Assembly: GCA_017514975.1 (NCBI GenBank)
Contig: JAFWIF010000030.1
Location: 62,001 to 126,000, forward strand
Origin: Candidatus Saccharimonadota bacterium
GTDB taxonomy: Bacteria > Patescibacteriota > Saccharimonadia > Saccharimonadales > Saccharimonadaceae
DNA length: 64,000 bases
Direction of reading: 5' to 3'
Under the pieces are notes generated by a model, which searched no databases, was not told the origin of the DNA, and saw nothing but the letters and a program-made list of their open reading frames with translations. The position numbers and the translations under genes are program-made. Shown in pieces: positions 1-64,000 of the stretch; positions within the stretch are counted from its first letter, which is position 1, and the number at the start of each line of letters is the position of its first letter.

Positions 1-32
1 TAGTCCCCTAACATTTTAGAATAGTGTATAAT
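1..32 (+). CRISPR. Terminal type II-C CRISPR repeat (partial, array continues left)
   Basis: Bases 1-32 match a second copy-like sequence at 4687-4723 (20 identical bases in the middle), the pattern expected of a repeat and the tracrRNA anti-repeat. The end TATAAT mirrors the expected start GTTATAG of type II-C repeats, so four bases (probably GTTA) are cut off by the window edge, giving a usual 36-nt repeat. The crRNA sense is the plus strand. No further repeat follows before cas2, so this is the array end nearest the cas genes. The repeat's own TATAAT (27-32) could act as a -10 box, as described for Neisseria II-C arrays, but the -35 side is weak. Confidence 0.75.
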
Positions 33-49
33 ATTTAATCAACTTAACT

Positions 50-87
50 TATAAAATTACCCCTGTAAACAGGGGTAATTTTATTTG
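50..87. terminator. Bidirectional hairpin terminator between array and cas2
   Basis: A perfect inverted repeat (AAAATTACCCCTGT, short loop, ACAGGGGTAATTTT) with T-rich flanks on both strands lies between the CRISPR repeat and the end of cas2. It can stop both the leftward cas operon and rightward transcripts from the array. Confidence 0.8.
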
Positions 88-96
88 CGTTTATTC

Positions 97-426
97 TTAG
101 AAAAATGATAATTGAAAGGCTGTATCTAATCGTTCTTGAATAGTTTTTTCGCCACTAACAATATGCATGTTGCAGTATTGATTTTCTGTCAACACTATCA
201 TGCGAATTGAGCCATTATTGGGAGCAAAACGTTTAACGCGGCTAAGATGGGTATTTGCATTGTCGCGATTAGGACAGAGCCTGGTGTAGACTGAATATTG
301 CAACATCTCAAAGCCGTCATCTAGTAACGCCTTACGGAATTGTGTAGCCAAGCGTCGCTCTCTTTTGGTAGTGACCGGCAGGTCAAAAAATACCATTGCT
401 CGCATAAATCTATAAGTTGAAAACAT
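97..426 (-). CDS. cas2: CRISPR-associated endonuclease Cas2 (type II)
   Basis: A 109-aa protein with the Cas2 ferredoxin-like start (RAMVFFDLPV, residues 9-18), whose Asp is the conserved metal-site residue, followed by a basic stretch (TTKRERR) and the usual YSVYTRLC strand. Cas2 dimers bridge two Cas1 dimers to form the spacer-integration complex. It is the last gene of a cas9-cas1-cas2 operon: cas1 stops one base before this ATG. It looks intact, so adaptation may still be possible although cas9 is broken. Transcription probably ends at the hairpin at 50-87. Confidence 0.93.
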   Translation of the reverse strand: MFSTYRFMRAMVFFDLPVTTKRERRLATQFRKALLDDGFEMLQYSVYTRLCPNRDNANTHLSRVKRFAPNNGSIRMIVLTENQYCNMHIVSGEKTIQERLDTAFQLSFF

Positions 427-427
427 T

Positions 428-1321
428 TTATGAAATAACTATTGGAAGAAGCAATTCATCCACGTCGTCTTCGGATATGGCCTTGACAAAACTGTCTACC
501 ATAATATCAGTAGCTAATCGGATTGGATACTTCCTACTTTGTATTATAACATTTTGGTTTAAAATGTCAACTATAAGATGTCTATCAGTTTTACTGAGTA
601 CTTCAAAATCGTCTGTGCTAATATGCCGTGATGCTGCTGTGGATACAATAAAATCATCAACAAGTGGCCTAAAAGACTCTATCAAGTCATCTACTAGATT
701 ATATTGATTTAGCTCAGAATGATGGTTAATTCCTACTGATGCTATTAGGCCATGTGCTGCTATCGAGCGCGCAATATTGCTACGAACAATAGCATAGCCA
801 TAATTTAAGGCTGAATTGAACCAAGTAGGTTTGCGCCTGGTGGAATCCTGCAATAATCGATCAAAATAAATGCGTGCGGCAGTAGATTCATTATTAGAAA
901 TATCACCGGAGCGCACGGTGCGGGACAGTTCTACCAGATCTTCTGATGGATAATTATTTTTAGCAAGAATAGCAGCTTGATTGGCAATTTTTTGGATGAT
1001 ATTTTTACGCCAAAGTTGTTTTTTGGTAGGCGCTGATAAGCTGAGTTGGACTTTGGCAACTTTAGCTCCTCGTGATGCCTGCGAATATGGCATAAGCGTA
1101 GCACTGGGTAAATGCTTGCTGTCGCAGATTACAGTACTGACGCCAGCGCTGCTTAATTCCGCCAAAAGATTCTGCGATATAGTAATTCCGTAGCTATCTA
1201 GTACCAGCGTGCTGATATCTTCTAGTGGAATGGCCACATCTTCTTCTTGCCTAATAATCATCTTATTATCACGCAGCTTGAGATGTGCGGGATTTTCAAT
1301 TACGACTGAACGCCAGGCCAT
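428..1321 (-). CDS. cas1: CRISPR-associated endonuclease Cas1 (type II)
   Basis: The protein has 297 aa, the usual length for subtype II Cas1, and opens with the typical beta-rich N-terminal domain (MAWRSVVIENPAHL; IPLEDISTLVLDS). The helical catalytic domain contains the Asn-Tyr-Gly-Tyr-Ala segment and a late RPLVDDF motif, where the metal-binding acidic residues of the family lie. Cas1 integrates new spacers at the leader end of the array. cas9 ends two bases upstream and cas2 starts one base downstream, so the three genes are one transcription unit. No truncation or odd residue was seen. Confidence 0.93.
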   Translation of the reverse strand: MAWRSVVIENPAHLKLRDNKMIIRQEEDVAIPLEDISTLVLDSYGITISQNLLAELSSAGVSTVICDSKHLPSATLMPYSQASRGAKVAKVQLSLSAPTKKQLWRKNIIQKIANQAAILAKNNYPSEDLVELSRTVRSGDISNNESTAARIYFDRLLQDSTRRKPTWFNSALNYGYAIVRSNIARSIAAHGLIASVGINHHSELNQYNLVDDLIESFRPLVDDFIVSTAASRHISTDDFEVLSKTDRHLIVDILNQNVIIQSRKYPIRLATDIMVDSFVKAISEDDVDELLLPIVIS

Positions 1322-1323
1322 AA

Positions 1324-4300
1324 TTATTCCTGTCTCTTTGATGGGCGATAATTATCGCCTAGGACGGAAATATCTAACTTTTCGATACTGATCGCTGGTC
1401 CAACTGAACAATGTATCATATCCGAATCGTTTTTAGAGGTGCTATTATGACCAATCAAGCTGAGTGCGCCACTAGATATTGCATACTTTACATAATACCC
1501 TTCTGCAATATGATCTGAATAGGTTAATCTAATGTAATCATTCGGATACACTGAAAATACCTTCTCAAAGCCGCTTTCTTCTGTAGCAAAGATCTTTCTT
1601 TCTTCATTGCGTAACTTATCATACTCTGCTTTTTCTTCAGCGGAGCGGCCTTTTGGAGTGGGTAAAATTTCATAAGCCTTAGCGTGAAGCGAATGTGCAT
1701 AAACTGGCGCACAGAATAATTTGTATTTTCCAGACTGGTCTTTACGACGATAAATATTAAGACAAACTGTATACCCATTGTTTACAAACTGTGTCCCGTG
1801 ATTAATTAAAATACCAGATGGTTCAGTAGAATAAACCTTAATAGTAGAGATTGGTGAGAGTTGGCAACCGTTTTTGTCTACTTTTTTATTATTTTTATAA
1901 ATGGGCTCCTTAAAGGCATTCTTCCCCTTTTCCTTCCAGAGTCCCTTGAGTTGTTCATAGAGCACCTTATCGCTAACTGGCAGAACCGAATTTTCTATAT
2001 CTTTAATATCACAATCTGTTAATCGTTTGCGCGTGAGTCGACGAGCATCAGCAGTCTTCTTTGGGCTACGAATAGTTTCTTTATGAGCCTGCCCTTTAGC
2101 AGTACGTTTGGGCATGCGTGATATGAACATGGGGTGGATGTGTCGCAAGAATTGCTCATCATAAGATGAAAAATCGCGAAATTTATCTCTAAAATCTTTC
2201 TCGTTTTCAATTTCCGATGAATCATGGCTAAGACCACTACGCAAAATAACTTCTTTCGCAAAATTATCCCACGGCGGAAGCTGTTCGCGTATTTCTTCAT
2301 ATTCTCTGGTAGTCACTTGAGAAGTAGTACCGTCGTCGTTAACATTTATTACCGTTTTATACCTAGCGCCTAACTCACGATATTTGTGCCAAAGTGCGAA
2401 TTTTTTAATTTGTTCCTGAGAGACGGTAGCGATAATACAGGCATCGGCTGCATGATGACAATTATTTATGTCACGGTCTTTAGCGCCGAGGCCATACATC
2501 TTGCGAAGAGACGCCGTGATAAAACCAGTCGGCATCAGAACTTTTTGCTTACCTTTAGTTCCATCAGCGAACTGCAGATTCTTTTTAAAATACTGGCTCA
2601 TGAATTTCATGATGTAACGCGTGTCGTTAAGTGCACGCGTACTCCACTCTTCTTTGGGCAACTTTTCGGACAAGATCCGGTCGCGTTTGGCGAATTTTAT
2701 ATTGGGATTTTGCGCTAGTTCTTTAATGGTCTGCCAACGCTTTTCATCTTGCCCCCATTTTTCAAACGGCGTCTGGCTGGTTGCAGCTGCTACAAACAAG
2801 CGCTTTGTTGGCGTTGCTGTCGTTGCCGCAACGACTAAACGGTATGATGTGGTCAATCTCTGCTAGCTTATCGTCTATAAAAATATCTAAACTAAGTGGC
2901 TTACCGCAATATTGACATTTATTAAGCTGCTCTTCCCAGAGTTTATATTTGGTAATTTGCTTACCTGACGGATTAGTGATATTAAAATTCTCTTGCAAGA
3001 GACTTATGATGCGCTTATTGTTGGCTGCGTTTTCGTCTTGTCGATCCTTAATCTTCTTTCGCTCGTTATAATTTTTGGACAATTCATTAGCGCATTCAAT
3101 TTTAATTTGAGTGGGTGCTCCGTATTTTTTAATAATAGCATTAACTACCTTGCGTGTTTGATTGATGGCTCGTTTAACTACTGGATTAGTAATTTGGCTT
3201 TGTTCTTCTTCGCTTAGAACTGGAAGTTCGTTTTTGTCACCAGAAAGTTTTTCTGAGAATTCTCCTGGATACTCAGCCTCTACAGCCTGATCGTAGGTCA
3301 TACCTATAAGTAAGTGTGGAGTAAGTTTGCGCAGGGCCTTAATTGATAGGTGTGCGAATTTTGAATATGATAAGCCCATCAAATAATCGGTTGTAGTTGG
3401 TGATAACTCTAGCTCTGATAAGGCACCCTTTACTTTCTCGTCATCCTTATTGGCGGTCAGGATGTAGCCAATTTTATCAAAAAGATCTTGGTTAGCAGTA
3501 ATTCTTTGCAAATCTTCTGAGGAGTCCTTGGTGGCCTTCCTGATATCATGATAAAACTTAAGATTGCAAAACTCGTGTTTTTCCTCATCTTCATAGGAAG
3601 CCTCTTTTTTGCCCCGAATATAATCGAACCTAAAATCCGAACTATTTTTGTGGCCGATAGTTTCTCTAATTGCCTTATAGGTAACTTTTTGGGTATTTTG
3701 CGCCTTTTCTATGCATAGCCTAATTTGCTCTGGCGTGAGCCTTTGCCCGTCATTATAAGTAAGATTAGCTAAATCTTGTGCGAGACGAAAAATTTCAAAA
3801 GTATAGCTAGCCTTCCAGGCACGCTGCTCGCCTTTTTCATATGGACATTTGCCGCGCATTTTATTGATTAACTCTTCGGTCATAAAAGGACGCTGGTAAA
3901 ATAAACCGTGAGGCTTTTTATCTAATAGTTCAAAAATATCATCATCCGACCAACCTTGAGTTTTTAAAATAAGGATAATTTCCTTCTGAAAATCTTCTCG
4001 TATGAAAGAGTTGGTATAATCGTCTAGCCTGTTGCGCTTGTGGCTCTTGAATTTATCGTCTTCCAGCAATGCCTGAGCGACAGATTTGTATTGTTCTAGG
4101 AGCTTCTGATTTTCTTTAATTGCACCCAGAACTTTACGGCTATCAGTAGATGCTTCCTCCACCTTTCTGCGATTGCTTTTATAGCCGCGTCGTTTGGCAA
4201 TATGATAAAGCGCGACGAATAACTGGTTATTTGGAAGCTTTTTAGAGATTGCTTGTTCTCGTAATTGATATGGGTCATATCTATGAAAAAGTTCGTCATT

Positions 4301-4555
4301 GATTTCTTCAAGTTTTAATAGTTTATGTTCGATAAAGAAACTCTTTAGATAGTTAAGCCTCTGGCGACGGCGTTTTAAACGACGACGCGTAGACCGGGCA
4401 TCGCGGCGAGGCTTGGCGAGCGACTCGCCATTTTTAGGATTTTCTGGACGTTCAAAAATACGCACCCCTAAATCTTCGATGCGTTTTTTATCTTCATTAA
4501 TTATTGCCCAACCTACACTGGTAGTGCCGAGATCAAGGCCTAATGAATATTTCAT
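1324..4555 (-). pseudogene. cas9: Type II-C Cas9, frameshifted in the HNH domain
   Basis: Two reading frames together give about 1075 aa, right for II-C Cas9. Frame 1 (4555 down to 2762) carries RuvC-I (GLDLGTTSVGWAI, Asp8), the Arg-rich bridge helix, the helical lobe, RuvC-II (IKIECANE) and most of HNH with two CxxC pairs (CQYC, CSSC) and the DHIIPFSR catalytic His. It then runs to TGA after CNQPDAV. Frame 2 resumes at TPFEKWG near 2775 and holds the linker, RuvC-III (HHAADA) and the C-terminal PAM-interacting part to 1324. Other Cas9 proteins have about five residues between NQ and TPFE, so a net deletion of about 11 nt between two AACCAG/CCAG words explains the break better than a single extra base. 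The start is the Met at 4555: it has GGGAG six bases upstream and an extended -10 (TGG-TATAAT, 4578-4583); the Met four codons earlier lacks this spacing. Confidence 0.9.
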
Positions 4556-4577
4556 AAATACTCCCAATTACCGCTTC

Positions 4578-4583
4578 ATTATA
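4578..4583 (-). promoter_or_regulatory. cas operon -10 box
   Basis: TATAAT preceded by TGG (an extended -10) lies 22 bases upstream of the cas9 ATG. The -35 region is poor, which is usual for extended -10 promoters. Confidence 0.55.
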
Positions 4584-4629
4584 CCAGTTATTGGTAGTGT
4601 TGACGAATATATAAAATTCGGAAACGGAT

Positions 4630-4741
4630 ATTGGCGCTCCGAGGAGCGCCTTTTACCGTGCGTAAATCCTATATAAGAACTTACTTATTATAGAGACCTA
4701 CACATTTTAGAATAGTGTATAAACCTTACTTAAGGGTTTAT
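4630..4741 (-). ncRNA. Predicted tracrRNA
   Basis: Bases 4687-4723 form a degenerate copy of the CRISPR repeat: 20 identical bases around ATTTTAGAATAGTG, the outer TTATAG kept, and one base extra. Read on the minus strand this is the anti-repeat. Downstream come a small hairpin (ATAAG/CTTAT) and a GC-rich hairpin at 4633-4650 (GGCGCTC, CTCG loop, GAGCGCC). A promoter fits upstream on the same strand: TTGCAA (4771-4776), 17 bp, TATCAT (4748-4753), placing the start near 4741. The U-run after the hairpin is weak in this direction, so the exact 3' end is uncertain. Confidence 0.7.
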
Positions 4742-4747
4742 GTACGT

Positions 4748-4776
4748 ATGATAGCTCATTGTATAGCTTATTGCAA
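4748..4776 (-). promoter_or_regulatory. Predicted tracrRNA promoter
   Basis: TTGCAA and TATCAT are separated by 17 bp on the minus strand, correctly placed to start a transcript just before the anti-repeat. Confidence 0.5.
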
Positions 4777-4853
4777 TGATTTTTGGTTTATGCTGAGCTG
4801 ACAAAAAAATAGAGGGCGCATAAACGACTATTGGACTGAAGCTTTAAATGTAT

Positions 4854-6074
4854 TTACAAAAATCGCGTTGAGCCGAAAGGGATTTTGACTTTGACCTGGG
4901 AAGTGCCGAAAGAGTCGGCGTTGAAGATGGTGCGGTAGCCGAAACGCCGGTTGATAGCGTCGGTAGCCTGGCAGAGGCGGTGAGAGCGATTAATTTGGGG
5001 TTGATTGAGATGAAGTTGGCGTTCGGGAGTGGGTTGAAGCTTATAGAGAGTGATACCGACGATACGTGCGGTGCTAGGAAGACGGCTATAGAGCTGACGA
5101 GCGACATGAATAATATCTGCGTCGGTGTGAATTGGGGATTTGAGGAGAATGGAGCGATGGACTGGGGTTCCGTCTAGGTCGCCAAGCCATAAATAGACGC
5201 CGCGCGCATAAAGATGTTTGCGACGGAGGCGTTGGCCGACGTCCTCGGCGAGATGGATGATGTGCGCTTCGATTTTGTCGCGCGGCAAGTTGCGCGATTC
5301 GAGAACGTATTGGCGGCCAATAGAATGGATTTGGTTGCTGATCGCGTCGACCTCGAGGCCGCGTAGGCGCTGAAACCATTTTTTTCCATCAATGCTTTTA
5401 AAGACGAGCTTTGTAAGAGTAGCTTCATCGGCGTCGAGAAATTCGAGTGGCGTAAAGATATTGACGGCGTTAAGGCGAGCTTCGAGGCGATAATTGATGC
5501 CTGGTAAATCGCGTAGCGAGAGTGTTTGAAAAATTTGGCGTTGGTTGTCGGGCGTGATCTCGTCATAACCGTCGGGTTTGTGGAGCTCGGCGGCGAGTTT
5601 GGCGAGAAAGCAATTACTGGAAATGCCGACATTGCAACGCATATAGCAGCCAATCTCGGTCTTGAGGCGCGTTTTTAGTTCACTGACAAGTTCAGCATGG
5701 TCTAGCTGGCGTAGATGCGGTGGGCTAGCGGCGAGATTGATAGTGCCTTCGTCGATCGACTTCATGGCGATATCGGGAGAGTAGGAAGACAAAATCTTGC
5801 GTAGTTGACGATAAACAAAGGTATATTTATCGGGGTCAGTTTCGGTAAAAATGAGACTTGGACAAAGTGCCTCGGCCTCGTAGCGGCGCATTCCGACTTT
5901 GACGCCGTGCGCCTTGGCTTCGTAGCTGGCGGCAACAATGCAGGCATTGCCAGCAAGGCGATTTGTAACGGCGATAGGGCGCCCGCGTAGCATTGGTCGA
6001 GCTTGTTGCTCGACTGTGGCGAAGCAGGAATTGAGGTCGATATACAATGTATCGAGAGGGAGATGGCTATACAT
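4854..6074 (-). CDS. Y-family DNA polymerase (DinB/UmuC type)
   Basis: This is a translesion DNA polymerase of about 406 aa. The palm begins with LYIDLNSCFATVEQ (the metal-binding Asp and the Y-family Asn/Cys-Phe signature) and continues with the RPIAV and ACIVAASYEAKAHGVKVGM segment. The second catalytic motif appears as KSIDEGTINL, with Asp-Glu in place of the usual SIDE. A thumb HhH segment (LSLRDLPGINYRLEARL) and a little-finger region follow. The start chosen is ATG 6074: GGGAAG precedes it, and it overlaps the stop of the upstream small gene by 8 nt. The 12-codon longer start lies deep in that gene. Expression is probably coupled to the small gene. Confidence 0.88.
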   Translation of the reverse strand: MYSHLPLDTLYIDLNSCFATVEQQARPMLRGRPIAVTNRLAGNACIVAASYEAKAHGVKVGMRRYEAEALCPSLIFTETDPDKYTFVYRQLRKILSSYSPDIAMKSIDEGTINLAASPPHLRQLDHAELVSELKTRLKTEIGCYMRCNVGISSNCFLAKLAAELHKPDGYDEITPDNQRQIFQTLSLRDLPGINYRLEARLNAVNIFTPLEFLDADEATLTKLVFKSIDGKKWFQRLRGLEVDAISNQIHSIGRQYVLESRNLPRDKIEAHIIHLAEDVGQRLRRKHLYARGVYLWLGDLDGTPVHRSILLKSPIHTDADIIHVARQLYSRLPSTARIVGITLYKLQPTPERQLHLNQPQINRSHRLCQATDAINRRFGYRTIFNADSFGTSQVKVKIPFGSTRFL

Positions 6075-6429
6075 CGCTTCCCTTTTCGAGAGAGTCGCCT
6101 TCGAAATCAAGAAACCAAGTTAAAGTCTCGCTGTCAAAAGTTAGCCGATAATCGTTAGTGCCGTCAGTAACGTCGAAGGCGAAAAGCGTTTTGAGGCCAG
6201 TATATTTAGGATGGACGAGGCCGATTTCGGTAATCTGCACTTCCCTGTCGAGAGTTTGTAGCGAGGAGTCTGGAGCTCGAGGTGACGACTGCGTAGCGTG
6301 GCCGCACGGTGGTCGCTGGGCTTTGCGACGAAAAGCAAGCGGCTTGCAGTGGCCGATAAACTGGCGCGAGAAGGTTGCGTCGACTTCGATTGGCTCGTGG
6401 ATGGGGGTTTGACAAGAAGATTGATTCAT
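6067..6429 (-). CDS. Small protein of unknown function coupled to the translesion polymerase
   Basis: The gene encodes 120 aa with no family I recognise. The middle is basic and His/Cys-containing (FRRKAQRPPCGH). The C-terminal third looks like a beta sheet (LFAFDVTDGTNDYRLTF, then ETLTWFLDFEGD). An AAAGGA site sits five bases before the ATG. Its TAG overlaps the polymerase ATG (ATGTATAG), so the two form one unit. By position it may be a partner of the polymerase, in the way YolD-like proteins accompany some UmuC-like polymerases; that is inference and no sequence match is claimed. Confidence 0.7.
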   Translation of the reverse strand: MNQSSCQTPIHEPIEVDATFSRQFIGHCKPLAFRRKAQRPPCGHATQSSPRAPDSSLQTLDREVQITEIGLVHPKYTGLKTLFAFDVTDGTNDYRLTFDSETLTWFLDFEGDSLEKGSDV

Positions 6430-6648
6430 AAAAATCCTTTGAGAGTATTGTGGTTGATAAGATATTGGGTTTGACGCAATGTTGGCGTCGTGGAATTTTA
6501 TGAATCAGGTCAGGGGCCGAAGCATGACGTGATATATCTAGTATAGCATGCCAAAAAGCGTTACGTAAAGCCGAGCATGAAAAATCCCCAGCAGGAATCG
6601 ATCGTTGAGACGAACGATGTGCTGGGGGTATCGTTTATTTTCGGATAC
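6430..6648. other. Intergenic region: promoter of the polymerase operon and terminator of the next gene
   Basis: The minus strand carries a -10 TATACT with upstream TGC (near 6540-6548) and TTACGT 17 bp before it, giving the polymerase operon a leader of about 110 nt. At 6579-6629 CCCCAGCA and TGCTGGGG pair across a structured loop and run into ATTTTT, the terminator of the minus-strand gene at 6649-7401. Confidence 0.5.
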
Positions 6649-7401
6649 TTAATTGGCTAACGCTTCCCAGCGTTGAGCTAATACTGGATCTTGGATAACT
6701 TCGCCGTTTGAAAACGGAACATACCACGACCCTTTTTCGAAACCGTGGTCTTCGAGGACTTTTATGATCCAGTAACCGTGCGCGACGTAGGTTCTGCCGT
6801 CGCGGTTAACGAAGACCACGACGCCGTTATTGGCGTCGAACTTCCCGATTGTGCTTCCAAGCGTGCAATCGAGGTGCACGGTTTTTGGCATTTCCCACTT
6901 TTCGTAGTCGTGCCAAAAGTGTTTCACTTGAATGCCGCCGTCGGGGATGACGAAACAACGTCGCAATACTGCCTCGTCGAGCGGCCTAATTCCGTGTTCG
7001 TCGCTCCATTCTGCAAAAACCCGTTTGAGTTCTTGTTGATGAGCGAGGCGTGCGGCCTCTTCGATCTGATCCCAGCGACACGCACGGTCGGGGTCGGAGA
7101 TGATGATTTCTCCGATCGATAAAGCAACAAAGAAATGCTGCTCGATGAAGCCACACTCGTTGAGGAGTTTGAGGTTGCTGCTAGTGACCTTGGTCACATA
7201 GTACTGCCCTTCGTAGATGTAGGCTATCGTCGAGTTGTTTACGGCGTAGCAGTCAGCAAAGCTTTCGGCGTCCGGCAATTGGTCTGCGGTTACCTCTTGG
7301 CTTAATCGCCATTGAGGATAGTATAGCAGGTCGCCTGGATAAATCGCGACGCTGCGGTCGATTAGTTTCTGTACTTCGGCTTCTCTTGTTGTCGTTGTCA
7401 T
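6649..7401 (-). CDS. Unknown protein with a duplicated ~60-residue module
   Basis: A 250-aa soluble protein with no recognised family. Two halves carry the same pattern. The first (about residues 54-112) has NNSTIAYIY, YYVTKV, LLNECGF, then GEIIISDPDRACRW. The second (about 188-246) has NNGVVVFVN, TYVAHG, VLEDHGF, then GEVIQDPVLAQRW. The shared core is N-N, a beta pair, a helix ending in GF, SxGE(I/V)I.DP..A.RW. AAAGGAG precedes the ATG. A consensus promoter (TTGACT, 17 bp, TATAAT) lies at 7535-7563, leaving a leader of about 125 nt. It is a single-gene unit with its own terminator. Confidence 0.75.
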   Translation of the reverse strand: MTTTTREAEVQKLIDRSVAIYPGDLLYYPQWRLSQEVTADQLPDAESFADCYAVNNSTIAYIYEGQYYVTKVTSSNLKLLNECGFIEQHFFVALSIGEIIISDPDRACRWDQIEEAARLAHQQELKRVFAEWSDEHGIRPLDEAVLRRCFVIPDGGIQVKHFWHDYEKWEMPKTVHLDCTLGSTIGKFDANNGVVVFVNRDGRTYVAHGYWIIKVLEDHGFEKGSWYVPFSNGEVIQDPVLAQRWEALAN

Positions 7402-7534
7402 GGGCCACTCCTTTCCGAGCTTTTCAGCTCGATAACCACCGTTTTTCTGCTGTATCGAGGCGATCTTGATCGAGTCCGAAAATAAGCAATTAAGATGCTA
7501 GGCTTCGGACCGAGGTTCGATGCCTCAATTGTTA

Positions 7535-7563
7535 ATTATATCACACTTAGCTTAAAAAGTCAA
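7535..7563 (-). promoter_or_regulatory. Consensus promoter with ~125-nt leader
   Basis: TTGACT and TATAAT separated by exactly 17 bp, the spacer ending TGTGA. The same arrangement recurs at 30762-30790, 44875-44903 and elsewhere in the window. Confidence 0.75.
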
Positions 7564-7630
7564 GCGTTGACGGAATAAGTCTTGTCTTGAGCGTGCTCGC
7601 TAATGATGAGACGGATACGAGAGCGAGGCG

Positions 7631-10459
7631 TTAGTGTTTCTGTTGCTTGCGGCGAAAATTGCGTTTTTGGCGTTCTTTTGGGCTTGCGGGGGTGTGCTTG
7701 TTGGGATTGTTTTGGCTTTCATCGCCGAGGTTGCCGGAGCTAATAATGGGTCGACTGGTGGGCTTGTTTGGAAGAGGCTGTGGTGTGGGTGGTGTAGTTT
7801 GTTGGGCGACGAGTTTGCCGAGGTCTTTGAGTCCGGGGCTAGCGTTTTCGCCTTCGGCTTGGTTGGGTGAAAGTTTTTGCTTTTTGAAATCGGACTTAGG
7901 GGTGGGTTGATATTTAAAGCTGGGCTTTTCTTTGGGGGCGTTTGACCATTGACCGGTTGCGAGGTTTTTGGGCGAGGCGGAAGCTTGGGCTGTTGCGCCA
8001 CGTTCGCCAGCGGCGCGGCCGGAATCGGAGAGAGCTTTTTTCCACTTTTCGGCAGCTTCGATATTGTCGCGAATTTCGGCTTCGACTTCGGCGCGATTGC
8101 GTGCGTAAGTTAGGCGAGAATGGCGGATGATTTGTGGGGTGAGGTCGTTGGGCGGTTTCGGAATGCTGAGGGTAGTGGCGGAAAAAGCGGGGGCTTTTTC
8201 ACCGTTAATAATCATCGAAACGACGAAATGGCGGTTGTGCAGGTTGAGTAGATCTTGATCTTCGAAGATGGGTTCGAACTGTTTGGCGAGAATTGGCGCA
8301 TCGTCGGCGGAAACGCGAAAAGAAATACTGGTGCCAACGTTGCCAAAGACGGCGTCGCGGACGGTGTCGGTCATCTGAGCGATGTACTGGTTGGCAACGG
8401 TGAGATTGAGACCATACTTGCGGGCTTCGGAAAGGATAACTGAGAACGAATCGGTTGCGAAGTTTTGGAACTCGTCGACGTAGAGATAGAATGGGCGACG
8501 ATCTTCGATATTGGGGATGTCGGAGCGAGACATGGCGGCGAGCTGGACCTTGGTTACAAGGAAAGAGCCGAGAATGCCGGCATTGTCTTCGCCGATGAGT
8601 CCTTTGCTGAGATTGACGACAAGAATCTTGCCTTCGTCCATGATTTTGCGGATGTCGAAACTAGATTTTGGTTGGCCGATAATGTTGCGGATGATAGGGT
8701 TGGCAGTAAAAGCTCCGACCTTATTGAGGACTGGGGCAACTGATTCGGTGACTTGTTTGTCGCTCCAGCTGCCGAATTCTTGCTTCCAGAATTGGAGGAC
8801 GGTGACGTCTTTGCAATAATTTAGCGTTTCTTTGCGGAAATCTTTGTCGGTGAGCATGCGGGAAATATCGAGAAGAGTGGCTTCGGGGCGGTCGAGTAAG
8901 GCGAGCAAAGTATAGCGTAAGATGTGTTCGAGGCGTGGGCCCCATGAGTCGCCGAACATACGCTTTAAAACGCCGATAACTTCGGAAGAAATGTTTGGTT
9001 TGCGCGATTCGTCGTAGACTTCGAGAGGATTAAAGGCCATTGGGTATTGCGTGTCGGCAGGGTTGAAGTAGACAACGTCTTTGATGCGCGATTCGGGGAT
9101 GAATTTTAGGTTGTCGATTGCGAAATCGCCGTGCGGATCAATAATGCAGTAGCCTTGGTTGTGATAGATGTCGGACAAGGTAAAGAGTTCGAGCAGGCCG
9201 GATTTACCTGAGCCGGTTTGGCCGATAATATAGACGTGGCGTGAACGGTCGCGACGATACATGCCAAATTGGTGTTTGATGCCGCGGAAATCGGTTAAGC
9301 CGAACGCGGAGATGTTTTCGTCTTCGGCGGCGTTACCGGTAAGCATGGGGAGCTTGGCGGGCGGTTCGGCGGTCTTGTTGGACGCCCAGACGATATTTGG
9401 GGTTTCGACGTTGGTGTGCGGGAGATGATAGACTGAGGCAAGCTCGGAGATATTGAGGATAAAACCGTGGTCGGTGAATTGGCGAATCTTGTAGGCGTCG
9501 AGGTTGGCGGCGTTAAAGCTACTTCCGACCATCTTGAAGCCATTGAGGTTGGTTGAGTTGAATTGCTTGAAGGTGCCGACTAGAGCCTGCATGTTGAGCT
9601 TGGCGTTGGTTTCGTTTTGGCCGACATAGGCAAGGCGAATTTTGACTTCGTAGCCGAGCTTGGTGGCTTTTTCTTCGGCTTTTGCGATGCGGGTTTTGTC
9701 GCGCTCGGAGAGCTCGACGGTCGTGTCGGAAGTGGTGCCGCCCTCTGGTGGGCGCCATAGTGCGGCGAGAACTTCGGCGAACCATGCAAAATCGATGTTG
9801 CCGAAGCTAAAAGTGCGACCAGTGCGAATGCGGTTGACCCATTTCTCGGTCTTGAGGTGCCAATCGTCGGCAATCGGGCGCGTGAGGATTTGAATCCAGA
9901 GCTCTTCGCCGCCGTTTGGGCTGAGCTTGGCAAGAGTACCAGTAATACCAGCGAGAGGGTCGACTTCGAAAGACTCGAAAGTTTTAATTGGGAGATTTTC
10001 GTCGTCGGTCAGCGTAATCTCGGCGCTATAGGCGACTGGATACTGCGAGCGGCGATCGACATAATCTTCTTTGAGGCGGTAGATCTGAACGCTAGGATAT
10101 TGGGAATAAATTTGTCCTTCGACGAAAGATTGGTAGATTTTTGGCGTCCAGACGAAAAAACGGATTTGGTTGCCGGTCGAGGCGATTTCAAAGGAGAGAT
10201 GTTCTTGGACGCCGCCGGAGTTTTTGAGTTCACGGGCATCGCGTAAGATGCCGTGGAGCGAGGCGAAAAGCTGTTCGGCGCTGAGTTCTTTTTTATCGTT
10301 ATCCTTTGGTATCTCGAGCATCAAGAGGACGCTATCGACATTGAGGACTTTGTGACGGTTGAGTTTTCGGTAATTTTGGATAGTTAAGATAATCAAAATA
10401 ACGACAATCGTAATCCAGACGATAGGGGTCGTCAAAAAATGAAGAATAGCACCAAGCAT
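7631..10459 (-). CDS. TraD/VirD4-like membrane-anchored ATPase
   Basis: The protein has 942 aa. One N-terminal membrane helix (residues about 8-26) is followed by an alpha/beta domain of about 350 residues, then a FtsK/HerA-type ATPase. Walker A is IIGQTGSGKSG, then IIDPHGDFA and DVVYFNPADT; Walker B is FYLYVDEFQNF; the sensor region is NLTVANQYIAQM. This fits the type IV secretion coupling protein family (DUF87/TraD), which moves DNA or protein through a membrane channel. The last ~150 residues are rich in Pro, Lys, Ser and Gln and look disordered. No VirB4, relaxase or pilin gene is nearby, so it may serve DNA uptake or export with genes elsewhere. A TAAAAT with TGC lies six bases before the ATG, suggesting a leaderless mRNA. 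Confidence 0.85.
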   Translation of the reverse strand: MLGAILHFLTTPIVWITIVVILIILTIQNYRKLNRHKVLNVDSVLLMLEIPKDNDKKELSAEQLFASLHGILRDARELKNSGGVQEHLSFEIASTGNQIRFFVWTPKIYQSFVEGQIYSQYPSVQIYRLKEDYVDRRSQYPVAYSAEITLTDDENLPIKTFESFEVDPLAGITGTLAKLSPNGGEELWIQILTRPIADDWHLKTEKWVNRIRTGRTFSFGNIDFAWFAEVLAALWRPPEGGTTSDTTVELSERDKTRIAKAEEKATKLGYEVKIRLAYVGQNETNAKLNMQALVGTFKQFNSTNLNGFKMVGSSFNAANLDAYKIRQFTDHGFILNISELASVYHLPHTNVETPNIVWASNKTAEPPAKLPMLTGNAAEDENISAFGLTDFRGIKHQFGMYRRDRSRHVYIIGQTGSGKSGLLELFTLSDIYHNQGYCIIDPHGDFAIDNLKFIPESRIKDVVYFNPADTQYPMAFNPLEVYDESRKPNISSEVIGVLKRMFGDSWGPRLEHILRYTLLALLDRPEATLLDISRMLTDKDFRKETLNYCKDVTVLQFWKQEFGSWSDKQVTESVAPVLNKVGAFTANPIIRNIIGQPKSSFDIRKIMDEGKILVVNLSKGLIGEDNAGILGSFLVTKVQLAAMSRSDIPNIEDRRPFYLYVDEFQNFATDSFSVILSEARKYGLNLTVANQYIAQMTDTVRDAVFGNVGTSISFRVSADDAPILAKQFEPIFEDQDLLNLHNRHFVVSMIINGEKAPAFSATTLSIPKPPNDLTPQIIRHSRLTYARNRAEVEAEIRDNIEAAEKWKKALSDSGRAAGERGATAQASASPKNLATGQWSNAPKEKPSFKYQPTPKSDFKKQKLSPNQAEGENASPGLKDLGKLVAQQTTPPTPQPLPNKPTSRPIISSGNLGDESQNNPNKHTPASPKERQKRNFRRKQQKH

Positions 10460-10496
10460 GCTAATATTTTAGCATAAATTGTCGAATTTGGCGAGC

Positions 10497-11528
10497 TTAA
10501 GCGGTGAGGCGATAGTGGTCTTTGCCGACGCGCGTAAAGAGTTTTTTGTTTTGAAGGTTGAGGAGGACGGTGGTTTCTTTGACTTTGCGCTCTTTGAGAA
10601 CTTGTTTGACGATTTCTTTGCGCGAGAGGCCGTCGCTACCAGCTTTTTTGAGGATTTTTTGAATAATATCGGAGACAGTTCCCTTTTCGAAGCCCCAACT
10701 ATCAAGAGCGTAGATGCCGCGGCCGATGAGGACGAAGCGATTATCTTTAATAAGTTCGTTGTGGATAGCTTGGACGGTAACGTTTTTGCGTCGAAAATCG
10801 GAGTTGCTGATAGCCTTCGCGATATCAGAAAAATGCATCGGTTCTTTATGTTCTTCGAGAATGACGTATATTTTGTCGCGAATGTTTTTTGGGTTAACGG
10901 TTGGCCATTTGGCGAGACCCCATTGATGATTAAGGGTGGATAGTTGTTTGCTGACGCGAGCGACTGCTTCGATGTGCGCGGGGTGTTCGTAGTTGACTTG
11001 CGCATCAATTGCGTCGAGACTGATTGGCGCTTTGGCGGCTTTAACGATGCCGACGATTTCGTCGATTTTGGTTCGAATGGTTTTTTCGTCGCCATATTCG
11101 GCGATTCCGATCGCGGCGTAGCATTTGTCGTTTTCGGAGACAAGAGTGAGGAGAGAAGAAATCTCGCCAAGGAAGCTTAGGTTGGCAATTTCAACTGCGG
11201 TAGCTTTGTGTCCAAAAAGTTTTTTTGCGAGCTCGGAGATGCGAGCGACGCGCCCCATCTCGGTGAGGTTGCGAATAATGATCTTTTCGGCGGGCGCGAG
11301 GTGGTCGATTTTGTTGTCTTCGGCAGCGATACGAAGGCGAATTAAGATAGCCTTTTCGAGCTGACGCACGCGTTCGCGGGTGATTGAGAGCATTTCGCCA
11401 ATTTGTTCGAGCGTTTCGCGGTGTCCGTCTAAGCCGAAGCGGCGTGAAATAATTTCACGCTCACGATCTTGGTCGATAATAGCGAGACTGCTCTTAATAG
11501 CATTAGTAATTGTTTCCGCATTGTCCAT
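10497..11528 (-). CDS. Sigma-region-4 / HARE-HTH transcription factor-like protein
   Basis: A 343-aa protein. The N-terminus resembles sigma-70 region 4 (EREIISRRFGLDG, then LEQIGEMLSITRERVRQLEKA), which binds -35 elements, but no region 2 is present, so it should not melt promoters by itself. The middle has further helical segments. The segment with MHFSDIAKAI and RGIYALDSWG matches the HARE-HTH domain also found in the RNA polymerase delta subunit. A final winged-helix-like part (LSRKEIVKQVL) follows. A DNA-binding regulator or RNA polymerase accessory factor is likely. Its promoter is TTGACA, 17 bp, TAATAT, with a long A-rich leader and AAGG before the ATG. Confidence 0.75.
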   Translation of the reverse strand: MDNAETITNAIKSSLAIIDQDREREIISRRFGLDGHRETLEQIGEMLSITRERVRQLEKAILIRLRIAAEDNKIDHLAPAEKIIIRNLTEMGRVARISELAKKLFGHKATAVEIANLSFLGEISSLLTLVSENDKCYAAIGIAEYGDEKTIRTKIDEIVGIVKAAKAPISLDAIDAQVNYEHPAHIEAVARVSKQLSTLNHQWGLAKWPTVNPKNIRDKIYVILEEHKEPMHFSDIAKAISNSDFRRKNVTVQAIHNELIKDNRFVLIGRGIYALDSWGFEKGTVSDIIQKILKKAGSDGLSRKEIVKQVLKERKVKETTVLLNLQNKKLFTRVGKDHYRLTA

Positions 11529-11732
11529 GCTGACGTTATTCCTTACCTTTTCTTCTGATTGATTAGTTTATTTTTAATATATTAACATGATTATATCGCA
11601 TTGTCAATAAGAAATATGAATTGAATTTGTTGGATTATTGTTCGCTTATTGACGCTCTGGGCGACTCACTTATAGAGTATTTTATCATAATTTTGACAGT
11701 TTACATAATAAAATATATGAAAGTTTTAAACA

Positions 11733-14021
11733 TTAGCTTTTTGTGGTTTTAGATTTGCGTTTGGTGGCGGTTTTGGTGCTGCGTTTGGCGGGGCGACGAG
11801 TTTTCTTCTTGGGTTTATTAGCTAGAAGCGCCTCGGCCTGCTCTTTGGTGAGTGATTTTGGATCGGTTTCTTTGGGGATGCGGACAAAGTTGCGACGTCC
11901 TGGGCCTTTGACGTAGGGTCCGTAGGCGCCATTGATGATTTGGATTTCGCCCCAGTCGGCAATATACGAATCGCGTTTTTGCTCATAGAGCGGTTCGGCT
12001 TCTTCGAGAGTGATTGTGTAAGGATCGTAATCTTTGATTGGGATGTTGTATTTACCAGCTTTGAGGTATGGTCCAAAGGGGCCGCTTGAAGCGATAATCT
12101 CGGTGTCGTCTTTGGCTTTGCCGAGGATGCGAGGAAGGCTAGGGAGCGCAAGTTGCGTGAGGGCTTGTTCGAGGGTGACGGTTTTGACACTTTTGCGTTT
12201 GGGGAGTGGCGCAAAACGGGGTTTTTCGCCACTATCTTTTTCGTTTTCGCCGAGTTGAATAAAGCCGCCGTTTTTGCCAATTTTGGCATAAATTGCTTTG
12301 CCGGTTTTTGGGTCGTGACCGAGGAGACGGGCGTTGTTGTAGCGCTCGACTCCTTCGGAGGCAAGAACATCGCTATTGAAGCCTTTATAAAAATCACGGA
12401 GCATGACGACGCGGTCAAGTTTGTGGTCGGCAATAAGATCGAGGTCTTTTTCGATTGTTGCGGTGAATTTGTAGTCGACAATGTTTTTGAAATTGTCGGT
12501 CAAGAAGCCAGAGATAAGTTCGCCAATCGGAGTCGGAATAAGTTTGCCTTTGTTGGCGCCGTGTTTCTCTTGGATGATTTGTTTTTGGATAGCGTTGTCG
12601 CGTAATTCGAGAGTAATAATATCGCGTGGTTCTCCTTCGGATTCGCCCTTGATAACATAACCGCGGCGTTGAATGGCGTCCATAATAGTTGCGTAAGTGC
12701 TAGGGCGACCGATGCCGAGTTCTTCGAGTTTCTTGACTAGAGAGCCTTCGGTGTAGCGGGCGGGCGGTTTGGCGAAGCTTTGTTTGGCGATGATTGAATT
12801 AGCTACGAGGTGATCGCCGACGTTAAGGTCGGGCAAAAAATTTTCGTTGACGCGGCCATAGACTTTGAGAAAGCCGTCGAAAGTGATGACTTCCCCGCTG
12901 CCTTCGAAAACGTAATCGGTGGGCGTGGAGATAGTAATGGTGGTTTTTTCGAGTTTGGCGTCGGCCATCTGCGTAGCAAGCGTGCGCGTGCGAATAAGAT
13001 TGTAAAGGCGGCGCTCGTAATCGTTTTTACCGGCAGATTCGGTTGCGATATTGGTTGGGCGGATAGCTTCGTGGGCTTCTTGGGCGCCAGCGGATTTTGT
13101 TTTGAAATTGCGAACTTTTAGGTAATTCTTGCCGAAATTTTGGTCGATGTGGTTGGCTATGTTTGCGAGAGCCTGTTTGCTAAGATTGAGGCTGTCGGTG
13201 CGGTGGTAGGTAATTAGACCGGCCTGGTAGAGAGATTGCGCGGCGGTCATTGTTGTGCGTGCGGAAAAACCGAGGCGACTGTTTGCCTCGATCTGGAGTG
13301 AGGCGGTCGTGAAAGGAGGAGCTGGCTTGCGTGTGCCGGGGGTTTTTGAGACGTCTTTGACAAGATGGTCGGCATTTTGGAGCTGTTCGAGGAAAGCGCG
13401 CGCGTCGTCTTCGGTGTCGAAATCGTGGTTGAGTTTTGCGTCGAAGCCGAAATTGCCGGAGATCTTGAAGGTTGATTTGCTGGCGAATTTTTCGATGGCC
13501 TGTTCGCGCTCAACGATAAGGCGTAGCGCGGGGCTTTGTACGCGTCCAGCAGAAATGGCGCCAGGAACTTTTTTGCGAACGATGCCAGACAAGTCGAAGC
13601 CGACGAGCATATCCAAAGTTTGGCGGGCTTGCTGGCTAGCAACCATATCCATATCGACTGTGCGAGGGGTTTTGATAGCGGCTTCGAGCGCAGATTTGGT
13701 GATTTCGTGAAAAGTGATACGTGCGGTGTCGTCGGGAAGATTGAGCACCTGACAGAGGTGCCACGAGATCGCTTCACCTTCGCGGTCTTCGTCCGTTGCG
13801 AGCCAAACTTTATCGGAGTTTTTCGCTGCTTTTTTTAGCTCATTGATAATTTTTTTGTGGTCGGGGTCGATTTCGTAGGTGACGTCAAAAGTAGTTTTAT
13901 CGACTTTGGTATCCTTGCGAATATGGCCAATCGAGGCTAAGACCTGATAATCGCTGCCGAGATATTTCTCGATAGTGTGGGCCTTGGCAGGAGACTCGAC
14001 GATAACTAAGTTTTTACTCAT
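11733..14021 (-). CDS. topA: DNA topoisomerase I
   Basis: A 762-aa type IA topoisomerase that relaxes negative supercoils. The TOPRIM domain opens the protein (NLVIVESPAKAHTIEKYLG) and contains DEDREGEAISWH. The active-site Tyr region is YQAGLITYHRTDS. The C-terminus has two glycine-rich Topo-C repeats (SSGPFGPYLKAGKY and NGAYGPYVKG) and ends in a Lys/Arg/Thr tail, with no zinc fingers, as in many Gram-positive enzymes. The Met at 14021 was chosen: the reading frame stays open 55 codons further, but those residues overlap the upstream gene and do not look like TopA. A TAATAT lies eight bases before this ATG. Confidence 0.95.
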   Translation of the reverse strand: MSKNLVIVESPAKAHTIEKYLGSDYQVLASIGHIRKDTKVDKTTFDVTYEIDPDHKKIINELKKAAKNSDKVWLATDEDREGEAISWHLCQVLNLPDDTARITFHEITKSALEAAIKTPRTVDMDMVASQQARQTLDMLVGFDLSGIVRKKVPGAISAGRVQSPALRLIVEREQAIEKFASKSTFKISGNFGFDAKLNHDFDTEDDARAFLEQLQNADHLVKDVSKTPGTRKPAPPFTTASLQIEANSRLGFSARTTMTAAQSLYQAGLITYHRTDSLNLSKQALANIANHIDQNFGKNYLKVRNFKTKSAGAQEAHEAIRPTNIATESAGKNDYERRLYNLIRTRTLATQMADAKLEKTTITISTPTDYVFEGSGEVITFDGFLKVYGRVNENFLPDLNVGDHLVANSIIAKQSFAKPPARYTEGSLVKKLEELGIGRPSTYATIMDAIQRRGYVIKGESEGEPRDIITLELRDNAIQKQIIQEKHGANKGKLIPTPIGELISGFLTDNFKNIVDYKFTATIEKDLDLIADHKLDRVVMLRDFYKGFNSDVLASEGVERYNNARLLGHDPKTGKAIYAKIGKNGGFIQLGENEKDSGEKPRFAPLPKRKSVKTVTLEQALTQLALPSLPRILGKAKDDTEIIASSGPFGPYLKAGKYNIPIKDYDPYTITLEEAEPLYEQKRDSYIADWGEIQIINGAYGPYVKGPGRRNFVRIPKETDPKSLTKEQAEALLANKPKKKTRRPAKRSTKTATKRKSKTTKS

Positions 14022-14070
14022 TGTGTTATATATTACAATATTTTTTTCGTGTTGCCAAATCGCGAACGAA

Positions 14071-14616
14071 TTATACGCCCGGCGTAAACATCTTAAGGGC
14101 TTTGCGGTGGCGCTTGTAGCTTGGATCGTGTAGTGCCACTTCGTCCCAGAAGGCCTGAGAGTGATCCATGTGGTTAATATGGGCAAGTTCGTGGATAATG
14201 ACGTAGTCGCGGAGTGGCTCTGGAAGCTTCATGAGTCCAATGTTGAGCGATATCGTACCAGAACTGCTACGGCTACCCCAGCGAGTGTTGGCGTGGGATA
14301 GGCGTAGGTTTTTGTATTCGTAGCCGTATTTTTTAGCCCAAAAATCAAGGCGATAAGGGAGATAATCGCGAGCTTTTTTGGCGAGAATCTTTTTTTGCGC
14401 GTCGCGCGCACGTTGCGTAGAAGGGTCGTTGACTGGGAGTTGTTCGCGAATCGCCTTGCGACTTGCGTTAAGCCAACGTTTCGCAAGGAAAAGAGTGGTG
14501 TGTTTTGGTACGGAGATGGTGAGCTTTCCGTTAGTGGCGACTGAGAATTTTGGGTTGACGACCCATGCGTTTTTGCGCACAACGACTTCGCCGAACTCGG
14601 CATCAGTAAAGGTCAT
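14071..14616 (-). CDS. YgjP-like zinc metallopeptidase
   Basis: A 181-aa protein of the YgjP/DUF45 (M48-like) type. The zinc site is IIHELAHINHMDHSQAFWDEV, with HExxH and a downstream His seven residues later. The N-terminal half is a beta domain (VVRKNAWVVNPKFSV, KLTISVPKHTTLFLAKRWL), and the family RWGSRSSSGTISLN strand is present. It starts four bases after the kinase-like gene at 14621-15124 and ends 50 bases before topA, which has its own -10. The substrate is unknown; proteins of this family are thought to act on cytoplasmic proteins. Confidence 0.85.
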   Translation of the reverse strand: MTFTDAEFGEVVVRKNAWVVNPKFSVATNGKLTISVPKHTTLFLAKRWLNASRKAIREQLPVNDPSTQRARDAQKKILAKKARDYLPYRLDFWAKKYGYEYKNLRLSHANTRWGSRSSSGTISLNIGLMKLPEPLRDYVIIHELAHINHMDHSQAFWDEVALHDPSYKRHRKALKMFTPGV

Positions 14617-14620
14617 ATTG

Positions 14621-15124
14621 TTAGCGACGTTTTTTGCGATTTAGAGTGGCGATGCCGGATAAGACGTTACGGCATTGAGCGTGGAATGTGTGTTTGCCAG
14701 ATATCACGATAGCGTCTTCGTTGATGGCGGGGGCTTCAATATGTTTATAGGCCTCGGAGAGAGCGTTTTTGGCTTCTTCAAGTTTGGTGTATTTTTTGCG
14801 CATACGCTGTTTGATAGCGGAGAGGTCGGTCTGGACCCAGACCAGAATCGGCGTGTAGCCGGCTGAGATAAGCGTACTACGGAGCTTTTCGCGTTGTTTT
14901 TCGGTGTCGATGAAACCTTCTATAATTAGATTTTGGCGACACTTTGTCATCTGTTCGACGATAAGAAGTGCGATTTTGTGGCTGAGATGGTGTTCTGCCT
15001 GAAGCGTGGCGAGATTGATAAAAGGCGCGTTAAAGCGTGCGCTGAATTGCTCTGCGAAGGTAGTCTTGCCGCTCATAGGTGCGCCAAAAACTAGAATTGC
15101 ATAAGGCTTTGACTTCCCATTCAT
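14621..15124 (-). CDS. P-loop nucleotide kinase-like protein
   Basis: A 167-aa protein with Walker A FGAPMSGKTTFAEQF near the N-terminus, a RNLIIEGFID strand-turn and a WVQTDLSAIKQRMRKKY lid-like helix, the layout of small-molecule or polynucleotide kinases. The substrate cannot be told from sequence. It has a good promoter placed for a leaderless mRNA: TTGCAA (15154-15159), 17 bp, TACACT (15131-15136), then six bases to the ATG. The metallopeptidase follows after four bases. Confidence 0.7.
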   Translation of the reverse strand: MNGKSKPYAILVFGAPMSGKTTFAEQFSARFNAPFINLATLQAEHHLSHKIALLIVEQMTKCRQNLIIEGFIDTEKQREKLRSTLISAGYTPILVWVQTDLSAIKQRMRKKYTKLEEAKNALSEAYKHIEAPAINEDAIVISGKHTFHAQCRNVLSGIATLNRKKRR

Positions 15125-15187
15125 AAAATTAGTGTACTCTATGTGTGAAAATTTTGCAAAGATTTGAACGGCGCACGGGTTTGATTA

Positions 15188-15904
15188 CTAAGAGTGGTCG
15201 ATAATGATGCGCGGATTGTCGTTGATGAGTTCAAGGATACGCTCAATAGAGAGGTAGCGGCGGAGGCGAATTTGCGCCTTGGTTATCTCACGGTAATCGC
15301 GAGGATGATGAATATCGGTGCCAAACGCAAAAACAAGGTCGCGCTTGAGGAGAAACTTCATGGTTTTTTTTGCATGACGTCCGTATTGTCCGAGGATACT
15401 GCCGAGATTGCATTGAAATAGGACGCCGTCGTCATAAAGGTCGAGCAATAACTGAGGATTTTCTTGCATTGCTCGATAGCGCTCGGGGTGGGCGAGAACG
15501 ACATGGTAACCTTCGTCGATCAAATCACGAAAAATGTCACGATAGGATGGAAATCTGCCGCTCATTGGCAATTCGATAAGTAAATAGCGGCTATTGGGTC
15601 CACCAAGTGGGCTGATTTGGCGACGGCGAAGAAGGCTCTTGATATTTGGCGTGATGTAAATTTCGTTGCCGAGGTATAGTTTGATATCAATTTGTGCGTC
15701 GTCGAGTTGCTTTTGAAAGGCGGTCAATAGTTTTTTGTTGTTTGCGCGAGAATTAACATAAGATGAATCGGCAATGTAGTGCGGCGTCAGAAATAAGTCG
15801 GAGATATTGTGTTCAGCGAGTCCGCGCGCGATTTCGAGGCTTTCTTCAAACGAGCGTGAACCGTCGTCGATGCCTGGTAAAAGATGGGAATGGAGGTCGA
15901 TCAC
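15188..15904 (-). CDS. PHP-family protein-tyrosine phosphatase (YwqE/CpsB type)
   Basis: A 238-aa PHP-domain phosphatase. Metal-binding motifs appear in order: MIDLHSHLLPGIDDGS, LTPHY, VLAHPERY and FGTDIHHPRD. Enzymes of this type remove phosphate from the Tyr-rich tail of the partner BY-kinase and so tune capsule or exopolysaccharide export. The kinase gene ends four bases upstream, and this gene's AAAGGAG lies inside the kinase's last codons (KKGA stop). The start codon is GTG at 15904. The pairing with the kinase and the LCP gene is the standard polysaccharide control module. Confidence 0.9.
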   Translation of the reverse strand: MIDLHSHLLPGIDDGSRSFEESLEIARGLAEHNISDLFLTPHYIADSSYVNSRANNKKLLTAFQKQLDDAQIDIKLYLGNEIYITPNIKSLLRRRQISPLGGPNSRYLLIELPMSGRFPSYRDIFRDLIDEGYHVVLAHPERYRAMQENPQLLLDLYDDGVLFQCNLGSILGQYGRHAKKTMKFLLKRDLVFAFGTDIHHPRDYREITKAQIRLRRYLSIERILELINDNPRIIIDHS

Positions 15905-15908
15905 GCGC

Positions 15909-17270
15909 CTAAGCTCCTTTTTTGTCGCCGTAGTAACTGTAATAATTGGCAGCTTTGCTAGTAACGGCGTTCATGACAACACCAGCAATTGGCGCCTTAA
16001 CTTTTTGTAGGGATTCGCGGGTAGCATCGAGGGTGGCTTTGGGTGTTTTACTGTCGCGAGTGACGATAAGAACTTCGTCGACAAGTGTTGCCATGATGAC
16101 GGAGTCGGTGATACCGCTACAAGGGGTTCCGTCGAAAATGATAATGTCGTAATGCTCTTTTAGAAGCTCTAGTAGCTCCTTGTTTTTATTTGAGGAGAGT
16201 AGCTCACTAGGATTGGGCGGATAAGCGCCGCGCGTAATGACGCTGAGGTTTTTGATGTGAGTTTTTTGGATGTATTTCTTGAAGAGAGCGACATCGTCCG
16301 TTAAGAGATTGGAAAAGCCGAGGACGTTGGTGACGCCGAGGATATGGTGGAGACGACCTTTACGCAAGTCGCAGTCGACTAGTAGTACTTTTTTATTGGT
16401 TTGAGCAAAAGAAGCGGCGAGATTGACTGAAACAAAACTCTTCCCTTCTCCGGCGAGAGCGCTTGTAATGAGGACGGTCTTGAAGCCGTGGTCGACAGAT
16501 GAAAATTGAAGATTTGTGCGAAGGGTTTTGATGCTTTCGCTGACGGCAGATTTCGGGTAAGCTTCGACGAAGATTTCGGTTTTTTGGTTCTTTTTTGATT
16601 TGGATCCGCTGCGAACGATTTTGCCGGCAATCGGAAGGTTGATTTCGCTTTCGAGATCCTCGCTGTATTTAACGGTGTCGTCGAAGTAAAACAGTAGAAA
16701 GGCAATCGCAACGACGCCGAATACGGAGATTGCGGCGGCAAGGGCGAGATCGCGTTTTAAGGTGTTATTTGAGGGGCTTTCTGGGGTTTTGGCGACGTCG
16801 AGAATATTGACGTTGTTGAGCTGGTAGATGCGCGAAACTTCTTCGATAAATACGCTAGCGATACGATCGGCGATTGTTGCGGATTGTGTGCGGTCGGGGT
16901 GTTCGACGGAAATCTTAATAATTTCGGTGTCTTCGATGGCGGTTACGGTAACACGTTTGGATAATTCGTCGGTTGTATAGTTTAGCTTCAAATCGTCGAT
17001 AACGTTTTGTAGGACGAGAGTGCTTTTTGCGATTTCGCTATAAGTCGAAACGAGCTTTTGGTTGACGGTGATGTCGTTGAGCGTAGCGGTGTTTTTGTTG
17101 TCGTTATTGGTCTGCGCGAGGACAACGGTAGTTGAGGCACGATAAAGTGGTGTCTTGAACTGGGTTTCGTAAAAAGCCGTCGCAGCGATTGCTATTGCGG
17201 CAATGATAATAGTTGGTATAATAAATTTTTTGAAATATTTAAAAAAATCTTTGAGGTCGATAGTTTCCAT
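15909..17270 (-). CDS. Fused Wzz/CpsC-CpsD bacterial tyrosine autokinase
   Basis: A 453-aa membrane protein. Residues about 14-34 are a membrane helix, followed by an extracellular Wzz-like domain and a second helix near 180-200 (ALAAAISVFGVVAIAFLLFY). The cytoplasmic kinase has Walker A ALAGEGKSFVSVNLA, Walker A' VLLVDCDLRKG and Walker B IIIFDGTPCSG. The C-terminus NYYSYYGDKKGA is a short Tyr cluster, the autophosphorylation site. Most Gram-positive species split activator and kinase into two genes; here they are one chain, as in Wzc. Its promoter is TTGCAT, 17 bp, TATAAT at 17323-17351, with AGAGG before the ATG. It should control polysaccharide chain length and export. Confidence 0.88.
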   Translation of the reverse strand: METIDLKDFFKYFKKFIIPTIIIAAIAIAATAFYETQFKTPLYRASTTVVLAQTNNDNKNTATLNDITVNQKLVSTYSEIAKSTLVLQNVIDDLKLNYTTDELSKRVTVTAIEDTEIIKISVEHPDRTQSATIADRIASVFIEEVSRIYQLNNVNILDVAKTPESPSNNTLKRDLALAAAISVFGVVAIAFLLFYFDDTVKYSEDLESEINLPIAGKIVRSGSKSKKNQKTEIFVEAYPKSAVSESIKTLRTNLQFSSVDHGFKTVLITSALAGEGKSFVSVNLAASFAQTNKKVLLVDCDLRKGRLHHILGVTNVLGFSNLLTDDVALFKKYIQKTHIKNLSVITRGAYPPNPSELLSSNKNKELLELLKEHYDIIIFDGTPCSGITDSVIMATLVDEVLIVTRDSKTPKATLDATRESLQKVKAPIAGVVMNAVTSKAANYYSYYGDKKGA

Positions 17271-17322
17271 CGAAGCTACCTCTGTTCCCTTCCCTTTAAT
17301 GATTAAATATAAATCTCTCTAT

Positions 17323-17351
17323 ATTATACACCATTTTGTTTAAAAATGCAA
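17323..17351 (-). promoter_or_regulatory. Promoter of the tyrosine kinase-phosphatase operon
   Basis: TTGCAT and TATAAT with a 17-bp spacer on the minus strand, about 53 bases upstream of the kinase ATG. Confidence 0.65.
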
Positions 17352-17408
17352 TAGCTATAACAGATTTTTTGAGCGTTAATAGCGGTTGATGGATTTATAT
17401 AATCGCAA

Positions 17409-18884
17409 TTAGTCTTTTAAGTAGGTTTGGATTTTGGTCTTGGCAGATTCGATAGTGGATGTGTCGGGAAGCATGACGTAAAGCCTTTGAGCGCCCATAC
17501 TGTAGGTGGGGAGCATTGCGCCGGTGCCGTCGAGGCTAATGGATTCGATGTTTGGGGATTTGAGACTGGCGAGCTGAGTGCGAGCGAAGTCGGTAATTTC
17601 TTCGTAGCTTAGGTTAGTTTCGAAGGAGCCTTCGGTTGCTTCGAGGATTTTTGGGTAGCGGACGAGGTAATGAGGGTCGGTCATTTTTTCGATGATTTTG
17701 GTTAAGACTTGTTGCTGGTTTTGGCCACGGTGGCGGTCGCCGGAGGTATAGGCGTAGCGTTCGCGGGCAAAGGCGAGAGCGCAGTTGCTGTTGACGAATT
17801 GTTTGCCGACGGTGAATTTGCAAGATTTGTCGGCATACGTAGTGAAAGCCTGGTCGGAATCGATTTCGATGCCGCCAAGAGCGTCGACGACGCGGATGAC
17901 GGTGCTGAAGCCGACCTTCAAAGTGTAGTTTACCTTGACACCGAGGAGGTCTTCTAGGGTTGTTTTGCTCATATCGATACCGTAGATGCCGGCGTGAGTG
18001 AGTTTATCTTTGGTGCCGGTAGTGCCGTGGAGTTGGACGTAGTAGTCGCGGGGGATTGAAACGAGGAGAATCTTTGATTGTTTGGGGTTGACGACAGCGA
18101 GAATATTGACGTCGCTACGGGCAGTTTGGGAAATTGGGCCGCGGGCATCGGAGCCAGAAATGTAGAGAATGAAACTTTCTTTGGTTACATCGACAGCAGA
18201 AGGGTTGTCGGTTTTTGTGACGAGGACTTCAAATTCGTAAATGACACGACTTCTTTCGAGAAAATCAGAGTCGCTTTCTTCGAGAAATTCGAGATAGCTG
18301 TCGCCGAGAACGATGGCACCGACTTCGAAATCGTCAAGGCTGGTTAAAAGAGAGCCGAGATCGTCTTTTAGGGTGGGCTTGTAGTTGACGGCGGATTTGA
18401 GGGTTTCTTGGGTTTTTTCAAGGTTTGGGTTGGTTCCGAGAAAGCCGACGTGCTGGCGATCGAGTTGTTCGATTTTTTCGTAGCGACTCGACTTTAAAGT
18501 GAGAACTTTATAAATCTGGGTTTCGGTTTTTTGGTTGGTCATTTGGTTGATGAAGTCGATAGCTTGGCGAGCATAGAGCAAGCCGAAAGAAGTAGTGACG
18601 ATAGTGAGGATAGAGATGATAACGAAAATAGGGCGGAGAGACTTTTTGGTGGTTGCGGTTTTTTTGGATTTTTTGATTTTTGGGGTGGTTTTCTTGGCGG
18701 CGGATTTTGAGGCTCGACCGAATGGTTTGGAGACTTTTAAGACACAGAGAACGAAGAGGCCGAGTATGATTAATACAACGAGAATAAATTGCCAGGTTTG
18801 GAGAAGGTTTAACTTGGCAAGCGAAAATAAAAAGAGGAGACTGGTGAGGGCTTGGATGAAGAGAAGGATGATAGGCAATAACAT
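17409..18884 (-). CDS. LytR-CpsA-Psr (LCP) family protein
   Basis: A 491-aa membrane protein with two N-terminal helices (residues about 3-22 and 34-52), a Lys-rich cytoplasmic stretch, a third helix near 85-105, and a long extracellular part. The LCP catalytic domain is from about 245: RSDVNILAVVNP, LVSIPRDYYV, then FSTVIRVVDALGGIEID and FARERYAYTSGD. These enzymes attach lipid-linked polymers such as wall teichoic acid or capsule to peptidoglycan, which fits the kinase/phosphatase genes just downstream. A TAAAAT with upstream TGT lies six bases before the ATG and no Shine-Dalgarno site is seen. A decayed copy of the gene's start lies at 19700-19790. Confidence 0.88.
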   Translation of the reverse strand: MLLPIILLFIQALTSLLFLFSLAKLNLLQTWQFILVVLIILGLFVLCVLKVSKPFGRASKSAAKKTTPKIKKSKKTATTKKSLRPIFVIISILTIVTTSFGLLYARQAIDFINQMTNQKTETQIYKVLTLKSSRYEKIEQLDRQHVGFLGTNPNLEKTQETLKSAVNYKPTLKDDLGSLLTSLDDFEVGAIVLGDSYLEFLEESDSDFLERSRVIYEFEVLVTKTDNPSAVDVTKESFILYISGSDARGPISQTARSDVNILAVVNPKQSKILLVSIPRDYYVQLHGTTGTKDKLTHAGIYGIDMSKTTLEDLLGVKVNYTLKVGFSTVIRVVDALGGIEIDSDQAFTTYADKSCKFTVGKQFVNSNCALAFARERYAYTSGDRHRGQNQQQVLTKIIEKMTDPHYLVRYPKILEATEGSFETNLSYEEITDFARTQLASLKSPNIESISLDGTGAMLPTYSMGAQRLYVMLPDTSTIESAKTKIQTYLKD

Positions 18885-18953
18885 GGAGATATTTTAACAT
18901 ATTTTTGCATATATTGCGAAATAATGGCAGTAATGATGTATAATAGTATTATT

Positions 18954-19592
18954 ATGGAAAAAAAGATTTTTAAAGAACTCGAGGACTATTTATTCGAGTT
19001 TTATGAGAAATCAATTGTAGTGGCGCAGGTAGTAGCTGGTATAGTGGGGGTAAAAATTGGCTTGAAGTCTGCTACGGTTTTTATCATTAAAGAAAATGAG
19101 TTGAAAAATGCAGATATTGATAAGATGCGGAGATTGTTTGAAGAAAATTCACTTGAATTATTAATGTTTAAGAATAAATCTTTCGATTACCAGGAGAAGG
19201 AGTGGAGCTGGTATATTGATTGTTTTTGCGCGCAAGATTGCGAGACGGCAAAAAAACTGCACAGCGCCTTTAGTGAGCTTCAGGCATCTTCTGATGATTT
19301 TGGGAAGTGTTTCGTTGAGCCTGCTAAAATTGAAGAAATACATCGGGAAATCGGCGGACTGTTAGGATATCCGGAAACAGCAATAGACGCTTTTATTGAG
19401 TGTAACCGCTCGGCGAAACGAGACGAAAAGTATCAAGATAGGATGGCGCGAAACCGTTATTATGCACATAGTTTAGAACATGAAGAAGAGGAATATCAGG
19501 CGTTTGATAAAGTTTTAAATCAAGCGGTCGAACAATATGCAGAGCGGTCTGCGGAAGTTTTAAGAGCAAATACTCAGAAGCGTTGGCTATAA
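18954..19592 (+). CDS. Unknown acidic cytoplasmic protein
   Basis: About 212 aa, mostly helical and charged, with no signal peptide, membrane helix or motif I recognise. It contains a Trp-rich turn (EKEWSWYIDCFCAQDCE) and a charged C-terminal helix (HSLEHEEEEYQAFDKVL). The ATG at 18954 was chosen over one 30 bases earlier because TATAAT (18939-18944) lies between them, so the earlier codon would not be transcribed. The gene stands alone, divergent from the LCP gene. Codon use is more AT-rich than its neighbours, which hints at later acquisition. Confidence 0.65.
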   Translation: MEKKIFKELEDYLFEFYEKSIVVAQVVAGIVGVKIGLKSATVFIIKENELKNADIDKMRRLFEENSLELLMFKNKSFDYQEKEWSWYIDCFCAQDCETAKKLHSAFSELQASSDDFGKCFVEPAKIEEIHREIGGLLGYPETAIDAFIECNRSAKRDEKYQDRMARNRYYAHSLEHEEEEYQAFDKVLNQAVEQYAERSAEVLRANTQKRWL

Positions 19593-19955
19593 CATAAAGA
19601 GAACAACGGACTGCAGAGCTGCTTTTAGCTAGCGTCGAAGACTGTTTGTCATGAATTTGGTTGGTTGTTTTGTGGACGATCTGGAGTTGCTATACTAGAA
19701 GAAAGTGGAGCTTGGTGGGCGAGAGCGAAAAGAGGAGATTGCTGAGGGTTTGGATAGATGATAGAGTAAACAAATTAGTGTAACTTGATTAGAGGGGGCA
19801 TGCGGGTGTTTTGAGGTTTTAGTGGTTTTTAGCTATTTTGAAATGATACATATTTTTATTATATCATACTTTTATTTAAAAGTCAAGCATTGACGGAATA
19901 ATATTGGTGTGGTAGAGTTTGGGTATAATTTCTGGTCAAAAATAAAAAGGAGAAA
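19593..19955. other. Intergenic region with LCP relic, orphan minus-strand promoter and surface-protein promoter
   Basis: No intact gene is seen. Bases 19700-19790 (minus) are a decayed copy of the LCP gene start. TTGACT (19881-19886), 17 bp, TATAAT (19858-19863) is a strong minus-strand promoter aimed at that relic. On the plus strand TATAAT at 19924-19929 is the likely -10 of the surface-protein gene that follows. Confidence 0.6.
19700..19790 (-). pseudogene. Degenerate fragment of an LCP-family gene
   Basis: Read on the minus strand this gives IQTLSNLLFSLSPTKLHFLLV then a stop. The intact LCP gene at 17409-18884 has IQALTSLLFLFSLAKLNLLQ at residues 9-28. DNA words are also shared (AGGAGATTGCTGAGGGTTTGG against AGGAGACTGGTGAGGGCTTGG on the plus strand). 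The rest of the gene is missing. It looks like the remains of a tandem duplicate. Confidence 0.5.
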
Positions 19956-21573
19956 ATGAGTATGACTTCTAAGAGGATTATGTCTCGGATTTTGGGGAGA
20001 TTCGGGAACTTGAAAAGGAGTATTGGGGGGGGGTAAAAGAAAATTTCTAGCATTCGCGTTGTTGTTAGGGTTAGTTTTGTCTGCAGCCGGTAGTGCTGTG
20101 GAGTCAGTGCAGGCAGCGACAGATAGTGAGGCAACGGGTGGTGCCGAGGGTTCAGTGGCGGCTACGCGGAGAATTACAGTGACGAAAAAGTGGGTGGGCG
20201 ACAACGAATCTGTACGACCAGAAGATATTAAGATTCATTTGAAGAAGAGCGAGGCAGTATTGAAAAAAGGACAAGAATTGTCGGTAATAATGAAGGTTTT
20301 GTCTGGAGATGAACAAGTTACTGGCCCGAGCCATAATGGCCCGAATGATAATCCCCCGAGTGATAATATGACAATTGCTGCATTTAGGCGCGCAACCGAG
20401 GCGCAGTACAGCCAAGCTTTGGCCGCTGGTGCGACGATTGAGAACGTTTCGGAGAGCGGTGAGGCGGTATATTTTTGGTTTGATAACGGCGTGATTTTCT
20501 ACTATAGTAAGTCGGATAATATCTACATGAACAGTGATTCTGCGTGGTTCTTTGCTAGTATGCGCAATCTTACCGATATAAGTGGTGTTAGTACGTTGAA
20601 TACGGCTTATGTAACGAGTATGCGTCATATGTTTGTGAATTGCACGAGTCTTGTTGATTTGTCTCCCTTGGCAGCATGGGATACGGGCAATGTAACAACG
20701 ATGCGTTTTATGTTTGGATTTTCGGAGTTTAATACCTATGACACAGATAGCGAGGAGAGTTTTATGAGCTACAATGATCTTGCGCCGCTAGCGAATTGGA
20801 ACACGCAAGGCGTAATTGATATGAATTGTATGTTTAGAAATGCTCGTAGCATTAAGACCTTGGAGCCGATTGGTAGTTGGAATGTTGCTAACCTAATCAG
20901 TGCCGCATCAATGTTTAACAGAACAGAGGCTTTAGAAGACGCGTCCGCGATTCGCGGCTGGGATGTGAGGAGGGTTGGCGGCGAATACGCCCCTGGAGAC
21001 GGTACGGTGCAAAAAGGGAGCTTCATGACGATGTTTCAGAAGTCGGGGGTATTAGCGAGCGATAGTTTGCCAAACTTCGCACTTAGAGCTGGGTCTTGGA
21101 ATAATGGGACTTTTGTGCCAGACAATGAGCCTTTGATGGATAGTGTGCCGGTCGTAACGAAAATTAAAGACATAACGAATGAGCGTGTGATTGGCGGAGA
21201 CGGAGTAAGGTGGGCTAAGGACGGAAATATATGGGTAGCAAGCGTAGATGTGTCAAATGACGGAAGCGTATGGAAAGCTTGGGAAGAGACGGAAAATGGC
21301 TCGGTAAAAGCAAAGGGAGCTGGGGCTTATGTTGAGAGTAGTGAGGGGCGTGAGGGCTACGGTAAAGATGAGGCGAATGCGGTGAGAGGGATTACAAAGG
21401 CGGTTGAGTTTACGAATGTTTATAACGCAAAGGCGACGAATGTCGTGAAGAATCCGAAGACGGCAGGCGAAAGTTATGCGGTCGCCTTTGTGGCGCTGGG
21501 TGGGGCGATTGCGGGAATGTTTGCGCTTGTGGGGGGATTGACTGCGAGAAGAATAGTGCGGGATAGGAAATAA
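19956..21573 (+). CDS. Phase-variable secreted BspA-like (DUF285) surface protein, out of frame as read
   Basis: The mature part (open from 20023 to 21573) has a hydrophobic signal core (FLAFALLLGLVLSAAG), a Cna-B-like opening strand (RITVTKKWVGDN), several BspA/DUF285 repeats (residues ~125-310: MRHMFVNCTSLVDLSPLAAWDTG and similar), the Cna-B-like ending (AVEFTNVYN), and a C-terminal NPKTAG + hydrophobic segment + Arg-rich tail. That C-terminus looks like a sortase or membrane-anchoring signal. The best start is ATG 19956 or 19962 after AAGGAG. From it, nine G bases at 20025-20033 bring a TAA at once; eight or eleven would join the signal peptide in frame. A TTG inside the tract (20023) could give weak expression, but its ribosome site is only two bases away. 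Confidence 0.82.
20025..20033 (+). repeat. Poly-G tract (G9) inside the signal-peptide coding region
   Basis: Nine consecutive G bases encode part of the n-region of the surface protein and set the frame between the upstream ATG and the secretion signal. Such tracts change length by slipped-strand mispairing. Confidence 0.85.
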
Positions 21574-21589
21574 ATAGACTTAGATTTGG

Positions 21590-22696
21590 CTAGATTGATG
21601 AACTTGAGTCGAAAATGGCTTGCCAAGTGAGCCTTTTATCGACTAGCCCAATACCGCCGCTGATGACGCGGATGGATTGCTGGCTTGGGTCGATAAAGAT
21701 GTCGATCGATAGATTGTCGTGGTTGGGATCGTGAGTGCGATAACGGACGACGTAAGGGCGGTGACGATATGTTGGAACTTCGGACTGAAGAACAGCGAGA
21801 GCTGCTTTGATGTCGGTTTTGAGAATATTAGCGAGAGTTTTTCCAGTATCGCCAGTTGCGTTGTCGCTGCGGTAGTTGATGTTAATTGAGTAATCGGTTT
21901 GGGGAATTTCGGATAGCGTAGGAATGTGGCCATAATCGGTTTTTGCGTCTGGCGTCATGGAGATAACGACATTCATATTGGAGTTGATGTGTTGGATGCT
22001 GTTGGTGAGAGATCTGCTATAAGTGGAAGTGAGGCCGTCCAGGAAAGATTGCGGATTGGCAAGGAAAGGAATTTCGAGATAGCTACTCGTGGCAAGCACG
22101 GCAAGTTGATCGTCTAATACTTCAAAGACGTCGGCATCTTGGGCTGTACCGTCGTTGAGGAAATCGAATGAGCTATTAACGGAAGAATCTTTGTCGCGTG
22201 AGATTTTATAAATATTAAAGTTGCCGTCTTGGCCGAAAGCGTGAGTAAGACGATTGAGGTAAAGTTCTTTGATTTTTTCGCAGTTTTCTTCGTTAAGAGA
22301 AGCGTCGATTTCGCACCAAGAATGAACGTCTACTTGGCGCGTAGAGGTGTTGCGAGAATCGGATATGATGGTTTCAGAGAAATCGTGAAAGTTTAAGATG
22401 GCTTGAGAAAAGATTATGACGACTTGTAAGACGGGCAGGATGATTATCATGAAGACAATAAAGAAGAGGAGGGGGTTATTTTGACGTTTATGATAACTCT
22501 TTATATGAGTGTAATTTGCGCCTACGTTTTGATCAGTAGAAGAATTATTAAAGGCGGCGTTAGTGGTAAAGCGAGACTGCGTGGCAGTGGGTAATGATGG
22601 TGTAGGAGGGGCAGATTGAGGCTGAATCGGGCGTTTGAGATAAGGATTTTTGGCATAGAGAGCTTCTAGGTCGACAGGCTCGAGATTTTCGTCCAT
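21590..22696 (-). CDS. Single-pass membrane protein of unknown function
   Basis: A 368-aa protein. A Pro/Gln/Ser-rich cytoplasmic N-terminus of about 75 residues is followed by one strong membrane helix (LLFFIVFMIIILPVLQVVIIF) and an extracellular domain of about 260 residues with two Cys (SWCEIDASLNEENCEKI) that may form a disulphide. The C-terminal part is beta-rich (RPYVVRYRTHD, LSIDIFIDPSQQSIRVISGG). No family recognised. It ends 16 bases from the convergent surface-protein gene, and the aldolase fusion ends 11 bases upstream, so it is probably cotranscribed with it. Confidence 0.7.
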   Translation of the reverse strand: MDENLEPVDLEALYAKNPYLKRPIQPQSAPPTPSLPTATQSRFTTNAAFNNSSTDQNVGANYTHIKSYHKRQNNPLLFFIVFMIIILPVLQVVIIFSQAILNFHDFSETIISDSRNTSTRQVDVHSWCEIDASLNEENCEKIKELYLNRLTHAFGQDGNFNIYKISRDKDSSVNSSFDFLNDGTAQDADVFEVLDDQLAVLATSSYLEIPFLANPQSFLDGLTSTYSRSLTNSIQHINSNMNVVISMTPDAKTDYGHIPTLSEIPQTDYSININYRSDNATGDTGKTLANILKTDIKAALAVLQSEVPTYRHRPYVVRYRTHDPNHDNLSIDIFIDPSQQSIRVISGGIGLVDKRLTWQAIFDSSSSI

Positions 22697-22707
22697 AGGG
22701 CTTGAGG

Positions 22708-24561
22708 CTATTTGCGAATTAAGGCGTTAGCATTAGCGATTAGACGTTTTTGAAAAGCATGGCGTGCGAGGTCGGCGTTGGCGTTGTTGCCCTTCCAAGC
22801 GTGCAATGCGGGATCTTGAAGCGCGCGCGCGAAGGAGAAGGTAACGGGCCACGGGAAAGGACCGTTATTAGTGACGGCTTGAAGATTGGCGGTAGCTTGT
22901 TCGACGCTTTGGCCGCCACTTAGAAAGACGACGCCGGCAAGTTCGCTTGGTACGTGTTCGCGGAGAACTTCGGCGGTTGCGCGTCCAACTTCTTCTGGGG
23001 TGGACTGAGTGTGGTAGCGTTTTCCTGCGAGGACCATATTGACTTTGAGGATGCAGGCTGGGAGATTGACTTGTTTAGCTTTTAGAGAGTCAAATAATTG
23101 GTCAAGAATTTTGCCGGTATATTCTATATTCTTTTCGATTGGATAATCGCCATCGTAAACGAGTTCTGGTTCGACAATAGGTACAATGCCGGCATTTTGG
23201 CAAGCGACGGCGTAATCGGTGAGGATTTCGGCATTTTTTTGAATTGCTTTGGGGCTTGGAGAATGGTCGGTAACCTCGAAGGCGGCACGCCATTTCGCAA
23301 AGCGGGCGCCCATCCTGTAATATTCGGCTAAGCGCTCTGGGAGACCGTCGAGCCCTTTGGTGTATTTTTCGTCGGAATTTTCAAAATTGACAAGACCTTG
23401 GTCGACTTTGATGCCTGGCAGAATGCCCTTTTCGGCAAGAAAAGCGACGAAATCTTGGCCATTGTCGGCTTTTTGGCGGGCGGTTTCGTCGAAAAGAATA
23501 ACGCCGTTGACGTATTTTTCGAGGTCTGGAGTGGTAAAGAAAATATTGCGATAGTCGCGGCGATGTTGTTCGTCGTCGGGGATGTGCATTGATTCGAATT
23601 TTTTGTGGATTGAGCCGCCAGATTCGTCAGCGGCAAGAATACCGCGCCCTGGGGTGACAAGTTTAATAGCGTTGCGTTCGAGTTCGAGCATATGTTTATC
23701 CTTAATGTTATTTTTTTCGATACGGTAATAGTCGTCAGGGATGGCGGATTCGAGGGTGTTGAGGTTTGATGTGCTACCTAGTTTGGCGCGTTCGACGTTG
23801 GCGCGGGCTAGCAAGAGAGCGTCGGTCGAGTTTTTTTCGATTGCGATAGCGCCGAGCATGGTTGCGGCGATAGTTGTATAGGTGCTCATGCGAGTCGTGA
23901 GATCTTGTTTCTCGCCGAGCGTCCAGAAGACGCGTTGGTCTTTGTACTGAATATAGTGATCGTCGATAGTGACAAGATTGAGGCGTTCGTTGGTGAGTTT
24001 TTGGCTAACCTTTGACTCGGCAAGAATCAAATCTGCGGCTTGAATCAAGTGGTCGACGTGAGCGGCATGAGGATTGAGACGATTGGAAAGGAAGAGGGCG
24101 AGTTTGGTGTTTTGATGTTTGGAGAGGTAGTCGATAATTGTTTCGGTGAGGCTAGGCGAAAGGTTTGCGCTCCGATCAATATAGACCCAGTCGGGAATAA
24201 TTGAAGGGGTGTCCCAGTTTGAAGGTGGGCGATCGTGAGGCGCGAAGTAAGAGATCTTTGTGTCGGCGCAAAAAATGTAGCGGTATAGAGGCGTCGCATT
24301 GTTTGGCATAAAGATGCCGTCAATAAAAGCGGCGTTTGTACCGGAAATATGCGCATCAAGACCGAAGCGAGTGAGAACTTCGAGGGCGATGCTAGCACAA
24401 CCATAGACGGAGGCGCGTGAGCGATAATGATGAGAACTGCCGTCGAAAGCGAGATCGAGCCACTTGACTTGATTTTGGTCGGTTTCGAAATGGTTTTGCT
24501 TTGTGTCGAGATGAAGAAAGACGTCTTTCGAGATACTGCCGACGATAAAAATATTTTGCAT
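22708..24561 (-). CDS. PfkB-like domain fused to class I fructose-bisphosphate aldolase
   Basis: A 617-aa chain. Residues 1-~270 have the ribokinase/PfkB fold pattern (FIVGSISKDVFLHLD, VYGCASIALEVLTRFGLDAHISG, DLILAESKVS), but the usual GAGD catalytic motif is replaced by TTRMSTYTT, so this part is probably inactive as a kinase. From ~285 it is a eukaryotic-type class I aldolase: LVTPGRGILAADESGGS, ILPGIKVDQG, PIVEPELVYDGDY, and the Schiff-base Lys in CILKVNMVLAGKR. The aldolase cleaves fructose 1,6-bisphosphate in glycolysis. The kinase-like part may sense a sugar or nucleotide. TGC-TATAAT lies six bases before the ATG, a leaderless arrangement. Confidence 0.88.
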   Translation of the reverse strand: MQNIFIVGSISKDVFLHLDTKQNHFETDQNQVKWLDLAFDGSSHHYRSRASVYGCASIALEVLTRFGLDAHISGTNAAFIDGIFMPNNATPLYRYIFCADTKISYFAPHDRPPSNWDTPSIIPDWVYIDRSANLSPSLTETIIDYLSKHQNTKLALFLSNRLNPHAAHVDHLIQAADLILAESKVSQKLTNERLNLVTIDDHYIQYKDQRVFWTLGEKQDLTTRMSTYTTIAATMLGAIAIEKNSTDALLLARANVERAKLGSTSNLNTLESAIPDDYYRIEKNNIKDKHMLELERNAIKLVTPGRGILAADESGGSIHKKFESMHIPDDEQHRRDYRNIFFTTPDLEKYVNGVILFDETARQKADNGQDFVAFLAEKGILPGIKVDQGLVNFENSDEKYTKGLDGLPERLAEYYRMGARFAKWRAAFEVTDHSPSPKAIQKNAEILTDYAVACQNAGIVPIVEPELVYDGDYPIEKNIEYTGKILDQLFDSLKAKQVNLPACILKVNMVLAGKRYHTQSTPEEVGRATAEVLREHVPSELAGVVFLSGGQSVEQATANLQAVTNNGPFPWPVTFSFARALQDPALHAWKGNNANADLARHAFQKRLIANANALIRK

Positions 24562-24657
24562 ATGCTTATTATAGCATGAAAAATTAGTTGGCGGTTCTAG
24601 CGTTGTGGGCTAATTGTCGTCTAAATGTGCGCAGAGTTTTTGTTGTCGCGGCGAAGG

Positions 24658-27282
24658 CTAGAGATAACTCCAATCGGGGCCGGAATGGATATCGACGGCG
24701 AGTTTGACGGGGAGATCGGGGGCAACGGATTCCATATTCTCGCGGAGGATTTTGGCGACTTTGTCTTCGTCGCTTTCGTCGCATTCGACGATGAGTGAAT
24801 CGTGGATCTGGAGAATCAGGTGAACATTCTCGGGTAGAGTGCGATCGACGGCGAGCATAGCTTTTTTGATGAGGTCGGCTTCAGTGCCTTGGATAGGCAT
24901 ATTGGCGGCGGCGCGTTCGGCGGCGCTGCGAACAAGATAGTTTGGAGCAGAGAGGTCGGGTGTTGGACGACGGCGACCAAAGAGAGTTTCAACATAGCCG
25001 TTTTTGCGACCATTGTCGAGAGTCTGGTCGATATAGTTGCGAATTGGGGCGCGAAGCTCAAAATAGCGTTCGATAAATGATTTAGCTTCACTAAAGCTCA
25101 TATTGGCGGCCTCGGCGAGACCGCGGGCGCTCATGCCGTAGAGGACGCCAAAGTTGATAACTTTGGCAGCGCGGCGTTGATCTTTGGTGACTTCGTCAAA
25201 GGTGACATGGAAGGCATCGGCGGCGGTTTTGGTGTGGATGTCGAGACCGGCATTGAAATCGTCGATGAGGGCTTGGTCGCCAGCGAGAGCAGCGGCGAGG
25301 CGAAGTTCGAATTGGGCGTAATCGGCTGAAATAAAGATGCGATTTTTTGGCGCAATGAAACAGGAGCGAATACGCTTGCCGTCTTCGCTGCGTACGGGGA
25401 TATTTTGGAGGTTTGGATTGATGCTGGAAAGGCGGCCAGTGGCGGTAACGTCTTGGGTGAAAGTGGTATGGATGCGATGATTTTGGTCGGCGAGGGCGGG
25501 GAGAGGTTGGATGTAGGTGCTGAGGAGTTTGCTAGCTTCGCGGTAGCGTTCGATTTTTGCAATTATCGGGTGAGCGCCGTGGAGTTTGGCGAGTTCTTTT
25601 GAGCCGGTTGAATAGGCGCGTCGGTTCTTTTTGATGCCTTTCGTAGGAAGTTTGAGAGTGTCGAAGAGAATGTCAGAAAGCTGGAAGGGGGAGTTTAGAT
25701 TGAAAGATTGGCCTGCGAGAGCGTGGATTTCTTGTTCGAGTGAGGTGGTTTCAGTAGAAAATTCGACTTCAAGAGCTTTAAAGCGGGCTGGATCGATTTG
25801 AACTCCTTGTCGCTCCATTTTATAGAGAACGGGAATTAGAGGAAAATCAAGGTCGGTAGCGATATGTTTGAGTTTGGGGAGTGCGCTGAGGGCCGCCTGC
25901 TGGTTTTGGTAGGTGGTTTTTGGATCTTCGAGGGAGCTTAGATCGAGTTGGGCGCGTTTATGGGCGAGTGGGTCGAGGAGAAAGGCGACTTGACCAAGAT
26001 CCCAAAAAGGTGTTTTCCCTTGAAGAATGGCTGCGGCGAGTTTCTTATCGTCGTGCATGTCGGACTTGACGTTATGGCTTAGATAAAGGTTTTTTGGGAG
26101 CGAGATGTGTGGTGTTGTATTTTCTACAACGTTTTGTTGGGGTTGTGTTGTATTTTTTACAACGTTTTTTGGAGGTTGGGTTGGAATGAGAGATTGGGCG
26201 GGATTTGACGAATTAGCGGATATTGTAGAGGTGAGGGGTTGGTTTGGTTGGGCGGATTTTGTGGTAATTGCGGATTTCGCCGAGGGAAAAAGTTTGACGA
26301 ATTTCTTAATAAGTGAGCGGAACTGGAGTTGTTCGAGGACATTGAGAACGGCGGAAGGATCGAAGCTGGTTGAGGTGGTGATTGGGGAATGTTTGGTTGG
26401 GGTTTGAGTTGGCTTGTTGGAGCTGGATGTGAAATCGGCAAGTTTGGTAGCGGTGGAGTCAAAAGCGATAGGGGCGTCGAATTGGATAGAGGCAAGTTGT
26501 TTGCTGAGATAGGCGGAGTCGCGTCCGGACTCAAGTTTTTGTCGAAGAGTGCCTTTGAGTTGGTCGAGGCTGGCGTAGAGCTTGTCGAGAGTTTGATAAT
26601 CTTGAAGCAGTTTTATAGCGGTCTTTTCGCCGATACCTGGGACGCCTGGAATGTTGTCGGAACTATCGCCTTTCAGACTTTTTAGATCGAGAAATTGCTC
26701 CTTTTTTAGGCCATATTTTTCTTCGAGGGCGGAAACGTCGAAAATCTCGACATCAGAAAAACCGCGTTCGAGTTTGAACATCTTAATATGTTCATCGACA
26801 ATTTGGAGCATATCGAAGTCGCCAGAAATGATATTAGTCTCAATTCCCTGCTCCTTGGCGGAACGAGCAAGGGTGCCGATAATGTCATCAGCCTCGTAAT
26901 CGTCGAATTCGTAAAGCGGGATGTCAAAGGCGTCGAGGAGTTGCATCAGATATGGGATCTGGGCGTAGAAGTCGGGCGGAGCGGGTTTGCGATTGGCCTT
27001 GTAGTCTGGATAAAGTTTGCGGCGGCGGCGGATGTTGGTTTTTGACTTGTCCCAAGCGACGGCGAGATATTCGGGTTGGAGTTTTTCGATAATTTCGAGG
27101 AGCATCGTCGCAAAACCAAAGACGCCGCCGGTTGGAGTGCCGTCAGGAAGTGAAAGGTGGCCCATAGCGTAGTAGCCACGATAGAAGACGCTTTTGCCGT
27201 CAACGATAGCGAAGTTTTTTGGGTTTGACACGGAAGGAGCAGCGTCAGGGTCGGCAGAGTTTTGGGTAGTGAGCTTGGTCAT
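24658..27282 (-). CDS. polA: DNA polymerase I
   Basis: An 874-aa protein. The N-terminal 5'-nuclease has FAIVDGKSVFYRGYYAMG, YEADDIIGTLA, GDFDMLQIV and the helix-hairpin-helix GVPGIGEKTAIKLL. A Thr/Pro/Gln-rich linker (about 290-390) leads to a degenerate 3'-5' exonuclease-like domain without clear catalytic acids, so proofreading is probably lost. The polymerase has motif A (SADYAQFELRLAAALAGD), motif B (RRAAKVINFGVLYG) and motif C (QIHDSLIVECD). It fills gaps in repair and removes RNA primers. TGT-TACTAT lies six bases before the ATG. It is divergent from the phase-variable adhesin gene. Confidence 0.95.
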   Translation of the reverse strand: MTKLTTQNSADPDAAPSVSNPKNFAIVDGKSVFYRGYYAMGHLSLPDGTPTGGVFGFATMLLEIIEKLQPEYLAVAWDKSKTNIRRRRKLYPDYKANRKPAPPDFYAQIPYLMQLLDAFDIPLYEFDDYEADDIIGTLARSAKEQGIETNIISGDFDMLQIVDEHIKMFKLERGFSDVEIFDVSALEEKYGLKKEQFLDLKSLKGDSSDNIPGVPGIGEKTAIKLLQDYQTLDKLYASLDQLKGTLRQKLESGRDSAYLSKQLASIQFDAPIAFDSTATKLADFTSSSNKPTQTPTKHSPITTSTSFDPSAVLNVLEQLQFRSLIKKFVKLFPSAKSAITTKSAQPNQPLTSTISANSSNPAQSLIPTQPPKNVVKNTTQPQQNVVENTTPHISLPKNLYLSHNVKSDMHDDKKLAAAILQGKTPFWDLGQVAFLLDPLAHKRAQLDLSSLEDPKTTYQNQQAALSALPKLKHIATDLDFPLIPVLYKMERQGVQIDPARFKALEVEFSTETTSLEQEIHALAGQSFNLNSPFQLSDILFDTLKLPTKGIKKNRRAYSTGSKELAKLHGAHPIIAKIERYREASKLLSTYIQPLPALADQNHRIHTTFTQDVTATGRLSSINPNLQNIPVRSEDGKRIRSCFIAPKNRIFISADYAQFELRLAAALAGDQALIDDFNAGLDIHTKTAADAFHVTFDEVTKDQRRAAKVINFGVLYGMSARGLAEAANMSFSEAKSFIERYFELRAPIRNYIDQTLDNGRKNGYVETLFGRRRPTPDLSAPNYLVRSAAERAAANMPIQGTEADLIKKAMLAVDRTLPENVHLILQIHDSLIVECDESDEDKVAKILRENMESVAPDLPVKLAVDIHSGPDWSYL

Positions 27283-27301
27283 GGATTAATAGTAACATTT
27301 T

Positions 27302-27330
27302 TTGACATTTTGGGCCTTGCGTGATATGCT
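27302..27330 (+). promoter_or_regulatory. Promoter of the second phase-variable surface gene
   Basis: TTGACA and TATGCT are separated by 17 bp, about 40 bases upstream of the ATG at 27371. Confidence 0.65.
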
Positions 27331-27370
27331 TATGGTTAGAAAAGGGTCAAAAATAAAAAGGAAAATTAAA

Positions 27371-28866
27371 ATGAAAGAGAGAGTTCTGGGGGGGGGTATT
27401 TTAGAAGTAAATTGGTGATTTTCGGGGCGATTGTCGTAGCGCTGTTGTTTAGCGTGATGTTTAGTAATGGAGGGGGAGTTTATGCGGTCGCGAAAATGAC
27501 AATTAGCGATGTGAGGTTGTTTTCTGACTACGAGGGGACGCAGGAGATTGATTTGAGTAGTCCGATGGCGGCAGATCAGTCTTTTTTGACAAAGATTACA
27601 TATAAATATGAGGCGGATAGGGCGATTCGGGCTGGAGATACGGTGAGTGTGGATTTTTTGGATGATAGGTTAGATAATGGGACACATATTTGGACAGTGA
27701 AAGACATGGCAGCGACGGATGTGGTGGGCGAAGATGGGAAGAAGGTATTTGATTGGAAGATTGAAGATTATAAGATTGTGATTACTTTTGGGGAGGGGGC
27801 GGCTGGAAAGGGAGTAGTTGAGGGCGAGCTAATTACGGGTAGAAGGCTGAATGTGCAAACGAGGATAGTGGTCTTGGGCGAGCAGAATTTTAAGATGACA
27901 GTCGGCGACTACGAGAAAAAAATTGGGGTTATCTCGGCAAAGAGGACTACGACCGAGACAAAGAATGATTTTCTTGTTACAGATGCTGATAGGACAAACG
28001 ACATGGTTAGTTGGGCCTTTATGACATCTAGTAAGCCGATAAAAGAGTTATATGCAAGTGGCGGCGAAGAGGCGCTGAGTGATGGGGTGCAGTATAAAAA
28101 TCTCATAGCCGAGAGTCAACTAAACGAGGACATTATCGGTGCGGAAGTTACCAATATATCTGCGTATTGTTATGTGCCGTTTAGGGACAATGATGGCGTT
28201 ATGAAAGCGAGTAGCAATAAGCTTACATTATCGATTATGTCGTTGGCGCGGGAAGTAAAGCAGACGGACGATCAAAGCTACGAAGAATTTAAGTCGTCAT
28301 TAGGCGAACTTGAGTATGGATTTTATAGAGATGTTGAGACAGGGAGGACGACGTTTGTGATAAATTATGGGGATATCCCAAATCAGATAACTTATCAGCA
28401 GGCCTTAAATTTGAATGGGATTACGACGAGTCTTGGCGAACACATGAGGAGTAATTCAGAGTTTTTGTCGCAGGAGACGGCGAATTACGTCGATAGAGCG
28501 CTCGGCAGAGGAAATGCCGTGCAGGGGCGAGTAGTTGGAATACAAGTAACTGTGGAGGAGAAATATGACGTAGTGCATGAAATAGTGGGTCGCCCTAGTA
28601 CTGTAAAATTTTCATATCAGGATAATTCCGGGAAGGCACATAGTGTGACGAGGGCGAGTAAGTCTAATCGGTTGATTCCGCTTAAAGCTGGCTGGGTAAG
28701 AGTGGCTGATTTTGTAGATAAGGGAGATATCAGTAGTAGGACGAATAATGCTGGCAAGGTCGTTAATCCAAAGACTAGCGACGAGAATTTGGCGGTAGCA
28801 TTTGTTCTGTTCGGTGGGGCTGTAGCGGGGTTGGGGGCGATTGTGGCGACGAGAAGGAAGTTCTAG
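27371..28866 (+). CDS. Phase-variable secreted adhesin-like surface protein, out of frame as read
   Basis: The open part (27412-28866) encodes a signal core (LVIFGAIVVALLFSVMFS), an adhesin-like region starting near residue 25 (MTISDVRLFSDYEGTQEI, then AIRAGDTVSVDFLDD, typical of Ig-like N-domains of Gram-positive adhesins), a long middle without recognised family, and the C-terminus NPKTSDENLAVAFVLFGG + helix + TRRKF, clearly related to that of the gene at 19956-21573. The likely start is ATG 27371 after AAGGA. G9 at 27388-27396 leads from it to a TGA at 27416, whereas ten (or seven) G would run on in frame through the signal peptide. A TTG at 27412 is open but has no ribosome site. Confidence 0.8.
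27388..27396 (+). repeat. Poly-G tract (G9) inside the signal-peptide coding region
   Basis: Nine consecutive G bases six codons after the ATG. One base more would put the ATG in frame with the secretion signal. Confidence 0.85.
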
Positions 28867-29049
28867 AGCGGTGTTTAGTGGGGTAAAATTGTTTATGTTT
28901 TGAGCTTGAGTGAGCTTGCGATAGAATAAAAAAGAACAATAGGATTATTGTTGGTAACTTAGAGTTTAGCGAAATTTACTGAGAAATATCGCGTCGGTTG
29001 GATTTTAAAATATTGCGTTGGTTGGGTTTTGCGACAAGGAGGTAGAGAG

Positions 29050-29751
29050 ATGATTTTATCGGGTGATACGATACGGAATATGATTGTGAAAGATGGTTTG
29101 GTGGAAACTGATTCGATGACGCTTGAGGGGGTTTTGGCGAGCGTTGGACCAAATAGCCTTGACGTGCACCTCGGGCAGCGGTTTATGAGAATATTGCCGC
29201 CAAAAGATGGCGTGATTGACCTGAGGAAAAAGCAGGAATACGAGACGACGATATTGGAAAATGAGAATGAGCAGTTTATCTTGCCGGCGAATGGTTTTGC
29301 GTTAGCGACGACGACGGAAGTTTTGAATTTGCCGGCGGACATGTGTGCGTTAGTTGATGGTCGGAGTACGACGGGGAGACTGGGCTTAGTGGTCGAGACG
29401 GCAGGCATGATTAATGCGGGTTTTGTCGGAACGATTACGCTTGAGTTGAAAAACGTTGAGAATTACCCGATTATTTTACGGGCGGGCGATTCGGTGGCGC
29501 AGATTCGGTTTGAGCAGCTTGATCGTCCGACGAGTCGGGCGTATCGAGGGGTTTACCAGAACCAGCGGTCGACGACGGAGCCGTTTATTAGCAACGAGGC
29601 GGCGTCGGTTGGACAGGCGTCGATTGTGTCGGGAAAGCCCGTCAAAGAGTCTGGTAAGGGCGTTTTAGAAAAAGATCGTGCAGAGGAGGACGTTTTTTGG
29701 AAACCTTGCGCGGGGAAAGATGTGACGCCGAGGCATGAGCTGTTTTGGTAA
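29050..29751 (+). CDS. dcd: dCTP deaminase-like protein with C-terminal extension
   Basis: A 233-aa protein. Residues 1-~175 match dCTP deaminase/dUTPase: MILSGDTIRNMI, GPNSLDVHLG, the nucleotide-binding DGRSTTGRLGL, and VETAGMINAGFVGTITLEL with the catalytic-site Glu. The family makes dUTP (or dUMP directly) from dCTP for thymidylate synthesis. About 55 extra residues follow (GKPVKESGKGVLEKDRAEED...), longer than usual, charged and ending in a Trp/Phe-containing tail. AAGGAGG lies six bases before ATG 29050, so the seven-codon longer reading is rejected. A terminator hairpin follows at 29764-29798. Whether it is mono- or bifunctional cannot be told here. Confidence 0.87.
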   Translation: MILSGDTIRNMIVKDGLVETDSMTLEGVLASVGPNSLDVHLGQRFMRILPPKDGVIDLRKKQEYETTILENENEQFILPANGFALATTTEVLNLPADMCALVDGRSTTGRLGLVVETAGMINAGFVGTITLELKNVENYPIILRAGDSVAQIRFEQLDRPTSRAYRGVYQNQRSTTEPFISNEAASVGQASIVSGKPVKESGKGVLEKDRAEEDVFWKPCAGKDVTPRHELFW

Positions 29752-29763
29752 AAAGCTAAACTT

Positions 29764-29798
29764 TGAGAGAAATCGCTGGCTATGGCTGGCGATTTTTT
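29764..29798 (+). terminator. Terminator after dcd
   Basis: ATCGC, a loop of repeats of TGGCT, GCGAT, then seven T, directly downstream of the dcd stop. Confidence 0.75.
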
Positions 29799-29844
29799 TG
29801 TGAACAGAGATTTTGGTCGGAGATGCGGGATTTTGGCAATTTTG

Positions 29845-29884
29845 CGACATAAAAAATGGACCGGCAATAAAGCTGCCGGCCCTT
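29845..29884 (-). terminator. Terminator of the small zinc-protein operon
   Basis: On the minus strand GCCGGCA and TGCCGG pair around a short loop and are followed by CCATTTTTT. It lies about 130 bases after the last gene of the operon (30016-30363); the stretch between holds no gene I can support. Confidence 0.65.
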
Positions 29885-30015
29885 CGCATATGAAGTAGTA
29901 TGACTACTACAACAAATGCGAATAAGGATTGGTTACTATCTCTTACGCTCGCAGCTCTCGTTTTTTTTTGTATCCATTCAGGACGCGCGTAAGTTGATGA
30001 GGATGTTACCCTTGC

Positions 30016-30363
30016 TTACTGACCGAAATATCGGCGACTTTGAGCAAGATAACTTTTGATAAAAGTCTGATTATCTATCAGGCTTTTGACTATCGGACCG
30101 AGACTGCGACCAAGACGGCGAGGCGCCAAGGCGTCGGTTAACTTCCCGTCCGAGTACAGAAACTCGACAATACACGGCTCGATCTCTGCATTGTCTAAGC
30201 GACAATGAGTCAAGTCGAAGACGGCCCTAAACGCCTCGTCCGCGAGGCGATCGCCGCTAACGGATTCGTCATCGGGCAGCCGTTCTGCGACAAGACGTCC
30301 AAAGGCGTGAGCAACGGAATCGTCGGTTAATTCTGCGTCAAAAATCTGTTTCAGTTCTTCCAT
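30016..30363 (-). CDS. Unknown small helical protein
   Basis: A 115-aa acidic protein without membrane segment or known motif. The start ATG 30363 (MEELKQIFDAEL) was chosen because AAAGGAGG lies nine bases upstream; thirteen more open codons upstream lack a site. It is the second gene behind the promoter at 30762-30790, after the small zinc protein. Repeated short words (ERLPDDE, DRLADEAF) suggest a helical bundle. Confidence 0.6.
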   Translation of the reverse strand: MEELKQIFDAELTDDSVAHAFGRLVAERLPDDESVSGDRLADEAFRAVFDLTHCRLDNAEIEPCIVEFLYSDGKLTDALAPRRLGRSLGPIVKSLIDNQTFIKSYLAQSRRYFGQ

Positions 30364-30467
30364 CCGTGTTATCCTCCTTTTAGATAAACAACCGAGTTTC
30401 AAGTTACGACCCCTTATGCACGAAAGGGGTTGATGCTATTTTATCATGCCGCACTCTCTGCAGCAAG

Positions 30468-30671
30468 TTAGATAGGGATTTCGCCGCTACCGTGACAATA
30501 GGGGCAATTGTGACTGCTGGAGCCAAAGCCGCCAGCTTCTTGTCCGCTACCGCGACAATAAGGGCAAACCTTGGTATAGGAAGCCGGTTGTTCTGGCCAA
30601 TGTCTACAATAATGATCATTGTACTCTTCTTTGGTGAGGAACAAAGCGCCACATCGTTCGCAAGTCCACAT
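30468..30671 (-). CDS. Small zinc-finger protein (DnaJ-type CxxCxGxG repeats)
   Basis: A 67-aa protein that is almost all zinc ligands. It has an N-terminal C2H2-like finger (CERCGALFLTKEEYNDHYCRH) and two CPYCxGSG units (CPYCRGSGQ and CPYCHGSGE), as in the DnaJ zinc domain. It has no J domain. AGGAGGTGA precedes the ATG, and a consensus promoter lies about 90 bases upstream. A nucleic-acid or protein-binding role is possible but not shown. Confidence 0.75.
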   Translation of the reverse strand: MWTCERCGALFLTKEEYNDHYCRHWPEQPASYTKVCPYCRGSGQEAGGFGSSSHNCPYCHGSGEIPI

Positions 30672-30761
30672 GTTAGGTCACCTCCTCTTAAAGGACAAAC
30701 AAGGGCGTAGCTTAGCGCATGAAAGACGAATAAGCGACGCCAAAAAACGGGTTATCTTCTA

Positions 30762-30790
30762 ATTATATCACAGAATAGTAAAAAAGTCAA
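30762..30790 (-). promoter_or_regulatory. Consensus promoter of the small zinc-protein operon
   Basis: TTGACT, 17 bp ending TGTGA, TATAAT, with a leader of about 85 nt before the ATG at 30671. Confidence 0.75.
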
Positions 30791-30875
30791 GAGAATCGTG
30801 CTAACTCGGCTCATTTGCGATATTTGCACGGACGTCTAGTGTTGGTGGTGTCCTTGAGTTTGGCAGTTGGGCTTG

Positions 30876-33800
30876 CTATGGCTTTCGTGAGGAAGAATTC
30901 GGAGAAGTAGTTTCGGAGATGAGTTGGTTGTAGAATGCTTTGGTGGGGTTGTTGTGGGTTTTTGCGAAACTTGTGTCAGGAAAATCGAGGGTTTTGATGT
31001 GATGAAAAACGGTCTTGATGAGGTGTTTAATATCGTTGGCGTCTTTATCGGTAAATTTTAGCGGGAGAGAGACTATTTGATCGTAGTCGTCGGCCGGAAT
31101 GTAATCGAGGCGACCAGATATAACGCGGTAGTTGCGGAATTTGTGTGAGTTTTCGACGAGAAATTTATAGAAATAAAGCTGAATCTTGTAAGAGAGGATA
31201 CTGTCTTCCCATTTTGTTTTTGGACTGCCGGTTTTGAAGTCGGAAACGACGATGGTTTTTGCTGCGTCGTCGATTTCGATGCGATCGATTTTTCCGGTTA
31301 GGACGACGTCGTCCATTGTGATAGTTTCGTGGTTAAAGTTGTACTCGGATTCGGCCTTGACGCTTCTTAGAAAGTCGCCTTTGGCTGCGATGAATTTTGG
31401 CAATTCGGCGGTGCCGCGTTTAATGAGGTCTTCCCTATTGGCGTCGTCGAGGTCGGCGGAGCGGACTTTTTCGAGATAACGAGGAAGGACTTCGGTGTTT
31501 TTGAGATTTTCGCGATTGAATTCGTCCATAACTTCGTGAATAAATTTGCCGTAATAGAGAGAGAAGCTTTCTGGTGAGGGGACGCCAATTAGATAACGTT
31601 GGAGAAAACTGATAGGGCCGTCGCCATAGGTGAGGTCGAGGAAAGTGTTGAGGTGAGTGGGGGAAATCTTGTAGCGCTCGACGGATGGGCGTAAAAGGTT
31701 TTTGCGGGTGGCATTGTCGGGCATATAGAGAGCGAGCCATTTATCGGTAGAAAGGGCGGACGGTTCGATTGAGGCGTGATTGGATTTGATTAGCTTATGG
31801 TAGGGTTCGGGGAGAATTGAGCTGGTTGTTTCGTTGGATTCGGAGTGGTCGCGGAGGTCGAGGAATTTGAGGCGGTCGGAATGGTGGCCGGCGAAATCAG
31901 ACAAGCTATAACTGAGGTAGAGATGGGAGCGGGCGCGAGTGATGGCGACGAAGAGGACGCGCAGTTTTTCATCGATTGAGTCGCCGGTATGGCGGACGAA
32001 TTCAAGATTGCGCGGAAGAGTGATTTGGTCGTTATTCCCTTTTGCGTCGCTCCAATTTTTATTGTCGGCAGAAATGAGGAAGACGTGATCGTATTCAAGG
32101 CCTTTTGCGGAGTGGACAGTCTGGAGCTTGACGGCGTCGTCGGATTCGTGGTAAGGAGATTGGTCTAAAATAGGATAGTCTGCGGCGACGTAGGCGTCAA
32201 GAGTGGCTTGGAAGTCGGCGAGAGTATATTTTTTTGGCAAGTCAGAAGAATTATTAGGAGTAGGTGAGGTGGGTTTGGAAAGATTGGCGGTTTGGGAACT
32301 TTTGGAGCGAATGAGGTCGCGGAGAGTATTGAGATTGCTATAGAGAGTGATATTGGGTATTTCGATGTCTTGGTCTGGGTTTTTGGAATCTGAGTTTGGT
32401 TGATTTGTATCTGGGAAGTTTGGAGAAAATAATTTTACAATAAGGGCGTTAATGATGTAGTCGGCGGAGAAAGTGGTAGTTTTGGCGGAAAGCGAGACGA
32501 AAAAGTCGGCAATGGTGGTGATGGCAGGATTGTCGTCGGCGTAAATCTGTTCGAGGATAGATTGGCGGTTTTTGTGGGCGGATTGAATAAGGAGAACGAT
32601 AGTTTTTGGCTGGAGTTGCCAGCAAGGGAGCGAGAGAATCTCGAACCAGTAAGGATCGGCGGAAGCAGGACTGTTTGCGAGGGCGAGCAGGAGGTGATTG
32701 ACGGTTTGGAGAGTGCGAATTTGGGGGGTGTCGAGGATATTTTCACGATGTTGGTAAGAGACGGGAATTTTTTTGGCATGAAGATAAGGAAGGATGGAGA
32801 TGAGATATTTATGCTTCGGCGCAATAATAGCGATTTGGTTGGCGGAAGTGCCAGAGGCGATAAGCTCGGCGATTTTTGTTGCGATGTGGGAATATTCGGC
32901 TTGGTAGGCTGGATATTCGCGCAGTTCGATGAGGGTGTTATTTGGTGGATTTTCGGAGGTGATACGTTTATCGATGTTGACGGAGGGAGATTTGCAAAAG
33001 CGATCTTCGGATTGTTCGATAATGTTATGAGCAAAAGAGAGAATAGGGGCGCTGGAGCGATAGTTTTTGGTTAGGAAGATGTGATGAGGGTGATAGGTGT
33101 TGTTGAAGTCAAAGAAATTTGAGGTGTTGGCGCCTTGGAAGCCGTAGATGGCTTGGTCGTCGTCGCCAACAGCCATAAGGTTTGGCTTGCCGTTATTGGT
33201 AGGGTTGTCGGCGAGGAGGTTGACGAGTTTTAGCTGGGCGTCGTTGGTATCTTGATATTCGTCAAGAAGGATGTACTGGAAGCGTTCTTGGAGATTGTAG
33301 CGGGCTTCGAGATTGGTTTCGAGGAGTTTGATAGCCTCGAGAATCATATCGTTGTAGTCGAAGAGATTGGCGTTTTGGATATGTTTTGTGTAGAGCCTCA
33401 TGATGTTAGCGAGACTGAGGAGTTTTTTGTTAGCAACAGTGTCGTTAAAAATATAGCGATCGTTGGCATCTTTCCGGAAATATTTATCGCGCCATTTGCG
33501 AAGAGGGGTAGCGATAGAGGGAGTTTTTTCGGAAGAAGCGGTATTGTTGTCGAGTGTGGCGAGAATAGTGGCAAGACTACGATAGTAGATGTGGGCGAGC
33601 GGTTCAATCTTTTCGATCTTTTCTGAAGGTTTGAGGAAGGTTTCGAGGGTAGCGAGAATTTCGCGGTAAGCAGGAAGGTTAGCAGGATAGCGTGCGTTGA
33701 TTTTTTCGAGGGAGGCCTCGATAGCGGAAAGGATGAGGGCGTTATCGGTTTGGTTGCGGTGGGCGATTTTTTGAATATCGTCAGGGTTGAGGGCGGACGC

Positions 33801-34268
33801 TTTGAGGTCGGCGATGGCGGAGATGATAGGTTTTGTGTGGCGGTCCTTTTTTAAGATATCGGTCGGCTCAAGGGTGGACTGGATGTGGCGAATGATGGTG
33901 AAGCGGTCGAGGTCGTCGATAGCGGTACTTAGATCGGGTCGGTGCTCCTGAAGAACGTATGAGCCAAAAGCGTGGTAAGTTTGAATCTGGACTTTATAGG
34001 CTTCGGGGCCGATAAAGTCGGCGAGACGATTACGCATATTGGTGGCGCCGGTTTCGGTGAAGGTGAGGCAGAGAATGTTTTCTGGGCTAGCGTCGGTTTG
34101 TTTAAGGATATTGGCGACGCGGACGGAAAGGAGCTGGGTCTTGCCAGTGCCTGGGCCAGCGATGACGAGGAGAGGGCCGTCGATGTAGTCGACGGCGGCA
34201 CGCTGGTCGGAGTTGAGCGAGGTGTAGGCACGGTCAAAGGCAGAGGGTTGTGAATTTGATTTAGGCAT
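30876..34268 (-). CDS. UvrD/PcrA-type helicase fused to a PD-(D/E)XK nuclease
   Basis: About 1130 aa. The superfamily 1 helicase has Walker A AGPGTGKTQLLSVRVANI, motif Ia LCLTFTETGA, motif II LLDEYQDTN, motif III AVGDDDQAIYGFQGA, motif IV TKNYRS, and motif V/VI VHSAKGLEYDHVFLI and LFVAITRAR. From about residue 930 a RecB-like nuclease follows: SLYYGKFIHEVMDEF, then VLTGKIDRIE and IVVSDFKTG. This layout resembles AddA or RecB and suggests DNA-end resection for recombination. ATG 34268 overlaps the gpsA stop by 8 nt (ATGCCTAA), so translation is probably coupled; two further upstream starts are less likely. Confidence 0.9.
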   Translation of the reverse strand: MPKSNSQPSAFDRAYTSLNSDQRAAVDYIDGPLLVIAGPGTGKTQLLSVRVANILKQTDASPENILCLTFTETGATNMRNRLADFIGPEAYKVQIQTYHAFGSYVLQEHRPDLSTAIDDLDRFTIIRHIQSTLEPTDILKKDRHTKPIISAIADLKASALNPDDIQKIAHRNQTDNALILSAIEASLEKINARYPANLPAYREILATLETFLKPSEKIEKIEPLAHIYYRSLATILATLDNNTASSEKTPSIATPLRKWRDKYFRKDANDRYIFNDTVANKKLLSLANIMRLYTKHIQNANLFDYNDMILEAIKLLETNLEARYNLQERFQYILLDEYQDTNDAQLKLVNLLADNPTNNGKPNLMAVGDDDQAIYGFQGANTSNFFDFNNTYHPHHIFLTKNYRSSAPILSFAHNIIEQSEDRFCKSPSVNIDKRITSENPPNNTLIELREYPAYQAEYSHIATKIAELIASGTSANQIAIIAPKHKYLISILPYLHAKKIPVSYQHRENILDTPQIRTLQTVNHLLLALANSPASADPYWFEILSLPCWQLQPKTIVLLIQSAHKNRQSILEQIYADDNPAITTIADFFVSLSAKTTTFSADYIINALIVKLFSPNFPDTNQPNSDSKNPDQDIEIPNITLYSNLNTLRDLIRSKSSQTANLSKPTSPTPNNSSDLPKKYTLADFQATLDAYVAADYPILDQSPYHESDDAVKLQTVHSAKGLEYDHVFLISADNKNWSDAKGNNDQITLPRNLEFVRHTGDSIDEKLRVLFVAITRARSHLYLSYSLSDFAGHHSDRLKFLDLRDHSESNETTSSILPEPYHKLIKSNHASIEPSALSTDKWLALYMPDNATRKNLLRPSVERYKISPTHLNTFLDLTYGDGPISFLQRYLIGVPSPESFSLYYGKFIHEVMDEFNRENLKNTEVLPRYLEKVRSADLDDANREDLIKRGTAELPKFIAAKGDFLRSVKAESEYNFNHETITMDDVVLTGKIDRIEIDDAAKTIVVSDFKTGSPKTKWEDSILSYKIQLYFYKFLVENSHKFRNYRVISGRLDYIPADDYDQIVSLPLKFTDKDANDIKHLIKTVFHHIKTLDFPDTSFAKTHNNPTKAFYNQLISETTSPNSSSRKP

Positions 34269-35049
34269 GGCTACGGGCATCGACAATTGTTTTGATGGCG
34301 GACAGGAGTGGATAATCGGTGGCGTCTAGAGATTCTAGGGCGGATAGGCCTTCGACGGTAGTGAGTTGGCCAAGAACGGCGGGGAGAGAATGACCTTCTC
34401 GTAATAGTGAGCCGCAGCGGAAGTTGCGGGAATTTTGGCTCGTACAGGTCAAGATGAGGTCGGCGAGTCCGCAATAAGATTCGGAAGTGGCGGGGAGAGC
34501 GCCGTGATGATATAGATAAGAGGCGAGTTCGTGATGGGCGTCGGCGATAAAGATAGCTTGATTGTTATGATTTTCGGCGTAATAGCCGGCGCCGATAGCA
34601 TAGATGTTTTTTAGGCTGCCGCAAAGCAAGATGCCGAGTTTGTCGTCGCTGCGGTCGATGCGGACGAGAGATGAGCTAAATAGATTGGCGGCAAAATCAG
34701 AAGAAGCAGTAAAGGCGGATAATTGATTGTCGATAATCTCTTTGGCAAGCATGGGGCCAGAAATAAGGTCTAGCTTTGCGAAATCTTCAAAAAGCGTTAA
34801 ATCGAGGAGGCCTTTAGTTGCGAGGATAGTTGGAAGAGATTTGAGCGTTTCTGGATAGGTTGCGAGAAAAGTCGAGAGAGAGGCGGACGGGATAGCAATT
34901 ACGATAGCTTCAGCACTGGCGGTTGCGGCAGAAAGGGTGAGATCGGGAAAAAGCTCAGGGTCGTAATATTTGACTTGATGGTGATTTTTTTTGAGAAGAT
35001 GGCCGAGGGCTTTGCCGAAGGCGCCAGCACCGAGAATCGTTATAGTCAT
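34261..35049 (-). CDS. gpsA: Glycerol-3-phosphate dehydrogenase [NAD(P)+]
   Basis: A 262-aa Rossmann protein, shorter than the usual ~330 aa. It keeps the dinucleotide site (ITILGAGAFGKALGHLL), the IAIPSASLSTFL segment, GPMLAKEI, the catalytic Lys in CGSLKNIYAIGAGYY, and the substrate-binding signature GLADLILTCTSQNSRNFRCG. It would make sn-glycerol 3-phosphate for phospholipids. Most of the shortening lies between the nucleotide domain and the catalytic helix bundle. TGT-TAAAAT is six bases before the ATG. The helicase-nuclease gene follows with an 8-nt overlap. Confidence 0.88.
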   Translation of the reverse strand: MTITILGAGAFGKALGHLLKKNHHQVKYYDPELFPDLTLSAATASAEAIVIAIPSASLSTFLATYPETLKSLPTILATKGLLDLTLFEDFAKLDLISGPMLAKEIIDNQLSAFTASSDFAANLFSSSLVRIDRSDDKLGILLCGSLKNIYAIGAGYYAENHNNQAIFIADAHHELASYLYHHGALPATSESYCGLADLILTCTSQNSRNFRCGSLLREGHSLPAVLGQLTTVEGLSALESLDATDYPLLSAIKTIVDARSHA

Positions 35050-35063
35050 GGTGATATTTTAAC

Positions 35064-35096
35064 ATGAAAAATCCGCCAAGTTCATTCGGCGGATTT
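35064..35096 (-). terminator. Terminator after the first DegV gene
   Basis: AATCCGCC and GGCGGATT pair around a ten-base loop and run into TTTTTC on the minus strand. Confidence 0.7.
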
Positions 35097-35186
35097 CACT
35101 ATTTTCTGAGAGAGATTAGCGAGTTTCGTGTTCGAGAAAATTCGCACCGCTTAGTAGTTGACGTTACCAAGTAGCTTTAACGTCGA

Positions 35187-36407
35187 TTAGCGAGGTCGAC
35201 GCTGGCGAAAGATGATGCAAAAGCAATTCGGGCCAGCGTGAACTCCGTGAAAAGCGTTTATGCGACGGTATTCAATAAGACGTTCATCGATACCGTTTTT
35301 TACGAGTAAGCTTTTGACATAGTCGACATGTTCGAGTAGCGTTTTTGAGGCGTAGCCGAGATAAACAGTACGATCGAGGTCGCAAGTGCAAGCTTCGGGG
35401 TCGAGGCGGTTTTTTAAGTATTCCTCGACGAAGCTGTGGCAAATAGCTTTTGTAGGCTTGATGCCGAGCGTGCGGATTTGTCCGCCGCGTGCGTTGTCGT
35501 CGAATTTTTCGCTGGGATACTCCATATAAGCACGATAATCGATAGTGCGGAGCGTTTTTTCGGCAACAGCAATGCCGATGCGTTTTGCGCTCTGCTTGAT
35601 TTGGTCCCAGGTAGTCATGTTTTTTTCGGCGCGTTTTCTTGCGTTAAGGTTTGCCCAGACAATATCGCGCTCTAAGGTTTCTTCGCCTTTGATATAGCTG
35701 TATGGTGAGCTAGCGTCTTCGTCATAGCGACCGCTATATTTTGCCCATTTAAAATCGCTAATACAGAAGAGATGGCGAATATGAGTGCCGATTTCGTGCC
35801 CATAAGCGGTGATATCGTCGCCGTCATAATTGGCGAGATATTTCACAGCCATAGCAAGACCGCCAGATATACAGGTCGTATCGATAAAAGCGAATTTGCG
35901 ATTTGGATAATCTTCTTTGAGTTCCTGAAGAGCGCTCCAGCCTGCATTGACGGTACCGCTAGTAATGCCAGGCGAAACAGCGGCGTAAACAATAGTCGTA
36001 GACTCGTCGGTCAGCTCGACGGCGCGTTCGAAGATTTGGCGAGCGATAAAAGTGTTGTGACTGTGAGTCATAACGTGCCCTGGAACGAGGCGCTGAGTAT
36101 AGAGAGGGTGAGTAGTGTCACGTTTCTTTATTAGCATACGCGCATAAATATTATCCATAACACGTTCGTCGACGGTGTCGTTGCCTAAGATATCGATATC
36201 GACACTGTCGTTGGTTGCGCTTGCGGAGAGAAACTCAGGCCAAATTCCGAGTTCGCGCCGTTCGGTCGCGCTAAGTTCGCAACATAGGTCGGTAATGATA
36301 ACGTATTTCTTTTTTGCGAAGATACGCTTTAAGATAGCCTTTTCCTGTTCGGTGAAATCCCGAACGATGCATCGCTTCTCTGTCTCAGTAAAATTGTAAT
36401 AGTTCAC
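35187..36407 (-). CDS. DegV family protein (fatty-acid-binding fold), divergent
   Basis: About 406 aa. The core resembles DegV: VIITDLCCELSA (usual ITDSxxDL), VSPGITSGTVNAGWSAL (lipid-binding loop), FIDTTCISGGLAMAVKYLA, and a C-terminal lobe with NAFHGVHAGPNCFCIIF. DegV proteins bind fatty acids and deliver them to FakA for phosphorylation. A central insertion of about 70 residues (around YDEDASSPYSYIKGEETLE) makes it longer than the usual 280-290 aa. The GTG at 36407 was chosen because GGAGG ends eight bases before it; a GTG three codons upstream directly abuts that site. A second DegV gene lies upstream in the same direction. Confidence 0.78.
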   Translation of the reverse strand: MNYYNFTETEKRCIVRDFTEQEKAILKRIFAKKKYVIITDLCCELSATERRELGIWPEFLSASATNDSVDIDILGNDTVDERVMDNIYARMLIKKRDTTHPLYTQRLVPGHVMTHSHNTFIARQIFERAVELTDESTTIVYAAVSPGITSGTVNAGWSALQELKEDYPNRKFAFIDTTCISGGLAMAVKYLANYDGDDITAYGHEIGTHIRHLFCISDFKWAKYSGRYDEDASSPYSYIKGEETLERDIVWANLNARKRAEKNMTTWDQIKQSAKRIGIAVAEKTLRTIDYRAYMEYPSEKFDDNARGGQIRTLGIKPTKAICHSFVEEYLKNRLDPEACTCDLDRTVYLGYASKTLLEHVDYVKSLLVKNGIDERLIEYRRINAFHGVHAGPNCFCIIFRQRRPR

Positions 36408-36478
36408 GTTCCTCACCTCCGTGAATCATGCATAGTTTTATAAAGCTACATCTATATTATAACATATTATCGGCAAAT

Positions 36479-36508
36479 GAAAAAATCACCCGCAAGGGGT
36501 GATTTAGA
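36479..36508 (-). terminator. Terminator after the second DegV gene
   Basis: AAATCACCC and GGGTGATTT pair around a four-base loop and are followed by a T-run on the minus strand. Confidence 0.75.
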
Positions 36509-36528
36509 GGTTTTGGGGTTATTTATGG

Positions 36529-37632
36529 TTATTGTAAGGACTGAAATAGCTTACGGCTTTCTGCGTAGGTGTTTGGGACTCTACGAAGATAGTTGACGTG
36601 TATCGAAGTAGGGCCGCCGTGGGCCTGAATAGCGGCGCCACAACGCCAGCCGCCGCGGTTTTTTGTCGTATCCGCATCGGCGCTAATCAGAAAATGCGCG
36701 TTTGGCAGAAGTTCCATAAGGAAAGACTGAATCGAAAGCGCAGTTTCGCGATTGTTGCCGTGTGCGATGATGATTGTACCGTTTTCGTCGGCGATAGTCT
36801 CGGCGACGAAGCGTGCAATACGTCTATTGCGGCGCAGTCGACCCTTGACTTTGCCGAGAGTAGTCAAAGGGCGTTGGCCGTTAATGGTGTACTCTACGGA
36901 GCCGACTCCGAATATTTTCAAAATGTGACCAAGACTTGCAGTAATGCCTGATACTTTGCCACTGTTTCTGATGTAAGTGAAGTTGTCCCAGGTAAAAATT
37001 TGGCCAATGCTAGCGCGGGTATCGAGGACAAATTTCTCTACGTCATGGATAGTCTTAAGCTTGCCATTGTCGTACTCATCTAAGATGAGCATAATAAGGA
37101 AAGCGAGACCGGTCGAGGCGCACTGAGTGTCGACACAGAGAACGCGCCCTTCGCAATCATTGAACTCGTTTGCGTAGAGCTGAATAATATTTTCGTAGCT
37201 GCCGGTAATAGCGGAATTGGTTGCGAGGTAGATTACGTCGTAGCCCTCTTCGAGCGATTCGCGAGTGTACCATTCGACGCTTGGAGTTGAGTCTCCGGAG
37301 TCGTAAATAGTGGGCAGGCTAGTTTTGGTAACGTAGCCATCATTTTCGACCTTTTCGGCGAGAACGGCAAAGGAATCAGCATCGAAGCTTCCGCTAGTGC
37401 TTTGGCCGCTGATGTTTGTGCCGGGTTTTTCCAAGATAATTGGATTATCGAGAACAATAATGTCTTCCCTGTTTTTGATGAAGTCGGGTAGGTCGCTAAG
37501 ACTTTCGGTCATAAAAACGATTTTTCGGGGTTCTGACTTTGCGGGTGTTATCCCCTCTGTCGTAACTTCTTTGCGTCCTACGAGTGCTTCGTTTTTCCAT
37601 GCTGCGATTGCTGCTTTGTCGGTTTTTTCCAT
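36529..37632 (-). CDS. DegV family protein
   Basis: About 367 aa. DegV signatures in order: IVFMTESLSDLPDF, YVTKTSLPTIYD (phosphate/carboxylate region), IYLATNSAITGSYENIIQLY, VLCVDTQCASTGLAFLIMLI and the hinge-domain RNSGKVSGITASLGHILKI, FGVGSVEYTING. It likely binds a fatty acid for the FakA kinase; fakA is not in the window. AGGAGG precedes ATG 37632; 23 upstream codons are open but unsupported. A hairpin with GGCTTTTT/AAAAAGCC at 37668-37694 separates it from rlmD. Confidence 0.85.
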   Translation of the reverse strand: MEKTDKAAIAAWKNEALVGRKEVTTEGITPAKSEPRKIVFMTESLSDLPDFIKNREDIIVLDNPIILEKPGTNISGQSTSGSFDADSFAVLAEKVENDGYVTKTSLPTIYDSGDSTPSVEWYTRESLEEGYDVIYLATNSAITGSYENIIQLYANEFNDCEGRVLCVDTQCASTGLAFLIMLILDEYDNGKLKTIHDVEKFVLDTRASIGQIFTWDNFTYIRNSGKVSGITASLGHILKIFGVGSVEYTINGQRPLTTLGKVKGRLRRNRRIARFVAETIADENGTIIIAHGNNRETALSIQSFLMELLPNAHFLISADADTTKNRGGWRCGAAIQAHGGPTSIHVNYLRRVPNTYAESRKLFQSLQ

Positions 37633-37712
37633 AATAATAACCTCCTGTAAAAGAACAAAATTTTGGCTTTTTTGTATCAAAAAGCCAGATCCACCCATCA
37701 CATCATGTCACG

Positions 37713-38930
37713 TTATTGCTTTTTCGTCAAGACAACGAGATGCTCGATGTGTGGTGTGCGGGGGAAGAAGTTATAGATAATGGAGTGTTGGATTGTGTAA
37801 GGCGAATTAGGGGCGGCGCAGAGGAGGCTAAGATCGCGAGCCTGAGTGGCGGGATTGCAAGAGAGATAGATAAGGGTTTTTGGGGTTTTGTCGAGGATGG
37901 CGTCGAGGAGTGAAATTGCGCAGCCGGCGCGGGGTGGGTCGAGAATGACGGTTTGGTTGGAGGCGAGGTGTGAGGTGATATTTTCGGATTTTTCGAGGAT
38001 TGGCGTAGTGTGTTGGCGTGGGGAAGATTTGCCGTGGAAGTTTTGGACGTTATATTCTAATTCACGATAGGCGGAAGCGTTTACTTCGACGAGTGTGAGA
38101 GCTTGGTCGGGATAGGCGACGCTGAGACCGATGCTGCCGACGCCAGAATAGAGATCTAGCAAAGGGAGATTTGGGTCGACGTGTTTTTTGATATCTTGAA
38201 GAGCGAGTTCGTAGACGGGGAGATTGATTTGAAAAAAGCCATTAGGAGAATACTGATAGGCGTGGTCGAGAAGAGTGTCGCTTAAAGTGGGCATAGTTGG
38301 ATGGGGCTGGTTTTTTACGAAAAGCGCAGAGCTAGTTTTTCCCTTTTGGTCGGAGCGGACAAGGAGAGATTGATAGTCGCGCGCGGAGGCGTGGGCGTGA
38401 TTGAGGTCGTCTATGATTGCTTGAGCGGCGGTGAGGATTTCGGGACGTTCGAGCGAGCTGGTTTTGATAGGGATTTTGCGATGGCTGCCGCGAGCGTGAA
38501 AGGCGAGCTGGATTTTGTTTGTGTCGTTATCCCAGTAGAGAGAGTATTCCATCTTGTTGCGGTAGTAGAAGTCGCGTCGGTCGGTTTTAATTGGCGGGAG
38601 TGGGAGGTAGAGATGATGTTGGGCGAAAGAATCTTTGACGAGAGCTTGTTTTGCGCTCAGTTCAAAATCGTAGTGCATAATTTGCCAAGGACTTGTTGAT
38701 AGAAAACAATCATCTTTTGGTGTAATGCGGTTATTTGAAGGGTGGAGGATAGTCTCGGCGACGCCTTCGCAGTAAGAGCTTTTTGATTTTGTAAGGCGAA
38801 AGGAGACGTCTTCGTCCGGTAGAGCGTTCCAGATAAAGGCCTTTTTACCGTTTTCGAGCGTAGCAATGCCCTGCCCGCCTGGAACGAGGCGGTCGATATG
38901 GGCGCTTAGAATTTGGGTGCGCTTTGGCAT
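37713..38930 (-). CDS. 23S rRNA (uracil-C5)-methyltransferase, RlmD/TrmA family
   Basis: A 405-aa protein. An N-terminal TRAM domain (residues ~5-60, RLVPGGQGIATLENGKKAFI) precedes a SAM-dependent methyltransferase: FFQINLPVYELAL, LLDLYSGVGSIGLSVA, LTLVEVNASAY, TVILDPPRAGC and the active-site Cys in LIYLSCNPATQARDL. The four-Cys iron-sulfur cluster found in RlmD/RumA is absent, so the exact target (23S U1939, U747 or a tRNA) cannot be set. A TAAAAT with upstream TGC lies ten bases before the ATG. Confidence 0.88.
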   Translation of the reverse strand: MPKRTQILSAHIDRLVPGGQGIATLENGKKAFIWNALPDEDVSFRLTKSKSSYCEGVAETILHPSNNRITPKDDCFLSTSPWQIMHYDFELSAKQALVKDSFAQHHLYLPLPPIKTDRRDFYYRNKMEYSLYWDNDTNKIQLAFHARGSHRKIPIKTSSLERPEILTAAQAIIDDLNHAHASARDYQSLLVRSDQKGKTSSALFVKNQPHPTMPTLSDTLLDHAYQYSPNGFFQINLPVYELALQDIKKHVDPNLPLLDLYSGVGSIGLSVAYPDQALTLVEVNASAYRELEYNVQNFHGKSSPRQHTTPILEKSENITSHLASNQTVILDPPRAGCAISLLDAILDKTPKTLIYLSCNPATQARDLSLLCAAPNSPYTIQHSIIYNFFPRTPHIEHLVVLTKKQ

Positions 38931-39051
38931 GATAGATGTTATTTTAGCATGGGGTGTGTGAGGTGTGAAATATTGAAGCTTTATGCTTTGGGCAAGATGA
39001 TGTTGGGCGCGAGCGAAGACGAACGACGAAGCAGTATGGTAAAATAGGGTT

Positions 39052-39840
39052 ATGCAAAAACAGGGCGAAATCTTATTTCGAGCGAAGGGCTTAATAAAAA
39101 CTTACGGAAAGCGAAAAAGCGCAGGGGCTTTTACGGCGCTAAAGGGACTTGATTTTGAGATAAAACGGGGTGAAGCGGTAGCGATTATTGGTAAATCTGG
39201 GTCGGGAAAATCGACGCTAATGCATTTATTAGCATTACTAGATAAGCCAACGAAAGGCAAGGTATTGCTTGGCGAAGAAGATACGACAAAGTTGCGCCAG
39301 AAGGAGCTTAACGCTTTGCGCAATCAGCGCTTTGGCTTTATTTTTCAGTCCTTTTTTATGAACGCGAACGATACGGTGCTAAATAACGTCATGTTGCCAC
39401 TTAAGATAGCTGGAGTAAAGCCAAAAGAGAGGCGAGAGAGGGCGCTCGAGGCTTTAAAGGCGGTAGAGTTGACTGACAAAGCAAACAATAAGGCGAGTGA
39501 TCTTTCTGGAGGACAAAAACAGCGAGTTTGTATCGCGAGGGCGATTGTGAATGAGCCGGAAGTGATTTTTGCTGATGAACCGACGGGAAATTTGGATTCG
39601 GCGACAGGGATGAGGATTACGAATATTCTATTTAGTTTGCACCGCAATCGAAATATCACTTTAATCGTGGTAACGCATGATGCGGATTTGGCGAATAAAT
39701 GTCATCGCCAGATTCGCATAGCGGATGGTAAAATCGTGAAAGATGTTTTAATGCCAAATCATGAGCACGTGCCGTATCACGATTACGACGTGGATGGCAT
39801 TGCGGACGAAACTGAAAGATTTGTGGAGGTGGAAGAATGA
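39052..39840 (+). CDS. ABC transporter ATPase, MacB/LolD-like
   Basis: A 262-aa ATPase with Walker A IIGKSGSGKSTLMHLLALL, Q-loop FIFQSFFMN, signature SDLSGGQKQRVCIARAI and Walker B VIFADEPTGNLDSATG. The MacB-type order and the partner permease point to export of peptides or lipoproteins, or to antibiotic or envelope-stress defence, rather than import. TGG-TAAAAT ends six bases before the ATG (leaderless). The stop overlaps the permease ATG by four bases (ATGA). Confidence 0.92.
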   Translation: MQKQGEILFRAKGLIKTYGKRKSAGAFTALKGLDFEIKRGEAVAIIGKSGSGKSTLMHLLALLDKPTKGKVLLGEEDTTKLRQKELNALRNQRFGFIFQSFFMNANDTVLNNVMLPLKIAGVKPKERRERALEALKAVELTDKANNKASDLSGGQKQRVCIARAIVNEPEVIFADEPTGNLDSATGMRITNILFSLHRNRNITLIVVTHDADLANKCHRQIRIADGKIVKDVLMPNHEHVPYHDYDVDGIADETERFVEVEE

Positions 39841-41144
39841 GAGTGATAGATATTATCAAAGACGCAAACCGCAATTTGTGGCGGAGCAAGATGCGAAGTT
39901 TTTTGACGATATTGGCGATTTTTGTGGGGTCGTTTGCGATTATTACGACAACGGCAATCCAGGCGGGAGTAAATGATTTTATTGATAGCCAAGTGGCGAG
40001 TTTTGGGGGTGACGGCTTTATACAGATAACGTCGGCGAGTACCGATACTGATGAGTTGCAGAATAGCGCAGGTTTGATGACGGGAAAGCCTCAGAAATAT
40101 GACCCAGATAAAGTTGGTTTTAATTTGACGGCAATTTCGCAGGACAAAATCGAGAAAGTAAAGCAGATAGAAGGGATTGATGCGGAGAGTATCTTGGTCT
40201 CAAACTTTGGCGTAGCGACATACGTCGAAAGTGTGGTAAATAGTGAGCGTTATACGCTTACAACAAATATTTTGCCGAGAAATAGCATTGAGCTTGATTT
40301 GGTGGCGGGCGATGCGCCGAGAAATGATAGTGAAGAGTATGAAGTTGCCTTACCAGATAGCTGGCCGGAGGCTTTGGGTTATGAAACGGCGGAAGAAGCA
40401 GTGGGCAAGGAATTAATTTTTGCGGTGATTGATGACTATACGGAAAAGACGGTAGAGTTTCGAGCGAAAATCACAGGTATTTTGGCGCCAAGCGTGATTA
40501 CGAGCGGAGGTGGAATTATCAACTCAAAACTAAATGACGCGATTTACGAGGAGAACTCGAAATATTTGCCAGAGAAACAGAAGTCCGTCGTGTATGCGCT
40601 CGCAGGCACTTACGATTATAAAAATTATGATATTTCAACGATAAAGGAAAAACTCGAAGAGTTGAAGCTGTCGGCGTTTACGGTGGCGGATATTGTTGGG
40701 CGGATTAAGGCGTTTTTCGATACGATCATTATTGTGTTTGATATTTTTGGGGTGATTGCGCTGATTGCGGCGTCGATTGGAATTATTAATACCCTGCTGA
40801 TGTCGGTGCAAGAGCGGACGCGGGAGATTGGGCTTAGTAAAGCTTTAGGAATGTCGTCGAAGCATATTTTCTTGAGCTTTAGCATAGAGGCGGCCTTGTT
40901 GGGGTTTTGGGGGTCGGTGTGTGGGACGATTGCGTCGATGTTGGTTGGGAAATTGGGAAATTATGTCGCCCACCAAGGCAGTAGTTTTCTGGCGAGTTTT
41001 CCGACTTTCCAATTAGTCAAATACCCGCCGCAGAATGTGGTGATGATTATATTGGTTGTAATGTTGATTGCGTTTTTGGCGGGAACTTTGCCGGCGAGAA
41101 AAGCTGCAAAAAAGAATCCGATCGAGGCGCTGAGATACGAATAA
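39837..41144 (+). CDS. MacB/FtsX-type ABC transporter permease
   Basis: A 435-aa protein. One N-terminal helix (residues ~22-42, SFLTILAIFVGSFAIITTTAIQAG) precedes a large extracellular MacB-PCD domain of about 240 residues. Three C-terminal helices follow (IFDIFGVIALIAASIGIINTLLM; EAALLGFWGSVCGTIASMLVG; VMIILVVMLIAFLAGTLPA). The segment SVQERTREIGLSKALG is the coupling region typical of the family, and the end is the usual RKAAKKNPIEALRYE. It pairs with the overlapping ATPase upstream. No periplasmic adaptor gene is present, as expected for a single-membrane envelope. Confidence 0.9.
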   Translation: MRVIDIIKDANRNLWRSKMRSFLTILAIFVGSFAIITTTAIQAGVNDFIDSQVASFGGDGFIQITSASTDTDELQNSAGLMTGKPQKYDPDKVGFNLTAISQDKIEKVKQIEGIDAESILVSNFGVATYVESVVNSERYTLTTNILPRNSIELDLVAGDAPRNDSEEYEVALPDSWPEALGYETAEEAVGKELIFAVIDDYTEKTVEFRAKITGILAPSVITSGGGIINSKLNDAIYEENSKYLPEKQKSVVYALAGTYDYKNYDISTIKEKLEELKLSAFTVADIVGRIKAFFDTIIIVFDIFGVIALIAASIGIINTLLMSVQERTREIGLSKALGMSSKHIFLSFSIEAALLGFWGSVCGTIASMLVGKLGNYVAHQGSSFLASFPTFQLVKYPPQNVVMIILVVMLIAFLAGTLPARKAAKKNPIEALRYE

Positions 41145-41220
41145 GAGGATACGGCTCGATTGGGCGAATACGCGGAGTTGGCGAGCTATAAGTAAAGTGT
41201 GATATAATTAGTTTTATCGT

Positions 41221-41295
41221 TGGACCGTCGCCAAGTGGTAAGGCAACGGGTTTTGGTCCCGTCATTCGTAGGTTCGAGTCCTACCGGTCCAGCCA
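41221..41295 (+). tRNA. tRNA-Gln (anticodon TTG)
   Basis: The acceptor stem TGGACCG/CGGTCCA, the anticodon stem ACGGG/CCCGT with loop TTTTGGT, the T arm GTAGGTTCGAGTCCTAC and an encoded CCA are all present. TATAAT at 41205-41210 is a likely -10. Confidence 0.95.
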
Positions 41296-41305
41296 AGCTA
41301 TAAAA

Positions 41306-41333
41306 ACAAGTCCGAAGGACTTATTTTTTTTGT
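41306..41333 (+). terminator. Terminator after tRNA-Gln
   Basis: AAGTCC, GAA loop, GGACTT, A, then eight T. Confidence 0.8.
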
Positions 41334-41373
41334 GTTAAAATTTAGGTATAAATAACTAAAAGGGAGAAAGGAC

Positions 41374-42300
41374 ATGCAAGACATTCCTAAGATGTGGAAT
41401 GAGCTTTGGTCGGGAGTTCCGAATGTGATTCAGGCATTCCTCGTACTCATTCTGGCTTTTTTTGCGGCATGGGTTGCGAAAAAAGCAATTATTAAACTTT
41501 TACAATTTGTCGGGTTTGCGAAATTGTTGAATCGAGCTGGTTTGGATGACGAGGGGAAGCGTAAAACCATCGATTTCGTTGCGCAGTTGGTTTATTTGGT
41601 TGCGTTCGTATCGTTTATGCCTGGAATTTTCCAGATTCTCGGATTGACAAGTATTGCTTCGCCGATCACTGAGATGATGCATGTCTTTGCGCAATATATG
41701 CCGAGCCTGATTGCGGCAATCGTGTTGCTAGTAGTGGCGGGCTTGGCGACAAAGATTATCTACCTTGTCCTTAGCAAAGTTTTTGAGGCGGTCGGGATCG
41801 ATAAGGGGGCGCAAAAAGTTCTTGAGGCCACAGGAACGCAAGCGAGTAAAAACTTTTCACTATCGAAGACTTTAGCGGCGACGATTCGTTATATTGCTCT
41901 AACTATTTTCGTGGTTGAGGCGTTTGATATTCTGAAATTCGACATTTTGTCGAAAGTAGGACATAGTGTTGTTGCGTATTTGCCGTTGGCTTTGAGCGCA
42001 ATTGCAATTATAATTGCGGCGATTTTGCTTGGCAACTTCGCTTATAAAGCTATTACGGAAAACTTTAAAGAGAGCAAAGCGAGTGCATTTGTCGCGAAGG
42101 TTGCGATTATTGTAATTGGCGTCTTTATCACGCTTTATCAGCTTGGGATTGCGCCAGCGATGGTCAATTCGGCCTTTATTATCATTCTTGGGGCGATTGG
42201 CGTAGCATTTGCGATTGCGTTCGGGATTGGTGGGCGCGAGTTTGCGCAACATATGTTGGCAAAACTATCGCGACGCATTGATGGCAAGAACGGTAAATAA
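41374..42300 (+). CDS. CmpX-like conserved TM-helix membrane protein (MscS-related)
   Basis: A 308-aa protein with about six membrane helices (first AFLVLILAFFAAWVAKKAII). It carries the Gly/Ala-rich repeats of the TM_helix family (FVGFAKLLNRAGLDDEGKRKTIDFVAQL; VFEAVGIDKGAQKVL) and a last helix ending in GVAFAIAFGIGGREFAQHML, similar to the pore helix of MscS-type channels. It probably acts in ion leak or osmotic control. GAAAGGAC precedes the ATG, and a terminator follows. Confidence 0.8.
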   Translation: MQDIPKMWNELWSGVPNVIQAFLVLILAFFAAWVAKKAIIKLLQFVGFAKLLNRAGLDDEGKRKTIDFVAQLVYLVAFVSFMPGIFQILGLTSIASPITEMMHVFAQYMPSLIAAIVLLVVAGLATKIIYLVLSKVFEAVGIDKGAQKVLEATGTQASKNFSLSKTLAATIRYIALTIFVVEAFDILKFDILSKVGHSVVAYLPLALSAIAIIIAAILLGNFAYKAITENFKESKASAFVAKVAIIVIGVFITLYQLGIAPAMVNSAFIIILGAIGVAFAIAFGIGGREFAQHMLAKLSRRIDGKNGK

Positions 42301-42316
42301 TTGAATTAGATACACG

Positions 42317-42349
42317 AAAAACTCTGGCTGCTTGAGCCAGAGTTTTTTG
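42317..42349 (+). terminator. Terminator after the CmpX-like gene
   Basis: ACTCTGGCT, five-base loop, AGCCAGAGT, then six T. Confidence 0.85.
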
Positions 42350-42371
42350 AGGAACGAGTTAAGAATGGGGC

Positions 42372-42995
42372 TTAGCGCTTTGGCTTGTCGATAATTTCGG
42401 CTTCGATTGTGTTGGGGCTTTGTGAAGAGGATTGGTTGGCGGATTTGTGGGCGCGGCGCATAAAGAGTCCAGCAACAAGATCGACGACACCAAAGACGGC
42501 TAGCATGATGCCTAAGATTTGGAATAATAGATTTGGAATAATTAGTTTGCCAGCAATACAGAGAATCCCGCAGAGCAAGCCAATCGAAGATAGAGCGAGC
42601 GGCGTAATAAACCTAGTGAAATAAGGCTTTGAGTTGATAGCATCTTGAATGCCAATGAGGCTTTTGATGATGAGGAAAATTCCAACCACAAAAGAGATTA
42701 ATTCTTTGATAAAATCATGTTTTAAGATAAGGAAGCCGCCCGCGATGAGAAGTGCGACAACGGGTAAAAGAATGACGCTACTGCGCTCTTCGGGTTTTGT
42801 GCGTAGATGGGCGATGAGCAAGTAAAGGCTATAGACGACAAATAAAGTTCCGAAAGCGATTGAGATAAAGCTAGTAACTTTATCGGCCCAGACAAGTAGG
42901 CAGATACCGAGAATGAGAAGCGCAAGGTCGATAAAAACGGTCGCAAGTTGCACTTTTTTATTTTGACGAAGTGAATTAGATGATAAATGACTCAT
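42372..42995 (-). CDS. HdeD/DUF308-like membrane protein
   Basis: A 207-aa protein with about six evenly spaced membrane helices in three hairpins (FIDLALLILGICLLVWADKV; GTLFVVYSLYLLIAHL; VVALLIAGGFLILK; VVGIFLIIKSLIGIQDAI and so on), the layout of HdeD/DUF308 proteins. The C-terminus is a polar Ser/Gln-rich tail. Function in this lineage is unknown; HdeD itself is linked to acid resistance. TAAAAT lies six bases before the ATG, without a ribosome site. CorA starts ten bases downstream in the other gene order and shares the direction but has its own promoter. Confidence 0.75.
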   Translation of the reverse strand: MSHLSSNSLRQNKKVQLATVFIDLALLILGICLLVWADKVTSFISIAFGTLFVVYSLYLLIAHLRTKPEERSSVILLPVVALLIAGGFLILKHDFIKELISFVVGIFLIIKSLIGIQDAINSKPYFTRFITPLALSSIGLLCGILCIAGKLIIPNLLFQILGIMLAVFGVVDLVAGLFMRRAHKSANQSSSQSPNTIEAEIIDKPKR

Positions 42996-43004
42996 AATAT
43001 TATT

Positions 43005-43943
43005 TTACAATAAATCCTTTTTCTTTAATACGAAAGCGATCAGGACGGAAAGAAGAACTGAGGCGATAAAAATGAGCAGCGCAGCGTTTGGGTCGTTGCC
43101 GAGATGGACAAAAGGCACATTCATACCGAGAAAAGATGAAATCATGGTCGGAACAGAAATAACGATTGTAATGCCGGCAAGGAATTTCATGATATTGTTG
43201 AGATTATTATTGATAATGGCTGCGTAGGTATCGGTAAGCGAGGAGAGAATTTCACGGTAGATACCCGTCATCTCGACGGCCTGACGGTATTCAACGATAG
43301 CGTCTTCGAGTAGATCGAGATCGCCTTCGTAGAGAGGAAGGACGGCGCCTTTGTTGAGGCGCTCGAGTACGCGGTCGTTTTCTTTGAGCGAGGACATGAA
43401 GTAGACAAGGGTTTTTTCGGTAGATAGAAGATCGACGAGATCTTCGTTTTTGGTGGATTTTTGTAAGACTTCTTCTTTGGCTTCAAGTTCACGATAAACT
43501 TTGTTTAAGACGTGTTGATATTCGACGGCGGCGCGATTTAAGATCTGGATGAGGAAGCGAGTCTTTTTGGAGGTATAAAAATCCTTGACGCGGTTTTTGC
43601 GAAAATCGTTCAGGACGTTGGTGTTTTTTGGTGAAATCGTGATGATGTGGCGACGGTTGGTGATAATGATGCCGATAGGGTTGGTGAGGTATTCGTGGTC
43701 TTCGTCGATAATCGGAACATCGATAACGACGAGCGTAGCATTCGTGTCGGTTTCGATGCGTGGCAATTCATCATCGTCGTTGAAAAGCTTAAAAATCAAG
43801 TCGCGGTTGACGCCGGTGGTTTTGGCGACTGCGTTGAGCTCTTCTTCGGTAGGAGACACGAGGTCGATCCAGCAATCGGTTGCGGGATTTTTGAGAGCAT
43901 CGGTGCGCTGTCGTGCGACGTTGGTTTTATAGTATCTAAGCAT
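43005..43943 (-). CDS. corA: CorA family divalent cation transporter
   Basis: A 312-aa protein. A soluble alpha/beta N-terminal domain (DCWIDLVSPTEEELNAVAKTTG) and a long helix are followed by two C-terminal membrane helices. The selectivity loop reads SSFLGMNVPF (the GMN motif) at the end of the first helix, and the Lys-rich end KKKDLL is usual. It forms pentameric Mg2+ channels. Its promoter is TTGCTT, 17 bp, TATAAT (43952-43980); the -10 is eight bases before the ATG, so the mRNA is probably leaderless. Confidence 0.92.
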   Translation of the reverse strand: MLRYYKTNVARQRTDALKNPATDCWIDLVSPTEEELNAVAKTTGVNRDLIFKLFNDDDELPRIETDTNATLVVIDVPIIDEDHEYLTNPIGIIITNRRHIITISPKNTNVLNDFRKNRVKDFYTSKKTRFLIQILNRAAVEYQHVLNKVYRELEAKEEVLQKSTKNEDLVDLLSTEKTLVYFMSSLKENDRVLERLNKGAVLPLYEGDLDLLEDAIVEYRQAVEMTGIYREILSSLTDTYAAIINNNLNNIMKFLAGITIVISVPTMISSFLGMNVPFVHLGNDPNAALLIFIASVLLSVLIAFVLKKKDLL

Positions 43944-44009
43944 ATACTTCTATTATATCATATTTGGCTTAAAAAAGCAAGCATTTTCTATAAAATTGAG
44001 TAAAGTGGG

Positions 44010-44076
44010 GCGAGCAAGTCGTCGAGAAGAGTGTGTTTGAAGGGTCTGGGAGCGAGCAAGTCGTCGAGAAGAGTGT
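44010..44076 (+). repeat. 25-bp direct repeats upstream of trhA
   Basis: The 25-bp word starting GCGAGCAAGTCGTCGAGAAG occurs identically at 44010-44034 and 44052-44076, a 42-bp unit repeated once. The second copy ends 21 bases before the TATAAT of the trhA gene. Confidence 0.85.
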
Positions 44077-44109
44077 TTGTGGGGTTGGAGCTTTGATATA
44101 ATAGGTCTT

Positions 44110-44799
44110 ATGGTTAAACAGCGTGAAAGGCGAACGAAATTGGCGGAGCGTAATTTGCCGGATTATACGAAAGGCGAAGAAGTGTTTAATATGGTGTCGC
44201 ATATTGTGGGAGGCGGTTTTGGCGTGGTTGGCTTAGTGCTTAGTGTGGTTTTGGCGGCGCTGAGAAATAATGTGACAGGAGTGGTGGCGGCCGTGATTTT
44301 CGGTACGAGCCTGATTATGCTTTATACGATGTCGGCGATTTATCATGGTTTATCGCCGCGGCTGAAGGCGAAGAAAGTGATGCAGATTTTTGACCATTTG
44401 GCGATTTTTATTTTAATTGCAGGAAGCTATACGCCGATTACGCTATGCGCAATTGTGCCAGAAGCGGCGGCGCTGGGGTGGAGTTTATTTGGAATAGTTT
44501 GGGGAGTGTCGGCGTTGGGGATTGTGCTGAATGCGATCGATTTAAAAAAATATGCACGGTTTTCGATGGCGTGCTATTTGGGTTTGGGGTGGTGCGTGGT
44601 GGTGTCGTTTCCGGTTTTGATGGCGAGATTGCCGTTGGCGGCGATAGCGCTGTTGTTGGCTGGAGGGGTGGCCTATACGGTAGGAGCGGTACTGTATTTA
44701 TTGGGAGCAAAACGGCGATATATGCACTCTGTCTTTCATGTGATGGTTGTGATTGGCAGTATTTTGCACGGCTTGATGATCATGTTGTATGTTGTGTAG
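44110..44799 (+). CDS. Hemolysin III family (TrhA/YqfA-like) membrane protein
   Basis: A 229-aa protein with seven membrane helices of the PAQR/hemolysin III type. The family residues are visible: EEVFNMVSHIVGG near the start, MSAIYHGLSP (Ser/His), QIFDHLAIFILIAGSYTP (Asp-His), and HSVFHVMVVIGSILHGLMIM near the end (His ligands of the metal site). Function is not settled; bacterial members are linked to membrane energetics. The ATG at 44110 is seven bases after TGA-TATAAT (leaderless), so the 11-codon longer reading, which covers the -10 itself, is rejected. Confidence 0.85.
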   Translation: MVKQRERRTKLAERNLPDYTKGEEVFNMVSHIVGGGFGVVGLVLSVVLAALRNNVTGVVAAVIFGTSLIMLYTMSAIYHGLSPRLKAKKVMQIFDHLAIFILIAGSYTPITLCAIVPEAAALGWSLFGIVWGVSALGIVLNAIDLKKYARFSMACYLGLGWCVVVSFPVLMARLPLAAIALLLAGGVAYTVGAVLYLLGAKRRYMHSVFHVMVVIGSILHGLMIMLYVV

Positions 44800-44874
44800 G
44801 TTTTATAGATTAATGGCGAGAATATAGTCGCGTCGGTGTGAGTAGCGAGCGCATTGATAGAACAGCGGTAGCTC

Positions 44875-44903
44875 TTGACTATTTTGCTATTCTGTGATAT
44901 AAT
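44875..44903 (+). promoter_or_regulatory. Consensus promoter with ~90-nt leader
   Basis: TTGACT, 17 bp ending TGTGA, TATAAT. The leader contains repeated ACTAC and TACAGAC words before the AAAGGAG site. Confidence 0.75.
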
Positions 44904-44996
44904 TAGGAAAGAGTTGGGTTTTTGATGCCCTGCTGGAAGCTTGAGACTACTACAGACTACTATGGACGGCTACAGACGGCGAAAGGAGAAAAAGCC

Positions 44997-45893
44997 ATGA
45001 GAGTGATAACTAGAGATGAAGAGGTAGAAAAGGCGCGGATTGATGATGAGAAAATTATCAAGAAAACACGAGATTACTTGCGTGAGGATAAAGTTATCCG
45101 TGCGGGATTAGCGCAACGCGTTGTCTTCCATAACTATATGACAAAGTTTATATGGGTATGTAAGCGTACGCATAAGTGGCTGTTGGCGGATCTTGGCATT
45201 GTTCGAGAAGAAAAAACCGTTAGCTACACTTATCGTGCGGCAGTAGATGACCAAGAGGCGATTGAGGAGGTGTTCAGTATATTTGCAACAACGTATATTG
45301 GATGCCATAAAAATGCATGGCGTGAAGGCTACGCGTCCGAAAAGGGGGCATTTGGGCGGAGTCGTAATCTGTCGGAAAGCGAAATATGCTTTTTCCTGAA
45401 TGTAATCGGGCGTTCGTATGCGGATTTTCTGAACAAAATCATGCAGCTTTGGCTCAAAATTGCAGACGCCGGCTATGACGAGTCGCAAAATCCATTGCTG
45501 TGCGACGATGCGGAAGAAAGTCGGAGCCATCAAGCCTCGTTGGATTTACGAGCGCAAGGCCATGAATTTAAGCTACGCTACGATAGTGTTGCGGAAGATT
45601 GGCGATTTTTACTCAAAGACAGTACATTATACTGTCAGAAGCAGTATATATTGCGTGATAAGCGAGGCGAAATCATTGATCAGTTTGATGATTTCATGGC
45701 TGTGCCGCTGGATGTTGCTGAGGCGACTTTTTCGCGCGGATGTATGCGCGATAATCTGCGCTGTATGTTGAGCGATGCCGTATATGCGGCTGAAAATGCG
45801 CATATTGCGGCGCCAATCGATGACAACACGCGTCGCGCGATAGAGCAACTGTCTGCCCTGTTGGGTGACAAATGCACTGTTGGTGCGCCGTGA
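44997..45893 (+). CDS. Unknown cytoplasmic protein
   Basis: A 298-aa hydrophilic protein with no recognised domain. The first half is basic (KKTRDYLREDKVIRAGLAQRV), the middle contains a Trp/Cys-rich stretch (WREGYASEKGAFGRSRNL), and a helix-rich end follows. ATG 44997 was chosen because AAAGGAG lies eight bases upstream; 25 earlier codons are open but sit inside the leader. It is a single gene between a consensus promoter and a terminator. It belongs to the group of unknown genes here with strong ribosome sites and long leaders. Confidence 0.65.
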   Translation: MRVITRDEEVEKARIDDEKIIKKTRDYLREDKVIRAGLAQRVVFHNYMTKFIWVCKRTHKWLLADLGIVREEKTVSYTYRAAVDDQEAIEEVFSIFATTYIGCHKNAWREGYASEKGAFGRSRNLSESEICFFLNVIGRSYADFLNKIMQLWLKIADAGYDESQNPLLCDDAEESRSHQASLDLRAQGHEFKLRYDSVAEDWRFLLKDSTLYCQKQYILRDKRGEIIDQFDDFMAVPLDVAEATFSRGCMRDNLRCMLSDAVYAAENAHIAAPIDDNTRRAIEQLSALLGDKCTVGAP

Positions 45894-45911
45894 CGATAGT
45901 TGTCGGATAAA

Positions 45912-45946
45912 GATAATCCTCGATTGAAGAAATCGGGGATTTTTTA
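45912..45946 (+). terminator. Terminator after the unknown gene
   Basis: AATCCTCGATT and AATCGGGGATT pair (one mismatch) around a short loop and are followed by a T-run. Confidence 0.75.
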
Positions 45947-45954
45947 TAAAAGAC

Positions 45955-46026
45955 TTGCACGTTAGGATATTGTGTGATAGTATTGATGTGGGACAAGGTC
46001 GCCCCCCCGACCTTGTCCCTTTCTTG
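45955..46026 (+). ncRNA. Promoter plus perfect 12-bp hairpin with C-rich loop, upstream of tRNA-Ala
   Basis: TTGCAC (45955-45960), 17 bp, TAGTAT (45978-45983) predicts a start near 45990. The transcript would open directly with a perfect 12-bp stem (GGGACAAGGTCG/CGACCTTGTCCC) around a loop of C bases, then TTTCTTG. It may be a small RNA ended by its own hairpin or the processed leader of the tRNA-Ala transcript. Confidence 0.45.
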
Positions 46027-46043
46027 TATCTTGAGAATACGTC

Positions 46044-46120
46044 GGGGCGTTAGCTCAGTTGGCTAGAGCACCTGCTTTGCAAGCAGGGGGTCAAGAGTTC
46101 GAGTCTCTTACGCTCCACCA
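46044..46120 (+). tRNA. tRNA-Ala (anticodon TGC)
   Basis: The acceptor stem GGGGCGT/ACGCTCC, the anticodon stem CCTGC/GCAGG with loop TTTGCAA, a T arm with GTTCGAGTC and an encoded CCA are present. Confidence 0.95.
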
Positions 46121-46135
46121 GTTTTGAAATTATAC

Positions 46136-46172
46136 AAACACTTGTTCGATTGCGGGCGAGTGTTTTTTGGTG
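46136..46172 (+). terminator. Terminator after tRNA-Ala
   Basis: AACACTTG and CGAGTGTT pair around a loop that itself contains complementary CG bases, then six T. Confidence 0.75.
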
Positions 46173-46206
46173 CTTGGGTAGAGGAGCGGTTGGAAGCGCG
46201 CGTAGT

Positions 46207-47025
46207 TTAAGAGGAAGATTTCGCAAAGAGTTTTGAGGCGAAAAAAGTGATGAGGAAGAGGCCGAGATGGACGATAACGATTGAGGCGCCGGACGGAGTG
46301 GAGAGGATGTAAGACAAGATCATGCCGAGGATGAGGCCGGAAATTGAGAGGAAAATTGCAGTAATGAGGGTGTGTTTGAAGGTAGTGGTGACTTGCATTG
46401 CGGTGAGAGTTGGGAAAATGATGAGGCTAGAGATGAGGAGCGAGCCAAGCAAGCGCATGCCGAGTACGACAACACATGAACAGAGGATGGCAAAAATGGC
46501 GTCGTAAAGTTTGAGTTTGAGGCCCAGAGAACGTGCGAAATCTGGATCGAAAGTGATTGCGAAGATATGGCGATAATATTTTACAAAAAGGTAGATTGTA
46601 ATTGCGGCTAGTGTGGCGCTTAAGATGAGGTCGGTTGCATTGACTGCGAGGATGCTGCCAAATAGATAACTATTTAAGTCGATATTAATCCCGTCGCCGA
46701 GCGAAATCGCAAAAGTGCCAATAGCGAAACTTGACGCGGATAACAGGGCGATTGCGGAGTCGCCATTGATGCGATTGTTTTGATTGAGGCGTAGGACTAA
46801 AAATGAAGCGATGATGACGAGTGGGAGGGCGAGATAATGAGGCACAAAGCCAATAGCAGCAAAGAGAGCAAAGATGCCAAAGGCGGTATGGGCGAGTCCG
46901 TCGCCAATCGTTGCGTTGCGTCGTAGAACAAGTGGCGTGCCGATGAGGGCAGAGCAGATAGCGATGAGTACCCCGGCGATAAGAGCGCGCCAGATAAAAG
47001 CATGTGAGAGCATTTCAAAAATCAT
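46207..47025 (-). CDS. znuB: Zinc/manganese ABC transporter permease
   Basis: A 272-aa ABC-3 family permease with about eight helices. The family-typical segments are VLRRNATIGDGLAHTAFGIFAL near residue 35 and MRLLGSLLISSLIIFPTLTAMQ in the cytoplasmic coupling region. Its ATG overlaps the stop of the ATPase gene by four bases, and it is the last gene of fur-znuA-znuC-znuB. The metal is probably Zn2+ or Mn2+ (Fe2+ not excluded). Confidence 0.9.
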   Translation of the reverse strand: MIFEMLSHAFIWRALIAGVLIAICSALIGTPLVLRRNATIGDGLAHTAFGIFALFAAIGFVPHYLALPLVIIASFLVLRLNQNNRINGDSAIALLSASSFAIGTFAISLGDGINIDLNSYLFGSILAVNATDLILSATLAAITIYLFVKYYRHIFAITFDPDFARSLGLKLKLYDAIFAILCSCVVVLGMRLLGSLLISSLIIFPTLTAMQVTTTFKHTLITAIFLSISGLILGMILSYILSTPSGASIVIVHLGLFLITFFASKLFAKSSS

Positions 47026-47702
47026 CGCTGAAACCTCCTAAGATACTTTTGGGTAGGATAGAGCTTTGTTGTGCCCTGCTCGATTGCGAGGACTTTGTTG
47101 CCGATAAGATCTTTTGCATCAAGGTCGTGAGTAATCATGAGGATTGTTAGGTTTTGGTCGTGATTGAGAGAATGGAGGGTGTGATAAAATTCGGACTTAG
47201 CTTGATAATCGAGATGATTAGACGGTTCATCGAGTATGAGAAAAGACTGAGATGCGACAAGGGCGCGGGCGAGCAGGACTTTTTGACGTTGACCGCCAGA
47301 CAATTGAGTAAAAGACGAGTTTTGTAGAGCTAATATGTCGAGGCGAGTAAGAGCGTCAGCAATCGCTTGAGATGAACGGTTTGCGTGCGCTTGATTGGCT
47401 TGGCCAAGCGTACCAGAAGAAACGACTTCGAGGACGGAGGCGGGAAAATGTTGATTTTGAGTATGTGTTTGCGGCATGTAGCCGATAGGTGGACGGTGGT
47501 TGTTATGCCACGCGAGGGTACCAGATAGTGGTGGTAGAAAGCCGAGAATAGACTTGGCGAGAGTGCTTTTACCGGAACCGTTGTTGCCAACGAGGCAGAT
47601 AAAATCGCCAGCATAAATCGTGAAGGTGCTTTTAGCAATAATGGCTTGCGAGGAATAGCCGATTGATAAGTTGGTGGCACGGAGAAGGACGTTTTGAGAC
47701 AT
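47022..47702 (-). CDS. znuC: Zinc/manganese ABC transporter ATPase
   Basis: A 226-aa ABC ATPase with Walker A LVGNNGSGKSTLAKSIL, Q-loop region PIGYMPQTH, signature FTQLSGGQRQKVLLARALV, Walker B FLILDEPSNHLD and switch His in MITHDLDA. It powers the permease encoded next and follows the binding-protein gene after one base. Length and motif order match ZnuC/MntB ATPases. Confidence 0.92.
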   Translation of the reverse strand: MSQNVLLRATNLSIGYSSQAIIAKSTFTIYAGDFICLVGNNGSGKSTLAKSILGFLPPLSGTLAWHNNHRPPIGYMPQTHTQNQHFPASVLEVVSSGTLGQANQAHANRSSQAIADALTRLDILALQNSSFTQLSGGQRQKVLLARALVASQSFLILDEPSNHLDYQAKSEFYHTLHSLNHDQNLTILMITHDLDAKDLIGNKVLAIEQGTTKLYPTQKYLRRFQR

Positions 47703-47703
47703 T

Positions 47704-48747
47704 TTATTTTAAGGCATCCTTTAGAGAGCGTAGGTCGAGATTTGAGGAGAGTGCTTGATTGAGGGTTTCGGCATTGCTGTACATGAGGTCAAGGTAGGTG
47801 AGGCCGCGGTTGAATTCTTCGGGAGTAATGAAATGTGCAGAATGTAAGGTGTAGACTTTTGCGCCGGTGGCGTCGGCGATAGTTTGCGCAAGCTGACCGC
47901 TTGTGTGTTCGATTTTGAAAATGCTATTACTTTTATTGGTGTTTACGAAATCGATGAGTTTTGCGACGGTTTGTGGACTAGCTTCGGATTCGTCAGAGCA
48001 ACCTGGAAAGGCGGCGAGATAATCGAAATTATAAGCGGAAACGAAATAGCGAAACGGGAACGGGTCAGCAAAGACGAGAGTGCGATTGGTGGCGGCGTGG
48101 GAGATATCGCGAAAAGCTTGGTGGAGAGCGTTGAGCTTGGCGTGATAGGTTTTGAGATTTTTGGCAAATATCGTGCGATGGGAGGAGGTGATTTGTTCGT
48201 GCTGGGCAACCGCAAGGCGATCGTAGATAGCTTGGGTGATTTGGAGGGCGTTGCTTGGGCTTGTCCAGATGTGCTCGTCGATGTCGGTAGCATGGTCAGA
48301 CGAGTGGTAGTCGGAGCTGGCGGAATCGTGGTCTTCTGTTTCGGCTTCGAGAGCGGTCGCTTCGGTTTCGGGAGTGATCAGGTCGAGGAGGCGCAGAGTG
48401 TTTTTGGCGGAAATTTGCTGTTCATCGAGAAGGCGTTCGATCCAAGCATCAGATTCGCCACCGACATAGATAAAAAGATCGCTACGCTGAATTTGGAGAA
48501 TGTCTTCTGGGGACGGATCGTAATCGTGTGTGCTGCGGCCTGGTTTGACGAGTAGCGAATTGTCGACGGGAGTGTCGGCGGTGATAGCGCGAGCAAAATC
48601 ATGGAGTGCAAAGTTGGAGGCGGTAATTGTGAATTGGTCGGATTGGGGTGATTTGGAAGGCGCCAAGATAGCAAATAAAGTAATAGCGAGCGCAGCTATG
48701 GCGAGAGCAAAAGGAATAATGAGGGCTTTGAGTGTAGGTTTAGGCAT
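47704..48747 (-). CDS. znuA: Metal ABC transporter substrate-binding protein (ZnuA/TroA type)
   Basis: About 347 aa. An N-terminal hydrophobic signal segment (LKALIIPFALAIAALAITLFAIL) has no lipobox Cys, so it stays membrane-anchored or is cleaved by signal peptidase I. Metal-ligand regions follow: SFALHDFARAI-like start, RSTHDYDPSPED (His), an acidic His-containing loop (EDHDSASSDYHSSDHATD), EHIWTSPSNALQI (His) and ADPFPFRYFVSAYN. ATG 48747 overlaps the fur stop by eight bases; an extended reading of 89 codons upstream runs antisense-like through fur and lacks protein character. Confidence 0.88.
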   Translation of the reverse strand: MPKPTLKALIIPFALAIAALAITLFAILAPSKSPQSDQFTITASNFALHDFARAITADTPVDNSLLVKPGRSTHDYDPSPEDILQIQRSDLFIYVGGESDAWIERLLDEQQISAKNTLRLLDLITPETEATALEAETEDHDSASSDYHSSDHATDIDEHIWTSPSNALQITQAIYDRLAVAQHEQITSSHRTIFAKNLKTYHAKLNALHQAFRDISHAATNRTLVFADPFPFRYFVSAYNFDYLAAFPGCSDESEASPQTVAKLIDFVNTNKSNSIFKIEHTSGQLAQTIADATGAKVYTLHSAHFITPEEFNRGLTYLDLMYSNAETLNQALSSNLDLRSLKDALK

Positions 48748-49198
48748 AGGCTTTATCCTGTTGAGAATGAAGCTGGCGCGAGGGAGACGGAGTGGCGGGC
48801 GTAAGGCGTTGGCAACGCGAGCAAAGTCCAGAAATAGTGAGATGGTCGAGATTGGCGGTAAAATGATGTTTGGAGTGGATGTGTTGGGTGAGTTGAGTGA
48901 TGATTTGGCAATCGATGTGTTCGAGGCGATTGCATTGTTGACATTGAAGATGGCAGTGGCCGGCCTGAGGGCATGGTGGTGTATATTGATAACAGACGGC
49001 GCCAGTAGCGTCAAAAACTTTTTTCACAAGTCGTTCGTCGAGGCATTTGTCGATAATGCGATAAACGGTCGTAAGTCCGATTTCAGGGTCGATAGCTTGG
49101 GCTGAAGCGTGTAATTCTTTGACTGTAAAAACAGTTGCGGTCGAGGCAATAAGTGTAGTGATGAGTTCCTTCTGTTTTGTGTTGTAGTTGTTGCGCAT
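48740..49198 (-). CDS. Fur family metalloregulator (Fur/Zur)
   Basis: A 152-aa repressor. The winged helix contains TVFTVKELHASAQAIDPEIGLTTVYRIIDKCL. The dimerisation domain carries the metal motif HCHLQCQQCNRLEHIDC (CxxC), and the C-terminal CSRC gives the second CxxC of the structural zinc site. ATG 49198 was chosen; nine codons upstream overlap the operator. It is the first gene of the znu operon. The box TGAAAATGATTATCA (49210-49224) lies between the -10 (TACAAT, 49230-49235) and the ATG, so it most likely represses itself and the transporter. Whether it senses zinc, iron or manganese is open. Confidence 0.9.
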   Translation of the reverse strand: MRNNYNTKQKELITTLIASTATVFTVKELHASAQAIDPEIGLTTVYRIIDKCLDERLVKKVFDATGAVCYQYTPPCPQAGHCHLQCQQCNRLEHIDCQIITQLTQHIHSKHHFTANLDHLTISGLCSRCQRLTPATPSPSRQLHSQQDKAYA

Positions 49199-49207
49199 AT
49201 TTTGTAA

Positions 49208-49235
49208 TTTGAAAATGATTATCAAATTGATTGTA
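49208..49235 (-). promoter_or_regulatory. fur/znu operator and -10 box
   Basis: TGAAAATGATTATCA differs by one base from the 7-1-7 Fur consensus TGATAATnATTATCA, inside a longer palindrome (TTTGA...TCAAA). TGC-TACAAT directly precedes it on the minus strand. Confidence 0.75.
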
Positions 49236-49267
49236 GCATAATCGAGAAAGCTTCGTAAAGGTTTTAG

Positions 49268-49297
49268 AAAAAAGCCCCGACTGTGAGTCGGGGGTTA
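49268..49297 (-). terminator. Terminator after the 86-codon gene
   Basis: CCCCGACT and AGTCGGGG pair around a short loop, then CTTTTTT on the minus strand. Confidence 0.8.
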
Positions 49298-49299
49298 AT

Positions 49300-49551
49300 C
49301 TAGACAAAGATTGAATAATCGTCTGTACCGTCATTTGGCGTGACGATGAGGACGATTTGGAATTTTGCGCGAAAGACGCTGCGGATTCTTGAAATATTCG
49401 CTTCGTCAAGCTTTTCTAAAGCCTTTTGGGCTTTTTCTATTGACGTTTCTTTGAGAAGCATTTGTATATTTCGACGTGTTTCGAAGCTGCTGTCCTTAAA
49501 GTAGCGTCGGCGCTTTAGCTCGCGCAGTAATGAATCGAGCGGACTACGCAT
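49300..49551 (-). CDS. Unknown small basic protein
   Basis: An 83-aa protein: a basic N-terminal helix (SPLDSLLRELKRRRYFKD), a helical middle (SIEKAQKALEKLDEANISRI) and a C-terminal beta end (FQIVLIVTPNDGTDDYSIFV). The last strand resembles DVTDGTNDYRL in the small protein at 6067-6429, a weak but notable similarity. GGAGG lies eight bases before the ATG at 49551. It follows the gene at 49594-50160 after about 40 bases and shares its promoter and terminator. Confidence 0.65.
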   Translation of the reverse strand: MRSPLDSLLRELKRRRYFKDSSFETRRNIQMLLKETSIEKAQKALEKLDEANISRIRSVFRAKFQIVLIVTPNDGTDDYSIFV

Positions 49552-49593
49552 ATATATCACCTCCTGAAAAAGATTGCTTGCGTGTTGTCGGCT

Positions 49594-50160
49594 TTACTTA
49601 GTGTCTTTGTTGCGACTAAAACGTCGCACAAAGCGCTTGATGAGGCTGCCCTTCTTCGCGGGATTGATTGGAATAATCCAGTAATCAATTCCGCGTCCGC
49701 TTTTGCTGACGCCGCGCTTAAAGTATGTGGCGCCGTGCATCAAAGCGTAAGCGGAGTCTTGTCCGCGAGTACGGTCAGTTCCCCATTCAGAACGCACAAA
49801 GATGACTTCTGCGTCGTTTTTGTTGGTTGGTTGGAAAAAACGTCCGCGTTGATCTTCGCGATAACGACCATACAAGACGGACGTATCGCCGTTGAACTCA
49901 ATCTTGAGTTGCTCTGACAAAGTCGGCGCAGGTTGGTAATTGGCATTGAAAACCATATGCTCAATGATGCGCGCTTTGTCTAAGATGATTGTGCAATCTG
50001 GTAAATTGTCGCCGTAGCGAGCAATCTCGTACCGGTCGCCCGTGTCGGTGTAGTCGGTTCCCCAACGTTTTTGAAAAATGCGCGTGGGAGCGCTATCGAT
50101 AGTGGGCGGTGCGGTGATGCCTTGAACTTGACCGCATGCGTTAAGACTAGCTGCGTTCAT
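49594..50160 (-). CDS. Unknown protein
   Basis: A 188-aa protein without a known domain. The central part is beta-rich (DCTIILDKARIIEHMVFN; LKIEFNGDTSVLYGRYRED), then AEVIFVRSEWGTDRTRGQD and a basic C-terminal tail (KRFVRRFSRNKDTK). AAAGGAGG lies six bases before ATG 50160; seven further codons upstream are unsupported. It is the first gene of a two-gene unit, behind a consensus promoter and a leader of about 260 nt. Confidence 0.65.
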   Translation of the reverse strand: MNAASLNACGQVQGITAPPTIDSAPTRIFQKRWGTDYTDTGDRYEIARYGDNLPDCTIILDKARIIEHMVFNANYQPAPTLSEQLKIEFNGDTSVLYGRYREDQRGRFFQPTNKNDAEVIFVRSEWGTDRTRGQDSAYALMHGATYFKRGVSKSGRGIDYWIIPINPAKKGSLIKRFVRRFSRNKDTK

Positions 50161-50491
50161 ACTTCCTCCTTTTCCCCGCAAGGGTCGTCGAGCTTGAAAA
50201 TTAAGGGTTATCCCACTCGGCGGCTGCTTATGAGCAGAGCCAAAACCGGTATCTGAGGCGTTTTACGAATCAAGACGTAGCAAAAATGCGCATCGACAAT
50301 CACGTAAAATCAGGATCACTAGTTTCGGCCCCGTTCATAAATAAAAGGTAGGAAAGGACGATTCTTGATGTCTAGATCGAGAGAATTTTCGTAGTTATTG
50401 GCGAAAAGACCCTATCTTTTCATTATAGCACATTGTCGTCAAAAAATCAAGATTTTACCACAAATAACGGGGGTGGGGCGGAATAAAATAG
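50161..50491. other. Intergenic region: ~260-nt leader and promoter
   Basis: TTGATT, 17 bp, TATAAT lies at 50422-50450 on the minus strand; the transcript start would be near 50414. The leader has several short inverted repeats (for example CGGCGGCTGCTTATGAGCAGAGCC near 50218) but no riboswitch class I recognise. Nothing else is seen between it and the SDR gene. Confidence 0.55.
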
Positions 50492-51253
50492 CTAGATAGC
50501 AGTGTAGCCGCCGTCGACAGGGAGAATCACACCGGTAACGTAGCGGGCTTCGTCGGAAGCGAGGAAAATGAGAGCAGCGTCAAGTTCGCCTTCTTTGCCG
50601 TAGCGTTGCATCGGAACCATCTGCTTGGCGAAGTTTTGAAAATCGTCGGTGTCGAGGACGGCTTTCGTCAGCTCGGTTTCGAAGTAACCTGGGCAAATTG
50701 CGTTACAGGTAATGCCATCGGTGGCGAGTTCGGCGGCAACGGCGCGGGTAAAGTTGACGACGCCGCCTTTTGAGGCGTGGTAAGCGACGGTTGGAATTTT
50801 CGTATTGCCGACTAGCCCATACATTGAGGCGATGTTGATAATGCGTCCGTAATGATTTTTTTGCATAATTTTTGCAAAGGCGCGAGTCATCTTGAAAACA
50901 GATGTTAGGTCGGTAGAGATTGTGAAATCCCACTCGTCGTCGGCCATTGCGGTTACGCCCTTGTCTTTTGAAGAGCCGGCGCAGTTGAGGAGAATATCGA
51001 CTTTTTTATACTCCTTTTCGACGGCGCGGGCGGCGTTTTCGATATCTTCGGAGTTTGTAACGTCGCATTTGATTGGGAGAACTTTTACGTTATATTTTTC
51101 TTCGATTTCGGATTTTAACGCTTCGAGGCGTTCGAAACGGCGGGCAAGAATTGCGAGATTGGCGCCTTGGGCGGCAAGCGCGCGCGCCATTTGGCGACCG
51201 AGACCTGATGATGCGCCAGAAACGACGGCGACGCGATTATGTAAGTCGAACAT
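50492..51253 (-). CDS. Short-chain dehydrogenase/reductase (FabG-like)
   Basis: A 253-aa classical SDR. The cofactor site is VVSGASSGLGRQMARALA, then CDVTNSEDIE, LLNCAGSSKD and the catalytic Ser-Tyr-Lys in INIASMYGLVGNTKIPTVAYHASKGG, ending with ICPGYFETELT and a final VDGGYTAI. Substrate unknown: 3-oxoacyl-ACP reductases and gluconate 5-dehydrogenases both look like this, and a lone gene without other fab genes favours sugar or polyol oxidation. AAGGAGG before ATG 51253 fixes the start; twenty upstream codons are open but unused. A palindrome GCGCTA-ATA-TAGCGC overlaps its promoter. Confidence 0.9.
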   Translation of the reverse strand: MFDLHNRVAVVSGASSGLGRQMARALAAQGANLAILARRFERLEALKSEIEEKYNVKVLPIKCDVTNSEDIENAARAVEKEYKKVDILLNCAGSSKDKGVTAMADDEWDFTISTDLTSVFKMTRAFAKIMQKNHYGRIINIASMYGLVGNTKIPTVAYHASKGGVVNFTRAVAAELATDGITCNAICPGYFETELTKAVLDTDDFQNFAKQMVPMQRYGKEGELDAALIFLASDEARYVTGVILPVDGGYTAI

Positions 51254-51283
51254 AACTTTACTCCTCCTTAGTTTTCTAGTTGT

Positions 51284-51311
51284 TATTATATCACGCGCGC
51301 TAATATAGCGC
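51284..51311 (-). promoter_or_regulatory. SDR promoter with perfect palindromic operator
   Basis: TATAAT lies at 51285-51290 (minus). The 15-bp perfect palindrome GCGCTAATATAGCGC at 51297-51311 covers the region between -10 and -35, as expected for a repressor site. Confidence 0.55.
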
Positions 51312-51364
51312 ATTCTCGAACAAAAGACGAGCTGAGGTTCGCCTTTTGCTGTCGAGAAGTTTAT

Positions 51365-51393
51365 TTGATTAAGTTGGTAAGATATGTTATTAT
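51365..51393 (+). promoter_or_regulatory. Promoter of the AAA+ operon
   Basis: TTGATT, 17 bp, TATTAT, about 110 bases upstream of the AAA+ gene. The leader is AT-rich. Confidence 0.55.
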
Positions 51394-51504
51394 AAAAAAT
51401 GATTTGGCGGTTATGTCAAATGGTTGCGCATTTTTGCGTTTTTAAAAATATTTATCATAAACTATGAAATTGTTAGTTGAACTTATTTAATGGAGGTGTA
51501 TTTG

Positions 51505-52452
51505 ATGTCGGAGAATCATAACGCAGAGAAGACGAGCAGCGGAACGTTAGAAGCGACAATTATCGATGCGGTGAAGCCCTATATTTTAGAGGTGATCGAT
51601 CGTTATATTGAGACGCAAAATATGTGTGTTCGGAGAATTGAGATTGTGAGCGACGAGAGGGTTGTTAGAAGGGTTGATGGTGTTTTTCACAAATCGTTCC
51701 AGGATATAGTTAAGCTAGTTAATAGCGGTATTCCGACGATGTTAGTTGGTCCTGCGGGAAGCGGTAAAAATGTTTGCGTGAAGCAGGTTGCCGAAGCACT
51801 TGATTTGGAAATGTATTATACCAATAACGTTAGTAATGAGTTTAAAATAACTGGCTTTATTGACGCTGGAGGTGTATATCGCGAAACGGAGTTTTATAGA
51901 GCGTTTAAAAATGGTGGCGTATTTTTTCTTGACGAAATTGATGCAAGCGACCCGTCGGCATTGATAATATTGAATTCGGCGATTTCGAATGGCTATTTTA
52001 CGTTTCCGCATGAGAGAATTGAACGTCATCCAGATTTTCGCTGCGTCGCTGCGGCGAACACTTGGGGAGACGGGAGAAGTTTTCAATACGTTGGGCGCAA
52101 TGCGCTCGATGCGGCGTCTGTTGATCGTTTTGTTTCGGTGTTGTTTGAATACGATGAGGCTCTCGAGGGAACTCTGTTTCCTGACGATGAATTACTTAGT
52201 TTTGTTTGGGCGGCGCGCGATGCCGCGATAGCAAATGATTTGCGACATATTTTTTCGATGCGTAAGATCAAATATGCATATGAGATGCGCCAAGCTGGCT
52301 TTGAATATGCGAAGATAGTGCAATATGTATTGCTTGCAGGCATGGAAGAAGATGATGTCGTAATGTTGCTGAACAATATAACGTCAGTTCGTCAGAATAA
52401 TAAGTATCTGGTGGAAGCACGGAGTCTTTATAAAGGCGGTGATAAAAAATGA
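51505..52452 (+). CDS. MoxR/CobS-like AAA+ ATPase
   Basis: A 315-aa protein. The ATPase has Walker A MLVGPAGSGKNVCVKQVA (Asn in the position usually Ser/Thr), the ISNEFKITGFIDAGG-type substrate loop, Walker B GGVFFLDEIDASDPSAL, sensor 1 FRCVAAANTWGDG and an arginine-finger region DAASVDRFVSVLFEYD. MoxR/CobS ATPases remodel or load metal into a partner, usually encoded next door. GGAGG lies before ATG 51505. It is the first gene of a three-gene operon; the next ATG overlaps the stop (ATGA). Confidence 0.85.
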   Translation: MSENHNAEKTSSGTLEATIIDAVKPYILEVIDRYIETQNMCVRRIEIVSDERVVRRVDGVFHKSFQDIVKLVNSGIPTMLVGPAGSGKNVCVKQVAEALDLEMYYTNNVSNEFKITGFIDAGGVYRETEFYRAFKNGGVFFLDEIDASDPSALIILNSAISNGYFTFPHERIERHPDFRCVAAANTWGDGRSFQYVGRNALDAASVDRFVSVLFEYDEALEGTLFPDDELLSFVWAARDAAIANDLRHIFSMRKIKYAYEMRQAGFEYAKIVQYVLLAGMEEDDVVMLLNNITSVRQNNKYLVEARSLYKGGDKK

Positions 52453-53315
52453 GGCAGTACAAAGATAGTAAATACGTAATTTATCAACATGACTTTCGGA
52501 CGCTTAGTGAGTTTTTGAGATACAATGAATCGCTACCAGTTAACAAAGAGGTGTTTGGTAGGTGTGCGAGCAAGGAATATGGCAGGAAAGAATGGCATGG
52601 TACAAGGAATTATGAAGAGGCGGAAAAGCTGTGCCGTAATGGATGGAACGAAGGTTATGAAAAATTTGTACGCATGAAGAGAAAAGTTGACTTAAAGTTT
52701 AACAGTGTGATTCCGAGACCGAGGCTTACTACGAATTTTGTTGGTTTTGCGCCTTCAGTGCCAGATTATTTAAATAATAATCCGCTAGATATGAATGATA
52801 CTGAAAAGCGCGACAATCCTCGTGCGATAACGATTTACGTTCAGCTTGGCTTCCATTGCGAGACGGATTTGAGTGCAGTAATGAATCGCGGAGTGATTAT
52901 TCTGAGCATAGTTGATGCTTTGGAAAAATGCGGTCTCGGTGTGCGTTTGAAGACGTTTGTGGGTGCTGTTGAGCTAGATGAGGCAGTTATTGTGACTTTT
53001 GAACTACATAAAGAGAGTGAGAGGTTAAATATAAAACGAATGTATTTTCCACTTTGTCACGTTGCGTTTGTAAGGCGTTTATTCTTTAGGCTTTTGGAAG
53101 TTACGCCCGTAAGGCGTTCGTATTGGTCTTTAGGTTATGGGCGCCCGATGGAAGTTTGCGAGTTGCGTTCGTTCCTCGAGCTTGGAGCTAACGATATCGT
53201 GATACCGCAGCCTGATAGTACGGCGGTTTATGGTCGAGACATCGATCGGGATTGTGATAAAGTTTTGGAGCTTACGGGCTTGGACCGTGTTTTGAAAAGG
53301 AGTGATAGAAAATGA
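52449..53315 (+). CDS. Unknown partner protein of the AAA+ ATPase
   Basis: A 288-aa protein. The front is helical and aromatic (YQHDFRTLSEFLRYNESL; EWHGTRNYEEAEKLCRNGW), and from about residue 75 an alpha/beta part follows: PRPRLTTNFVGFAPSVPDYL, AITIYVQLGFHCETDLSAVMNRGVIILSIVDAL, RLKTFVGAVELDEAVIVTFEL. That order of strands and helices is like a VWA-type fold, but no MIDAS motif is seen. Proteins of similar layout are often encoded beside MoxR/CobS ATPases in phages and elements; this is from memory, not a search. It overlaps both neighbours by four bases, strong evidence for one functional unit. Confidence 0.7.
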   Translation: MRQYKDSKYVIYQHDFRTLSEFLRYNESLPVNKEVFGRCASKEYGRKEWHGTRNYEEAEKLCRNGWNEGYEKFVRMKRKVDLKFNSVIPRPRLTTNFVGFAPSVPDYLNNNPLDMNDTEKRDNPRAITIYVQLGFHCETDLSAVMNRGVIILSIVDALEKCGLGVRLKTFVGAVELDEAVIVTFELHKESERLNIKRMYFPLCHVAFVRRLFFRLLEVTPVRRSYWSLGYGRPMEVCELRSFLELGANDIVIPQPDSTAVYGRDIDRDCDKVLELTGLDRVLKRSDRK

Positions 53316-53926
53316 GAGGTGTTAAGATTTGGGAATTATGCGTATTCGGTTTTATGCTTATTGCGGGCGGCATTACGGCTGCTATAGTTTTTTGGGTATT
53401 GTTTCTTTCGCCGAACGGCGGTTGGATGCGTGGCAATTCGGTGACGTTGGTTTTGGCGATTTGTAGTACTGTGGCTGGTTGTTTAGGAATTGTGATACTA
53501 CTAAGCCTCGGAAGATTTCCAGCAGGAGCGGGCCTCACGCTCGTGTTTGCAAGTATAGGGTGTTTGTCGAGCTTTCTCGCGGGCATGATTCTTGCTTTTT
53601 TCCATTATAAGAATGCAGCAATATTTACGCTAGGGGTGTATCTCATGGCACTTGCTGGGCTTTTTCTCGTATGGGCGTGTAGCGTTGCATATCGTTGTGA
53701 TCACGAGGACGACTCGGAAAGCGAAGAAAGCGAAGATGGCTGGTGTGGTTTATGCCCTGATGGCGTGCCTGATTCGAGTAGGGGGAGAGCGAATAAATCA
53801 AGTCGTGATCATGCAATCGACCTGAGCGGGAGCGATGCGGATTTAGAAAAGGAGACGAAATATAAACGATTAAGCGATAGAGAGCGGATTCTTGAGGTGA
53901 TTCGTTCGCGTAAAAAGACTAATTAA
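53312..53926 (+). CDS. Four-helix membrane protein, last gene of the AAA+ operon
   Basis: A 204-aa protein with four membrane helices (about residues 8-30, 43-64, 71-96 and 104-125) and an acidic cytoplasmic tail of about 80 residues (DHEDDSESEESEDGW...) ending in a basic helix (RLSDRERILEVIRSRKK). The tail could dock the soluble ATPase and partner at the membrane; that is inference. Its ATG overlaps the previous stop. A terminator (ATGCCT...AGGCATTTTTT) follows. Confidence 0.7.
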   Translation: MRGVKIWELCVFGFMLIAGGITAAIVFWVLFLSPNGGWMRGNSVTLVLAICSTVAGCLGIVILLSLGRFPAGAGLTLVFASIGCLSSFLAGMILAFFHYKNAAIFTLGVYLMALAGLFLVWACSVAYRCDHEDDSESEESEDGWCGLCPDGVPDSSRGRANKSSRDHAIDLSGSDADLEKETKYKRLSDRERILEVIRSRKKTN

Positions 53927-53945
53927 TAGTGATAAATATTTGTTA

Positions 53946-53983
53946 AATATGCCTTCTGGTTGTGCTAGGAGGCATTTTTTATT
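53946..53983 (+). terminator. Terminator after the AAA+ operon
   Basis: ATGCCT and AGGCAT pair around a 15-base loop and are followed by a T6 run; the convergent GatD gene ends just beyond. Confidence 0.7.
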
Positions 53984-53993
53984 GCCGGATTTT

Positions 53994-54830
53994 TTAGCGA
54001 GGACGGGAGAGAGCGGTGTCTTTGGCTTGGAGTTCGAGAGCGTCGTCGAGAGGGGTGAGGCTTGGGGTGGCGTTGGTAGAGCGTCGGGCGAGGGCGGTTT
54101 CGATGAGAAAGTCGGCGATTTTGGGGTTTTTGGGGAGGAGAGGGCCGTGGAGATAGGTGGCGATACAGTTTTTATAGATAGCGCCTTCGGTTTGGTCTGT
54201 GTTGTTGTTCCCTGCTCCTTTGACGACGGTTCCGAAAGGTTGAAGAGTAGGTGAGAGTAAAGGTTGGGTGTCGGAGTGTGATGCTGGGCGGTTTTTTGAT
54301 GAGTTGAGCGATGAGGGCTGGCTGCCGTTGGGGAGATTGAGAGCGGTGAGGCCGGAGTGGTTTTCGTAGCCGACAACAGTGCCGAAATGGGCGGTTTTTA
54401 GCGTGATGTTGCCGATGAGGCGAGTGTCGCCAGCGGTGGTTTCAAGGTCGAGAATGGCGGCGCCTTCAAGAGTGTTTCCGTCAGCGGTATGGAAAGCTTT
54501 GCCAAAAAGTTGGTAAAGGCCACAGATGACGAGAGTGGGCGTGCCGGCGTTGATGGCGTTTTTAAGAATAGGGGCAATCTTGAGGAGATCGGCGGCGATT
54601 TTGGATTGGCCGGAATCTTGGCCGCCACCACCGAAGATAATATCGATATTGCTGGGGTCTGGAAAAGCTTCGCCTAGTTCGTAGGTAAGAATTTCGACGG
54701 GGATATTGCGCCATTCGCAGCGTTTTTTAAGGGTGAGAATGTTGCCGTGATCGCCGTAGAGATTCATTTCGTTAGGGTAAAGATGGAGAATGCACAGAGG
54801 CTTAGTTGTGGCGGGGTGTTTAGTGGTCAT
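53994..54830 (-). CDS. gatD: Lipid II isoglutaminyl synthase, glutaminase subunit GatD
   Basis: A 278-aa class I glutamine amidotransferase-like protein. It opens with LCILHLYPNEMNLYGDHGNILTLKKRC, typical of the CobQ/GatD group, then IIFGGGGQDSGQSKIA, the nucleophile Cys in VICGLYQLFGKAF, and the catalytic His region GYENHSGLT. The Ser/Asn-rich stretch near 180-205 is a loop insertion. GatD supplies ammonia to MurT, which amidates the alpha-carboxyl of D-Glu in the peptidoglycan stem. Its ATG overlaps the murT stop by four bases. Confidence 0.9.
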   Translation of the reverse strand: MTTKHPATTKPLCILHLYPNEMNLYGDHGNILTLKKRCEWRNIPVEILTYELGEAFPDPSNIDIIFGGGGQDSGQSKIAADLLKIAPILKNAINAGTPTLVICGLYQLFGKAFHTADGNTLEGAAILDLETTAGDTRLIGNITLKTAHFGTVVGYENHSGLTALNLPNGSQPSSLNSSKNRPASHSDTQPLLSPTLQPFGTVVKGAGNNNTDQTEGAIYKNCIATYLHGPLLPKNPKIADFLIETALARRSTNATPSLTPLDDALELQAKDTALSRPR

Positions 54831-56101
54831 AAGATACTTTTTCCTGTAATTATTTTACGAAGCTCGAGCATGGCGGTGTAGGTCGCGAAGATGCGCTTTG
54901 GGGTTTCGGGGTTTTTGCAAAGAGCTTTTAGGGCGAGGGTGAGGTCTGGCTCGATAGTTTTGACGGTTTTTTCGTCGTATTTTAAGCGCAGGGCGATGTC
55001 GGTTGCGCGGATGCCGGACGTGGCGGCAATTTCTTTAGGAAGGGCGGAAAAATCGACATTCCAGAGCCATGAGACGTCGCGACCGTCGGCGATGAGGTCG
55101 TTGATGGCGATCATGTAATCGTGTTCATTGTCGGCGAATGAGGCGAGGCTGAGCTGAAAGGCGGAAGGGTTTTTGACGAGAAAGAGTTCAATCGTGGCGC
55201 CGTTATAAGTGAAAGTTTCGCCGCGACCAAAGGCGCCCTCGATGTTTGAGAGTGTTTTGATGAGGTTGGCGGGGGCGAGGTTGGGGAATACGGTAAGGCA
55301 GAGAGCGAGGGCGCCGGTTGCGTTGAAAGCATTGTAGATGCCCGTGAGTTTTAAGGCAGTAGAATAATGTTTTTGATTGATTTTGAAGCTGGCGCGTTTG
55401 TCGGAGAGAGATTCGAGGAGGGTGAGAGCGGGCGCTTGCGGGTTGTTTATTGGGTGTTTTGTGTGAGTGGAGCGCGTAGAGGTCTGGGCTGGGGCGGTGA
55501 GGAGATTGTCGTCAGAAGGAAAGGTCTCTTTGAGGGTGTCGGAGAGGCCAAAGAAAACGGCGTGTTTGACGTGAATTTTGGCGATGCGGGGGTCTTCGCG
55601 ATTTAAGACGACGGCTTTTTTGGCTTGTCCTGCAACAGTGTTGAGTAAGTCGGCAGTGTGGTCGATTTCGCCGAAACGGTCGAGTTGATCGCGCTGGACG
55701 TTTAGGAGGAGCGCATAGTCGATTGGTACGGCTGCGCAGAATTTGACGGCATGCGCTTCGTCAAGCTCGAGGACGGCGAGATCGTAATCAAACTTTCCGG
55801 TAAGGGAAATTTTGTCAAGGACGGCGGAGATGACGCCACGGACGAAGTTGCTACCAGTATTGTTCGTAAAGACGCGGAGATTTTCGGCGCGGAGAAGTTC
55901 GGTGATAATTTTGGTTGTGGTGGTTTTGCCGTTGGTGCCAGAGATGACGATGACGCCATGGGGGAGTTTTTGGAGGATTTTATTGAGGAATTTTGGGTTA
56001 AGGCGTTCGACGACGAGGCCTGGGGCGGCGGAGCCGTTGGTGCCGCGGAGGCGACTGAGGGTTTGAACGAGTTTGCCGATGAGGATAGTGATAAAGGTCA
56101 T
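54827..56101 (-). CDS. murT: Lipid II isoglutaminyl synthase, Mur-ligase subunit MurT (no zinc ribbon)
   Basis: A 424-aa Mur ligase-like protein. ATP site VVISGTNGKTTTTKIITELL; substrate regions NTGSNFVRGV and LELDEAH; central domain LLLNVQRDQLDRFGEID; then the DUF1727-type C-terminal domain (IAINDLIADGRDVSWLWNVDF). The Cys4 zinc ribbon present in staphylococcal and pneumococcal MurT is missing: the stretch about residues 205-245 is a Thr/Pro/His-rich linker with no CxxC. It forms a complex with GatD, whose gene overlaps by four bases. Confidence 0.9.
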   Translation of the reverse strand: MTFITILIGKLVQTLSRLRGTNGSAAPGLVVERLNPKFLNKILQKLPHGVIVISGTNGKTTTTKIITELLRAENLRVFTNNTGSNFVRGVISAVLDKISLTGKFDYDLAVLELDEAHAVKFCAAVPIDYALLLNVQRDQLDRFGEIDHTADLLNTVAGQAKKAVVLNREDPRIAKIHVKHAVFFGLSDTLKETFPSDDNLLTAPAQTSTRSTHTKHPINNPQAPALTLLESLSDKRASFKINQKHYSTALKLTGIYNAFNATGALALCLTVFPNLAPANLIKTLSNIEGAFGRGETFTYNGATIELFLVKNPSAFQLSLASFADNEHDYMIAINDLIADGRDVSWLWNVDFSALPKEIAATSGIRATDIALRLKYDEKTVKTIEPDLTLALKALCKNPETPKRIFATYTAMLELRKIITGKSIL

Positions 56102-56153
56102 GATTCTGGTTCCCTGTTAGAATTACTTTGCGCTTTGGGTTGAGTTGCTTTGA

Positions 56154-57410
56154 CTATTGCCATGTTTCGCGCCTTTCGGAAAGCAGTTTTTTTAGATCGA
56201 GTTTGCGGGAAGTATTCAGAGCGTTGCGATGGAAGATTTTGGCGGCGTAGTAGATAATGATGATGCTAGAGATAATGAGGGTAGAGAGGCCGATGTAGTA
56301 AGTAGTAAGGGGGAGGTGGCCGAAAAGTTGGCGCAAGAAAAGCGAGACGGGGGCGGTAAAAGGACAGATGCAGAGGATATCGACGAGGAGGATAGGGGTT
56401 TTTGAGGCGAAAAGTGAGATGAAGAAAATTGGAGCGAGAACTGGGATAAAGATAACGGCGGAGAATGAGCTGGCGTCTTTTGCGGTTGGAACGAGAGAGC
56501 TAATGAGAACGCAGCAGGCAACGACGAAGAAATATGAGGCGACGACGAGCGTGAGGCTTTGGAGTAAGCTAATCGGGTCGAGAGAGATATTGCGATATTC
56601 GGCGGGAATATCGGCGTTGGTAATGGCATAGAAATAAATAACGAGAAACGGCACTACGAGGACAGTGAGCTGAATGAGGCAAAGAATAAGGAGGGAGAGA
56701 ATTTTGCCAGCGATAAGCTGGCGAGGCGTAACACTGGTTAGAATGAGTTCGCTGATGCGATTTTCTTTTTCTTCGACCATAGAGACGGTGAGGCGGTTGC
56801 TAAAGACGACGATAAGAATGTAAAAAACACCGAGGCCGATGGCGGGGGCGATAACTTCTGAGATACGCTCGGATTGATCGACGACGTGGTCGTCGTCCGC
56901 ATCGAGGACAACTGGGGTATAGTTTAGATCTTTTTTGATGACGTTGTAATCGGTTTGATCGACATGGCTTTTGGCAGTAGCGTCAAGGAGAGTGGAGATG
57001 GGGTGAGAGTAGTCGTCAAAAAGACTGTTGTGGTCGGGTTTGGTGTAGATTGAGACTTTGTGGGAATCGACGAAGTTATCGGGAATGACATAAAGGACGT
57101 CGAGTTCGCGATTTTTGACGGCTTCGATTCCCTGCTCTTCTGAGTCGAACTGCTGGAGATTTTGAACTTCTTTGCGTTCATTTTCAAAGCTATAAATTTC
57201 GAGATATTGCGGCGCATCATAGATGCCGAGGCGCAAATCGACGGTTTTGGTGCCGGAGCTTAAGGATTCTTCGGTATTGTAGCCGACGAGGGCGGCAGCG
57301 AAGATGTAGGCGATGAGGAAAATAGGAATTATAATCGCCATAAGCCAAAAACTGAGTTTTTTGATGGAGCGAATGACTTCAAATTGAGTAACGAGGAAGA
57401 TATTGCGCAT
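56154..57410 (-). CDS. ABC-2 type exporter permease (NatB-like)
   Basis: A 418-aa protein with one N-terminal helix (FWLMAIIIPIFLIAYIFAAALV), an extracellular domain of about 130 residues and five or six C-terminal helices, the usual ABC-2 layout. The family signature is VEEKENRISELILTSVTPRQLIAGKILSLL. It starts the base after the ATPase gene stops. With the NatA-like ATPase it likely exports ions, lipids or a toxic compound. Confidence 0.88.
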   Translation of the reverse strand: MRNIFLVTQFEVIRSIKKLSFWLMAIIIPIFLIAYIFAAALVGYNTEESLSSGTKTVDLRLGIYDAPQYLEIYSFENERKEVQNLQQFDSEEQGIEAVKNRELDVLYVIPDNFVDSHKVSIYTKPDHNSLFDDYSHPISTLLDATAKSHVDQTDYNVIKKDLNYTPVVLDADDDHVVDQSERISEVIAPAIGLGVFYILIVVFSNRLTVSMVEEKENRISELILTSVTPRQLIAGKILSLLILCLIQLTVLVVPFLVIYFYAITNADIPAEYRNISLDPISLLQSLTLVVASYFFVVACCVLISSLVPTAKDASSFSAVIFIPVLAPIFFISLFASKTPILLVDILCICPFTAPVSLFLRQLFGHLPLTTYYIGLSTLIISSIIIIYYAAKIFHRNALNTSRKLDLKKLLSERRETWQ

Positions 57411-58295
57411 CTAGTAATCTCCTTTTGGTTTTTGTGGGGCTTGATCGAGGTTGTCGGTGATTCGTTCGAAATTGTGATTGTGTTCGGTGTTGGCGCCGTA
57501 GACTCTCAGGAAAATATCGTCGAGAGTTGGGAGGTCGAAGTCGGATTTGACGTCCTTGACGGTTCCGTAGGCGTGAGCGATGCCGTCTTTGAGGAGAAGA
57601 ATGTGATCGCAAAGGCGTTCGACTTCGTCCATGTAGTGGGTAATAAGAATAATAGTTGTTCCCTTTTCGTGGAGTTCATGGATAATTTGCATGAGGAGGC
57701 GGCGATTTACGGGGTCGAAGCCTTTGGTTGGTTCGTCGAGAATAAGGAGGTCGGGATTGTTCATGATAGTGATGCCGAGTTGGACTTTTTGTTGCATACC
57801 TTGGGAAAGTTGGTCGACCTTTGACTTTAGATTGTCAGCGAGACCGACGCGAGAGAGGTAGTTTTTAATCCAAATCTTTGGTTTTTTGAGGCGCTTTAAC
57901 TTTGCGAAGTAGAGCATAGTATCGTAGACGGTCTCTTTTTTGTAGAGACCGCGCTCTTCGGGAAGATAACCGACAGTGATGTGAGTTTTTTGGGGCGAGT
58001 TGGCGGTTTGGCTGCTTGTGGCTCTTGGGCGTTTTGTGTTGGGCGAGAATGGAGCGCCGTCGATCGTGAGGCTGCCTTGGTCGGGTTCGTAGAGGCCGAG
58101 GAGGGCGCGGATGGTGGTAGTTTTGCCTGAACCGTTACTGCCGAGAAGGCCGAAGATTTCGCCTTTTTGGACCTCAAAGGAGAGATCTCTGATGATGGTT
58201 TTGCCAGCAAAAGTAATGCCGAAGTTTTCGACTTTGACGAAGGGGGTGGCGGTGTCTGTGGTTTTTGCTGTTTTTGTGGATTTTTGTGCGCGCAT
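57411..58295 (-). CDS. ABC-2 type exporter ATPase (NatA-like)
   Basis: About 294 aa. Walker A LLGSNGSGKTTTIRALLGL; Q-loop YLPEERGLYKKET (the YLPEERGL form typical of this subfamily); signature DQLSQGMQQKVQLGITIM; Walker B LLILDEPTKGFDPVNR; and switch His LITHYMDEVERL. ATG 58295 (MRAQKS) was chosen because TGC-TACAAT lies seven bases upstream; the 15-codon longer reading starts before this -10 and would not be transcribed from it. Confidence 0.9.
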   Translation of the reverse strand: MRAQKSTKTAKTTDTATPFVKVENFGITFAGKTIIRDLSFEVQKGEIFGLLGSNGSGKTTTIRALLGLYEPDQGSLTIDGAPFSPNTKRPRATSSQTANSPQKTHITVGYLPEERGLYKKETVYDTMLYFAKLKRLKKPKIWIKNYLSRVGLADNLKSKVDQLSQGMQQKVQLGITIMNNPDLLILDEPTKGFDPVNRRLLMQIIHELHEKGTTIILITHYMDEVERLCDHILLLKDGIAHAYGTVKDVKSDFDLPTLDDIFLRVYGANTEHNHNFERITDNLDQAPQKPKGDY

Positions 58296-58413
58296 TTGGT
58301 ATATTGTAGCATTTTTGGGGAGTTTTTGAGGATTTGGCATGAAAATGCCCCGCTAGTGATGCGGGGTCAAAACATGTGAGCTTGAGCGTTAGTGCGATAT
58401 TGTTTCCTGATGC

Positions 58414-59103
58414 TTAGTTTGCGTCATGGGAGCCTTTGTATTGCATTGATTTTAGATAGGAGTCTGGTACCTTACCATTCCGTGCCCATTCTACGAATTC
58501 TGAAGTTTCTTTGCAGACGAATACTTCCCTATCTATGCCGTAGTTGTTGTGAGTTATATAATAATCGGGGCATTGCTTGAATTTTCGAAATAGACGTAAG
58601 TAGGCGGCACGAATTGGGTGCTTTTTGTTGGAACTTTTGGGCGTGTCGTTTTTTGTGTCTTTTGGAAAAAGATCCATTAAAGAGTCGTCGGGCCATAGGG
58701 GATTCTCGTCTAGTTTGGCGATTCCGAATTTCTGAGGATAGTTTCTATAGAGATATATTACATAGAATGTGTTTTCGGTAGAAATTATGCGAAAGATTTT
58801 GTAGGGCTTATTGCTGATTTGTTCCTCGCGTTGTTTGTAATCTGAAAATGAACCAGTAATGAACATATTTCTCATAGGAATAGCCGTCATAGGCATGCCA
58901 GATAGCACCCTGGCGATTTCTTGATGAACGTGGCGGTTATACTGGATTTCTATATGTTCGTAGGATGTTAGGTTTGGATTTTCGAGCGACACTTGATCGA
59001 AACTTGTCATAATCGCCCAGTCTCGTATCGTAGGAATTTTTGTTAATTTTTTTCCGCCGATTTTGCGTTTTGCTTCGTCGAAAATACAATGTGAAATACG
59101 CAT
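58414..59103 (-). CDS. Unknown protein
   Basis: A 229-aa protein without a known family. It holds basic stretches (AKRKIGGKKLTKIP; KHPIRAAYLRLFRKFKQ) and a beta-rich centre (YKIFRIISTENTFYVIYLYRNYPQKFGIAKL). AAGGAGG precedes ATG 59103. Its promoter is TTGACG, 17 bp, TATTAT at 59193-59221, with a leader of about 85 nt. A GCCCCGC/GCGGGGC hairpin at 58347-58367 probably ends the transcript. Confidence 0.65.
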   Translation of the reverse strand: MRISHCIFDEAKRKIGGKKLTKIPTIRDWAIMTSFDQVSLENPNLTSYEHIEIQYNRHVHQEIARVLSGMPMTAIPMRNMFITGSFSDYKQREEQISNKPYKIFRIISTENTFYVIYLYRNYPQKFGIAKLDENPLWPDDSLMDLFPKDTKNDTPKSSNKKHPIRAAYLRLFRKFKQCPDYYITHNNYGIDREVFVCKETSEFVEWARNGKVPDSYLKSMQYKGSHDAN

Positions 59104-59192
59104 AACAAGCACCTCCTTAACGATGTTTCTTTGATGCGGGTGTCGATATTAAAGTACATGTATTGAGTCGCTAAGAGCTACGCGACTTTTTT

Positions 59193-59221
59193 ATAATAGC
59201 ATATTTATGGCATATCGTCAA
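59193..59221 (-). promoter_or_regulatory. Promoter with ~85-nt leader
   Basis: TTGACG and TATTAT with a 17-bp spacer on the minus strand. Confidence 0.65.
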
Positions 59222-59289
59222 GAGTGCCGCAGCGGGTTTATGTTTTTTGCGGCATATATGTGTTTTGATATTGTCGATATGCAATTGTC

Positions 59290-59320
59290 TTGACTTTTTG
59301 TCATGGGGGGGGGGTATCTT
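59290..59320 (+). promoter_or_regulatory. Promoter with poly-G (G10) in the -35/-10 spacer
   Basis: TTGACT (59290-59295) and TATCTT (59315-59320) are 19 bp apart; ten of the spacer bases are G (59305-59314). Loss of two G would give the optimal 17 bp. The next ATG (59353) has GAGG upstream. An ATG inside the tract leads only to a stop that overlaps this start. Confidence 0.7.
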
Positions 59321-59352
59321 AAAAGTATCAATAAGATAAGCGAGGTAGATAA

Positions 59353-60309
59353 ATGATAAATCACGAGATTGGACATCATGAGGATGGTGGCAACGAATCA
59401 AAAGATCGGGAAGAAGATGCGAAGATTAATGCGCTTGAAGCGATGCAGGGGAAGATGGGAGAGAGCGCGGAGAGTGATGCCCCGAAGTTTGAAAAAGAAG
59501 ATATTGCATCGTTGGAGAAAATTAAAGAGCAGCTGGAAGCGATCGGCGTGCGAAGGGATGTGCTTGAAAGCAAAGCGTTTAAGCAATACATATTGCCGAG
59601 CCTTCCGAAGTATGACGACATGGATGACGATGCGTGGAAAGAGGGGGAAAAGATAAAAGTCGATAAGGTAGTACAAGAACAGGATGAGTTTGGTTTTGAT
59701 CTCAGGGATTTAACGGGGGTGTCCAAAGGCAAAGATCTCGATGTTGTGCGGTTTCACGCTACTAAGGATGGCGGGATTGCACAGACGCGGCGATATGTAT
59801 CTGGGTATCATGTAGGAGAAGAGATGGCTGGGCGTCGAGACGAAGGTTGTTTCTTTTCGTACGATAGCGTAACGGTAAACCCTGATGCCGAGGGTGGAAT
59901 GTCGGTAGAGTGCGAGAGGATGATGGAGCGGATCAATATTACAAGCGACAATGGCGAAGAGACTGGTACGAGTAGTTTTTCGGGAGGTGTCGAGGAGGCC
60001 AAATTTGATGCGGAGGGGAGCAAAACGTCGCGACTGGTTAGACACTATAAGCACAAGGTAGGTGAATACAATAATAACAATATTAGTTATTTGAAGAGTA
60101 AAATAAAGCTTGGTGGAGGATATAGTGATGGAAGGGCGACCCGGATAGTGTCTAGGAAGACAATGGCTGACTTGCAAGAAATGAGCGGAGAGTGGGAGCG
60201 GTATACGTTGGGAGAATTTGGCGTTAATACTGAGACTTCCAGCGGAGATGTTTCTCTTAAGCGTCATGTGTCTGGAGACGGGCTAGATCAAGCATATTTT
60301 GATTATTAG
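59353..60309 (+). CDS. Unknown hydrophilic protein behind a poly-G promoter
   Basis: A 318-aa protein without signal peptide, membrane helix or known domain. The first 80 residues are highly charged and helical (NESKDREEDAKINALEAMQG), followed by a mixed region rich in Gly, Asp and Ser (DLRDLTGVSKGKDLDVVRF; TSSFSGGVEEAKFDAEGSK), with a tail ending DQAYFDY. The upstream frame closes with TAA right before the ATG, so the start is fixed. Its expression should vary with the length of the G tract in its promoter spacer. A role at the surface is not evident from sequence. Confidence 0.65.
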   Translation: MINHEIGHHEDGGNESKDREEDAKINALEAMQGKMGESAESDAPKFEKEDIASLEKIKEQLEAIGVRRDVLESKAFKQYILPSLPKYDDMDDDAWKEGEKIKVDKVVQEQDEFGFDLRDLTGVSKGKDLDVVRFHATKDGGIAQTRRYVSGYHVGEEMAGRRDEGCFFSYDSVTVNPDAEGGMSVECERMMERINITSDNGEETGTSSFSGGVEEAKFDAEGSKTSRLVRHYKHKVGEYNNNNISYLKSKIKLGGGYSDGRATRIVSRKTMADLQEMSGEWERYTLGEFGVNTETSSGDVSLKRHVSGDGLDQAYFDY

Positions 60310-60342
60310 ATTATTTTAGCGTAGGGTCGTTTATATAGAAAT

Positions 60343-60424
60343 CGGAAATGCACCGCTTGGTAGCGGTGCATCTGCGATTGGTTAACCTTAATTGTATTGT
60401 AGCACAGATTTGACAAAAAGTCAA
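60343..60424 (-). ncRNA. Candidate short RNA: promoter and hairpin terminator
   Basis: On the minus strand TTGACT (60419-60424), 17 bp, TACAAT (60396-60401) predicts a start near 60390. About 17 bases later comes a hairpin ATGCACCGC/GCGGTGCAT then TTTCC. No open reading frame fits. The product would be about 45-50 nt. It could also be the leftover promoter of a lost gene. Confidence 0.4.
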
Positions 60425-60478
60425 TAGGTTTTTGTTGTTTTTAGTGATTTTTAGGGGTGACGTGGTAAAATAGAGAAA

Positions 60479-61003
60479 ATGAAAGTTTATCTGATACGGC
60501 ACGGGCAAACCGAGGCGAATCGGAGGGGGATTTATTATGACGAGGATTATGATTTAAATTTGGTGGGGCGATTGCAGGCGCGGAGGGCGAGAAGGAAGTT
60601 GACCGGGAAGGCATTTGACGTTGTAATCAGTTCCCCGCTGCTACGGGCCAAACGAACAGCGGAGATTGTGAATGGTGGGCGAGCGGAAATTGTTTTTGAC
60701 GAACGGCTGCGGGAACGAGATATGCGAAAGTTGGCGGGGAGGAAAATGATGACGACGAATCGGGTGCAGATTTGGGATTATTATTCTGGGCGGTATGACG
60801 ACGAATGTGAATCAGTGGCGGAGTTGTTCCAGAGAGTGGCGGAGTTTATCGAGGAGCTTAAGGGGCGAGATTATGATGCGGTGGTGGTTGTGGCGCATAG
60901 TGGAATATGTAAAGGATTTAGCGCGTATTTTGAAGGGATTGGCGATGGGAAGTTTTTATTGAGAGGGGCGCGGAATTGTGAGGTGAGAGAGTTTGAGCTA
61001 TAG
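60479..61003 (+). CDS. Histidine phosphatase family protein (phosphoglycerate mutase-like)
   Basis: A 174-aa protein. The catalytic motif LIRHGQTEANRRG opens the protein, followed by the YDLNLVGRLQARRARRKL helix, ISSPLLRAKRTAEIV, LRERDMRKLAG (general acid Glu region) and VVVVAHSGICKGF (second His). Too short for a typical GpmA; the substrate is unknown (small phosphate ester). TGG-TAAAAT ends seven bases before the ATG with no ribosome site. Confidence 0.85.
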   Translation: MKVYLIRHGQTEANRRGIYYDEDYDLNLVGRLQARRARRKLTGKAFDVVISSPLLRAKRTAEIVNGGRAEIVFDERLRERDMRKLAGRKMMTTNRVQIWDYYSGRYDDECESVAELFQRVAEFIEELKGRDYDAVVVVAHSGICKGFSAYFEGIGDGKFLLRGARNCEVREFEL

Positions 61004-61045
61004 AGATTGGGGGCGGTTTTTAATGTGGGATGCAAAATTGCTAAA

Positions 61046-61726
61046 TTACCAGATGATTTCGGGGTAGTGCCAAGATTTGAGCTTGGCGTTAGTTTTTGAA
61101 AAAGGTTTTGAACCAAAAAAGCCGCGGTGGGCGGAGAGAGGTGAAGGGTGGGCGGATTCGAGAATATAGTGTTTTTCGCGATTGATTTTTGAGGCTTTTT
61201 TGCGAGCGTCGTTGCCCCAGAGGATGAAGACGAGATGGGGTTTGGTTTCGTTAAGATAGTCGATAACGTGTTCGGTGAAAGTTTCCCAGCCATGGTCGCG
61301 ATGGCTGCCGGCGCGGTGGGCCTCGACGGTAAGAGTATTGTTAAGGAGGAGGACGCCCTGCTCTGCCCAGCGCGTGAGATCGCCGTTGGCGGGAATCGCA
61401 GTGCCAAGGTCGGCGTGGATTTCTTTGAAGATGTTTTGGAGGCTAGGTGGGGATTGGATGTTTTTATTGACCGAGAAAGCGAGGCCGTTGGCTTGGCCTG
61501 GACCGTGGTAAGGGTCTTGACCGATGATGATGACTTTGACTGTTTCGAGGTCAGTCTTAAAGGCGGAAAAAACTTGAGACTTGGGCGGGTAAATAGTTTT
61601 TTCGGTGTAGGCTTGCTTGAGGAAGGTGGCGAGGGATTTGAAATAAGCTTGCTGAAATTCGGCTTCAAGAAAGGGGCGCCAAGAAGGGTGGTAAGGTGAA
61701 TGCGAAATAGGCGAATTGTTTTGCAT
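61046..61726 (-). CDS. ung: Uracil-DNA glycosylase
   Basis: A 226-aa family 1 UDG. The catalytic Asp is in VIIGQDPYHGPGQANGLAFSV, the uracil Asn region is VLLLNNTLTVEAHRAGSH, and the minor-groove loop with the second catalytic His is LESAHPSPLSAHRGFFGSKPF. It removes uracil from DNA to start base-excision repair. hisS ends one base upstream, so the two are cotranscribed. Confidence 0.96.
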   Translation of the reverse strand: MQNNSPISHSPYHPSWRPFLEAEFQQAYFKSLATFLKQAYTEKTIYPPKSQVFSAFKTDLETVKVIIIGQDPYHGPGQANGLAFSVNKNIQSPPSLQNIFKEIHADLGTAIPANGDLTRWAEQGVLLLNNTLTVEAHRAGSHRDHGWETFTEHVIDYLNETKPHLVFILWGNDARKKASKINREKHYILESAHPSPLSAHRGFFGSKPFSKTNAKLKSWHYPEIIW

Positions 61727-61727
61727 A

Positions 61728-63062
61728 TTAGTCGAGAATTAGGGGAGTTGTTGTGCCGGTTTGGAGATTTTTAATTTCAAAGGAATGACTTGAGGCTTCA
61801 GATTCGCCAATAACGATGGCGTTTTGGGAAATTTTGGCGGCGCGATTGAAGCGGTCGCCGAGTTTTTTGGTGGTAAAATCAATGTCGACGGAGTGGTTGC
61901 TGGCGCGAAGTTTGTCGGCGAGGAGGAGAGCGGTCGCGTATTCGTTTTCGGAGAGTGGAAGAAGGACATAGTCGATAGGAAAAGTGGCTTCGGTGTTCAG
62001 GAGTTTTTCATCATTTAAAACGAAGAAAAGGCGAGTGAGGCCGATGCTGCCGCCGACGCCTGGGAATTTTTGACTCGAGAAGTTGCTAGCAAGATTGTCG
62101 TAGCGACCGCCGCTAGCGATGCTGCCGATGGCGCGATGGTCGTTCAGGAAAGTCTCAAAGACGGTGCCGGTGTAGTAGTCGAGGCCGCGAATAATCATAA
62201 AATCGATCTCGATATTTGATATGTTTGGCTTTTTATTGAGAAGATCGAAGACGGTTTTTAGTTCGGAGAGACCTGTCTTGAGGTTTTCAAACTGGTCGTT
62301 GAGGAGATTTTTAAGATTTTGCTCGACTGTTTCGTAGGCGCCTTTGATGTGCATGAAGGTGGTGATCTGTTCGACTTGGGCGGGACTCAAGGTGAGAGAT
62401 TCGAGGGCGTGTTGGGTTTTTTCGGGGGAGACTTTTTCGGCATGATCGATGATGCTGGAGATTTCGGGGAGTTTTTCGCTGAGATTTAAGGTCTCGAGAA
62501 AGCTGGCGAGGATTTTGCGATTGCTGATACGAATAGTGAGAGGGGGGAGATTGAAAGTTTGAAGGGCGTCATGGATGCAGGCGATGACTTTTGCGTCGTA
62601 GGCGAGTGGAAGATGGTCGCGTCCGATGACGTCGATATCGCATTGATAGAGTTCGCGGAAGCGTCCACGCTGGGGGCGTTCGCCGCGGTAGTTGCGATTA
62701 ATTTGGGAAGCATGAAAGGGGAAGCTGAGGGATTGATTGTGTTCGACGACGTAGCGGGCGAGGGGGACGGTGTGATCGAAGCGAAGGGCTTGGTCGGGAA
62801 GGTCTTTTGTTTCGGCGGTTTTGTTCGTTTCGGCGGTTTTGCTCGTCTCGGCGGTTTTGGTGAGGAAGTAAATTTGTTTCTCGGTGTCGCCGCCGGCTTT
62901 GGCGAGAAGAATTTCAGTGCGCTCAATGATTGGAGTCTCGATGTTGAGAAAACCATATCTTTTGTAGGTGTTGGCGATTTGAGTTTTCAGGCGATCGAAG
63001 ACGGACTGCTCGGCGGGGAGAAGCTCTTGAGTCCCAGAGATAGGAGAGGTGTTGAATTTCAT
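61728..63062 (-). CDS. hisS: Histidyl-tRNA synthetase, with a tandem 6-residue repeat
   Basis: A 444-aa class II synthetase. Motif 1 lies around YGFLNIETPIIERTEI, motif 2 around NYRGERPQRGRFRELYQCD, the HisA motif RGLDYYTGTVFE, and motif 3 GSIGLTRLFF; the C-terminal anticodon-binding domain follows. Between the usual LTKTAE and RFDHTVPLARYV the protein carries three copies of a six-residue unit (KTAETS, KTAETN, KTAETK). A TATAAT lies eight bases before the ATG. It charges tRNA-His and precedes ung. Confidence 0.95.
   Translation of the reverse strand: MKFNTSPISGTQELLPAEQSVFDRLKTQIANTYKRYGFLNIETPIIERTEILLAKAGGDTEKQIYFLTKTAETSKTAETNKTAETKDLPDQALRFDHTVPLARYVVEHNQSLSFPFHASQINRNYRGERPQRGRFRELYQCDIDVIGRDHLPLAYDAKVIACIHDALQTFNLPPLTIRISNRKILASFLETLNLSEKLPEISSIIDHAEKVSPEKTQHALESLTLSPAQVEQITTFMHIKGAYETVEQNLKNLLNDQFENLKTGLSELKTVFDLLNKKPNISNIEIDFMIIRGLDYYTGTVFETFLNDHRAIGSIASGGRYDNLASNFSSQKFPGVGGSIGLTRLFFVLNDEKLLNTEATFPIDYVLLPLSENEYATALLLADKLRASNHSVDIDFTTKKLGDRFNRAAKISQNAIVIGESEASSHSFEIKNLQTGTTTPLILD
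62810..62863 (-). repeat. 18-bp tandem repeat in hisS
   Basis: Three adjacent copies of an 18-bp unit (plus strand TTTCGGCGGTTTTGTTCG with few changes) at 62810-62827, 62828-62845 and 62846-62863. Each adds KTAET plus one residue, in frame. Confidence 0.85.
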
Positions 63063-63158
63063 ATAGGCTAATTATAACACAGCAAGAGGGTGGCACTCTG
63101 GGTAGCGTAGTTGAGCTTTGCATGCGAGGGAGCTTTGTGGTAATATAATTGAGTATGT

Positions 63159-63234
63159 GGCTCTGTAGCTCAGTTGGTAGAGCAGAGGCCTGAAGAGCCT
63201 TGTGTCACTGGTTCAAGTCCAGTCGGAGCCACCA
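63159..63234 (+). tRNA. tRNA-Phe (anticodon GAA)
   Basis: The acceptor stem GGCTCTG/CGGAGCC, the anticodon stem GAGGC/GCCTT with loop CTGAAGA, the T arm with GGTTCAAGTCC and an encoded CCA are present. TATAAT is at 63144-63149. A GAATACCC/GGGTGTTC hairpin plus T6 (63252-63279) ends the transcript. Confidence 0.95.
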
Positions 63235-64000
63235 AGCTAGACTTTTGAGTCAGAATACCCGCAAGGGTGTTCTTTTTTAATCTGTAAATGAGTGGCATTT
63301 GGGCGGTTCCAAATTTTTTGCCATCATATGTCAACCCGACTGGAAATAGCCATTTCTGGAACCTGAATCGAACTTCTGGCTCTTTGATATCTTCGAGCGT
63401 TTGTTTGAGGTTTGTAAGTTTGTCGAATCCTAGTTCTAGTAATTCTTCGGCATCATCATTGTGTGTTCTAAGCTCCAATAACTCACTCTTAATGTCGAGC
63501 TCATCTTTGTCGTATTTATCGAACATCTTGCGAGCAGATGCGTCCGGAATAGTGCCATTTATAAGCTTCTCAGTCAGTATTTCCCGATTCGTTTGGATCT
63601 TCTCTAGTTGTTTCTTTAACTTATCCATGGTTGTCTTAGTATTGCGTTCTACGGTGTCTATATTGACCTTAAACGCCTCCATAAGTGCATCTTTGATATC
63701 TTGGTCGAGTGTAATATTCTCGATATATTCATCAAATTTAATATGCGTCGTGTCTACATCGTAATTAGCGGCATCTTTGCCTCGGCATTTCTGGCAACAA
63801 TACTTCGGATAATGACCGTTTCGTCCCTTTGGCGAGCTTGCGGTCATCCTATGGCCATGCTTACAAAATAGAATACCTCGCAATGGATATAGAGGGTTAT
63901 ACTTTGAATAGCGATTGCCTCGTTTCTTTTCTTTCGAAAGAATAGTTTGTACTCGATAGAAAGTATCTCGGTCGATAAGATGCGGAATAGTTGGACTATC
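63170..64000 (-). CDS. Large serine recombinase, C-terminal part (runs off the right edge)
   Basis: The frame enters at the right edge and encodes the end of the recombinase domain (HLIDRDTFYRVQTIL), the zinc-ribbon segment (LRGILFCKHGHRMT ... YCCQKCRG), a long coiled coil (about 63400-63750) and a terminal beta strand with FPVGLTYDGKKFG. This is the layout of phage- or element-type serine integrases. The true protein probably ends near 63290; the last ~25 residues are read through the tRNA-Phe terminator and the tRNA itself (APTGLEPVT...), a frame made by insertion next to the tRNA. The catalytic N-terminal domain is outside the window. Confidence 0.8.
   Translation of the reverse strand, partial: DSPTIPHLIDRDTFYRVQTILSKEKKRGNRYSKYNPLYPLRGILFCKHGHRMTASSPKGRNGHYPKYCCQKCRGKDAANYDVDTTHIKFDEYIENITLDQDIKDALMEAFKVNIDTVERNTKTTMDKLKKQLEKIQTNREILTEKLINGTIPDASARKMFDKYDKDELDIKSELLELRTHNDDAEELLELGFDKLTNLKQTLEDIKEPEVRFRFQKWLFPVGLTYDGKKFGTAQMPLIYRLKKNTLAGILTQKSSLVAPTGLEPVTQGSSGLCSTN

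Follow-up and report, generated by a model that had tools for sequence, protein, structure and literature searches.

At one locus in the window (the whole stretch of DNA analyzed, 64,000 nucleotides), a start codon linked to a ribosome-binding site leads through a run of nine G into a stop codon, and directly behind it, in another frame, lies an open reading frame for a 512-aa surface protein. The arrangement raises the question of whether the G9 tract turns this gene on and off, whether the gene is broken or its sequence miscounted, or whether the protein is made by some other route. The sequence points to the first of these, with the tract serving as a phase-variation switch at the start of a gene for a DUF285/PARCEL surface protein of predicted sortase anchoring, and we give this reading a probability of roughly 0.86.

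The G9 locus and the protein it encodes

Features of the locus, and of related loci, are collected in Table 1. The two ATG codons behind the Shine-Dalgarno (SD) sequence are in frame with each other, with the better SD spacing at ATG 19962 (9 nt, against 3 nt at ATG 19956), and their frame reads 23 codons before G9 and then meets TAA at 20034-20036, as the first-pass annotation had described. Its arithmetic for the ON state is also correct: 69 nt separate ATG 19956 from the onset of the tract, and the start and body frames therefore join at 8 or 11 G and are unjoined at 9 or 10 G. The body frame is open from 20035 to 21570 (stop at 21571), and the ON frame reads on as KRKFLAFALLLGLVLSAAG.

Table 1. 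Coordinates of the poly-G loci and their features (window positions, or contig:position for tracts across the genome)
Feature	Position	Strand	Remarks
Promoter-like site TTGACG, 17 nt, TAGAGT	19890..19918	+	Within motif GTCAAGCATTGACGGAAT (19882-19899)
Shared 5' leader motif GGTCAAAAATAAA	19934..19946	+	Precedes most coding-class tract genes
Shine-Dalgarno AAGGAG	19947..19952	+	Sequence
Short frame, OFF product: ATG 19956 (or 19962), 26 codons and TAA, basic n-region	19956..20036	+	Sequence and translation
G9 tract, proposed slip site	20025..20033	+	Sequence, run-length statistics
Body ORF, DUF285/PARCEL-repeat surface protein, 512 aa and stop	20035..21573	+	Out of frame with SD-linked ATG at G9
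Signal peptide in body (ON) frame, KRK and hydrophobic core FLAFALLLGLVLSAAG	20035..20091	+	Sequence
PARCEL/DUF285 repeat region	20629..20976	+	PF03382 E=3.1e-20; TIGR02167 E=7.9e-12
Sortase-type sorting signal: NPKTA, hydrophobic segment, basic tail RRIVRDRK	21451..21570	+	Sequence
Terminator-like stem-loop	21617..21633	+	Sequence
Companion frame-type switch: ATG 27371, G9 27388-27396, TGA 27416	27371..28869	+	OFF as read; same leader as main locus
Companion promoter-type tract: TTGACT 59290-59295, G10 59305-59314, TATCTT 59315-59320	59290..60309	+	19-nt spacer; sequence
Frame-type tracts in the genome	C2:2179, 67814, 74264, 76966, 159065; C18:82025, 89388; C20:13559; C23:18782, 35076; C24:4991		C18:82025 is the main locus
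Promoter-spacer tracts (between -35 and -10), n=5	C2:9164, C2:3096, C18:121305, C21:3372, C31:8312		

The region of promoter and leader is common to other tract genes of the genome (75–80% identity over ~80–145 nt), and within the window the leader motif has exact copies at just two places, 19934 and 27345, each ahead of a tract gene. The leader motif GGTCAAAATAAAC is found ahead of tract-free surface genes in relatives as well, and so does not belong to the switch itself. The motif that contains the -35 hexamer has a second copy with one mismatch at 7559-7576 of the window (+ strand), with no obvious plus-strand gene behind it.

The G9 tract is an uninterrupted homopolymer inside coding sequence, well above the length expected by chance. 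G runs in the window number 42 of length 5, three of length 6, none of length 7 or 8, two of length 9 and one of length 10; the three G/C runs of at least 9 compare with 0.08–0.35 expected under Markov models of order 1–4 with long runs masked, and all three lie at gene 5' ends. The second G9 tract precedes a 489-aa surface protein that would be opened by 10 or 7 G; its C-terminus has the form NPKTS-hydrophobic-RRKF, and a family search of the protein gave no match. The G10 tract is of another kind, lying in a promoter, and the gene behind it encodes a hydrophilic 318-aa protein without a known family. Throughout the phylum, promoters of this kind are followed by small hydrophilic proteins resembling this one (L208, L212, L213, L215 and L217).

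The main protein had been labeled BspA-like, a name for which DUF285/PARCEL is the better replacement: it scores 72.5 bits against PF03382 (DUF285; cut-off 25) and 44.7 bits against TIGR02167 (PARCEL repeat; cut-off 30), while the BspA-type LRR family (LRR_5) gave no match and a Pfam search at E≤1 returned only DUF285 and a sub-threshold Cna_B. The C-terminal [LN]PxT-type motif, hydrophobic segment and basic tail, together with a sortase in the genome (four sortase-family matches, three above cut-off and one weak), mark it as a predicted sortase substrate. A PDB relative was not found by sequence, and an AlphaFold model from a two-row alignment reached a pLDDT of 36. Orthologs were absent from 44 genus mates and from the wider set of genome contigs, apart from a 24%-identical DUF285 protein of a Lachnospiraceae member.

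Under the switch reading, transcription and translation would start normally from the promoter, leader and SD-linked ATG, and replication slippage would alter the tract by at least one base. With 8 or 11 G the ribosome would read across the signal peptide and on into the body (ON), and with 9 or 10 G it would halt within about 25 codons (OFF). The first-pass annotation had placed the tract within the secretion signal, which holds, but had it decide only whether the protein is exported; because the OFF lengths end translation after about 25 codons, the tract would control the synthesis of the protein itself. We infer slippage at the DUF285 locus, expression and surface display of its product, and some part for it in binding or evading a host.

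The protein might instead be made constitutively from TTG 20023, with G9 merely encoding Gly-Gly-Gly and the frame of the upstream ATG irrelevant. At G9 this codon shares the frame of the body; AGGAG stands just upstream of it, and it would supply MGGGKRKFLAFALLLGLVLSAAG, a good candidate signal peptide. However, the AGGAG lies only 2 nt before the TTG, and the promoter, leader and SD suit ATG 19956/19962 instead; other OFF loci of the genome are without a comparable SD-supported start, and a paralog whose body begins in the same way has G10 after its ATG and lacks a TTG of this kind. We regard constitutive synthesis from the TTG as very unlikely, and some leaky expression at G9 from this poorly placed codon could occur.

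Poly-G loci across the genome

The genome is a 0.89-Mb draft in 39 contigs, in which homopolymer lengths are open to miscalling. It holds 20 tracts of at least eight G, each of which was inspected, and 11 of these lie no more than 110 nt downstream of the ATG of a surface-type ORF, within the first ~36 codons. On the rough assumption of ~80 secreted-protein starts of 110 nt each, or 0.5% of strand-specific sequence, chance placement of 11 of 20 tracts at such starts would be vanishingly unlikely. The proteins carry InlB-type repeats, SpaA, VWA, DUF285, DUF7601 and other surface domains, and most have NPxT sorting signals. At their assembled lengths four of the 11 loci read ON and seven OFF, the mix that random switching would leave (random frames would put ~3.7 in frame). 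Five further tracts sit in promoter spacers, so that the locus described above, first taken for a single switch, belongs to a set spread over the genome, with tracts of the promoter type as a sister class. This set most likely comprises about 16 loci, judged from their layout, with 11 frame switches in surface-protein genes and five promoter-spacer switches. The remaining tracts, on C32, C34 and C36 and at C24:29925, were set aside, having a different layout and being perhaps foreign to the bin. The idea that coding-class tracts act as promoters of downstream starts was rejected, as there is no SD-linked start behind them and no -35 in register.

The intactness of the genes bears on whether the main locus is dead, through a permanent frameshift of decay, or only appears frameshifted through a homopolymer miscounted in assembly. 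The assembly is a draft, and homopolymers are the commonest site of indel errors, yet errors would not cluster just past the starts of surface-protein genes, and only a tract that was already long, the very feature that stands out, could be miscounted in this way. Bodies of the 11 frame-type loci are intact at 352–1555 aa, including the OFF ones (449–1555 aa). The closest relative of the DUF285 gene is a 62%-identical paralog on C20, which likewise reads OFF, with G10 after its own ATG. Comparison of the pair gave a pS of 0.68, a pN of 0.25 and a dN/dS of about 0.16, dS being near saturation; differences are most frequent at the third codon position (0.50, against 0.29 and 0.23 at the other two). 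By this comparison the paralogs are under purifying selection and are not dead genes, because the proteins are selected as proteins even though both copies read OFF. Selection on two OFF copies is predicted by a reversible switch and not by decay, and gene death or consensus error is highly improbable as an account of the G9 locus.

Sequence immediately around the tracts shows some further regularities. In eight of the 11 frame-type tracts, TAT follows directly 3' of the G run, in ON frame 0 in five and ON frame 2 in three; since genes vary in which frame is ON, the TAT is not maintained for a coding role, and its conservation is at the DNA level. In the promoter-type tracts, TAT forms the start of the -10. 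The two tract types may share an origin, or the flank may play a role in slippage; recurrence of one TAT flank in the two layouts would suggest a common seeding route for new switches.

Two of the frame-type genes (C2:2179 and C2:159065) have 5' ends that are near-identical up to the tract and quite different bodies (437 and 886 aa), a pattern suggestive of modular shuffling of a switch cassette. Two others (C2:67814, 979 aa; C24:4991, 1555 aa) encode surface proteins with a C-terminal Fib_succ_major domain that resembles the variable domains targeted by diversity-generating retroelements. An apparent retroelement of this type, consisting of target, Avd-like gene, template region and reverse transcriptase, is present on C32, a 3 kb contig perhaps of phage origin or from outside the bin, and there a G10 lies immediately upstream of the Avd-like gene.

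Relatives, promoter tracts and mismatch repair

The pattern GGGGGGGGTAT occurs 11 times in this genome (reversed control, 0) and gives only four single matches in 44 genus mates. Across 295 genomes of the family its matches are scattered but concentrated: they occur in 59 genomes, with 6–13 in a few, and by our own tally of the table there are 174 forward and 28 reversed matches. Frame-type tracts with the shared leader reach their fullest development in the present genome, and most tracts of relatives are of the promoter-spacer type. In these and in the five loci here, a TTGACA-like hexamer, G8–15 and a TATAAT-like hexamer follow one another, with spacers mostly of 17–20 nt. Both hexamers were found within two mismatches of TTGACA and TATAAT at 51 of 103 sampled tract sites, compared with 28 of 1649 control runs of G4–5. 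For exact TTGACA, a feature on which the TAT-based sampling has no bearing, the counts were 22 of 103 and 3 of 1649. Across the phylum (241 genomes), TTGACA-N3-11-G8-TA gave 18 matches and none when reversed.

Type IV pilin genes stand behind seven of the poly-G promoters, spread over three genomes; all seven genes match PF07963, one slightly below cut-off. The pilin genes of relatives at L133, L140, L143, L155, L156 and L157 have their ATG 12–21 nt past the tract (12–16 in most), and because it is so close, the mRNAs are probably leaderless.

Tract length differs among paralogous sites of relatives. One genome (G253) has G15 and G10 tracts with upstream sequences 94% identical over 65 nt, another (G251) has G10 and G9 at paralogous tracts with near-identical flanks, and in a third (G393) copies of the promoter TTGACACGCGCATGA have tracts of 9 and 8 G, and the promoter TTGACATGCGCATGA has one of 10 G. 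As these are paralogous sites and not strains, the comparison shows unstable length in a constant context and not switching itself.

The same differences bear on recoding, in which RNA polymerase or the ribosome would slip on the G run to yield a fixed fraction of full-length protein from unchanged DNA. Transcriptional or ribosomal slippage can occur at long homopolymers, and recoding would explain why the OFF frames are intact. The differing lengths beside near-identical flanks point instead to slippage of the DNA, and five tracts here and most in relatives are in promoter spacers, where recoding would be meaningless. Recoding is scarcely credible as the explanation of the locus, and is possible as a minor contribution.

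A search for MutS_V failed to detect it in this genome and in 18 of 19 other family genomes (the exception being one weak match), and the same test found it in 11 of 14 control genomes. Without MutS-dependent mismatch repair the tracts would be especially unstable, and each cell would display a random subset of its adhesins. The original proposal of slipped-strand phase variation, with the gene OFF as read, is thus supported by the recurrence of the layout at 11 loci, their ON/OFF mix, the intact OFF ORFs, purifying selection and the failure to detect MutS.

Precedents and significance for Saccharibacteria

Phase variation by poly-G slippage is known from Neisseria, Campylobacter and Bifidobacterium. 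The nearest precedent is in the sortase-dependent pilus clusters bbr_0113 and bbr_1889 of Bifidobacterium breve, where, as here, a G tract lies near the 5' coding end of a sortase-dependent surface-protein gene (the first gene of the cluster) and separates the start and body frames, slippage joining them; mixtures of tract lengths were measured by Maximum Depth Sequencing (PMC9187656). That case involves one or two pilus operons of an actinobacterium with measured length mixtures, whereas about 11 surface genes and additional promoter tracts are involved here, in a reduced genome where MutS was undetected. The frame-type contingency loci of Neisseria and Campylobacter (for example lgtG, and the PhasomeIt catalogue) are alike in having G8–12, ON/OFF control by frame, surface-related genes and several loci per genome; the present loci differ in belonging to another phylum, in the consistent position of the tract, past the start codon and ahead of the signal peptide's hydrophobic core, and in the failure to detect MutS. 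For the promoter class the model is porA of Neisseria meningitidis, in which poly-G lies between -35 and -10 and spacer length shifts expression stepwise (PMC3639595), but the main locus differs in being of the reading-frame type. DUF285/PARCEL proteins of Mycoplasma and Listeria have a similar body domain, which is here combined with sortase-type anchoring in place of a lipoprotein anchor and with a poly-G switch. A slippage-prone, hypervariable repeat gene has been described in a candidate-phyla-radiation bacterium, Gracilibacterium, where 9-mer repeats alter protein length in frame (PMC6851277); unlike the present case it has no on/off homopolymer switch. In the incomplete literature searched, no published report of poly-G switches in Saccharibacteria or Patescibacteria was found, and on Saccharibacteria and homopolymers only remarks on sequencing error. 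The mechanism itself is already known.

The organism is probably a member of the Saccharibacteria. 16S is absent from this assembly, and with it any TM7-specific 16S signature; what we take to be the target of the TM7905 probe is present exactly in one genus mate and in four further genera of this family. Those Saccharibacteria that have been cultivated live attached to the outside of other bacteria. Type IV pili matter for their binding to hosts (PMC12206443). A wider reading, which we hold tentatively and at a little short of even odds, is that Saccharibacteria and other Patescibacteria run poly-G phasomes, in which episymbionts without mismatch repair randomize adhesins, type IV pilins and small hydrophilic proteins through signal-peptide-frame and promoter-spacer layouts, leaving each population with mixed host-binding states. 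Random switches on adhesins, and in relatives on pilin promoters, would explain how a varied surface is obtained from a genome of about 0.9 Mb, and a single assembled genome would then give a false picture of which surface genes are active. Automated gene calling will mis-annotate such genes, giving them TTG starts or calling them frameshifted pseudogenes. The cas9 gene of the window (1324-4567, minus strand) is split into two overlapping frames (601 and 510 aa) near 2762-2856, by the HNH region, and this looks like a frameshift that is not at a homopolymer.
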